A stretch of 35,984 nucleotides of DNA from positions 1 to 35,984 of IMG/VR virus record IMGVR_UViG_3300028920_000170. One strand, 5' to 3'. Below, piece after piece: positions 1 to 35,984 of this stretch. The notes under the pieces were generated by a model. The model saw only the letters and a list, made by a program, of their open reading frames with translations. It was not told the origin of the DNA and made no database searches. A program made the position numbers and the translations under genes. This DNA comes from a virus. Position 1 is the stretch's first letter; every line of letters begins with the position of its first letter.

Positions 1-11
1 TCTTCCGATCT
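1..11. other. Residual sequencing adapter
   Basis: The first 11 bases, TCTTCCGATCT, are identical to the 3' end of the standard Illumina read adapters. Their position at the extreme edge of the window, directly before an open reading frame, points to untrimmed adapter and not to phage DNA. The true sequence probably begins at base 12. This implies that the left edge is a contig end, not a genome end or attachment site. Confidence 0.85.
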
Positions 12-113
12 AGAATTAAAGAAGTACTTACAGAAAACAAGGAAATTATAAAAACAGTGGTATACGAAACGATTCGAGAACTACAGGCAAAAAGTAAAAC
101 AAAAGCGCAATAG
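12..113 (+). CDS. C-terminal fragment of an unknown protein
   Basis: An open frame runs from the left edge to a TAG at 111-113, giving about 33 residues that end in a lysine-rich tail (QAKSKTKAQ). The fragment is helical and charged, with no recognisable motif. Its stop codon lies inside the hairpin of the terminator at 101-128, a compact arrangement that supports this being the true end of a gene. The upstream part is missing because the contig begins here. No function can be assigned. Confidence 0.55.
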   Translation, partial: RIKEVLTENKEIIKTVVYETIRELQAKSKTKAQ

Positions 114-128
114 TAATTGCGCTTTTTT
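101..128 (+). terminator. Intrinsic terminator after the partial gene
   Basis: A perfect 7-bp stem, GCGCAAT (105-111) with ATTGCGC (116-122), has a 4-base loop, is flanked by AAAA before and is followed by a run of six T. It ends the partial upstream gene, and the GTATTTAT motif at 141 follows only 13 bases later. Confidence 0.85.
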
Positions 129-140
129 CTTTTAATATAT

Positions 141-148
141 GTATTTAT
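141..148 (+). promoter_or_regulatory. Putative phage late promoter, GTATTTAT
   Basis: GTATTTAT lies between a terminator and the ATG at 169, with 28 bases from its G to the start codon. The same octamer precedes other units at 4432, 7087, 8508, 12436, 17218, 22761, 24850 and 33704. No TAnnTTTG element is seen here. The promoter role is inferred from position and recurrence. Confidence 0.65.
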
Positions 149-168
149 TAGTATATTAATGTACGAAT

Positions 169-3100
169 ATGAAATATGACGAATTCTTAGATTTCTTAAA
201 ATATTTTGAAGAAATAAAATCTTTCGCTGGAAAATTTAGAAGTGCAAATGAGAACTTAACTAGAATCGGTAGTGGTTCTGGTCGAATTGTGTTTGATATT
301 GACGGTGATAAAGTATTTAAGTTAGCAAAAAATCAAAAAGGTGTTGCACAGAATGAAGCCGAAATTAATATCGGTACTGATTACTATGCACAAAGCATTG
401 TAACTAAAGTATATGAATATGCAGATAACTATTTTTGGATTATCGCTGAGAAGGCGAAAAAGGTTAGTGAAAAAAGAATTAAAGAACTTACAGGTATTCC
501 AAGTTTAAATCAATTATATCAATATTTAAAAAATTTTGAAAGCGAAAATAAAGGTGGTAGAGCAATTTTTAGTATTGAATCAAGTGTTAAAGAATCACTT
601 GATGAAAACGAATTTATTCATGATTTACTCGATTTAATGAACAATTATAACGTTATTTCAGGTGATTTAGGTAGACCTAGTAGTTATGGTGAAGTACTAC
701 GTGATGGACAACCAACTATTGTTGTTACCGATTATGGTTTAAGTGATGAAGTATATAATACACACTATAGTCCAGAAAGAAAGCAACCTTATAGAATGTA
801 TGAATTATATAATTTTGCTGACGGAAATGATGATATACTATCTGATATTGGAAATACTGATGTTGTTAGGCAGGGAATGTGGGCATTAATGCCACAAGGT
901 GTTGGTGATGGTGATGAACCAATGGACGATGAATTTATATCATATGTTCAAGAAAGAAATAAATATCCAAATAAATCCATATCAAACCTAGCATTTTTAA
1001 ACGATAAATTTCATGAATGTGTTAATAATTTAAAAGAAACATTAAATCGTACTAGTGATAAGAAAAAATTCTATAATAATTTATTAGCACTTCAAGAATA
1101 TTTAATATCTCAAGGTGTTTATGATAGAGAAAAAATTGAACTTCAAGAATATGTAATTAATGAACAAGATGCTGAAATACCAAACGTAAAACGATTTTCA
1201 TTGGATGATAAAGAGTATGCTACGCAATTAGTAAATGCTGCGGTAAGTAAATTAGGATTAAAAGTAGTTAAATATCTTGGTGGTGGTTCAAACGGATTTG
1301 CATTTGATATTGGTAATGGTAAAGTATTTAAAATATCAACCGATATTGGTGAAGCAGATGCAGCATCAAAATTATTAAGAGAAAAACCAGTAAGAATTGC
1401 AACGGTTTATAATTTATATAAAATTGTTGATACTGAAAAAAATTTATCATATTTTGGTATTATTGAAGAAAACATTGAAAATAAACCCAAAGATTTATTT
1501 TTTCAATATCATAGAATAATTAATACAATTAAACCCAATAATATGGCAATTGTCGATTTCTTTATTTTAATGAAGAAAATGGATTTTAATTACGATAATT
1601 TAGTACAATTAGCAGAGGGCATTTTAAATCAAAATCCTGATGCAAATATTTCACCTGAATTAAGGCAAGAAGCATATAATTATTTAATTGGTTTACTTGA
1701 AATCAAAAAAGAATTGGTTAGTTATAATATAAAATCAAATGATTATAGCAATCCAGAAAATTTGGGATATAGCAATGGTGTTTTAAAATATTTTGATTTT
1801 GGTGCATATCGTGCAGATGAACCCAACGTTGATAATAATGTCATTATGTTACCTGAAAATGTTGAAACTATTAATGAGGTTTATGAGAGAGAAATTGCTG
1901 ATAGTATTGCTAATCAAATTGCAACTAAATTTAATTTAAGTAAACCAGTATATATTTCAGGTGGTACTGTTGGTGTTGCATATGATATTGGAAATGATAA
2001 GGTGTTGAAGATTACTAAAGATAATAGCGAAGCGAGTGAAAATCAAATGTTAATTGGTAAACAATTGAACTATATTGCAGAACCATATAGAGTTTTACAA
2101 ATATCATCAAAAAATACTAGTATTCCAAACACATATGCAATAATATTAGAAAAATTAAAAACAAGTCCTGAGATTGAAAGACTTTATAATCGTTTAAACT
2201 ATGTGTTTGGAAGTATATTAGATGTTAAAGTATCTGATGTTGTTGAAGAATATCTTGGATATGGTGATGAAAGTGTTGACAGAGAAAAGGTTGATGCTTA
2301 TTTAAGAAAAAATCCACAAGACGCTAAATTTTTTAATGGATTAGTTAATATTGCTAAAGAAGCGCAGGGTTTTGGTATTGAAAGCCTAGATTTTTATAAT
2401 TGGAGAAATTTAGGGTATAAGAAAAATGGTGCGTTGGGTTTTTTTGATGTTGGATTTGGAAATGGATTTTTACAACCACATGGTGCAGAAACATTGGAAG
2501 TCGCTGAAAATTTTGGTGGTTCATCGTTATACTCAACAACAAATACAATAGGTAGTGATGATACTCCGACATATAATCAGAACGATACTTCACCACTAAC
2601 CGATAATAATATACCAACAAGTATTGATGATTTAAACGAAAGACAACTTTCTTCAATGAAAGGTAGTAGTACTGTTGAGGTAAAAAAAAAGTGTAGATTA
2701 GGAGGATTAGGTAATACGAGTGCTGCTTGTAATCAAGGGGATATAAACAATTTAATAATTAAATCAATTAATGAAGAAATTGATGCTAGTGAAGCATATA
2801 CCACTAGTGGTGCAATAAATGCTATGATTGATGGTAAAAAGGATGTGGGTTTATTTCATTTTAAATATAATGATGGTTTAAAGGAAAAATTGATTAAGTT
2901 GGATTTTGGTTTAATAAAAATTGAACAAAATAACCATAATGTTGATATGAATATTGTTTATCGTAAAACAAATAGAGGTATACAAAATGCACAACGATTA
3001 TATAATATAATGAAAAGTATGGGTGGTTATGTTAGTGATGAAACACCTAAAGAAGCATATGAAATTGGTAAATTGTTAGATTATTCAGAAAAATCGATAT

Positions 3101-4380
3101 TAAAATATATAAATAGAATATATATTAAAGAAAAAAATGGTACTTTTAGGCGCAGAAACAATGATGAATTGAAACAGTATGATATGAAAAGTATTGATGT
3201 AATTAATGAAGCAAATATTTATGCATTAAGTGAATTACCTTTTAAAGAAGAAGTTCAACAACTTGGTGGTAAGATTTATAGTGTTGGTGGTGCAGTGCGT
3301 GATGAATTTTTAGGTAAAGAATCTAAAGATTTGGATATTCTTATTTCAGGTATTCCAATGGATAAACTAGAAGAAATATTATCAAAATATGGTCGTGTTG
3401 ATGCAGTTGGTAAATCTTTCGGTATATTAAAATTCAAACCAGAAGGTAGTACTGAGGATATTGATATTGCAATTCCTAGAACAGAAAAACCTACTGGTGA
3501 AGGTGGACATAAGGGTTTTGAAGTTAGTTCAAGTCATGAATTACCAATTGAGAAAGACCTTGAGAGAAGGGATTTTACTATCAATGCAATTGCAAAAGAT
3601 GTTGATGGCAATATCATTGACCCATTTGGTGGTCAGAACGACCTTCAAAATAAAATAATTCGAATTGTAAATCCAGAAGCATTTAGTGATGACCCATTAA
3701 GAATGCTGAGAGCAATACAGTTCGCAAGTCGTTTTGGTTTTAAAATAGAATCAAAAACAATGAAAATGATTCAAGATAATGCAAGTAGAATTAAAGAAAT
3801 ACCACCTGAAAGAATATTGACAGAATTCGATAAAATTGTCAAAAAGGGTAATATGTTGACAGGTGCATTTCTATTAAAACAAACTGGATTACTTAAAAAT
3901 ATATTCGGTAAAGATTCGGGAATATTAGTAGGACAAAATGTTTGGGAAAACGTTAAAACGATGGGTGAATTTATTTATCTACTTTCACATAATCTTGTTG
4001 ACAGTGCAGCAGATTTTTATAAAAATAATATGAAAGGTGATATTAATACATATAAAGAAATTAAAGCATTAGAAATTGCATTTTCTAAACAAATTAGTAA
4101 TATTGTTGAAGCAAGAGCAATTGCTCATAACATGTATTTAAATTCACCACAATCATTAAATAGTCAAATATTACCTGATATACTAAAGACAGCATGTCAA
4201 GAGTTATTAACTAATAAATATCCTAAAACAATTGGTGAACTTGCAGTAAACGGTAATGATTTAATGCAATTGGGGTTAAAAGGTAAAGAAATTGGTGATG
4301 CGTTAAAAATGATGTTAATTAAAATATATTCAGATAAAATAAGAAATAATAAAAATGAATTACTATTATTAATTCAATAG
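169..4380 (+). CDS. Triple kinase-like repeats fused to CCA-type tRNA nucleotidyltransferase
   Basis: The 1403-residue protein has three divergent kinase-like units. Each has a glycine-rich loop, a VxK lysine and a DFG-like triplet: unit 1 G34-G38, K51, D188-Y-G; unit 2 G371-G376, K388, D543-F-G; unit 3 G598-G602, K614, D760-V-G. Units 2 and 3 also share a D(x5)N-L-G element like a catalytic loop. A linker at about 840-1020 contains CRLGGLG and CNQGDI and is unrecognised. Residues from about 1022 form a full class II CCA-adding/poly(A) polymerase enzyme: G1040-G-A-V-R-D, the metal pair D1054/D1056, RRDFTINA around D1135, DDPLRMLRA, and a C-terminal helical tail. That family adds or repairs the tRNA 3' CCA. 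The kinase-like units may be pseudokinases or small-molecule kinases; activity is not predictable. The start is the first ATG after the late-type motif at 141. It heads an accessory block of probable polyvalent proteins. Confidence 0.85.
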   Translation: MKYDEFLDFLKYFEEIKSFAGKFRSANENLTRIGSGSGRIVFDIDGDKVFKLAKNQKGVAQNEAEINIGTDYYAQSIVTKVYEYADNYFWIIAEKAKKVSEKRIKELTGIPSLNQLYQYLKNFESENKGGRAIFSIESSVKESLDENEFIHDLLDLMNNYNVISGDLGRPSSYGEVLRDGQPTIVVTDYGLSDEVYNTHYSPERKQPYRMYELYNFADGNDDILSDIGNTDVVRQGMWALMPQGVGDGDEPMDDEFISYVQERNKYPNKSISNLAFLNDKFHECVNNLKETLNRTSDKKKFYNNLLALQEYLISQGVYDREKIELQEYVINEQDAEIPNVKRFSLDDKEYATQLVNAAVSKLGLKVVKYLGGGSNGFAFDIGNGKVFKISTDIGEADAASKLLREKPVRIATVYNLYKIVDTEKNLSYFGIIEENIENKPKDLFFQYHRIINTIKPNNMAIVDFFILMKKMDFNYDNLVQLAEGILNQNPDANISPELRQEAYNYLIGLLEIKKELVSYNIKSNDYSNPENLGYSNGVLKYFDFGAYRADEPNVDNNVIMLPENVETINEVYEREIADSIANQIATKFNLSKPVYISGGTVGVAYDIGNDKVLKITKDNSEASENQMLIGKQLNYIAEPYRVLQISSKNTSIPNTYAIILEKLKTSPEIERLYNRLNYVFGSILDVKVSDVVEEYLGYGDESVDREKVDAYLRKNPQDAKFFNGLVNIAKEAQGFGIESLDFYNWRNLGYKKNGALGFFDVGFGNGFLQPHGAETLEVAENFGGSSLYSTTNTIGSDDTPTYNQNDTSPLTDNNIPTSIDDLNERQLSSMKGSSTVEVKKKCRLGGLGNTSAACNQGDINNLIIKSINEEIDASEAYTTSGAINAMIDGKKDVGLFHFKYNDGLKEKLIKLDFGLIKIEQNNHNVDMNIVYRKTNRGIQNAQRLYNIMKSMGGYVSDETPKEAYEIGKLLDYSEKSILKYINRIYIKEKNGTFRRRNNDELKQYDMKSIDVINEANIYALSELPFKEEVQQLGGKIYSVGGAVRDEFLGKESKDLDILISGIPMDKLEEILSKYGRVDAVGKSFGILKFKPEGSTEDIDIAIPRTEKPTGEGGHKGFEVSSSHELPIEKDLERRDFTINAIAKDVDGNIIDPFGGQNDLQNKIIRIVNPEAFSDDPLRMLRAIQFASRFGFKIESKTMKMIQDNASRIKEIPPERILTEFDKIVKKGNMLTGAFLLKQTGLLKNIFGKDSGILVGQNVWENVKTMGEFIYLLSHNLVDSAADFYKNNMKGDINTYKEIKALEIAFSKQISNIVEARAIAHNMYLNSPQSLNSQILPDILKTACQELLTNKYPKTIGELAVNGNDLMQLGLKGKEIGDALKMMLIKIYSDKIRNNKNELLLLIQ

Positions 4381-4431
4381 TTTTGTAACAAAATAAAATA
4401 GTTTTCGTATATTAATTGATAAATCTAAATA

Positions 4432-4439
4432 GTATTTAT
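4432..4439 (+). promoter_or_regulatory. Putative late promoter, close to next ATG
   Basis: GTATTTAT, here extended to GTATTTATA, ends one base before the ATG at 4441. If transcription begins 5-7 bases after the motif, the 61-residue ORF would be leaderless or start at the later ATG at 4468, and the ArdC-like gene at 4613 would be the main target. It lies in the only sizeable gap (60 bases) between two accessory genes. Confidence 0.55.
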
Positions 4440-4440
4440 A

Positions 4441-4626
4441 ATGGAAAAGGCAAAATTGTTAACACCTATGGATATTGCTAAACTGTTAGGTGTTGAAAAT
4501 GAGTATCGTGAAGAAGTACTCATTGAGCAGGAACTTAAAATTACTCGTGAAAATTTTATGAACGAAGAAATTGAACCTGAGGAAAATAATTGTATTAACG
4601 GTAGTATTAATCATGAACAATCTTAA
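4441..4626 (+). CDS. Small protein with the TPMDIAK element
   Basis: This 61-residue acidic ORF carries TPMDIAKLLGVENEY at residues 8-22, which matches 12 of 15 residues in the C-terminal tail of the next protein (TPMDIAKTLGVTSEY). The DNA is also close, including an identical stretch ATGGATATTGCTAAA. It may be a stand-alone copy of a tag or adaptor, or a remnant of a duplicated gene end. The ATG at 4441 sits immediately after the putative promoter at 4432; the in-frame ATG at 4468 is an alternative start that would keep only part of the element. It overlaps the following gene by 14 bases, suggesting coupled translation. Function unknown. Confidence 0.6.
   Translation: MEKAKLLTPMDIAKLLGVENEYREEVLIEQELKITRENFMNEEIEPEENNCINGSINHEQS
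4462..4506 (+). repeat. TPMDIAK element, copy 1
   Basis: A 45-base segment encoding 15 residues is repeated, with three residue changes, at 6011-6055. The copy here is near the N-terminus of a 61-residue ORF; the other is near the C-terminus of the ArdC-like protein. Both are followed about 15-20 residues later by an ENF tripeptide. Confidence 0.7.
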
Positions 4627-6127
4627 TGAAGCATTTAAAGTTAGTAAAAGGTATGATTTAAAGGGTAACCCAATAGCATATATTGACCCAAATATTCCTG
4701 AGAATAAGGAAACTTTTAAATATAAAGATGTTTTTAAAAAATATGGTGCAAAATGGAGTCCAGATAGTAAATATTGGTTTTGGTATATTGGTAAAACAAA
4801 AGACCAGTGGCAGAACGTATACAATAAATTTATTGAACCCGCATTAAGAGAAGTACATAGATTAGAGGGTGCACCAGAAGAAGAAAGTAAAGAATCATTA
4901 GTTGCATCATTAGATACTGTTATTGGTGAAATACAAGCAACACCAACTTCAGAAAATGGTGAAGAGGGAATAACATCGGAAGAAAAAAAGGATGTTGTTG
5001 ATAGATTAGCAAAATTTAAAGAAACACTTGTTAATCTTGATAATGATGAAGAATTTAAGAAAACAATGCAAATTATTACAGCATTTAAAAATTCACAAGG
5101 ACACAGATATAGTTTTGCAAACACAATATTAATTTGGCTTCAAAATCCTGAAGCAAAAATGGTTAAAAGTGAAATAAATTGGGCAAAATTTAATAGAAGA
5201 ATTGTTGATAAATCAAAAAGAATGATTGTTCGTTCTCCAGCAAAAAGTGCTTTAAGAAAATATAGTAAAGACCAAGAAAAACAAATTATTGCAAATTTCT
5301 TACAATCGGTTGGTAAAAAGAATTATGATGAGTTATCTGCTGGCGAAAAAGAAAGATTAAGTATTATTTTACGTGGTAAATTAGTTAGACGTGAATTTGA
5401 ATTCACCCCAGTTTATGATGTATCAAATACGGAACAAATTGAGGGTAAAGAAGATTTACTTGGTGATTACGAAAAATACGGTCAAATCAAGTGGTTTGAA
5501 GATAATATGTTAAGTGATGAAGTACGACCAATCTATGGTGCATTAACAAAATTTGCTGAAGAAAACGGAATTTCAATTAATTTAGTTGATGATTTAGGTG
5601 GTTCAAGGGGAGTGAGTAAAAGTGGAACAATTGATTTATTGAAAAGTGAGGGTAATGATGTTGGTATTACAAAAACTCTTGCACACGAAATTAGCCATGA
5701 ACTACTACATCAAAAATATTTAAAAAATAAAAATTCGAAATACGCACAATATTTTGTTGGAACATCAGAAGGTCGTGATTTGGTTGAACAACAAGCAGAA
5801 TTATCGGCATGGATGGTAATGGCATCATATGGTTTTGATTTAAAAACAACATCATTAAACTATGTTGCTATTTGGGGTGCAGATAAAGATGCAATGATTA
5901 GGGTTTTTGATACGGTTACTGGTGTTGTAAATCTATTACTTGATTACATTAATGGTCAAATTGGTAATATTAATGAAGTTGAGGGTGAAATAAGACCTGC
6001 AAAACACATTACACCAATGGATATTGCTAAAACATTAGGTGTTACTAGTGAATATCAACAAGTATTAAATCAGTCAAAAGACGGATTAAATGAAAATTTT
6101 TATGGTTTACTAAAAAGAATTAGTTAA
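4613..6127 (+). CDS. ArdC-like antirestriction protein with zincin metallopeptidase domain
   Basis: I start this gene at ATG 4613 (504 residues); the longer frame from 4571 uses TTG. Residues 33-57 (YGAKWSPDSKYWFWYIG) resemble small DUF5710-type modules. Residues about 150-220 (FANTILIWLQNPEA, then INWAKFNRRIVDKSKRMIV) match the ArdC N-terminal ssDNA-binding domain. A zincin follows: H358-E-I-S-H362 with E396 in the downstream QQAE segment as likely third ligand, then the characteristic YGFD and WG stretches. Family knowledge: ArdC-type proteins protect incoming plasmid or phage DNA from restriction, and such domains recur in injected polyvalent proteins. The C-terminus carries the second TPMDIAK element. 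It overlaps the gene before it by 14 bases and the next gene by one base (TAATG), so it is part of an operon. Confidence 0.85.
   Translation: MNNLNEAFKVSKRYDLKGNPIAYIDPNIPENKETFKYKDVFKKYGAKWSPDSKYWFWYIGKTKDQWQNVYNKFIEPALREVHRLEGAPEEESKESLVASLDTVIGEIQATPTSENGEEGITSEEKKDVVDRLAKFKETLVNLDNDEEFKKTMQIITAFKNSQGHRYSFANTILIWLQNPEAKMVKSEINWAKFNRRIVDKSKRMIVRSPAKSALRKYSKDQEKQIIANFLQSVGKKNYDELSAGEKERLSIILRGKLVRREFEFTPVYDVSNTEQIEGKEDLLGDYEKYGQIKWFEDNMLSDEVRPIYGALTKFAEENGISINLVDDLGGSRGVSKSGTIDLLKSEGNDVGITKTLAHEISHELLHQKYLKNKNSKYAQYFVGTSEGRDLVEQQAELSAWMVMASYGFDLKTTSLNYVAIWGADKDAMIRVFDTVTGVVNLLLDYINGQIGNINEVEGEIRPAKHITPMDIAKTLGVTSEYQQVLNQSKDGLNENFYGLLKRIS
6011..6055 (+). repeat. TPMDIAK element, copy 2
   Basis: Encodes residues 467-481 of the ArdC-like protein and matches 12 of 15 residues of copy 1 at 4462-4506. 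It lies beyond the zincin fold, in the last 40 residues, as expected for a tag, docking peptide or processing signal. Confidence 0.7.
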
Positions 6128-6510
6128 TGGGAAAAGTTTCTTATAGTGCTGTTGTTCTTGATGAAAAATCTCACACAAGATTAATTGAACGTTTTAAAGA
6201 TATAATACCTGAAGGTTTTGAGATTATTGCACATCACATGACAATAAATTTGGGTGAAATAAATCCTGAATATGAAAAATATTTAGGAATGCCAATTCGA
6301 TTAAGTGTTAATGATATTGCAATGGATGATAAAGTAATTGCCGTTGGTGTTAATGGTTTTTATAGTAAAAATAGTAAACCACACATTACTTTAGCGGTTA
6401 ATCGTAAAGCGGGTGGTAAACCAGTAATGTCAAATTATTTAACAAATTGGCAAAGTTTAAAAAGACCATTGTTAATATCTGGAAAAGTAACAGAAGTAGA
6501 ATATAAATAA
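6127..6510 (+). CDS. 2H phosphoesterase-like protein
   Basis: 127 residues with the two HxT motifs that define the 2H phosphoesterase fold: H37-M-T39 (IIAHHMTINLG) and H86-I-T88 (SKPHITLAV), each inside a predicted beta strand and about 50 residues apart. Characterised members open 2',3'-cyclic phosphates or cleave 2'-5' bonds in RNA ends or nucleotide signals, so substrates could be cleaved tRNA ends or cyclic oligonucleotide signals; the sequence does not decide. The gene starts at an ATG sharing one base with the stop of the ArdC-like gene, and is followed 7 bases later by a HAD phosphatase, a natural partner for removing the phosphate left by a cyclic phosphodiesterase. Confidence 0.75.
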   Translation: MGKVSYSAVVLDEKSHTRLIERFKDIIPEGFEIIAHHMTINLGEINPEYEKYLGMPIRLSVNDIAMDDKVIAVGVNGFYSKNSKPHITLAVNRKAGGKPVMSNYLTNWQSLKRPLLISGKVTEVEYK

Positions 6511-6517
6511 ATAATTT

Positions 6518-7087
6518 ATGGTTAAAAGATTAATAGTATTTGATTTTGATGGAACACTTATCAATTCACCAGAATCTGAAGAGGGTAAGAAAATTTGGTT
6601 ACAAACTAAGGGTGAAGAATATCCACATTTAGGTTGGTGGGGTAGACCAGAAAGTTTAGATTTAAACGTATTTGATATTAAACCTTTTCCAAGTGTATTG
6701 TTACAATTAAAAAAAGAATTAGTAACGCCTAATACCTATGTGATTATACTTACATCACGTATGGAAAAATTACGTCCATATGTTCAAGCAGTACTAGATA
6801 AAAATGGTATTGTTGTTGATAAACTAGACATGAAACGTGCTGAAGGTGATAAAGGTGTTAAAATACTTCGTTACTTTAAGCAATTTCCAGAATTAAAAAC
6901 TATTTGTGTATATGATGACCGTGAATCAGATATACAATCATATGAAAATATAAGAACTCAAATACCAGAAGAAATTGAGTTTAATATTTATCGTGCTAAT
7001 GAAGGTAAATTGGCATTAACCGAATCAAGTCGAAAACAAAATATGTTGGAAATTATTATTGATGAAATTAAAAAAATAAATTTATAG
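6518..7087 (+). CDS. HAD-superfamily phosphatase, RNA-repair (SAK) type
   Basis: 189 residues with the HAD motifs: FDFDGTL (D9 nucleophile, D11), the motif II segment IILTSR, and the acidic motif IV VYDDRESD (D133-D134). The overall pattern, with GWWGRP early on, resembles the Swiss-Army-Knife RNA repair HAD family. Such enzymes are thought to remove 2' or 3' phosphates from RNA ends; a nucleotide phosphatase is the main alternative. It follows the 2H phosphoesterase by 7 bases and lies two genes after a CCA-adding enzyme, a context that favours RNA 3'-end healing. The last bases overlap the late-type motif at 7087. Confidence 0.8.
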   Translation: MVKRLIVFDFDGTLINSPESEEGKKIWLQTKGEEYPHLGWWGRPESLDLNVFDIKPFPSVLLQLKKELVTPNTYVIILTSRMEKLRPYVQAVLDKNGIVVDKLDMKRAEGDKGVKILRYFKQFPELKTICVYDDRESDIQSYENIRTQIPEEIEFNIYRANEGKLALTESSRKQNMLEIIIDEIKKINL

Positions 7088-7094
7088 TATTTAT
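7087..7094 (+). promoter_or_regulatory. Putative late promoter before ParB/ART gene
   Basis: GTATTTAT begins on the last base of the HAD phosphatase stop codon and lies 23 bases (from its G) before the ATG at 7110. The spacing is close to that at 12436, 22761 and 33704. Confidence 0.6.
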
Positions 7095-7109
7095 GTTAAA
7101 ATTATTAAT

Positions 7110-7922
7110 ATGATTGACATGCGTTATAAACCACTCCATTTACCACAAGTTAGTGCACCATACACAATAATGTTGCAAAAACTTGATGATGAAGGTATTG
7201 GTTATGATGTGGTAGAAGTTGACCCTAATGAACTACAACCATTACAGGGTATTGTATTTAGTGATGAGGTCGGTAAAGTAAATCTTGAAGACATGAATCC
7301 AATATGGATTAGTAATGATATGGAAGTTATTGATGGTCATCATCGCATGATTCGTGCATTAATGGATAATAAGAAAAATAAAGCGGTTAAAATTCATTTA
7401 AACGGTAAAGATGCTTGTCGAATACTGAATAAAATTCAGGATATTTATGAATATGAACAAGCACAAGGAATGGAAGAAGTTGAAGTTCAAGATACAATAA
7501 ATCAATATGGTGATGATGAAAATCAATTTTTAAAAACGTTAGAAGAAGATAATATTAACATACCATCAGAAAAAGACGAAAAGAATGTAGTAACATTATA
7601 TGGATATAGAAAAGAACCAATTAAAGAAAATTCGGTAAATGGTAATTTCTTTTTATCAAATCCTGTTGATGGATATAGTAAGTATCAAATAGATTTTGAA
7701 AATTTATTTGATATGCAAGGGACTGGTGTTTCATATAAAGACGGTCAAAATCCAGTAGATATATTATCGAAGTTATGGTTTCCACATGTAAATTTTGAAA
7801 AATTAAGTAAAAATTACAATACAAATTCAGAAAATGTAAAATATAAAGCAATTGCTGAAAAAGCAAAATCTCTTGGTTATGATGGTATTAAATTAGATAC
7901 AATAATCTGGGGACTTAAATAA
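7110..7922 (+). CDS. ParB-like domain fused to ADP-ribosyltransferase-like domain
   Basis: 270 residues. The N-terminal 110 residues resemble ParB/sulfiredoxin-fold domains, with WISNDMEVIDGHHRMIRAL (D75-G-H-H-R79) as the phosphate-binding signature. The region from about 160 (VVTLYGYRKEP) to the end (AKSLGYDGIKLDT) resembles the ADP-ribosyltransferase domains seen in phage polyvalent proteins, where the YxGYR-like strand and the GYDG segment are typical. The catalytic glutamate is not obvious to me, so activity is uncertain. Known phage ADP-ribosyltransferases modify host proteins early in infection, some after injection with DNA. The gene has its own late-type motif 23 bases upstream and is followed by the repeat-tailed protein at 7944. 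Confidence 0.65.
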   Translation: MIDMRYKPLHLPQVSAPYTIMLQKLDDEGIGYDVVEVDPNELQPLQGIVFSDEVGKVNLEDMNPIWISNDMEVIDGHHRMIRALMDNKKNKAVKIHLNGKDACRILNKIQDIYEYEQAQGMEEVEVQDTINQYGDDENQFLKTLEEDNINIPSEKDEKNVVTLYGYRKEPIKENSVNGNFFLSNPVDGYSKYQIDFENLFDMQGTGVSYKDGQNPVDILSKLWFPHVNFEKLSKNYNTNSENVKYKAIAEKAKSLGYDGIKLDTIIWGLK

Positions 7923-7943
7923 TATAATAAAAAAATGTAAAAT

Positions 7944-8411
7944 ATGAGCACGTATAAAATTACAAATATTACGAACAGTCTTGATAAACGTAATGTGAAA
8001 TATAATACAACACTTGGTGTTGTTTATGTAGATGGAATGGAAAAAAAATTAATTAACATAAAACCAAATGAAACGATATTTATAACAATACCGTCATTAC
8101 CACTATCAGTACAACGATTAAGAGTTAAAAATCTTGTGTCAGTAATGGAAATTGATTCAAATGAATTGAATAAATTGATTAATGAAACAAAACCAAAAAT
8201 GGTTAAAACGGTTAAGTCTTCGGAATTAAAACAAAGATTTGATGAAAAGAACAAATCAAGTGAAAAGAACAAATCAAGTGAAAAAAACAAATCAAGTGAA
8301 AAAAACAAATCAAGTGAAAAAGAAAGTACATCATCATATAGTAAAAGAAAAACAAAAAAAGATGATGATATAAAAAAAAATGAAGAAACAACAATTGAAA
8401 ATATAGAATAA
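7944..8411 (+). CDS. Unknown protein with lysine/serine repeat tail
   Basis: 155 residues. The first 95 residues form a compact, beta-rich unit (MSTYKITNITNS, then LINIKPNETIFITIP) with no recognised family; small phage virion proteins can look like this. Residues 101-126 are four perfect copies of EKNKSS plus a partial fifth, followed by a lysine-rich and then acidic C-terminus (ENIE). The tail is low-complexity and probably disordered. The gene ends 20 bases before a strong terminator and closes the accessory operon. A packaged or DNA-bound protein is possible but unsupported. Confidence 0.65.
   Translation: MSTYKITNITNSLDKRNVKYNTTLGVVYVDGMEKKLINIKPNETIFITIPSLPLSVQRLRVKNLVSVMEIDSNELNKLINETKPKMVKTVKSSELKQRFDEKNKSSEKNKSSEKNKSSEKNKSSEKESTSSYSKRKTKKDDDIKKNEETTIENIE
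8244..8321 (+). repeat. 18-bp in-frame tandem repeat (EKNKSS x4)
   Basis: Four 18-base units at 8244-8261, 8262-8279, 8280-8297 and 8298-8315 are followed by a 6-base partial unit. Units 1-2 read GAAAAGAACAAATCAAGT; units 3-4 differ by one base. Because length is a multiple of three, gain or loss of units keeps the frame open. Confidence 0.95.
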
Positions 8412-8430
8412 TTATTTTATTCTTCGTATA

Positions 8431-8470
8431 AAAAGTCAATCATAATAAAAAATGATTGACTTTTTTTTTA
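8431..8470 (+). terminator. Intrinsic terminator closing the accessory operon
   Basis: A 10-bp perfect stem, AGTCAATCAT (8434-8443) with ATGATTGACT (8452-8461), has an A-rich 8-base loop and is followed by a run of eight or more T. It lies 20 bases after the stop of the preceding gene and before the GTATTTAT motif at 8508. Confidence 0.9.
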
Positions 8471-8507
8471 TTTTCTTTTATGTTTGGTTTTTTTATATTA
8501 TTTTTAC

Positions 8508-8515
8508 GTATTTAT
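8508..8515 (+). promoter_or_regulatory. Putative late promoter before glycosyltransferase
   Basis: GTATTTAT (extended GTATTTATA) lies 48 bases before the ATG at 8556, after the terminator at 8431-8470. The intervening leader is very AT-rich (TTTATAATATTTTATAAAC) and longer than at most other copies. Confidence 0.65.
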
Positions 8516-8555
8516 AATTAATTACATTATTTTATAATATTTTATAAACAAAAGT

Positions 8556-9938
8556 ATGGACGGAAAAATTAGAATTCTATTTTACAATCTTGATGGTGCT
8601 GGAGTTAATTACTTCAGAACACTAACTCCTGCAATGGAAATTGAAAGAAATCATTCAGATGAATTTCATGTGGAAATCAATCCACAAATTGATTTCAATG
8701 ACCCAAATGTTGTCGATTATTTAAAAACATTTCATATTATACATTATCATCGTCAATTTCTTGGTGATACAAAACAAATGTTAAATCTTGCAAATGAGTT
8801 ACGAAAATCAGGCACGCAATTAATTGTGGATATTGATGATTACTGGCATTTACATAAACAACACCCGTTTTATGGTTTAAGTCTGGAAAGAAAATTACAC
8901 ATACCAATTATTGAAAACCTAAAAATTGCTGATTATGTAACAACAACAACTGATATATTTGCTGAAGAAATTCGAAAAATTACTGGAAAAGATAATGTTG
9001 GTGTTTTTTATAACTCAATTGACCCAATATGGATGAAACAGTTTCAAAATAATTGGAAACCCGACCCAGATGGTCGTGTTAGAATAACATATATGGCGGG
9101 TTCATCACACATGGGTGATGTACAACAATTAGAGGGTGTAATTAATGTTCTTTCAAACGATTGGGAATTAAAAGATAAATTTAAAGTAATTGTTGCTGGT
9201 TGGGATACCGAGGGTAATACAACGGATATTACATTTAATCAAGATTTTGGTGATGAACTACAAAAAAAGGGTTTGTGGACTGCAGAAATGGTTAAAGCAA
9301 TTAATAATTCAAGGGGTAATGTAGATATGTTACCTAATTTACCAGAAGACATTAAAAACAAGTATCGTGGTAAAGTATTTAATCAACAACAACGAGATAT
9401 TAAATCAGAAGAAAGCGTATATTACATATATGAAAAATTATTGACTGATAATCATAAAATGATTAAAAATCAAGATTATCTTCAATGGTTAATGAATTTC
9501 GAAAGAAATGTTAAGTACGATAATGAGGGAAATTATGCAAGACGTTGGACACAAAAAGCAAATATTTATGCACAGGTATTAGATGAAACCGATATTGTAA
9601 TTGCACCACTTGCTGACAATACTTTCAATAGAATGAAATCTAATCTAAAACAGGTTGAATGTTGGAGTAGAAAACTTCCTATTGTATGTAGTGATATTCC
9701 ACCATATAATGTACACGGTAGACATATGGAAAATTGTGTATTAATACCTACGGTAAAAAATGCACATAAATATTGGCAAAAAAATCTAAAAAAATTAATA
9801 TTAGATGCCGACCTTAGAAAAAAATTGGGTGAGCAACTATATGAAGATTTTAAAGAAGAATATAATCTTGCTAATGTTACAAAAAAACGTATTGAATTCT
9901 ATAAAAACGTTGTAGCAAAAACATTACATGTAGTTTAA
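8556..9938 (+). CDS. GT-B fold glycosyltransferase
   Basis: 460 residues with the two-domain layout of GT4-like enzymes. The N-terminal half begins with the Rossmann strand IRILFYNLDGAGVNYFR, followed by IVDIDDYW and a YNSIDP hinge. The second domain starts at about residue 172 (VRITYMAGSSHMGD) and ends with the nucleotide-sugar site region PLADNTFNRMKSNLKQVE, then IVCSDIPPYN. A stretch of about 100 residues between these (near 235-340) is longer than usual and unrecognised. Such enzymes transfer a sugar from a nucleotide donor; the acceptor could be virion protein, phage DNA or host surface glycan. It is the first gene of a late-type operon that runs to 12382, so a virion target is a reasonable inference. 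Confidence 0.85.
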   Translation: MDGKIRILFYNLDGAGVNYFRTLTPAMEIERNHSDEFHVEINPQIDFNDPNVVDYLKTFHIIHYHRQFLGDTKQMLNLANELRKSGTQLIVDIDDYWHLHKQHPFYGLSLERKLHIPIIENLKIADYVTTTTDIFAEEIRKITGKDNVGVFYNSIDPIWMKQFQNNWKPDPDGRVRITYMAGSSHMGDVQQLEGVINVLSNDWELKDKFKVIVAGWDTEGNTTDITFNQDFGDELQKKGLWTAEMVKAINNSRGNVDMLPNLPEDIKNKYRGKVFNQQQRDIKSEESVYYIYEKLLTDNHKMIKNQDYLQWLMNFERNVKYDNEGNYARRWTQKANIYAQVLDETDIVIAPLADNTFNRMKSNLKQVECWSRKLPIVCSDIPPYNVHGRHMENCVLIPTVKNAHKYWQKNLKKLILDADLRKKLGEQLYEDFKEEYNLANVTKKRIEFYKNVVAKTLHVV

Positions 9939-9949
9939 AATTTAAAACA

Positions 9950-10471
9950 ATGAGTGAAAAAAAGAAAAAATATTCTGTTAATTATCAAGGTAATTTATAT
10001 CAGGGTGATTTAAATTTGTTGCGTAAATTTCTTGAAAGTAGGAACAAACAAAATGAGTCTAATAATATCGATGAAACATCAAATTCTTCATCTTTTTTAA
10101 ATGAATTAAACAAATCGTGGAAAAAGAAAAATAAGAAGAAAGGAAAAAAGAAACATAAAAAAACATGTGCAAATGTTGAAGAAAACCCCACAATAAAAAA
10201 TAAAATTTCAGATAATATAAGCAGAGCAGTTATGATTAATAAAGCATTATTAAAAAAAGATGCTGATGCTCAAAAAGCGTGGAAAGAAGAATATTTCAAT
10301 GGTTTGTTTTTTGAATTTAAAAATTTTGTAATGAAATATAATGAGGGATTACAATTTAAAGAACAAGAATTGATTAAACAAATTAATTACTTAGAACTTC
10401 AGGTAAAGGAATATGAAAATAAGTTGAAAGATTTAAAACAACTTGATGAAATATTGAAAAAATATGCGTAG
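9950..10471 (+). CDS. Unknown lysine-rich coiled-coil protein
   Basis: 173 residues. It opens with MSEKKKKYSVNYQGNLY, has a strongly basic low-complexity patch at about 58-70 (KKKNKKKGKKKHKK) and ends in a coiled coil from about residue 120 to 172. The basic patch suggests nucleic-acid or surface binding; nothing identifies a family. It starts 11 bases after the glycosyltransferase and overlaps the next gene by 8 bases (ATGCGTAG), so it is likely co-translated with it. Confidence 0.7.
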   Translation: MSEKKKKYSVNYQGNLYQGDLNLLRKFLESRNKQNESNNIDETSNSSSFLNELNKSWKKKNKKKGKKKHKKTCANVEENPTIKNKISDNISRAVMINKALLKKDADAQKAWKEEYFNGLFFEFKNFVMKYNEGLQFKEQELIKQINYLELQVKEYENKLKDLKQLDEILKKYA

Positions 10472-11480
10472 ATTTTTTGAAAACATAATTCTTTGGATAT
10501 ATATTAAAATTCATAGCATTTTTATTAATATTAGCATTGCTTTATATAATACTGAACAAGAAATTCTTAAAGCCGACCCTAATATTAATGATGAGGGTAG
10601 TAAAAAAGTTACTCGTAAAAGACATAGAAATCAACTACTTGAAAAATTTTATGCTGGTCAACGGGATGAAAAATATGTTCAAGACTACTATGAATTATTA
10701 AAAAAAGCCGATAAGTTTATTAGAAAATCAACAGCACATCAAATTGCTGTTGCTGCGGATAAACATTTGCGTTTTGAAGGTCAAGATTATTCAAATAGTA
10801 ATGGTATTGAAGTAAAGGATAAATATGGTAGACGTTATTCACATTTTGGTTTCTTTGATGATAATCATAAACATGCAGGTAAGACATTGGGTGAAGTACT
10901 TGAACTGGAAATGAAAGAAAGACGAACAAATGACGATGAATATGAATTATTATATATATTCAACAATAAACCAATTGAAGCAGGATTGTCAAAAATATTT
11001 GATATTACAAAAAAAACTGGAAATACTACCGTTGAAGGTGTGGAAGAAGGAAGTTATAGACATGGTAATGTTATAATTTCACATGTTAGTGAATTTGTTG
11101 AAAACGATGAACGTGAAATTATTGATGTGTGGAATAAGTCAAAGCAATTTGTATTTCCAATTAAAGCATATCGTGAAGAAGAAAATATTGTAAATAAAAT
11201 TGAGGAATTAACTGAATATCTACATGTTAAAAAAATAGCATTTGAAGTAAGACAATTAGAATTTTTCATACCATTAAAATTTAAAACCGAAAATATTGAA
11301 AATAATTCTAAAATATTTGAGGAAATTACAAAAATTAAATCTATCTTTGTTCGGGATGAGTATGGTGAATGGATTAGTTTTAATGTTGGAAATTTTATAA
11401 AAAGAATAAATTATAACAATACACATGAAGTTTGGAAATTCGAAGGATTTGAAATGGAAAGTGTTAATTTTAAAATGTAA
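10464..11480 (+). CDS. Unknown protein with N-terminal hydrophobic segment
   Basis: 338 residues. The first 28 residues are hydrophobic (FFENIILWIYIKIHSIFI) and could be a membrane anchor or an amphipathic helix, followed by a basic helical region (KKVTRKRHRNQLLEKFYAGQ). The rest mixes alpha and beta with no family I recognise; residues 240-338 are beta-rich. Its ATG lies within the end of the preceding gene, an arrangement that supports both frames being real. As part of a unit between a glycosyltransferase and baseplate genes, a role in virion assembly is plausible but not shown. Confidence 0.7.
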   Translation: MRRFFENIILWIYIKIHSIFINISIALYNTEQEILKADPNINDEGSKKVTRKRHRNQLLEKFYAGQRDEKYVQDYYELLKKADKFIRKSTAHQIAVAADKHLRFEGQDYSNSNGIEVKDKYGRRYSHFGFFDDNHKHAGKTLGEVLELEMKERRTNDDEYELLYIFNNKPIEAGLSKIFDITKKTGNTTVEGVEEGSYRHGNVIISHVSEFVENDEREIIDVWNKSKQFVFPIKAYREEENIVNKIEELTEYLHVKKIAFEVRQLEFFIPLKFKTENIENNSKIFEEITKIKSIFVRDEYGEWISFNVGNFIKRINYNNTHEVWKFEGFEMESVNFKM

Positions 11481-11486
11481 AATAAA

Positions 11487-11909
11487 ATGAGTTCAGAATT
11501 TTTAAAAAATTTAAAAAACGCTGTTGAAGCAGGTGATTTTAATTCAGAAGCAGCAAAAAAAATTAATGAAATTAGTGATTTGGCTGAAACAAAAACTGCT
11601 GCAGAATCTGAGGAAGCATTAAATAAACGATTAGAATCTGCTGGAATGAAAATTCTTACAGATGATGATATTAATTTAAACACACAGTTTGAAGAAAAAA
11701 TGGAAAAAATTAAAAAACAAGATGAGGTTAACAAAGTTTTAGCAACACTAATTGAAATTGAGGATATGGTGAAAGCCAGTATTGATGATATGCTATCACA
11801 TGTTAATGAAATTGAAAATAAATTTGATAAAGAATTTGAAATCGAAAACCCAATATTTGGTGATTTAAGTCTTAAGATTGAAGAAATAAAAAACAAGTAT
11901 AAACAATAA
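11487..11909 (+). CDS. Unknown acidic helical protein
   Basis: 140 residues, nearly all predicted helix with heptad-like spacing, and acidic overall (MEKIKKQDEVNKVLATLIE, then a run through EIENKFDKEFEIEN). It has no cysteine and no recognisable motif. Small acidic helical proteins next to baseplate genes are often assembly chaperones in T4-like phages, but there is no sequence match here to make that call. It starts 6 bases after the preceding stop and is followed 11 bases later by the next gene. Confidence 0.7.
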   Translation: MSSEFLKNLKNAVEAGDFNSEAAKKINEISDLAETKTAAESEEALNKRLESAGMKILTDDDINLNTQFEEKMEKIKKQDEVNKVLATLIEIEDMVKASIDDMLSHVNEIENKFDKEFEIENPIFGDLSLKIEEIKNKYKQ

Positions 11910-11920
11910 ATTTAATAATT

Positions 11921-12382
11921 ATGGCAAAAATTGAAAAAGCGTCAGAAGACGTAGTAAAACTATTTAGTGAGATTAGAGATAAATCAACAATTCCATATTG
12001 GATTCAATTTGAAGTTTTCTGTAATAATAAGCAGAAAGAACTTTATAAAATTGTAAAAACAAATGATATTGTTGAAATATTGACTGATGGTGTTAATTTT
12101 GCAGTTGTTTTTAATGAAGAGATTTTTGACCAATTACCTGATGACATGCAAGAAATGGCAATTGTTGAGTGCTTGGCAGGAGTATCTGTTAGTGAAAGTG
12201 ATGCAGTATCATTAGAAAAACCAAATTTTAACACACATACTGGTGTATTACAAAAATATGGTCATGAATCAATAATTGTACTACATGAGTCGATTGAAAG
12301 CCTTTTCACTGAAAAAAAACAACGTGAAGATGAAGAAAAAGCGAGAACCAAAGGTAAGCGAGGTAGAAAACCAAAACAATAG
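11921..12382 (+). CDS. Unknown protein with basic AT-hook-like tail
   Basis: 153 residues. The core (about 15-115) contains IVEILTDGVNFAVVFNEEIF followed by a helix where small phage metallopeptidases would carry HExxH; here the segment reads MAIVECLAGVSV, so no zinc site is present. This resemblance is weak and may be chance. The C-terminus is highly charged and ends RTKGKRGRKPKQ, whose RGRKP core is like an AT-hook minor-groove binder. It is the last gene of its operon, 20 bases before a terminator. Function unknown. Confidence 0.7.
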   Translation: MAKIEKASEDVVKLFSEIRDKSTIPYWIQFEVFCNNKQKELYKIVKTNDIVEILTDGVNFAVVFNEEIFDQLPDDMQEMAIVECLAGVSVSESDAVSLEKPNFNTHTGVLQKYGHESIIVLHESIESLFTEKKQREDEEKARTKGKRGRKPKQ

Positions 12383-12395
12383 TTGGTGTAATTAA

Positions 12396-12427
12396 ACAAA
12401 AATCCAGATAATTATCTGGATTTTTTT
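12396..12427 (+). terminator. Intrinsic terminator before the baseplate operon
   Basis: A perfect inverted repeat, AATCCAGATA (12401-12410) with TATCTGGATT (12413-12422), is bracketed by AACAAAA before and TTTTTTTGTT after. Because the two arms are nearly contiguous, the real loop probably opens to AATT or more. The next late-type motif is at 12436. Confidence 0.88.
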
Positions 12428-12435
12428 GTTTATGA

Positions 12436-12443
12436 GTATTTAT
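12436..12443 (+). promoter_or_regulatory. Putative late promoter before baseplate genes
   Basis: GTATTTAT (extended GTATTTATA) lies 9 bases after the terminator T-run and 22 bases before the gp25-like start codon at 12458. This is one of the cleanest terminator-motif-gene arrangements in the window. Confidence 0.7.
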
Positions 12444-12457
12444 AGAAAATTAAAAAG

Positions 12458-12856
12458 ATGAAATCATATAACATTACATATCCACTTAAAGATAATTCAG
12501 TAACCAATGAATTTCTTGGAACAAATGTAATTACAAAAGACTCATATAGTTCAAATTTAATACTTTTATTACTAACACAAGTAGGTGAAAGATACTATAA
12601 TCCAGAATATGGTACTAATTTATTAAAATATGTATTTGAACCAAACGATGCCTTAACATCATCAGAAGTCGAAAAGGAAATTAAAGATATGGTTTCGAAA
12701 TATATTCCTGAATTAAGTATAACATCAGTAACTTTTGATTGGGGAACTGATGATGAAGGTAGTGTAATTTCAGACAATCAATTAAACGTAAATGTTAAAT
12801 TTGTTTATCGAGAAGGATATTACAATGAAGAAGGAAACATTAATATTAAATTTTAA
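12458..12856 (+). CDS. 25: Baseplate wedge protein, gp25 (GPW/gp25) family
   Basis: 132 residues, the usual length for this family. The diagnostic segment is at residues 36-64: LLLLTQVGERYYNPEYGTNL followed by KYVFEPND, matching the conserved LLT-x-GER-x3-P-x-YG-x2-L-x3-LFEP pattern of T4 gp25 and phage P2 gpW. In contractile tails and related injection machines, this protein joins the baseplate wedge to the sheath-proximal ring. It is directly followed (10 bases) by the gp6/baseplate-J homologue, as in many contractile-tail gene clusters. It has a late-type motif 22 bases upstream. Confidence 0.95.
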   Translation: MKSYNITYPLKDNSVTNEFLGTNVITKDSYSSNLILLLLTQVGERYYNPEYGTNLLKYVFEPNDALTSSEVEKEIKDMVSKYIPELSITSVTFDWGTDDEGSVISDNQLNVNVKFVYREGYYNEEGNINIKF

Positions 12857-12866
12857 TAACTAACCT

Positions 12867-14705
12867 ATGGCAGAAAAAAGTAATGTAATAAAATATGGTA
12901 GTAGAACATTTGGTGAAATTCGTGAAGATTTAATTGCACTAATAAAACAATCATATCCTGAAGTATTAAATGATTTTAGTGATTCTAGTGTTGGAGCAAT
13001 GCTAATTGATTTAAATGCGGGTGTTACTAATAATTTGGCTATCAATACAGATAGAGTGTTTCAAGAAACCCAATTAGAATTTGCACAACAAAAATCTTCA
13101 ATATTGAATATAGCAAAAAATATGGGGTTCAATATTCCACCTAAAAGACCATCGGTTACTGTTGCTGATTTTACCGTGGTAGTTCCTGTACTTGGAAATA
13201 AACCAGATTCGAGTTATTATCCAGTTTTAGAAGCAGGTGCACAGGTTTTAGGTGGTGGTAAAATTTTCGAAACCCAAAATAATATTGATTGGAATTCTCC
13301 AATGAGTAATTTGGGTGACCCAAATCGTAAAATTGTACCTAATTTAAATTCTAACGGTATTATTGAAAGTTATAACGTAACAAAACGTGAAGTTGTATAT
13401 AATGGTAATTCAAATATATATAAAAGAATAATTAATTCAGGTGATGTAATACCATTTTTTTCAATAACACTTCCAGACCCAGACGTTATTGAAATTGATA
13501 GTGTTATTTTATTGGAAGGTACTAATAATAGTACTCCTGATAATAGTTTGTTTTATAATCCAGAATATAGATATTATGAGGTTGATTATTTGGCACAGCA
13601 ACGTGTTTTTATTGAAGACACCACAAATAGTTCAAATAGTGATTCACAAGGAATTAAGGCTGCTAGATGGATTGATGTTACAAAAAAATTTATTAAAGAA
13701 TATACATCAAAAGGTTATTGTAAATTAACGTTTGGTTCAGGTGATTCAGATGTAAATGCGTTTAAAGACGGATTCTTAAAAGAGGGTGTTAGTAATAGAT
13801 ATTTTCTTGAAAATTTTTTAAATAATACTGCACTTGGTGAAAAATTGAAAGCAGGTTATACATTATATGTTAAATATAGAACAGGTGGTGGAAGTAACTC
13901 TAATATTGGTACTGATGTACTAACAAGAATGGGAACTTATAAATTATCAGTAAATGGTGCGAGACAAGATTATAACCGTGATGTGCAAAGAAGTATTACA
14001 GTAACAAATCCAATTCCAGCAATTGGTGGAAATGATGGGTTGAGTGTTGAACAAATTAGACAATTAATAAAATACAATTATTCTAGTCAGTTTAGGGATG
14101 TTACATTAACAGACTATGTTTTACAGATATATAAAATGCCTGGTCGATTTGGTTCACCATTTAGAGCAAACGCATATAAGTTAAATAATAAGGTTGTTAT
14201 ACCAGTATTGGATATTGGTTCAGATGGAAAACTATCAAATACGAGTAATTCAATATTAAAGGAAAATATTGCTGAATATCTCAGTCAATATAGAATGATT
14301 AACGATTACATTGAAATTAAAGACGGTAAAATATTTAATTTAGCCTTTGAAGTTGATGTTTTTGTTGAAAATATTGCAGATAATCAAATTGCAAACGGTA
14401 TTATAACAACAATAAAAAACTATTTGGATATTAATAGTCATGAAATGAATGAAGATATTTTTATTGGTAAATTACAAACACAAATATTAGAGGTAAGTGG
14501 TGTTATTAATATCGTGGGTATTAAGGTTTTTAATAAAGTGGGTGGAAATTATTCCAACAATACTATTGCACAAGGAATTGTTGATAATAGTACTGGTGAA
14601 ATACTATTAACAAATAATACAATATATTCATTACCAGATTCAATGTTTGAGATTAAATATCCTGAAAAAGATATTAAAGTATTGTTAAGAAAAAAGGTTG
14701 GTTAA
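12867..14705 (+). CDS. 6: Baseplate wedge protein, gp6/baseplate-J family
   Basis: 612 residues, comparable with T4 gp6. The N-terminus has the typical helical start (FGEIREDLIALIKQSYPEV, then FSDSSVGAMLIDLNAG and QQKSSILNIAKNMGF), which in this family precedes the beta-rich core. Family members form the inner ring of the baseplate and drive its change from hexagon to star on host contact. The C-terminal half (GVINIVGIKVFN, then ITNNTIYSLPDSMFEIKYP) fits the gp6 dimerisation region. It shares one base with the next gene (TAATG) and follows gp25, so the wedge operon is intact. Confidence 0.93.
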   Translation: MAEKSNVIKYGSRTFGEIREDLIALIKQSYPEVLNDFSDSSVGAMLIDLNAGVTNNLAINTDRVFQETQLEFAQQKSSILNIAKNMGFNIPPKRPSVTVADFTVVVPVLGNKPDSSYYPVLEAGAQVLGGGKIFETQNNIDWNSPMSNLGDPNRKIVPNLNSNGIIESYNVTKREVVYNGNSNIYKRIINSGDVIPFFSITLPDPDVIEIDSVILLEGTNNSTPDNSLFYNPEYRYYEVDYLAQQRVFIEDTTNSSNSDSQGIKAARWIDVTKKFIKEYTSKGYCKLTFGSGDSDVNAFKDGFLKEGVSNRYFLENFLNNTALGEKLKAGYTLYVKYRTGGGSNSNIGTDVLTRMGTYKLSVNGARQDYNRDVQRSITVTNPIPAIGGNDGLSVEQIRQLIKYNYSSQFRDVTLTDYVLQIYKMPGRFGSPFRANAYKLNNKVVIPVLDIGSDGKLSNTSNSILKENIAEYLSQYRMINDYIEIKDGKIFNLAFEVDVFVENIADNQIANGIITTIKNYLDINSHEMNEDIFIGKLQTQILEVSGVINIVGIKVFNKVGGNYSNNTIAQGIVDNSTGEILLTNNTIYSLPDSMFEIKYPEKDIKVLLRKKVG

Positions 14706-14956
14706 TGGAAGTGATTAAAAAAACCATACTACAAGCAGTAACTACTGGTACAACAACTGGTTGTACTGGTAGTTGTCGTGTTATTATTCCCGATTTAACG
14801 AAAGTATATTACATTAAAATTTGTTTAACACAGGATACGCAAGATTGTGGTTTTTTTGATGTTTTTGAAACACCAACAAATGATTATTATTTTTATGGAA
14901 CTAATGATGTTGTGGGTATTGGAGAATTATTATTAGATGATTTTAAATTTAAATAA
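14705..14956 (+). CDS. Small unknown protein in baseplate operon
   Basis: 83 residues, beta-rich, with a threonine/glycine-rich early stretch containing two cysteines (TTGTTTGCTGSC) and two more in the middle (ICLTQDTQDCGFF). The start shares one base with the gp6-like stop codon. It may be a minor baseplate or tail component on the basis of position alone; no family is recognised. Confidence 0.65.
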   Translation: MEVIKKTILQAVTTGTTTGCTGSCRVIIPDLTKVYYIKICLTQDTQDCGFFDVFETPTNDYYFYGTNDVVGIGELLLDDFKFK

Positions 14957-14959
14957 TAC

Positions 14960-15808
14960 ATGAAATACATACATTCTGTTTGGTCACAAAAACCATTAAA
15001 TAACAATTATAATATTAATAATTTTTATTCATATTTACTAAGTGCATTATTAATAAAAAAACATGGACATAAGATTGAATTATTTTGTGATGAATCATTA
15101 AGTGAAATGTTTTCGTTAATTCCATATGATAAAATAAATATTGTTGATTTTAATGCCGATAGGATTAACCAATATTTTTGGATTTGGGGTAAAATAAAAA
15201 CACAAGAATTAATAAATGAACCATATGTTCATGTGGATGGTGATGTTTTTTTATTTAATGATATAATAAAAAATATACAAAATGATGTTATAGTACAATC
15301 ACAAGAGGATAATAAAACAATGGGTTATTCATTTGAAAATACGTATCGAAAATCATTATCACCATTAAAAAATTTTAGTTTTGGTGTTAATTGGGATAAA
15401 TATAATACTTTTGCTTATAATTGTGGTGTTGTGGGTTTTAATAATATTGAATTAAAAAATGAATACATAAAAAAAGCAAAACAAATTGTAAAAACATTAA
15501 GTTGTGACATTAAAATTAACGAATATATTAATGGGTATAGAAATATGTTAGTTGTAATAGAACAGGCATTACTTTACTATTATGTTAAAGAATATAATGT
15601 TAATCCGTTTGAGATTATACCATATGATGAAATAATAAAACATAATTATGATTGGTTTAACACAATACCAATTAAAATTGGTTATTGTCATATGTGGGGT
15701 TGTAGTAAATTTAAGAATGAAATTCTTGAGAAAATAAAATTAAATGTAAAAAAACATTTTCCTAATAATTATAAATCAATTATTAAATTTGAAAATCAAT
15801 ATAAATAA
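14960..15808 (+). CDS. GT-A-like glycosyltransferase (DUF6734-type)
   Basis: 282 residues. It opens MKYIHSVWSQKP, typical of DUF6734-type proteins, and has a DxD-type metal/nucleotide-sugar motif in EPYVHVDGDVFLF (about residues 87-99), an NCGVVGFNN segment near 153 and a late GYCHMWGCSKF segment. These are features of GT-A folds related to mannosyltransferases. The gene sits between baseplate genes in the same frame-tight operon, 3 bases after one gene and sharing a base with the next. That placement suggests it is made with, and may modify, virion proteins; the acceptor is unknown. It is the second glycosyltransferase in the window and has a different fold from the one at 8556. Confidence 0.8.
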   Translation: MKYIHSVWSQKPLNNNYNINNFYSYLLSALLIKKHGHKIELFCDESLSEMFSLIPYDKINIVDFNADRINQYFWIWGKIKTQELINEPYVHVDGDVFLFNDIIKNIQNDVIVQSQEDNKTMGYSFENTYRKSLSPLKNFSFGVNWDKYNTFAYNCGVVGFNNIELKNEYIKKAKQIVKTLSCDIKINEYINGYRNMLVVIEQALLYYYVKEYNVNPFEIIPYDEIIKHNYDWFNTIPIKIGYCHMWGCSKFKNEILEKIKLNVKKHFPNNYKSIIKFENQYK

Positions 15809-16242
15809 TGATTACTGGTAGCACAAATAATAGTAGATTAATTGAATTGAAAAAGTATAAAATCACTGATGATTTTAGTGAACAATATTTTGGTAGTGGT
15901 TCATTGTCAACTAATGGCGTTGATTATATAAATTCAATTTCTGGAATTAGTGTTACGTATTATATCAATGGTATTAAATATATTGATAACGTTACTGGTA
16001 AAACTACGACATTTTATTATGAACCACAAAACGATAGTAATAAGTTCACAAATAATTATTATTATAAAGACCCGAATAAAGAAAATATTATTGCTAGTCC
16101 AAAAATTAAGGATGATGTATTTATAGAGAGACAACAATTATCCGCATTTGATGATAATTACAAACTTCAGTTTATTAAGAATTTAGTTGAATTATCAACA
16201 TATGCAGGAGGAAAATATTTTAATATAGTTAATAATACGTAA
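15808..16242 (+). CDS. Probable baseplate-associated protein, unknown
   Basis: 144 residues, rich in tyrosine, asparagine and beta strand, as is common in tail proteins (GISVTYYINGIKYIDNVTGK, then PKIKDDVFIERQQLSAFDD). The C-terminal segment LVELSTYAGGKYFNI is helical and could be a docking element. The gene begins at an ATG sharing one base with the glycosyltransferase stop and ends one base before the next ATG. A virion role is inferred from composition and position; I do not recognise a family. Confidence 0.7.
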   Translation: MITGSTNNSRLIELKKYKITDDFSEQYFGSGSLSTNGVDYINSISGISVTYYINGIKYIDNVTGKTTTFYYEPQNDSNKFTNNYYYKDPNKENIIASPKIKDDVFIERQQLSAFDDNYKLQFIKNLVELSTYAGGKYFNIVNNT

Positions 16243-16243
16243 A

Positions 16244-17158
16244 ATGGCAGTAGGAATTTATGGAATAACAAGACCCGCAGATGTTAGTGTTGATGACATT
16301 GACATCTACTATAATTACATACCCAACAGGGAAACAAATAATGATACGATTTATAAATTAGATGCAACACAATTATTAACGTATAATTATTTGCCTGATG
16401 ATGAAAAATTGTTTGATGAGGGTGTGGATAGAAATATATTAGAAGGATTGTATAACTTAAGATTACCAGCATCGGTATTTAGTCAATTGGGTATATACAC
16501 AATATACATTAAACCAAAAAGTTTTTATACTACTGTTCTTGATTGTAGTGTATTATCAGCACTACCAAACGTTAAAGGTATTGTTGTTGATGTTAATAGT
16601 TTACCCGAAGGTTTAAGGGGTAACAATGCACTTCAAGGGTATCGTATTGAATATATTGATATGGTAACAAACAACAAAATAAGAAATGTGGTTAGATATG
16701 TTGTGACATCAAATAAAGTAATACCAATAAATGAAAATGTCGGTAATACTACACAAAAAACAACTAGATATAAGTTTGATGATAGTGGTTCTCTAATGTT
16801 TTTACAGTTAACTCCAAGTAGTTCAACCGATGTAAAACCAAATGTTTCTCCATTTATAGGTAGTCCAACACAAACAATTATTATTTCCAACACATTTTTT
16901 AATCCAATGGTAATTGAAGTCGATTTAGTTGAAAATACCATTGATACTCTTTCAGATTTAGTTGGTGGTGAACAAATAAAAGATGTAGATAACGGTATTT
17001 TAACATATTATGATAAGAATAGGGTTATTACTAAACAATTCGATATTTTTGAAATTAAGGATGATGTTAGTGATGTTTCATTATTTGAAGTTAAGCAAAA
17101 AAGAACGAATATTGACGAGACACAAAATTTTAATGATGTAATTAGTGAAATAGAATAA
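16244..17158 (+). CDS. Probable baseplate or tail structural protein
   Basis: 304 residues, beta-rich throughout. It starts MAVGIYGITRPADVSVDDID, includes SVFSQLGIYTIYIKPKSFYT and a long middle with RIEYIDMVTNNKIRNVVRY, and ends with a charged helical tail. Length and setting are similar to T4 gp8 (a baseplate wedge protein), but I see no sequence match strong enough to name it. It is the last gene of the baseplate wedge operon; a hairpin terminator lies 23 bases downstream. Confidence 0.72.
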   Translation: MAVGIYGITRPADVSVDDIDIYYNYIPNRETNNDTIYKLDATQLLTYNYLPDDEKLFDEGVDRNILEGLYNLRLPASVFSQLGIYTIYIKPKSFYTTVLDCSVLSALPNVKGIVVDVNSLPEGLRGNNALQGYRIEYIDMVTNNKIRNVVRYVVTSNKVIPINENVGNTTQKTTRYKFDDSGSLMFLQLTPSSSTDVKPNVSPFIGSPTQTIIISNTFFNPMVIEVDLVENTIDTLSDLVGGEQIKDVDNGILTYYDKNRVITKQFDIFEIKDDVSDVSLFEVKQKRTNIDETQNFNDVISEIE

Positions 17159-17181
17159 AAATTTTATTAATTCTACATGAT

Positions 17182-17210
17182 AAATCCCAATTATTGATTG
17201 GGATTTTTTA
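17182..17210 (+). terminator. Intrinsic terminator after wedge operon
   Basis: A perfect 10-bp stem, AAATCCCAAT (17182-17191) with ATTGGGATTT (17197-17206), a 5-base loop and a following T-run. The GTATTTAT motif follows within 12 bases of the hairpin. Confidence 0.92.
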
Positions 17211-17217
17211 TTTTATC

Positions 17218-17225
17218 GTATTTAT
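17218..17225 (+). promoter_or_regulatory. Putative late promoter before the large tail gene
   Basis: GTATTTAT (extended GTATTTATA) lies between the terminator at 17182-17210 and the GTG start at 17244, with 26 bases from its G to the start codon. Confidence 0.7.
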
Positions 17226-17243
17226 ATTAAAATTGTTAAAATT

Positions 17244-20200
17244 GTGGCAAAAGTAAAAGTTGTAAATACAAAAATTGATTCGAATCTCAACGGAAATAAT
17301 TTTACCGATACACCATCGAACACAATATTTTCATTTGGTTCATTTAATATTACGTCTAATTTTGACGATAAAGTATCGATTGATTATAGCAAAACATTAA
17401 GTACTTTTGTTCGACCAGTTACATTAGAAACTCTCGGATTTACAGAAAAACAATCAGAAATTATAAACAATACTACAACGAATTTAGTTTTAAATCTAAA
17501 TAATTCTGATTTAAATACTTTTGTTAGATATGGTTCTGCGTATGAATTTTTAAGAGTATCGATACAAAACATAATATTAGCATATCCAGCAAGTCTGTTC
17601 GCATTAACCACTGGTGGTAATCCAACATATGCTTATTTAACATACGACCCTGTTTCAAACATATCAACATTTGGTGTACCAATTAATCGTATTGTTAATA
17701 ATTTTGGTCTAATATATAATGATAGTAATCAATCAATTCCTGATGATAATGAATTAAAAAATTTAAATTTATCGTATGAAAAATATGTTATTTCTACTTC
17801 ATTAGAACCTGAAATTCCGTATGATGTTATCGGATTTTCTGGATATAGTGAAAACAGTAGTGATTTTCAGCGTAGAAATTATATAATGTTTAATGTGGAG
17901 GGCAATCCATTTCATTTAATGGGTACTGGTGAAACTGGAAATCTTGATTTTCACATTAAACCAAACAATGTTGTTTTTGAAGAGTTTAGAGCAGAATTAA
18001 ATCCATATGAAAAATATATTGTATCTGAAAGAAATGGTGTTAGAGGATTTGAATTTACATTAAAGACACCAGTACTTTTAGATAATGGTGAGATAATATA
18101 TTCAAATACTTTAGCACAGTGGTCAACAAGTGATGGTTATAATATTGATATTAACAACACAAACTATCAAAGATTTTTAGAAGTGGTGTTAACAATAGGT
18201 GCTAAATACGATAAAATAAAAACAGATTTAATTGCCAGATTTTTAACACCATCATCATTAAAAACATATGACCTTACCGAAGAGGGTAAGATGACAAAGT
18301 TACTTAGAATATATGGTAGAGAATTTGACCAAATTAGACAATTTATTGATTCATTAGTTTATGTGAATAAAATATCATATGATAAAATTAATAATATTCC
18401 AGACCAAATTGTAAAGAATTTATCAAAAACATTTGGTTGGGAATACTTTTCATTGGTGAACGAAAGTGAATTAATGGATAGTTTTTTAAGTATTGATGAA
18501 AAGGAACGAAATTTAAATGAAGACTTACTACCCGCAGAAATTGATGTAGAATTATGGAGAAGAATTTTAAATAATACAAACTATTTTTGGAAATCTAAAG
18601 GTACTCGTGAATCATTAAAATCAATGTTTTTGTTAATTGGAATTCCCGAACCATTTATTAATATCACAGAATATGTATATACCGTTGAGGGAAAAATCAA
18701 TCCAAATACTGTAACATTAAGTCAATATGATTTTCCTACGAGTTCATTACCTTATGATAATAGTGGATACCCAGTAGCACCTTTAGAAACAAAAGATTTT
18801 TATTTTCAAATTTCTGGTGATACTGATGCTGGTAAAAGATATATGGATGTTTTTCGTATGGCAGGTTTTAATTTAATTGAAACAATTGATAATAAAAAAT
18901 CTTGGGTTGAAGAGGGTTCGATAACTAGGATTCATTACAGTACCCCACAATATTATCAAGAGGACAGTAAGTTAGTGTTAAATACCAAAGCAATTGACGT
19001 AGCATTAGATACTGCACGTGGAATTGAATTTGATGTTTTTACTTACATTAAAGATGTTGATTTTCCAGCAAATAACAGTGGATATACACTACCATTTTCG
19101 TATGTTAATATCTCACTAGCATATACGGGTAGTGAAAATACATTCACATTGCCAATTGATTATGATAAATATGAGGGTGATTTAGAAGTAAGATTTAATG
19201 GAATACTATTAAATGCACCAAAAACTGGTAGTACTAGTGGTATTACAACAAATGCTGATTATAGTGTTAGTGGAAATTCATTTACTTTATTAACTGCAAG
19301 TGCTACATCAAACACTTCTCGTAGAGACGTGATACAAGCAACTTTTATATATTCTGGTGATTCACAACCAATTACTGGGATAACAGTTAATTATGTTGTA
19401 ACAAGAATCAGTGCAAATCCTAGTGGTACTGAAATACCATTACCTAGTAAACCACGTGGTGATGTTCAGTTAACAATAAATGGAATTGCATTAACAAAAG
19501 GTGTTGGTGGTTTAACTGGTGATTATAGTGTTGATAGTGAAAACGATAAAATTATCGTTTATAATTCCGATGTAATATCATACCTAATGATTAACCCACA
19601 AATACAGGTTTCATATATTGAGGTTGATGGTAGTGATAGTATTAATTTAAGAAGTGAAGTGGTTAGAATTGATAGTTTTAATACAAGTAAAATATATTTT
19701 AATCAATCTGCCAACAAATATGTTTTTAAATTAAATTACAAGGTAAATGATGCTAAAGAAATTAAATTTTTAGTGGATGGTATTGCATTAGAACCATATA
19801 AAGATTACAATATAAATACAATGAATCCATTCGAGGTATATTTACCAAAAGGAATGAAGTATGGTATGGTTATTAGTGTATACTACTTAGTTGGTGGTGA
19901 TGAAATATTTACTCCTGTGGTTTCAGATGATTTTGGGTTAGGTGATATTACAAAATTATCGTTTTTAGAATTTCTTGAATTAATACAGAGAAGAATGATT
20001 AATGCGAGAACAAGAAAAACAATAACAAATTCAAAAGGTGGTTGGTATCCTACGGTACAGAAAATATATGAAACATATCTAAAGAGAAGCACATTAAATT
20101 CAAACAATAGTTTATTATCAAATGGTTATACTTTTCAAAATTTATATCCGTTTTTAAGTAAATATAATGCGTTTTTTCAACGATTTGTAGACCAATTATT

Positions 20201-21701
20201 ATCTGCAACAGTAATCATGAAAAAGGGTGGATTACTGGTTCGAAACGGATTATTTACAAAGCAAAAATTTGCATATAAAAGGGGTGTTAATTTATTCAAA
20301 GAAATTGTTGATGATGAGTTAATTGACAATAGAAATCAAATGTTGTTTCAATATTTAGGTAGTGATGGTGCAACATTTAAAGTATCACAACCATCAGAAG
20401 ATGTACCACCACCTTTCGTATTAAGTGTTGAAACTAAATCTGGTACTGCTGGTTATAGAGAAATAACGGAAACCATAGAATCTGGTTTTTCATTTGAAAT
20501 TCAAACAATTATGGATGGTTATATAAGCAATGCGGGTGGTATAAATGTTTCTGGATATACTGATGTTATTAGTTATGGTATTGAATATAGAGGTACAATG
20601 GCAAGAGAACAACCTTGGATACCAAATATCATTACTGATACACTAGAAACAAATAGTTATACAATACCAATGATTTCTGGTTTAACACCTGGTAATTCAT
20701 ATGAATATCGAGCGATTGTAAATACACCAACATTATCTGCGGTTGGTAGTAAACTAACGATTGTAATACCAGAACCTGAACCACCATTAGTTCCATCAGG
20801 AATGACTAAATTACATACATCAGTAACTGAAACAACAATATGTAATGCTGGTGGATGTAATATACAAGGATATGAGGATGTCCAGTGGTATGGTGTAGAA
20901 TATGAAGAAATTAGTACAGGTGTTCCATTTAATGTTACTCCAAGTAGTTTTACTAACATAAGTCCTGCAAGTACAACATGTAGTGTTACAATCTGTGGTG
21001 ATATTACAAATTCATATACAAGACAAGCAGTTGCTGGTGGAACACCAATAACATGGTTGATACCTGCAACACCTGAAATACCAACACCAACAGGTATTCA
21101 ACAAACAATTGGTATTCAAACCAACACATCAACATCATCAAGAACTGGTTGTGTTGTTTATACACCAGCAATTGGTACACCAAAAATTGTTGAATTTACA
21201 CAATTAGGTGCTACTGTACAAAAAACTATTAATGTGGTTAACGAAACAGGATACCCCGATACTTTTCCAGCCGAATATCCAGAAAATGGTGGTGGTTATT
21301 TAATTTGTATTTGTGATGCTGGTTATTTAACACAACCATTTGTTGGTGAATCATATAATTTAACATTGTCATATTATTTTTGCAAGGATGTAACAAACGC
21401 AGCGCATGTTCAACATGTTCAATGTGTTTGTGCGACATGTAATGGTGGGTTGATTGGTGAAGAATCTTGGGGTCAAAAGGCTGCTGGTAGTTGTAGTGGT
21501 AGTTTTGCAACAAAAACAATCAATAATGGTGATGTTGTGAGATTATATGCTAGAGCATCAACGCAGGATAAAGATAAGTTTCCAAGTATTGCAAGAATAA
21601 GTTTTGATGTATCAGGAAACGGATATGTTAAAGGAAGTCCATCAATTGTAGAAGCAAAAACATGCACAACACAATCTGATGAACAACAAGGAGTTAGATA
21701 A
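17244..21701 (+). CDS. Large baseplate/tail protein with fibronectin-like modules
   Basis: 1485 residues from a GTG start chosen because it opens MAKVKVVNTKID 26 bases after the late-type motif, with no earlier in-frame ATG after the terminator. Around residues 430-480, ELWRRILNNTNYFWKSKGTR followed by ESLKSMFLLIGIP matches the segment typical of P2 gpI-like tail proteins that link baseplate to fibres. The centre is beta-rich with repeated GD-Y-S-V units (near 665 and 755). From about 1080, two related modules occur (NAGG-x-N-x2-GY-x-DV-x2-YG-x-EY), the first followed by ISGLTPGNSYEYRAIV, a fibronectin type III-like strand. The last 170 residues are cysteine-rich (ICICDAG, VQCVCATC), unusual for this gene set and perhaps a metal-stabilised or disulphide tip. 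Likely a baseplate arm or fibre base that contacts the host surface. Confidence 0.8.
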   Translation: MAKVKVVNTKIDSNLNGNNFTDTPSNTIFSFGSFNITSNFDDKVSIDYSKTLSTFVRPVTLETLGFTEKQSEIINNTTTNLVLNLNNSDLNTFVRYGSAYEFLRVSIQNIILAYPASLFALTTGGNPTYAYLTYDPVSNISTFGVPINRIVNNFGLIYNDSNQSIPDDNELKNLNLSYEKYVISTSLEPEIPYDVIGFSGYSENSSDFQRRNYIMFNVEGNPFHLMGTGETGNLDFHIKPNNVVFEEFRAELNPYEKYIVSERNGVRGFEFTLKTPVLLDNGEIIYSNTLAQWSTSDGYNIDINNTNYQRFLEVVLTIGAKYDKIKTDLIARFLTPSSLKTYDLTEEGKMTKLLRIYGREFDQIRQFIDSLVYVNKISYDKINNIPDQIVKNLSKTFGWEYFSLVNESELMDSFLSIDEKERNLNEDLLPAEIDVELWRRILNNTNYFWKSKGTRESLKSMFLLIGIPEPFINITEYVYTVEGKINPNTVTLSQYDFPTSSLPYDNSGYPVAPLETKDFYFQISGDTDAGKRYMDVFRMAGFNLIETIDNKKSWVEEGSITRIHYSTPQYYQEDSKLVLNTKAIDVALDTARGIEFDVFTYIKDVDFPANNSGYTLPFSYVNISLAYTGSENTFTLPIDYDKYEGDLEVRFNGILLNAPKTGSTSGITTNADYSVSGNSFTLLTASATSNTSRRDVIQATFIYSGDSQPITGITVNYVVTRISANPSGTEIPLPSKPRGDVQLTINGIALTKGVGGLTGDYSVDSENDKIIVYNSDVISYLMINPQIQVSYIEVDGSDSINLRSEVVRIDSFNTSKIYFNQSANKYVFKLNYKVNDAKEIKFLVDGIALEPYKDYNINTMNPFEVYLPKGMKYGMVISVYYLVGGDEIFTPVVSDDFGLGDITKLSFLEFLELIQRRMINARTRKTITNSKGGWYPTVQKIYETYLKRSTLNSNNSLLSNGYTFQNLYPFLSKYNAFFQRFVDQLLSATVIMKKGGLLVRNGLFTKQKFAYKRGVNLFKEIVDDELIDNRNQMLFQYLGSDGATFKVSQPSEDVPPPFVLSVETKSGTAGYREITETIESGFSFEIQTIMDGYISNAGGINVSGYTDVISYGIEYRGTMAREQPWIPNIITDTLETNSYTIPMISGLTPGNSYEYRAIVNTPTLSAVGSKLTIVIPEPEPPLVPSGMTKLHTSVTETTICNAGGCNIQGYEDVQWYGVEYEEISTGVPFNVTPSSFTNISPASTTCSVTICGDITNSYTRQAVAGGTPITWLIPATPEIPTPTGIQQTIGIQTNTSTSSRTGCVVYTPAIGTPKIVEFTQLGATVQKTINVVNETGYPDTFPAEYPENGGGYLICICDAGYLTQPFVGESYNLTLSYYFCKDVTNAAHVQHVQCVCATCNGGLIGEESWGQKAAGSCSGSFATKTINNGDVVRLYARASTQDKDKFPSIARISFDVSGNGYVKGSPSIVEAKTCTTQSDEQQGVR

Positions 21702-21715
21702 TTAAAATTTATATT

Positions 21716-22744
21716 ATGACATGGATTAAAGCACAGCCAATAAAACAAGGAGCACTAATTAAAAATTGGTATAATTATACAATTACTGGGTTAACACCAA
21801 GTACAACATATAGATATAGGTCGTTTTTTATTGTTGATGGTGTTGAATATAAGGGTGTTAATGAGTATACTGCAACAACAGCAGCAATTAATTATCAAAT
21901 ACCAACAGTAAGCACTGGAAATATTGTAGATAATATTGCTGAAACAAGTTTTGATATTAACAATAATGAAATTACATCAGATGGTGGTGCAAGTATTATT
22001 GAATATGGTATTTTATATACACAATTAACGGCATTTAATGGTTCAAATACTTTAGTGCTGAGTAATTATCCAACAAATGTGAAAAAGGATTCAACAACAA
22101 GCAGTGTTTCAATCCCAACAACATTTAGTGGTGAGACAACAGGTTTACTTGCTGGTACAAATACATATTATCGTGCATTTGCAAGAAATGCTGTTGGTGT
22201 AGCATATGGTCAAATATATTCACAATTAACAAATGAAGCATCTACTGGTTATTTTACAATGGATACATCGGTATTTCCAGGTTCAACAAAATTAATTGCA
22301 ACAAACTATAGTTCGTCTAAAAAATATGAAATTGTGATAAAATATTTCTTAGAAGCAGATGTTGCTAATATTAATGGATATTCTCAAAATACTGCAATAA
22401 CAGAAATAATTGTTTATAGAGATGGTGTTAATTATTTTTCAGATTCAGTACAAACTGAAACAATATGTGAAATGGGTGAATCGGATGTTGTGGGTAAAAC
22501 AGGTATAACGACAATCTCTGATATTACAAATTTAAATACAACAAGAATAACAACTTCAATTGATTTTGAAAACGGTCCCGATGGTATTGTCAAAGGTGGT
22601 CGTGCAAACATTCAATTGTTAGAGGTATATGAAAGTATTGATAATGGTGTTACATATAATCAGATAACAATTCCAGCGAATCAACATAATTTAGCACGAT
22701 ATCATGAAGACCAAATGGGAATTACTACAATTGGAACTGTATAA
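21716..22744 (+). CDS. Tail fibre-like protein with fibronectin-like repeats
   Basis: 342 residues, 14 bases after the large tail gene. It begins abruptly inside a fibronectin-like unit (NYTITGLTPSTTYRYRSFFI), lacking the first strands, and then has a more complete unit (SDGGASIIEYGILYTQ to TYYRAFARNAVGVAYG). The C-terminal 170 residues are beta-rich with no recognised family and could form a receptor-binding or trimerising tip. The similarity of its modules to the C-terminus of the upstream protein suggests module exchange or division of an ancestral fibre. An upstream in-frame stop at 21695 rules out a longer start. Confidence 0.72.
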   Translation: MTWIKAQPIKQGALIKNWYNYTITGLTPSTTYRYRSFFIVDGVEYKGVNEYTATTAAINYQIPTVSTGNIVDNIAETSFDINNNEITSDGGASIIEYGILYTQLTAFNGSNTLVLSNYPTNVKKDSTTSSVSIPTTFSGETTGLLAGTNTYYRAFARNAVGVAYGQIYSQLTNEASTGYFTMDTSVFPGSTKLIATNYSSSKKYEIVIKYFLEADVANINGYSQNTAITEIIVYRDGVNYFSDSVQTETICEMGESDVVGKTGITTISDITNLNTTRITTSIDFENGPDGIVKGGRANIQLLEVYESIDNGVTYNQITIPANQHNLARYHEDQMGITTIGTV

Positions 22745-22760
22745 TAAAAATAATATGAAT

Positions 22761-22768
22761 GTATTTAT
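22761..22768 (+). promoter_or_regulatory. Putative late promoter before tail gene
   Basis: GTATTTAT (extended GTATTTATA) lies in the 41-base gap before the ATG at 22786, 25 bases from G to start. There is no terminator here, so it would be an internal promoter within the tail gene run. Confidence 0.65.
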
Positions 22769-22785
22769 ATTAAGATAACAAAATT

Positions 22786-24084
22786 ATGGCATTTATTGAT
22801 AAACAAGATAGTACGGTATTAAATATAAAATTAACCTCAAAGGGTAGAGAACTACTTGCGGAGGGTAAGTTAAATTTTAAATACTTTGTAATTGGTGATA
22901 GTGAAATTGATTACAATTTAAACAATGAAATTGAAAATGATTATTATTCATCAGGATATACTGGTTTTGATTCATCAGTACTTGCTGCAATGGATAAAAA
23001 CCCAGAAATTATTTCATCAATTCCACGTAGTTTATCTGGCGATTCGTTTAACGAATTACTTTCAATACCAATAACTAATTACGTTGTTGAGAATAGTGTT
23101 GAACCTATTGGTTTTTTTGATAATAGTGGTACTACATATAATACTGATAGTAATCATGTGAAACAACCAAATGCCATGATTCAAGTAAGTGGTGTTGCTG
23201 GAGGATTTAGTGTTACGCTATTAAAATCGCCAGATTATGGTTCTAGTGTTGAAGAACCAATTGAAGGTGATTTACTGTACATTAAATGGACTACAAACAA
23301 TAGTACAACAGGATTTACTGTAAATAGTAATTATCCAACACCAAATTTATTTTATAGAATTGTTAGTGTTGTGGGTAGTAGTAAATTATCTGATGGAAGT
23401 ATAACACTTAATGTTGATAGAGAATTGCCTGATTTCAGTTCACTTGGGTTATCAACAAGCATATATGCAGGTGCAATGGTTTACTATAATAGTATTAATT
23501 ACGGAAATAATGGAGTAATTGGTATGTCACCAACGGATTATGTTGATAATAGTGTTATTGCATTTTTAGAAAATTGTCAGTGTCCAACAATAATATTTCC
23601 TTTTTGGAATTTATCAATATTATACATAGAAGAAATTGCTGGGGTTCAAGCGGATAATATAAAATACACACAATTTAACAATAAATCAATGGGTGGGTTT
23701 GTTTCTTATATTCAAAATCAATCACCTGTATATAAAAAATTGGGTGTTATACACTATACAAACAATTCACCTGCAAATGTATATGCAGAGGGATTTTTAT
23801 TAAAAACACCGAAATTGGATATTCCTACAATAATGTGGCATAAATCTACTGGTACTACAATGGGATTAACATTAATTGCTAGTGGTAGTACAAAAATGTT
23901 AACAGGTGATACAAAATCGCTAAACATCAACTATTATGATTTAACTGATTTATCTGGTAATGTTGTAGGTAAAGTATTTCCAGATTTGAAAATTTTTGTA
24001 ATTGAAGACCAAGAATTATTATTTGCAATGTCATATAAATCAAATAGGTCATGGACACTTCCAAATTATACAATTGATATTTAA
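22786..24084 (+). CDS. Tail/baseplate structural protein
   Basis: 432 residues. The start, MAFIDKQDSTVLNIKLTSKG followed by RELLAEGKLNFKYFVIGDSE, and the end, LLFAMSYKSNRSWTLPNYTI, are patterns I associate with large-phage tail or fibre proteins; the latter resembles segments found where fibres join the baseplate. The body is beta-rich. Position between a fibre-like protein and another tail protein, together with its own late-type motif, supports a virion role. Exact location in the tail is unknown. Confidence 0.75.
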   Translation: MAFIDKQDSTVLNIKLTSKGRELLAEGKLNFKYFVIGDSEIDYNLNNEIENDYYSSGYTGFDSSVLAAMDKNPEIISSIPRSLSGDSFNELLSIPITNYVVENSVEPIGFFDNSGTTYNTDSNHVKQPNAMIQVSGVAGGFSVTLLKSPDYGSSVEEPIEGDLLYIKWTTNNSTTGFTVNSNYPTPNLFYRIVSVVGSSKLSDGSITLNVDRELPDFSSLGLSTSIYAGAMVYYNSINYGNNGVIGMSPTDYVDNSVIAFLENCQCPTIIFPFWNLSILYIEEIAGVQADNIKYTQFNNKSMGGFVSYIQNQSPVYKKLGVIHYTNNSPANVYAEGFLLKTPKLDIPTIMWHKSTGTTMGLTLIASGSTKMLTGDTKSLNINYYDLTDLSGNVVGKVFPDLKIFVIEDQELLFAMSYKSNRSWTLPNYTIDI

Positions 24085-24097
24085 AAAATAAAATGGT

Positions 24098-24811
24098 ATG
24101 AATACATATACAATATATACAACATATGCGCTGGTAATGACAGGTAATACCGCAGGATATAATAATGCAATTCATTGTAATTATATTAACACAAAACAAA
24201 TTGAAACAGATAATATTACAATACAAGAAATCAGTTTGAATTTTCAAAGTTCAGACGATTTTAGATTTTTATCTAGTACTGTTGAAACTGGTTTTACAGC
24301 ACATAGAATATATTTAATAGCACAGGTTGTTCAAGAGGTTAGTGGTGTGACAACCAAACCAAACCCATCAAACTGGAAATATTTAGATGTTACAAATCAA
24401 ATTACTGGATATGTTGGTGGATTATTAACTAAAGAATTAATAACTAGTGTTGTGTATAAGATGCCATTAAATAATTACGATAGTTATTCAATATATAATC
24501 TATACTATTTAAATTATCCGTCTGAGGGTCAAAATAATTTATTAAATTTTGGTGATGAAACATATTTTTTTGGTAATGTAACAACAGATATTAAAGCAGA
24601 TGTTTATACACTAGACCTTTCAATTTCACTTCCATTAAATGAATTTAATTCAAGTACAAATTCAACATGGGATGGTGTATCTAAAGTGTATATGACTGAA
24701 ATTGGTTTATACGATGAAAATAAAAATTTAGTTGCCATTGGAAAATTAAATAATCCAGTGCCTAAAGATGCAACAATTTCAAGAACATTACTATTTGCAT
24801 TAGATTTTTAA
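24098..24811 (+). CDS. Tail/fibre structural protein
   Basis: 237 residues, beta-rich and tyrosine-rich. The C-terminal stretch VYMTEIGLYDENKNLVAIGK followed by LNNPVPKD is typical of phage tail-fibre or tail-collar-like proteins, where a TEIGLYD-x-G/N-LVAI strand recurs. It starts 13 bases after the preceding gene; the chosen ATG at 24098 is preceded by an out-of-frame ATG at 24093. It is the last structural gene of the block; I saw no hairpin terminator in the 79 bases that follow, only AT-rich sequence with T-runs. Confidence 0.75.
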   Translation: MNTYTIYTTYALVMTGNTAGYNNAIHCNYINTKQIETDNITIQEISLNFQSSDDFRFLSSTVETGFTAHRIYLIAQVVQEVSGVTTKPNPSNWKYLDVTNQITGYVGGLLTKELITSVVYKMPLNNYDSYSIYNLYYLNYPSEGQNNLLNFGDETYFFGNVTTDIKADVYTLDLSISLPLNEFNSSTNSTWDGVSKVYMTEIGLYDENKNLVAIGKLNNPVPKDATISRTLLFALDF

Positions 24812-24849
24812 TTTAATCATAAATTTTTATATTTTTTTATAGTTTCTTA

Positions 24850-24857
24850 GTATTTAT
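24850..24857 (+). promoter_or_regulatory. Putative late promoter before RHH-resolvase unit
   Basis: GTATTTAT lies 41 bases before the ATG at 24891 in an extremely AT-rich gap (24812-24890). The sequence right after it (ATAAATAATTATATATAA) is rich in short palindromes that could also bind a regulator. Confidence 0.6.
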
Positions 24858-24890
24858 TATAAATAATTATATATAAACATTATAATAAAT

Positions 24891-25085
24891 ATGAGAGATA
24901 TTCTTATTGAAAAAAGTGTAAAGCCAAAATCAGTAATTATTGATGGTGAATTACACAATAAATTTAAAATTTTCTGTAAAGGTAAATCAATGAAAATTGG
25001 TGGTGTTGTTGAGGATTTAATTATATTATATTTAGATAATCCAAAAACCATACAGAAATTAATTGATGATGTTAAAGATAAGTAA
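24891..25085 (+). CDS. Small ribbon-helix-helix-like DNA-binding protein
   Basis: 64 residues with the layout of Arc/CopG/MetJ proteins: a short strand (KSVIIDGELHNKFKIF), helix A, a turn and helix B (KIGGVVEDLIILYLD). The fold is inferred from the VxIDxELHxKFKxF strand-helix pattern. Such proteins bind operators as dimers. It is the first gene of a unit with the resolvase at 25104 (18 bases downstream) and could regulate that unit or a phage promoter. The AT-rich palindromic gap upstream is a candidate site for autoregulation. Confidence 0.7.
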   Translation: MRDILIEKSVKPKSVIIDGELHNKFKIFCKGKSMKIGGVVEDLIILYLDNPKTIQKLIDDVKDK

Positions 25086-25103
25086 TAATTTAAAAAATTA
25101 ACT

Positions 25104-25715
25104 ATGGAAAAATATATATGGTCGTTAGATATTAGTACAACAAATATTGGTAGCGCATTATGGGATAGTAAAGGTAAACTTATAGAATTAAAACATCTTG
25201 AATTAAAGACTGATAAAAATGTATTGGTTGATTATAGAGACATTTATAAAGCGGAGATATTTGAAAAATATGTTATAGATTATAAGCGAAGAATATTAAA
25301 AGAACTTAATGGTGAAATAATACATGTAATTGTTGAAGAACCTCTAGGTGGTAGTAATAATGCAAATACTGTATCATTATTATATGGATTTAATGGTATA
25401 TGTCGATATATTTTATATACAATTTTCGGTAAATATCCAATAAAAATTAGTGTACATAATTCAAGAAAATTATTTTGTACTGAATTGGTTCATACTAAGA
25501 AAGTTAAGGGTGAATTGGTTGAAGTATTATCATTTCCACCAGAATATCGTGATAAGAAAAAGTTGTATATCTGGGAAAAAGTTTGTAATTTAGAACCGCA
25601 AATCGAATGGTTTTATAAGAAAGACAGTAAAGAACCCAAAGACATGTGTTTTGATATGTCAGATAGTTATGCTGTTGGTTTTGCAGGATTAAAAAAACTT
25701 GGAATTATTAAATGA
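25104..25715 (+). CDS. RuvC-like Holliday junction resolvase
   Basis: 203 residues with an RNase H-like fold. Acidic catalytic positions are visible: D9 in IWSLDISTTNIG (strand 1), E78/E79 in VIVEEPLGGSN, and D184/D187 in CFDMSDSYAVG. This pattern fits RuvC/phage resolvase enzymes that cut four-way DNA junctions. In T4, the functional counterpart (gp49, a different fold) is needed late to debranch DNA for packaging; a late-type motif upstream agrees with that. It overlaps the next gene by 4 bases (ATGA). Confidence 0.8.
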   Translation: MEKYIWSLDISTTNIGSALWDSKGKLIELKHLELKTDKNVLVDYRDIYKAEIFEKYVIDYKRRILKELNGEIIHVIVEEPLGGSNNANTVSLLYGFNGICRYILYTIFGKYPIKISVHNSRKLFCTELVHTKKVKGELVEVLSFPPEYRDKKKLYIWEKVCNLEPQIEWFYKKDSKEPKDMCFDMSDSYAVGFAGLKKLGIIK

Positions 25716-26020
25716 AATATATTTACTTAATACAATCATTAGAAAATAGTTATTATAAAATTGGGGTGTCAAAACACCCCAATAAACGTATTAAAGAATT
25801 ACAAACGGGAAATTCTTCTAAATTAAAATTAGTTGAATCGTATCAATCCGAATTCGCACATTTAATTGAAAAAACATTACAACGAAAATATGTTTATCTT
25901 CGTAAAGAGGGTGAGTGGTTTGATATGTCAATTAGTAATGAGGTTTCATTTATTAATGAATGTAAGGAAATCGAAAAAAATATTATATTTTTAAAAGAAA
26001 ATGGTAATGTATTTATATAA
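25712..26020 (+). CDS. GIY-YIG-type protein, T5orf172/MUG113 family
   Basis: 102 residues. The start MKYIYLIQSLENSYYKIGVS is the degenerate GIY-YIG core (YIYLI then YKIG), followed by R26-IKELQTGN, the helix with E53 (LIEKTLQRKY) and the closing GEWFDM. This is the T5orf172 family, small nuclease-like proteins frequent in phages and defence or mobile genes. A complete nuclease site is plausible, but DNA specificity is unknown. Alternatively, it could be a stand-alone domain without cutting activity. It is translationally coupled to the resolvase by the ATGA overlap. Confidence 0.8.
   Translation: MKYIYLIQSLENSYYKIGVSKHPNKRIKELQTGNSSKLKLVESYQSEFAHLIEKTLQRKYVYLRKEGEWFDMSISNEVSFINECKEIEKNIIFLKENGNVFI
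26009..26016 (+). promoter_or_regulatory. GTATTTAT motif overlapping a gene end
   Basis: GTATTTAT covers the last codons of the gene at 25712-26020, 84 bases before the next start at 26093. A strong host-type promoter lies between, so the motif may be a second late promoter for the metallophosphoesterase gene or chance, since its bases are also coding. Confidence 0.35.
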
Positions 26021-26024
26021 AGCC

Positions 26025-26055
26025 TTGTGTTTTTGATAAATTTGTTATATGTTTG
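26025..26055 (+). promoter_or_regulatory. Host-type (Bacteroidota) promoter
   Basis: TTG at 26025-26027 and TATGTTTG (TAnnTTTG) at 26048-26055 are separated by 20 bases, matching the -33/-7 pattern of Bacteroidota primary sigma promoters. Transcription would begin near 26061, about 30 bases before the ATG at 26093. A TGACAAAA sequence overlaps the downstream edge (26054-26061). Confidence 0.75.
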
Positions 26056-26092
26056 ACAAAAATTTAACTAATTTAAAATAAAAAAATGAAAT

Positions 26093-27541
26093 ATGAAAAG
26101 AGAAACAATAGAAAAAGCGATTGAAGTAATTAATTTCGCAATAAAAAATCAAATTTCAGTAAAAGAAGCATCAGTTAAGTGTGGATATTCAGATACGTAT
26201 GTAAAAAATATAAAAGCGGTTGTTTATGAAAAATATGAAAACGGAATTTTAGATGATGAACTGTTTGATTTATTTAATACTGCATATATTATATATAGAG
26301 ATAATGGTTTCATTCAAGAACCACATTTAGCAGAAAAGGTTGCAAACAAAAAACCAAAAGATTTACTCAAAGGTGAAAATTTAACATTAAAAGTAAATGG
26401 TGTTGAGGGTGAAGTTGAATGGGTAAGTGGGTCAAATTATCCACCAGACCACGTAAAAACTCTTGATGAACTACTTAAAGCAACTGAAGTAGATTTAAAT
26501 TCATGGAAAGTAGATAGTTATAGTATTAATAAATGGGATGTTACTGGCTGGAAAAGTGGTTCACCTGAAACAATTCAAAATTGGCAAGTTAAAGCACGTC
26601 TTATTAGAGATAATAAGACATTTAAAGAAAAGCAAATTGGTGAAATGTTCATTGAAATGGTTAAAAATTATGAACCACCAGTTTATGATTGGCAACCAGA
26701 AATTCCTAAAAAAACCGAAGAAGATAATTTATTAGAAATTTCAATATTTGATTTACACATTGGTAAACTTGCTTGGGGTGGTGAAACGTTTGAAAATTAT
26801 GATTCAAAAATAGCACGCCAAAGATTTTTATATGCAATTGAATCTTTACTACATAGAGCAAGTGGTTTCGAATATTCAAGAATCTTATTCCCAGTTGGTA
26901 GTGATTTCTTCAATAGTGATAATATGAATAATACCACAACTAAAGGTACTCAACAGGATGAAGACCTGCGTTGGCAAAAAACGTTTGATATTGGAACAAG
27001 ACTTTTGGTTGATGCAATTAATATGTTGAAACAAACAGGTGTACCTGTTGATATTATTGTAATTCCTGGTAATCATGATTTTGAAAGAAGTTACTATATG
27101 GGCAAATTTTTAAGTGCATGGTTTAATAATGACCCACAAGTAAATATTGATACACATGCATCACCAAGAAAATATTATCGTTTTGGTAATGTTTTATTAG
27201 GTCTTACTCATGGTAGTGAAGAAAAGGAAAGTAGTTTACCAATGATAATGGCAACAGATGTTCCGTCAAAACCAATGTGGAGTGAAACAAAATTTCATGA
27301 GTGGCATATTGGACACATTCATAGGAAAAGAAATGTGAGGTATAATGTTGTTGATAATAAAGAAAGGAATTTAAATGAAGATTTGGGTGTAACAATCAGA
27401 TATTTATCAAGTCTTACTGGTACTGAGGAATGGCATCATAAAAAAGGATTTGTTGGTCAAATTAAAGCAGCAGATGCTTTTGTGTGGAATCATGACTATG
27501 GATTAGTTGCACATCTAAATACAAATATAATAATTGAATAA
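26093..27541 (+). CDS. HTH-metallophosphoesterase
   Basis: 482 residues. Residues 20-45 (VKEASVKCGYSDTYVKNIK) look like a helix-turn-helix. From about 215 there is a calcineurin-like metallophosphoesterase with the full set of metal motifs: D220-L-H222, GSD271, GN327-H-D329, H373 in LTHG and GH408-I-H410. The enzyme family covers nucleases and phosphatases; the HTH suggests DNA as target, so an endonuclease or DNA-end processing role is the best guess. An intervening region (about 70-210) rich in tryptophan is unrecognised. The gene has a host-type promoter of its own and is followed 2 bases later by the coiled-coil protein. Confidence 0.82.
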   Translation: MKRETIEKAIEVINFAIKNQISVKEASVKCGYSDTYVKNIKAVVYEKYENGILDDELFDLFNTAYIIYRDNGFIQEPHLAEKVANKKPKDLLKGENLTLKVNGVEGEVEWVSGSNYPPDHVKTLDELLKATEVDLNSWKVDSYSINKWDVTGWKSGSPETIQNWQVKARLIRDNKTFKEKQIGEMFIEMVKNYEPPVYDWQPEIPKKTEEDNLLEISIFDLHIGKLAWGGETFENYDSKIARQRFLYAIESLLHRASGFEYSRILFPVGSDFFNSDNMNNTTTKGTQQDEDLRWQKTFDIGTRLLVDAINMLKQTGVPVDIIVIPGNHDFERSYYMGKFLSAWFNNDPQVNIDTHASPRKYYRFGNVLLGLTHGSEEKESSLPMIMATDVPSKPMWSETKFHEWHIGHIHRKRNVRYNVVDNKERNLNEDLGVTIRYLSSLTGTEEWHHKKGFVGQIKAADAFVWNHDYGLVAHLNTNIIIE

Positions 27542-27543
27542 TT

Positions 27544-28053
27544 ATGGCAGAAAAAAATTTAATTAAGTTAGCGAAAGGTGCAAAAAAAACACCCACAAAA
27601 AAAACACCTACAAAAAAAACGATTCAAAAACCGAAATCATCAACCGATGAGCGTGAATTAAAAGCAAAACAAAAGGTAGAGGAATTATTACAAGACGTTC
27701 CTTTGGTTATTGAAAAAAAGGACGATTTACTTGAAGTAGATAACACTGAAAATAAAGTTAGTGTTGAGTGGCTTGAAGAACAAATTACACTACTTTCAGA
27801 AAAAAATGAATCTTTAAAAGCAGAACTTGAAATTTCAAAAGCAGATTTCCAAGAATTAAAAAACTGTGGTGTATCGAATGATGATGGTGTTAAACTAAAA
27901 GTGATTGAACTATTTAACGAAATACAAGAAAATCACCTAAAATTAGGAACTGACCCAAATACTGGTATTGGAAATTTTAGAATCTATTGTCCTGGTTTTC
28001 TTAATCGTCTAATTGTTTTCTTTCCATTTTTAGCGAAAGAGAAAAGATATTAA
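27544..28053 (+). CDS. Unknown coiled-coil protein with lysine-rich head
   Basis: 169 residues. The N-terminus has a short repeated basic segment (KKTPTKKTPTKKT), then a charged linker, a coiled coil at about 75-110 (WLEEQITLLSEKNESLKAEL) and a compact C-terminus (NFRIYCPGFLNRLIVFFPFL). The basic head suggests nucleic-acid contact. It begins two bases after the metallophosphoesterase stop and is likely its partner or is simply co-transcribed. A terminator lies 18 bases downstream. No family recognised. Confidence 0.7.
   Translation: MAEKNLIKLAKGAKKTPTKKTPTKKTIQKPKSSTDERELKAKQKVEELLQDVPLVIEKKDDLLEVDNTENKVSVEWLEEQITLLSEKNESLKAELEISKADFQELKNCGVSNDDGVKLKVIELFNEIQENHLKLGTDPNTGIGNFRIYCPGFLNRLIVFFPFLAKEKRY
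27583..27621 (+). repeat. 15-bp in-frame repeat in basic head
   Basis: The codons for KKTPT are repeated directly (27583-27597 and 27598-27612, with one base change) followed by a partial third unit KKT. It makes a short positively charged, proline-spaced tail. Confidence 0.8.
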
Positions 28054-28071
28054 ACCAATGAAAATAATTAG

Positions 28072-28110
28072 ATTTGCCTTAAAACATTTGTTATAAGGCA
28101 AATTTTTTTT
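28072..28110 (+). terminator. Intrinsic terminator overlapping the primase promoter
   Basis: A perfect 10-bp stem, ATTTGCCTTA (28072-28081) with TAAGGCAAAT (28094-28103), has a 12-base loop and is followed by T28103-28110. Its loop contains the TTTG that forms the upstream element of the next promoter, so termination and initiation signals are interleaved. Confidence 0.88.
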
Positions 28111-28117
28111 ATATTTG
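28087..28117 (+). promoter_or_regulatory. Host-type promoter giving a near-leaderless primase transcript
   Basis: TTTG at 28087-28090 and TATATTTG (TAnnTTTG) at 28110-28117 are 19 bases apart, a close match to the Bacteroidota consensus. The ATG at 28122 begins only 5 bases after the -7 element, so the transcript would start at or very near the start codon. Confidence 0.7.
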
Positions 28118-28121
28118 TGTC

Positions 28122-29180
28122 ATGATAAGAGGACAAGAATTTCATAGTATAATACAAAACGTTTTTGATGACGTTAAGGGTATAAATGTATCTGAACAAC
28201 TTCAAGTATGTTGTCCCCGTTGTCAAGAGCGTGAGGGTCTTTCATATCCAGATGGTAAATTCAATCTTGAAATAAATACTGCTAAGAGAATGTTTCGTTG
28301 TTGGAAATGTGAAGACCCCAAATTTAGTGGTTCTCTTGGTAAATTAATTAGATTATTTGGTAGTCACATAGATTATGAAATATATAAATCGTATGTTGGT
28401 AGTATTCAAGATTATGTTTTTGATGATGAAGACGATGAATTAATTCAAGTTAAACTTCCAGATAATATGATATTATTTTCTCAAATGGAAGTGAATAATC
28501 TTGAACATTTTGAAGCCTATAATTATTTAGTTAATGAACGAAAAATTTCAAGGGAAATTATTTTAAAATATCGGCTTGGTTTTTGTACAACAGGTAAATA
28601 TAAAAAAAGAATTATAATACCATCCTATGATATTAGTGGTGGTATTAATTATTTTGTTGGTAGAAATTATGGTAGTAAAACAATAGATGGTATAAGAATA
28701 TCACCATATCTTAATCCTAAAGCAGATAAAGATAAAATAATTTTTAATGAGGGATTAATTAATTGGGATTCTACTGTATATTTAGTAGAGGGTGTTTTTG
28801 ATATGCTAAGTGTTCCAGTTAATTCAATACCGTTATTAGGAAAAACAATTTCAATTACATTATTTAATAAGTTAAATGAGATAAAACCAAATGTTGTTGT
28901 ATTACTAGACCCAGATGCATATAAAAATAGCATAGACTTATATTATACATTATATTCAATATATGTTGATTGTGAGGAAAGGGTTAAAATTGTTAAATTA
29001 CCAAACAATGATGATATTGATGAACTTCGAAAAAATCAAGGTATTGAAGAAGTGATTAAATCATTATATGGTGCAAGAAATTTAACAACTGAAGATTATT
29101 TTATTCAAAAGTTAAAAAAACCGTATGATAACAGAACAAGAGGATACAATTCTAATTCAAAATATTTTAAATGGAAATAA
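28122..29180 (+). CDS. DnaG-type DNA primase
   Basis: 352 residues, close to T4 gp61 (about 340). An N-terminal zinc-binding domain has C30/C31, C34, C60 and C63 (CCPRCQ and RCWKCED), used to recognise template start sites. A TOPRIM domain follows, with E223 in YLVEGVFD and D263/D265 in LLDPDA as metal ligands. It makes the RNA primers for lagging-strand synthesis. No helicase domain is fused, so a separate helicase is expected elsewhere. The start cannot move downstream without losing the zinc ligands. The 3' end overlaps the sigma factor gene by 56 bases in another frame. Confidence 0.88.
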   Translation: MIRGQEFHSIIQNVFDDVKGINVSEQLQVCCPRCQEREGLSYPDGKFNLEINTAKRMFRCWKCEDPKFSGSLGKLIRLFGSHIDYEIYKSYVGSIQDYVFDDEDDELIQVKLPDNMILFSQMEVNNLEHFEAYNYLVNERKISREIILKYRLGFCTTGKYKKRIIIPSYDISGGINYFVGRNYGSKTIDGIRISPYLNPKADKDKIIFNEGLINWDSTVYLVEGVFDMLSVPVNSIPLLGKTISITLFNKLNEIKPNVVVLLDPDAYKNSIDLYYTLYSIYVDCEERVKIVKLPNNDDIDELRKNQGIEEVIKSLYGARNLTTEDYFIQKLKKPYDNRTRGYNSNSKYFKWK

Positions 29181-29724
29181 AGTATCTGAAAAAACACTAT
29201 ATGATAAATATAAAAAACGTGTAATCAATTTTATTAAACAAAATTATTCTTGTTATAATGATATTGATGATGATGTATCTGAAATTATGATACGAATATT
29301 TTTAAATTTAAAATTTTTTGATGTAAAAAAGTCTAAATTTAATTCGTGGGTTTTTAGCATTGCAAAAAATTATATGATTGATAAATGGAGATGTAAATCA
29401 TGTATTACAACTACCACTAATTATACCATTGATAGTGGTATGTATACAACATCAATTGATTGTATTTATAATTCAGGTACAATTGAATTTGATAATAATA
29501 CAATTTCTGTAAGTAATAGTTTTGAAAACTCTAATTCAATTTGTTATATTTCAACACAAATATCATCACAAGACTATATGTTGTTAGATATGAAATACAT
29601 ACAGGGTTATGATTATGATGAGATTGGTAAGGAATTTAATTTAACAAGTAGTACAATAAGTAATAGGGTTAACTATATAAAAACTAAAATAAAAAAAAAT
29701 AATTCTGAATTAATATATGAATAA
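29125..29724 (+). CDS. ECF-like sigma factor (possible late sigma)
   Basis: 199 residues. Residues 1-95 fit sigma region 2: the ILNGN-x-VSEKTLYDKYKK helix, the DDDVSEIMIRIFLNL segment and FNSWVFSIAKNYMIDKWR, which in ECF factors contacts core RNA polymerase and the -10 DNA. Residues 150-192 (LDMKYIQGYDYDEIGKEFN, then STISNRVNYIKTK) form the region 4 helix-turn-helix. The linker is a long, serine/threonine/asparagine-rich segment. T4 late transcription uses a similarly reduced sigma (gp55), so this is a good candidate for reading GTATTTAT. The ATG at 29125 gives the complete region 2; it lies within the primase gene, so the two are translationally linked. Confidence 0.82.
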   Translation: MITEQEDTILIQNILNGNKVSEKTLYDKYKKRVINFIKQNYSCYNDIDDDVSEIMIRIFLNLKFFDVKKSKFNSWVFSIAKNYMIDKWRCKSCITTTTNYTIDSGMYTTSIDCIYNSGTIEFDNNTISVSNSFENSNSICYISTQISSQDYMLLDMKYIQGYDYDEIGKEFNLTSSTISNRVNYIKTKIKKNNSELIYE

Positions 29725-29751
29725 AAAAGGCATCGAAATCGATGCCTTTTT
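29724..29751. terminator. Bidirectional terminator between convergent genes
   Basis: A perfect stem, AAAAAGGCATCG with CGATGCCTTTTT around a 4-base AAAT loop, gives an A-run before and a T-run after, so it can work on both strands. It lies between the plus-strand sigma gene (ends 29724) and the minus-strand Hsp20 gene (ends 29762). Confidence 0.92.
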
Positions 29752-29761
29752 CAAAAAACAC

Positions 29762-30184
29762 TTATTTAATTTCCACATTTTTTTTACTTAACTTCTTATT
29801 ATCGGTTTGTTTTGGAACAATAATTTTAAGTATTCCATCCGACATTGAAGCGTTAACATTTTCTTCATCTACATCATCAGGTAAAATAAATGACCTTTCA
29901 TATTTACCAAAATACGTTTCTTTACGATTATACTTTATGTCAATATTTTCTTTACGTTCTGCTTTAATTGTTAGTACATCTTTCTCTACATTAATTTCAA
30001 TATCATCTTTTTTTACTCCAGCAAGTAATATGTCTATTTGATATTCCTTATCATTTTCAATGACATCATGAACAGGTGTTTTTACTTTAGAATCTGTAAC
30101 AACTGTTGGAAAATCAAATAATTCATCGAAAAGGTTGTTAAATAATCTAATTGTTGGTGTGTTGTAGTTTCTAACAAGTGTCAT
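29762..30184 (-). CDS. hsp20: Small heat shock protein, Hsp20/alpha-crystallin family
   Basis: 140 residues, the only minus-strand gene found. The alpha-crystallin domain spans about residues 38-128: PVHDVIENDKEYQIDILLAG, VEKDVLTIKAERK, YGKYERSFILP (here FGKYERSFILP) and the near-terminal DGILKIIVPK, the conserved G-x-L hallmark. The N-terminus (IRLFNNLFDELFD) is the usual FDELF-type arm. The protein holds unfolded proteins as an ATP-independent chaperone. In T4-like phages such proteins are known as accessory genes; a role in host proteostasis or virion folding is possible. It has its own host-type -7 element and a shared terminator. Confidence 0.92.
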   Translation of the reverse strand: MTLVRNYNTPTIRLFNNLFDELFDFPTVVTDSKVKTPVHDVIENDKEYQIDILLAGVKKDDIEINVEKDVLTIKAERKENIDIKYNRKETYFGKYERSFILPDDVDEENVNASMSDGILKIIVPKQTDNKKLSKKNVEIK

Positions 30185-30227
30185 AAGTTTAATTTTTTTA
30201 AATAAAGTTATTTTTAATAAAAAAAAT

Positions 30228-30235
30228 CAAATATA
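30228..30235 (-). promoter_or_regulatory. Host-type -7 element for Hsp20
   Basis: Read on the minus strand, this is TATATTTG (TAnnTTTG), 44 bases before the Hsp20 ATG. I did not find a TTG at the 19-21 base spacing, so the promoter is incomplete by eye or depends on an activator. Confidence 0.5.
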
Positions 30236-30257
30236 ATACCAAATCAAACAATCTAAC

Positions 30258-30294
30258 ATTTTGTCACATTAATTGAATATTTTTATGACAAAAT
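30258..30294. promoter_or_regulatory. Inverted repeat, candidate operator
   Basis: ATTTTGTCA (30258-30266) and TGACAAAAT (30286-30294) are perfect inverted copies 19 bases apart, lying between the divergent Hsp20 and recombination-gene promoters. The centre-to-centre distance is 28 bases, between two and three helical turns. The half-site TGACAAAA recurs at 26054-26061 beside another host-type promoter. Confidence 0.5.
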
Positions 30295-30310
30295 TTCACA
30301 TTTTTTTTAC

Positions 30311-30341
30311 TTGCATATATTGAACGTTTTAGATATATTTG
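30311..30341 (+). promoter_or_regulatory. Host-type (Bacteroidota) promoter
   Basis: TTG at 30311-30313 and TATATTTG at 30334-30341 are 20 bases apart, matching the Bacteroidota consensus fully. Transcription would begin near 30347, about 14 bases before the ATG at 30361. Confidence 0.8.
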
Positions 30342-30360
30342 CAATAAATTAAAAATATAT

Positions 30361-33300
30361 ATGATATCGAAGATAGCACATTTAGCAGATTTACATATCC
30401 GTAAAACTCCCACTCGTAGTGAAGAATATGAAAAAGTTTTTAAAAATTTAATAAATTCATTAAAAAAAGAAAATCCTGATAGAATTGTAATTGTTGGTGA
30501 TTTGGTTCATGACTATCTTGATTTACAAGGAGAGCAATTAATATTAGCACATAATTTACTTAATGCACTGGCAGATATTGCACCTGTTAGAATTACAAGG
30601 GGTAATCATGATTGTCGAAAAAAAAATTTAAAACGTGTTGATTCTGTTCGTGCAATTGTAAAAACGTTAAATCGTGATGATATTATATATTATGATAAAA
30701 CAAATGTATATTATGATGATGATATTGCTTGGATGGTTTGGCATCATGGTGAACCAAAAAACAATCCTTGGAAGACAAAAGAAGGAAAAACATATGAGAA
30801 ATTAAGAATAAATAATGATTACACCGCAATTGATTTATTTCATGACCCAATTAATGGATGTAAATCAGATTCTGGTTTCGATATGAAAAGTAAATCATAC
30901 TATAAAATAAGCGATTTTAAGGGTGATATCTCTATGTTTGGTGATATTCATCGATATCAAGTTTTTAATGGTAGTAAAGCATATTCAGGTTCATTAATTT
31001 CACAAAAATTTGATGAGGGTGATGATAATTTTCATGGTTATTTACTATGGGATGTTACAAATAAGACGTTTGTACAAAAATCAATTGATAATGACTGGTC
31101 GTTTAAAAATATAAGAATAACACCATATACTGATTTTGATGATTTGGATTTTGAAATTGAAAATCCAACAAAAAATATGAGAATTAGATTTATTTGGGGA
31201 ACATTACCTCAAACAAGAAATAAAGAAAACGAAAGAAAATTAATTGAATACATAAAATCTAATTATAGTGATGGAATAATTACATTTGCACATAAAAATG
31301 AATTCCTTGAAACCAATAAAATTGATGTTAATGAAAGTATTACATTACAAAACATTACTGATAAGGGAGTTCAACAAGAAATATTTAAAGAATTTTTAAC
31401 AAAAATTGGTACTGATGAAAATTTAATTAATGATATTATTGCATTAGATGAAGAAATTTTAAATAGTATTGATATCGTTGATAATGAAAATATTGAATGG
31501 AATATCATTAAATTTGGTGGTAGAAATTTCATGTCTTATGGTGAATTAAATATTGATTGGAGAGATATGGATGGTTTATTTCAAATAACTGGAATGAACA
31601 CTCATGGTAAGACAACAATAATGAAAATAATTTCATATATTTTATATAATAAAACGTTAGAAACTGAAAGTAAAATGAAATTTGGTGATATGCGTTTTGT
31701 TAATAACAGAAATAATGCGAGTTATTGTGATGCGTATATTGTAATTGAAGCGAATGGTGAATATTATGGAATTAAAAAGAAAACTGAAATTGTAAAAAAT
31801 AGGTCTGGTGAAATTACTGGTGCACCAACAACATTGAATTATTACATTCTATCAACACCTGATGATGAAATGAATGATAATAATGTACTTGAAAATTTGG
31901 AAGAAGACCGAAGATTAATTACACAAAAGAAAATTAATGCAATTATTGGTACTTATGATAATTTCATGCGTATTGTAATGACTACATCAGATACACTAAA
32001 CGAAATTTTATCAAATAATATGGCAGATTTTATTGATTCATTATTATTTGATGCAGGTCTTGATATTTTTGATAAAAAATTGGAGGGTTATAAGCAGTAT
32101 CAAAAGAAATTTAATGAAAAACCAAAAGTTAATTGTAATATTGATATTACTAATAGTGAAAATGGTGTTTTAACTCAGGAAATCAATCAATTAAAAACTG
32201 AAATTTTTGATATTGAAAACAATAAAATCCCCGATATTCAGAATAGAATTGAAACTGGTCGGACATATGTTGAAACACTAACAAAAAAATTATATAAAAT
32301 TGACCCCAACATATCAACACTTAACGTAGAATCAACAAAAAATGAAATTGAAACACACAATAAAAATATTGATGTTTTAAAATTACGTGAAGTTTCATTG
32401 AAAAAAAGTATTAATGAATTAAAATCAACATACAATGAAAAGCGATTGGAAGAACTGACCAATAAAAGGGATGAACATAAAACTGTTGAATATAATAAAA
32501 AATTTGAAATAAAAACAATTGAGCGTAACATTAGTGATGAAGAACATAAAATTGAAATTATTAATGGTGAGATTTTTAGATTAAAACAAGATGGTGTTAA
32601 TTTAAAAACAGAAATTGTTAATTTAAAAAATAGTAAAATTTGTAGTCAATGTGGTCAGGTTATTGATAAACAAGAACATAAAGACCACATAAACAAATCT
32701 GTTAAGGAAAAAGAAACCTTGATGTTCGAAATTGCAAATAAAATTAAAACTAAAGAAGATGTTGATAAAAAAGTACATTCAGATAATATACAGACACAGA
32801 AAGATGCAATTATCATTGTGCAGAAAGAAATTGAAAATGCTGCACTTGAAATGGAAATTATTTTAAAAGAAATTGGTGATTTAACTAATGATAAAAATGA
32901 TGTTGAAAAACGTAAAGAACTTCAAATTGAATTAGATGGAATTCCAACAAAAATTCAAAACGAAGAACTAAGGAAAACTTTATTACAACAAATGGTAGAT
33001 AATTATGATAATAGTTTATTACAAATAATCGAAAACCAAAAAATTAATAAAGGCATTGTTGCAGCAAAAGAAAAGTTGAGTGCTTTGGAAGGTGAATTAA
33101 ATGAATTAAAAGAAGATGTTTATATTCGTAAAACAAGTATTGGTGAAAAACAAATAAAAATAAAAAACAATGAAGTTTTGATATCAGAATTTAAGATTCA
33201 AGAATATCAAATTTCTGTGATGAATTTATATAAAAAATGTGTACATCGTGATGGCATACCAAGACAGATGTTAAGTAATTATATTATACCTAAAATTAAT

Positions 33301-33690
33301 TTAATACTTGAAAACATATTATCTGTTGCACCCTTTAAAGTTTGGTTAGATGAAAATGATTTAAGACCAAAATTAGTTTACAATAGTAGACCAACTGCAA
33401 TTATTGATTGTATTAGTGCTAGTGGAAAGGAAAGAACGTTCTCAAGTGTTGTACTGAAATTCGCATTAAATCAAATTAACGTAAAAGCAAAACCGAGAAT
33501 ATTTTTGCTAGATGAAGTTATGGGTAAATTAGATGAAAATAGTGTTGAAGAATTTATTGAAATACTACAATTAATAAAAAATGGAATGAAAAAGGTTTTA
33601 GTTGTTGAACATATTCATGAAATAAACCCTGATTTTATAATTAATGTACAAATGGATGATGATGGTATTTCAACGATAACACTTGAATAA
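30361..33690 (+). CDS. Fused Mre11/SbcD-like nuclease and Rad50/SbcC-like ATPase (gp47-gp46-like)
   Basis: 1109 residues holding both halves of a recombination complex usually made as two proteins. Residues 1-330: metallophosphoesterase nuclease with DLH, GDLVHDY, RGNHD (N82-H83-D84), WHHGE and FGDIHR motifs. Residues about 370-1109: Rad50-type ATPase with Walker A G411-M-N-T-H-G-K417-T-T, long coiled coils, a zinc-hook C761-x2-C764, the signature SASGKERTF and Walker B ending LLDE (D1051-E1052). The complex resects DNA ends for recombination-dependent replication in T4. The fusion enforces 1:1 stoichiometry. Promoter is host-type, consistent with an early or middle role. Confidence 0.92.
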   Translation: MISKIAHLADLHIRKTPTRSEEYEKVFKNLINSLKKENPDRIVIVGDLVHDYLDLQGEQLILAHNLLNALADIAPVRITRGNHDCRKKNLKRVDSVRAIVKTLNRDDIIYYDKTNVYYDDDIAWMVWHHGEPKNNPWKTKEGKTYEKLRINNDYTAIDLFHDPINGCKSDSGFDMKSKSYYKISDFKGDISMFGDIHRYQVFNGSKAYSGSLISQKFDEGDDNFHGYLLWDVTNKTFVQKSIDNDWSFKNIRITPYTDFDDLDFEIENPTKNMRIRFIWGTLPQTRNKENERKLIEYIKSNYSDGIITFAHKNEFLETNKIDVNESITLQNITDKGVQQEIFKEFLTKIGTDENLINDIIALDEEILNSIDIVDNENIEWNIIKFGGRNFMSYGELNIDWRDMDGLFQITGMNTHGKTTIMKIISYILYNKTLETESKMKFGDMRFVNNRNNASYCDAYIVIEANGEYYGIKKKTEIVKNRSGEITGAPTTLNYYILSTPDDEMNDNNVLENLEEDRRLITQKKINAIIGTYDNFMRIVMTTSDTLNEILSNNMADFIDSLLFDAGLDIFDKKLEGYKQYQKKFNEKPKVNCNIDITNSENGVLTQEINQLKTEIFDIENNKIPDIQNRIETGRTYVETLTKKLYKIDPNISTLNVESTKNEIETHNKNIDVLKLREVSLKKSINELKSTYNEKRLEELTNKRDEHKTVEYNKKFEIKTIERNISDEEHKIEIINGEIFRLKQDGVNLKTEIVNLKNSKICSQCGQVIDKQEHKDHINKSVKEKETLMFEIANKIKTKEDVDKKVHSDNIQTQKDAIIIVQKEIENAALEMEIILKEIGDLTNDKNDVEKRKELQIELDGIPTKIQNEELRKTLLQQMVDNYDNSLLQIIENQKINKGIVAAKEKLSALEGELNELKEDVYIRKTSIGEKQIKIKNNEVLISEFKIQEYQISVMNLYKKCVHRDGIPRQMLSNYIIPKINLILENILSVAPFKVWLDENDLRPKLVYNSRPTAIIDCISASGKERTFSSVVLKFALNQINVKAKPRIFLLDEVMGKLDENSVEEFIEILQLIKNGMKKVLVVEHIHEINPDFIINVQMDDDGISTITLE

Positions 33691-33703
33691 AAAATAACAT
33701 AAA

Positions 33704-33711
33704 GTATTTAT
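33704..33711 (+). promoter_or_regulatory. Putative late promoter before membrane/lysis unit
   Basis: GTATTTAT lies 24 bases before the ATG at 33728, in the 37-base gap after the recombination gene. It would drive the membrane protein, dCMP deaminase and amidase. Confidence 0.65.
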
Positions 33712-33727
33712 TGATAAATGTTTTTCT

Positions 33728-34873
33728 ATGGATTTAAAAAAATACGATGAGTTAAGAAAAAAAATTAATACCAAAGATTTTGAAGGAAAAAATGCTGGTT
33801 TAGATAAATGGTTATTTCGCTTTTCATTTTTCGGTAATATTGGTTCGATTTTTTTTGCATATTTTCTGGTTTATCCGTCATTACTTAAAGCAATTACAAT
33901 AAATTTATTTAATAATGATTGGAGTATAGTACTGGCTTTTCTTTTTACAATAATTTTCTTAGTAATGTTTGAAATTGTAAAAAGATATTTAATTAGAAAT
34001 TTTTCACATGATTACGTAATTAATTCCAGAAAGATTAAATTCAATATTATTTGGTGGTTCATCATTTCATTATCAGTAATTGCTTTAAGTTTTTATTTAT
34101 CAATTACTGGTTCAAAAAATTTAGCATCGACAAGTATTGTAAAAAATGAAATTGAATTGGTTGAGTTAACACAAAAAAAAGATAGTATTAATATTAAGTA
34201 TGATAGATTAATAAATTCATACTATAATGAAATTAATTCACTAAGAGATGCAAATAAAGAATCAAGAAAAATACAGAACAGTACAACTAATGCTTGGGAA
34301 AGACGTGAAAACGAAAAAATTATTACAAATAATGAAGAGATTATTAAATCATATGAGATAAAAATTAATGAATTAATAACACAAAATAAAGAAGATATTC
34401 AAGAATTAAATAATTTATATCAACTAGAATCCAATGAGAACGAAGCGGAAGATTCAAAAAATATACTGTTGTTTATAATTATTGTTGTGTTTAATGAATT
34501 AATAATTATTGGTGGTGTTTATTTTCGAGAGTATTTTGAATATAATTTATTTATTATTAATGAACAAAAATTCGAAAAAATATATACAAAAAGGGATAGG
34601 TATCGTTCATTATTGATGTTTATATATAATGAAGGTAAATTAAGTGTTGGTGATAAAGTAATTCCAAGTCTTGAATTAAAAGCAATTATTGCGGAAAAAA
34701 CAAACATACAAAATTCAAATAAAGTTGTTGATGAATTTCTAAAAGATATGGATAATTTTGGTATATTTGCAACAACAGGTAAAAGAAGACATATTAATGT
34801 TTCATATGATGAAGCAATTTCATTTATTGAAAAATATGACGATGCCTTTAGAATTTTAGAAAATTTAAAATGA
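33728..34873 (+). CDS. Membrane protein with coiled coil and C-terminal cytosolic domain
   Basis: 381 residues. Four predicted membrane segments at about 33-54, 65-84, 106-127 and 245-266. The stretch 135-240 is a long charged coiled coil between segments 3 and 4. With four segments, the N- and C-termini would be on the same side, probably cytosolic, and the coiled coil on the other (periplasmic) side. The C-terminal 110 residues (SLLMFIYNEGKLSVGDKVIP and on to TTGKRRHINVSYDE) resemble a winged-helix-like fold. It is unlike a small holin; possible roles include spanin-like, superinfection exclusion or membrane anchoring. No family recognised. It precedes lysis-type genes, so an envelope role is plausible. 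Confidence 0.7.
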   Translation: MDLKKYDELRKKINTKDFEGKNAGLDKWLFRFSFFGNIGSIFFAYFLVYPSLLKAITINLFNNDWSIVLAFLFTIIFLVMFEIVKRYLIRNFSHDYVINSRKIKFNIIWWFIISLSVIALSFYLSITGSKNLASTSIVKNEIELVELTQKKDSINIKYDRLINSYYNEINSLRDANKESRKIQNSTTNAWERRENEKIITNNEEIIKSYEIKINELITQNKEDIQELNNLYQLESNENEAEDSKNILLFIIIVVFNELIIIGGVYFREYFEYNLFIINEQKFEKIYTKRDRYRSLLMFIYNEGKLSVGDKVIPSLELKAIIAEKTNIQNSNKVVDEFLKDMDNFGIFATTGKRRHINVSYDEAISFIEKYDDAFRILENLK

Positions 34874-34874
34874 T

Positions 34875-35072
34875 ATGGATAATAATAAACAAATCAATCA
34901 AAAATTAATTGACGAATCGTTTAGAAAGGGTGAAATTCTAAAAGAATCATTAAAAATTGTTGATGAATTAGGTGAATTAGACCCTGATGGGTATACTGAT
35001 GATGAAGATATTGAAAATTTAATAAAAAAAGCAAAAAACCTGAAAAAAAACCGATTATGGAAACTAAGATAG
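34875..35072 (+). CDS. Small unknown charged protein
   Basis: 65 residues, helical, with an acidic centre (ELGELDPDGYTDDEDIENL) and a basic tail (KKAKNLKKNRLWKLR). It starts one base after the membrane-protein stop and overlaps the next ORF by 16 bases. No motif is recognised; co-translation with its neighbours is likely. Confidence 0.55.
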   Translation: MDNNKQINQKLIDESFRKGEILKESLKIVDELGELDPDGYTDDEDIENLIKKAKNLKKNRLWKLR

Positions 35073-35260
35073 GTAAATTATATTGGGATGATAATGAAAA
35101 ATCAATAACATATAAAACAAATGTAAAACCAATAATTCAATGGGGTGTTTTAAAAATAATGAGTTCTTTTTACTTAGAAAAAATAATGATTGAACAAAAT
35201 GAAAACAAATTGGGATTTAAGATTTATGCAACTCGCAGACCATGTTGCACAATGGAGTAA
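35057..35260 (+). CDS. Small unknown ORF overlapping two genes
   Basis: 67 residues from an ATG within the end of the preceding ORF to a stop 62 bases inside the deaminase gene (counted from ATG 35199). The first 45 residues (KIGKLYWDDNEKSITYKTN, then a beta-rich part) look like a real protein; the last 20 overlap the deaminase in another frame. It fills what would otherwise be a 126-base gap, which favours a real gene. Function unknown. Confidence 0.5.
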   Translation: METKIGKLYWDDNEKSITYKTNVKPIIQWGVLKIMSSFYLEKIMIEQNENKLGFKIYATRRPCCTME

Positions 35261-35654
35261 AGATAAAAGTACTAAAGTTGGTGCTGTAATAGTGATTGAT
35301 AAAAATCCCATTTCTGTGGGTTATAATGGGTTTCCACGTGGATGTGATGATGATAATGAAGAACGACATCAAAGACCCTTAAAATATGATTGGGTATTAC
35401 ATGCTGAAGAAAATGCAATTATTAATGCTGCAAGATATGGACAAAAAACAATGGGTGCTGACATGTACGTTAATTGGTTTCCATGTGCCAAGTGTGCGGG
35501 AATGATAGTAAATGCTGGAATAAAAAGAATTTTTTGTGATAAAGAACCAGATTTTAATAATCCACAATTTGGTGATGGATTTAAATTAGCAATACAAAAA
35601 TTAACCGAGGGTGGTGTTGAAATAATATACATGAATTATAATGCAAATAGATAA
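35199..35654 (+). CDS. dCMP/deoxycytidylate deaminase
   Basis: 151 residues from the ATG at 35199, preferred over TTG 35190 (154 residues). The zinc-binding motifs are complete: H68-A-E70 in VLHAEENAI (numbered from 35199) and PC96-A-K-C99. The opening NWDLRFMQLADHVAQWSKD and STKVGAVIV are typical of ComEB/dCMP deaminase-type enzymes, which convert dCMP to dUMP to feed dTTP synthesis. This suits an AT-rich phage genome. It overlaps the amidase gene by 14 bases. Deaminase of another nucleotide is possible but less likely. Confidence 0.9.
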   Translation: MKTNWDLRFMQLADHVAQWSKDKSTKVGAVIVIDKNPISVGYNGFPRGCDDDNEERHQRPLKYDWVLHAEENAIINAARYGQKTMGADMYVNWFPCAKCAGMIVNAGIKRIFCDKEPDFNNPQFGDGFKLAIQKLTEGGVEIIYMNYNANR

Positions 35655-35970
35655 AACAACATATAAAATTAAAGAGGTTAATCGATATAGAACACAAATT
35701 GCAAAAACACAAATTGTGTTAGCAACTAGTTTAAGAAAAGATAATTATCACATAAAGAGATTATTACACAAAGATTTTGGTAAAACAAAAAAATGGAATA
35801 CTTACACTATAAGTCGTGATGGTGTGGTTTATCAACATTATGACGATAAATATCATACAGATTTTTTAGGTGTTAAAGAGGTTGATAAACAATCAATTTC
35901 AATTGTTTTAGAAAATATGGGTTGTTTATTTCAAACATCAGAGAGTAAATATATTAATTGGTTAAATTAA
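35641..35970 (+). CDS. N-acetylmuramoyl-L-alanine amidase, apparently truncated
   Basis: 109 residues. The pattern fits amidase_2-type enzymes: KTQIVLATSLRKDNYHIKRL (H is a likely zinc ligand), YTISRDGVVYQHYDDKYHTD and ISIVLENMGCLF. These cut the bond between the sugar chain and peptide of peptidoglycan, for lysis or entry. The family is usually longer, and here the frame stops right after KYINWLN, 14 bases from the window end. A one-base change near 35965 would keep the frame open to the end (continuing NKFVIL), so a contig-end sequencing error is likely. Confidence 0.75.
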   Translation: MQIDKTTYKIKEVNRYRTQIAKTQIVLATSLRKDNYHIKRLLHKDFGKTKKWNTYTISRDGVVYQHYDDKYHTDFLGVKEVDKQSISIVLENMGCLFQTSESKYINWLN

Positions 35971-35984
35971 ATTTGTGATACTAA

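What the first reader, a model, noticed from the sequence alone, without database searches (positions are those of the whole stretch)
169..4380. Three kinase-like repeats fused to a CCA-adding enzyme
Each of three repeats has a glycine loop, an invariant lysine and a DFG-like triplet, and units 2 and 3 share a catalytic-loop-like D-x5-N-L-G. The C-terminus is a complete class II nucleotidyltransferase with intact GG-VRD and DxD. I know of no characterised protein with this architecture. One idea is that the kinase-like units bind or modify a host factor while the enzyme repairs or modifies RNA ends.
Basis: partly seen in the sequence, partly recalled or inferred. Interest (0 to 1): 0.85.

Follow-up and report, generated by a model that had tools for sequence, protein, structure and literature searches.

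The report
Phage enzyme polyprotein with protease joints
This large-phage gene encodes a chain of enzymes (three kinase-like domains, a methyltransferase-like domain and a tRNA-end repair enzyme) joined by short sites that match the cutting signal of the phage head-maturation protease, so the phage probably packs the chain in its head, cuts it apart and injects the pieces with its DNA.

Summary
ORF 169-4380 (1403 aa) has three kinase-fold units and a complete class II CCA-adding enzyme. It is not a misassembly: about 30 non-redundant relatives of the same build occur in IMG/VR contigs up to 365 kb.

(1) Between kinase 3 and the CCA enzyme lie a nearly invariant 45-aa peptide, present once in each of 12 long sister records, and a 145-aa domain resembling the cysteine methyltransferase NleE. 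(2) All five [LIVM]-N-E tripeptides of the protein fall at domain joints, none inside a domain core. In the family, 166 of 178 joints carry [LIVM]xE (30-35% in random windows). (3) Head-bearing sister genomes encode a T4 gp21-type prohead protease, whose T4 relative cuts after L/I-x-E, and major capsid proteins with MINE|S at the expected propeptide end.

Domains are exchanged between relatives (GNAT, ADP-ribosyltransferase, 2H/Acb1-like). A gene that is separate in this window is a fused segment in 26 relatives.

Best reading: a head-packaged effector polyprotein, cut by the prohead protease and injected with the DNA. The sequence pattern is shown; packaging, cleavage and enzyme activity are inferred. 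It resembles polyvalent proteins and T4 internal head proteins, but the joint-cut enzyme polyprotein appears undescribed in the literature searched.

The parts
169..4380 (+). effector polyprotein ORF, 1403 aa
   Evidence: same build in about 30 non-redundant IMG/VR relatives
169..768 (+). kinase-fold unit 1 (residues 1-200)
   Evidence: K51, E65, D166, D188 invariant in 21/21; model and fold match; phrog_4301 E=1e-12
769..1164 (+). conserved disordered and helical stretch after unit 1 (201-332; GNDDILSDIG..GMWALMPQGVGDG)
   Evidence: pLDDT <50 at 192-251; conserved in family
1156..1164 (+). joint 1: INE|Q (E332)
   Evidence: pLDDT <50 at 326-334
1165..1878 (+). kinase-fold unit 2 (333-570)
   Evidence: K388, E395, D525, N531, D543 invariant in 18/18
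1870..1878 (+). joint 2: INE|V (E570)
   Evidence: pLDDT <50 at 564-570
1879..2640 (+). kinase-fold unit 3 plus disordered tail (571-824; SLYSTTNTIGSDDTPTYNQNDTSP)
   Evidence: K614, E621, N747, D760 invariant in 20/20; tail pLDDT <50
2632..2640 (+). joint 3: LNE|R (E824)
2641..2775 (+). 45-aa signature peptide (825-869; KKKCRLGGLGNTSAACNQGDINNL)
   Evidence: once in each of 12/12 long records; bounded by [LIVM]xE in 38/40 upstream and 39/40 downstream
2767..2775 (+). joint 4: INE|E (E869)
2776..3210 (+). NleE-like cysteine-methyltransferase-fold domain (870-1014)
   Evidence: NCBIfam NF033830 E=0.0023; Pfam NleE E=2e-5 in one relative's downstream part; PDB 4r29 probability 1.00, E=4e-3
3202..3210 (+). 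joint 5: INE|A (E1014)
   Evidence: pLDDT <50 at 1009-1016
3211..4380 (+). class II CCA-adding nucleotidyltransferase (1015-1403)
4613..6127 (+). ArdC-N/zincin-like ORF starting MNNLNE|AF (same operon)
   Evidence: weak HMM matches
6127..6510 (+). 2H phosphodiesterase-like (tRNA-ligase CPD) ORF; a fused polyprotein segment in 26 relatives
6518..7087 (+). HAD phosphatase, RNA-repair/PNK-type
101..126 (+). terminator-like hairpin before the operon
8430..8465 (+). terminator-like hairpin after the operon

Best explanation
The ORF is a precursor polyprotein of a large T4-like (myovirus-type) phage, probably infecting Bacteroidota. It is made late, enters the prohead (perhaps through the 45-aa signature peptide), is cut by the gp21-type prohead protease after the glutamate of [LIVM]NE joints into six pieces, and the enzyme pieces are injected with the DNA. 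In the new host three kinase-fold enzymes and a methyltransferase-like enzyme would modify host proteins, and the CCA-adding enzyme would rebuild tRNA 3' ends, together with the operon's 2H phosphodiesterase-like and HAD phosphatase-like proteins. Shown: domains, joints, family and the sister phages' protease and capsid sites. Inferred: packaging, cleavage, injection, activities, targets and host.
For: All 5 [LIVM]NE of the protein lie at joints, giving pieces of 332/238/254/45/145/389 aa that match the domains; four of the five sites fall in or beside low-confidence linkers and the fifth in a stretch of pLDDT about 56. Family: [LIVM]NE outside domain cores 161 observed against 49.2+-7.0 shuffled and 55 for reversed EN[LIVM]; inside cores 35 against 25. 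Joints before five domain types carry [LIVM]xE in 166/178 (42/45, 24/26, 26/26, 37/39, 37/42) against 30-35% of random windows. CCA genes that stand alone mostly lack the site. The 2H gene is separate in 30 loci and fused in 26, with a methionine at the old start in 11. Six head-bearing sister records have Peptidase_S77 with T4 gp21's HP and SSRG motifs kept, beside gp23-like capsid proteins sharing MINE|S. T4 gp21 cuts after L/I-X-E, and T4 Alt and IPs are packaged, cut and injected (PMC9026906). Kinase active-site residues are invariant. Operon between two terminators, ahead of baseplate genes.
Against: No cleavage or virion proteomics exists. The window contig holds no head genes, so the protease is inferred from sisters. 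The polyprotein has no N-terminal capsid-targeting sequence of the T4 kind, so how it would enter the head is a guess. [LIVM]xE is a short, common motif. The family joints are partly related by descent, so counts are not independent. [LIVM]NE is also modestly above its reverse in other ORFs of these phages (2.9 against 2.0 per 1000 aa).
Confidence: 0.68

Rival explanations
1. Uncut polyvalent protein: the chain is packaged and injected whole, as proposed for N4 virion RNA polymerase, and the NE joints are only flexible linkers.
For: Polyvalent proteins are known as multidomain effectors, and N4 vRNAP is packaged unprocessed (PMC5512222). Relatives carry ART-PolyVal and GNAT domains typical of that class.
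Against: Linkers need no [LIVM]-N-E; reversed and related tripeptides are not enriched. The capsid protein of sisters shares the INE|S site.
Confidence: 0.14
2. Polyprotein cut by another protease, for example the zincin-like protein of the next gene (4613-6127), in the head or after injection.
For: The neighbour has weak MPTase-PolyVal and ArdC-N matches, and zincin processing has been proposed for polyvalent proteins (PMC5512222).
Against: The joint motif equals the T4 gp21-type motif and the sister capsid site.
Confidence: 0.11
3. Not packaged: a multi-enzyme tRNA-repair and host-takeover factor made inside the infected cell.
For: CCA-adding enzymes in jumbo phages are read as intracellular tRNA repair (PMC7824862). 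2H-like and HAD-like repair genes lie in the same operon.
Against: Would not explain joints that match the head protease motif, nor the mix of ART, GNAT and kinase segments typical of injected proteins.
Confidence: 0.06
4. Frameshift or misassembly joining separate genes.
For: None found; the contig begins with adapter residue, but outside the ORF.
Against: The same fusion occurs in independent contigs from many metagenomes.
Confidence: 0.01

Closest known systems
Polyvalent proteins of phages and conjugative elements (Iyer et al. 2017, PMC5512222)
   Same: Large multidomain proteins of conflict enzymes (kinase, ADP-ribosyltransferase, GNAT, nucleotidyltransferase) near virion genes, predicted to be injected.
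   Different: Proposed processing there is by embedded zincin peptidases; here the joints match the head-maturation protease. The kinase units do not match any Pfam model, and CCA-adding and NleE-like segments were not found in the passages read of that paper.
T4 internal head proteins and Alt (PMC9026906)
   Same: Proteins packed in the prohead, cut by gp21 after L/I-X-E, injected; Alt is an enzyme acting on host RNA polymerase.
   Different: T4 proteins are single cargo proteins with a removable N-terminal targeting sequence; this is a chain of about six pieces with internal sites and no such N-terminus.
Class II CCA-adding enzyme of phages (phrog_2244)
   Same: Full-length enzyme with all motifs.
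   Different: Usually a stand-alone gene in phages; here the last segment of a polyprotein.
Small jumbo-phage kinase-like proteins (phrog_4301; 121Q gp308, XacN1 ORF170)
   Same: Homologous to unit 1.
   Different: Stand-alone proteins of about 200 aa.
NleE/OspZ cysteine methyltransferase
   Same: Fold match at probability 1.00 and weak profile match.
   Different: Known as effectors of human pathogens; here a phage segment, far diverged, with catalytic residues not compared.

Membership tests
Class II CCA-adding enzyme | GG-VRD, DxD, RRDFTINA and D-DxxR motifs | tested here: met
Class II CCA-adding enzyme | fold and profile match | tested here: met
Class II CCA-adding enzyme | curated cut-off separating CCA-adding from poly(A) enzymes | tested here: inconclusive
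   best NCBIfam model PRK13299 169.6 bits, cut-off 290
Protein-kinase superfamily | G-loop, Lys, Glu, catalytic Asp, DFG Asp | tested here: met
   invariant in all three units
Protein-kinase superfamily | HxD histidine and D-x4-N spacing | tested here: not met
   S-x-D in units 2 and 3, no His in unit 1; D-x5-N. Some stand-alone unit-1 relatives have D-x4-N
Protein-kinase superfamily | fold | tested here: met
Kinase-PolyVal kinases | match to the Pfam family | tested here: not met
   no match in 25 members at E<=5
Kinase-PolyVal kinases | loss of the lobe after DFG | tested here: met
   units end within about 20 residues of DFG in the model
Polyvalent proteins | several conflict-type enzyme domains in one chain near virion genes | tested here: met
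Polyvalent proteins | injection into the host | not testable with these tools
   needs virion proteomics
Prohead-protease substrates of T4 type | L/I-x-E cutting sites at borders | tested here: met
Prohead-protease substrates of T4 type | gp21-type protease in the phage | tested here: met
   in 6 of 6 head-bearing sister records; not visible in the window contig
Prohead-protease substrates of T4 type | N-terminal capsid-targeting propeptide | tested here: not met
   no [ILV]xE before residue 81
Prohead-protease substrates of T4 type | cleavage in vivo | not testable with these tools
   needs virion proteomics or an in vitro assay
NleE methyltransferases | fold | tested here: met
   only marginal by sequence
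NleE methyltransferases | SAM-binding and catalytic residues | not tested

The most novel reading that the evidence does not exclude
Large Bacteroidota-type phages build their injected effector arsenal as one polyprotein, diced inside the prohead by the capsid-maturation protease at INE joints. New effectors are added by joining a gene with a cutting site. This would be a phage counterpart of RNA-virus polyproteins, and would place an NleE-type methyltransferase fold in a phage, outside the pathogen effectors it is known from.
Probability: 0.58. Interest if true: 0.9.

Novelty: new variant of a known kind. Interest (0 to 1): 0.8.

Why it matters
If true, the head-maturation protease has a second job: releasing a set of host-takeover enzymes from a single precursor in fixed ratio inside the virion. 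The INE joints then give a sequence rule for finding packaged, injected proteins in uncultured large phages and for cutting unknown giant phage proteins into testable domains. It also ties protein kinases, methyltransferase, ADP-ribosyltransferase, anti-CBASS-like and tRNA-repair activities into one delivered package, which makes the question of what large phages inject directly testable.

Tried and rejected
Misassembly: rejected, since many independent relatives share the fusion. Kinase-PolyVal membership: no Pfam match in any of 25 members. Searching the phage record collection with units 2-3 or the 45-aa peptide: no match. A viral-contig search with the single full-length protein found nothing; alignments were needed. 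N-terminal tag test on other ORFs of these phages: only a slight excess of [LIVM]NE in the first 20 residues (3.8 per 1000 aa against 2.9 in the bulk), so no general N-terminal rule is claimed. Alignment of the capsid proteins to T4 gp23 does not place the two cutting sites in the same column, because the mature N-terminus is shorter; the site is argued from its place between LFENQ and the conserved core. Literature: no paper in the held library with 'phage polyprotein' or its variants, none joining prohead protease, internal head proteins and polyprotein; subscription journals are not held. Host: a single Bacteroidota MAG contig, which may be a binned phage.

Full report
What was checked. The window is a 35,984-base virus record from a large myovirus-type phage: baseplate wedge genes, an SbcC-like subunit, primase and sigma factor lie on the same strand. 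The ORF at 169-4380 is open over 1403 codons.

The finding itself. Three kinase-like units are present at residues 1-200, 346-560 and 571-775. Units 2 and 3 are clear repeats (E = 1e-17). Unit 1 matches them only over the N-lobe and is related to a family of about 200-aa proteins in jumbo phages such as XacN1 and 121Q (phrog_4301). In 25 related proteins the ATP-binding lysine, the helix-C glutamate, the catalytic aspartate, the asparagine (units 2 and 3) and the DFG aspartate are invariant or nearly so, which speaks for working phosphotransferases rather than decayed pseudokinases. They lack the HxD histidine and have D-x5-N spacing. The AlphaFold2 model of residues 1-820 has mean pLDDT 79; its best PDB matches are protein kinases and aminoglycoside kinases, and its best viral match is a 216-aa myovirus protein at TM 0.72 to the target. 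Chemistry other than protein phosphorylation, as in other kinase-fold enzymes, is not excluded. The C-terminal part is a complete class II CCA-adding enzyme by profile, motif and fold.

What lies between. Residues 825-869 are a 45-aa peptide, RxxSxMxGSSTVxVKKKCRLGGLGNTSxACNQGDINNLxIKSINE, with two conserved cysteines. A profile search finds it exactly once in each of 12 long sister records, mostly inside giant ORFs, in one case (L132) in an 84-aa ORF of its own. Residues 870-1014 are a separate domain found in 29 copies, always after a joint but after varied neighbours. It matches the cysteine methyltransferase NleE weakly by profile, with E = 2e-5 for the Pfam NleE model in one relative, and by predicted structure (PDB 4r29, probability 1.00, E = 4e-3).

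The joints. The protein holds five [LIVM]-N-E tripeptides, ending at residues 332, 570, 824, 869 and 1014. All five are at domain joints, and cutting after each glutamate gives 332, 238, 254, 45, 145 and 389 residues, one domain or peptide each. The models are disordered at or beside four of these points and weak (about 56) at the fifth. In 30 non-redundant family proteins, [LIVM]NE outside the known domain cores occurs 161 times against 49.2 +- 7.0 expected from shuffles and 55 for the reversed tripeptide; in the cores it occurs 35 times against 25. Counting joints in front of five domain families, 166 of 178 carry [LIVM]xE within -12..+6, against 30-35% of random windows. The 45-aa peptide is bounded by such a site upstream in 38 of 40 copies and downstream in 39 of 40 (random 37% and 17%). 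CCA enzymes that are encoded alone mostly lack the site. These counts are not independent, because relatives share ancestry, but they hold across unrelated neighbours.

Modularity. Relatives range from 643 to 3100 aa. Their downstream parts add or drop ADP-ribosyltransferase (ART-PolyVal), GNAT, 2H phosphoesterase (2'-5' ligase and Acb1-like), tRNA-ligase CPD-like and ParB-like segments. The 2H-like gene that is separate in this window (6127-6510) is separate in 30 distinct loci but a fused segment in 26, 24 of them with a site at the joint and 11 with a methionine at the old start. In other relatives the CCA segment has become its own gene.

The protease. T4 gp21 cuts after L/I-X-E, and T4's packaged enzyme Alt and the internal proteins are such substrates and are injected (PMC9026906). 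The six head-bearing sister records (203-365 kb) all encode a Peptidase_S77 protein with the T4 HP and SSRG motifs kept, next to a gp23-like major capsid protein. All six capsid proteins carry NQLS[HY]MINE|S between the propeptide and the conserved core. The same INE thus appears in the capsid protein and in the joints.

Proposed working. Late expression from an operon bounded by terminators at 101-126 and 8430-8465; entry into the prohead, perhaps through the 45-aa peptide; cutting by the prohead protease; injection. In the host the kinase and methyltransferase-like pieces would modify proteins. The CCA enzyme, with the 2H-like and HAD phosphatase-like products of the same operon, would repair tRNAs cut by host defence, a theme known for jumbo phages (PMC7824862). 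Packaging, cleavage, injection and activities are inferred.

Place among known things. It works like polyvalent proteins (PMC5512222) and T4 internal proteins. It differs from the first in the processing logic and from the second in being a multi-enzyme chain without an N-terminal targeting sequence. No description of a phage enzyme polyprotein cut by a prohead protease was found in the open library searched.

Noticed in passing
window 1-11: The contig starts with TCTTCCGATCT, the end of an Illumina adapter: an assembly or trimming artefact outside the ORF.
   Followed up: no
L105 (sister record G002), minus-strand ORF of 642 aa: The prohead protease gene carries an intein-like insertion of about 400 aa between the catalytic histidine and serine regions.
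   Followed up: partly
L104 1857-2519 (-), L105 378-1103 (-), L107 16571-18587: Several short ORFs near the head genes of sister phages share an N-terminal tag like KQRLFEVMxKVNPxFKxxLNE, one in front of a P-loop kinase: possible capsid-targeting tags.
   Followed up: partly
window 4613-6127: ArdC/zincin-like ORF begins MNNLNE|AF; relatives begin MK(A/T)LNE|AF, again a site right after the start.
   Followed up: partly
window 7110-7922: ORF reads like a ParB-type domain (DGHHRMIRAL) followed by an ADP-ribosyltransferase-like end (AKSLGYDGIK); by eye only, no profile match.
   Followed up: no
window 769-1164 and 2512-2631: Two further conserved disordered stretches in the family (GNDDILSDIG..GMWALMPYGVGDG; DGSSKFST..GQDxFPxYNxNDTSP), often bounded by [LIVM]xE; possible prohead-core binding peptides.
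   Followed up: partly
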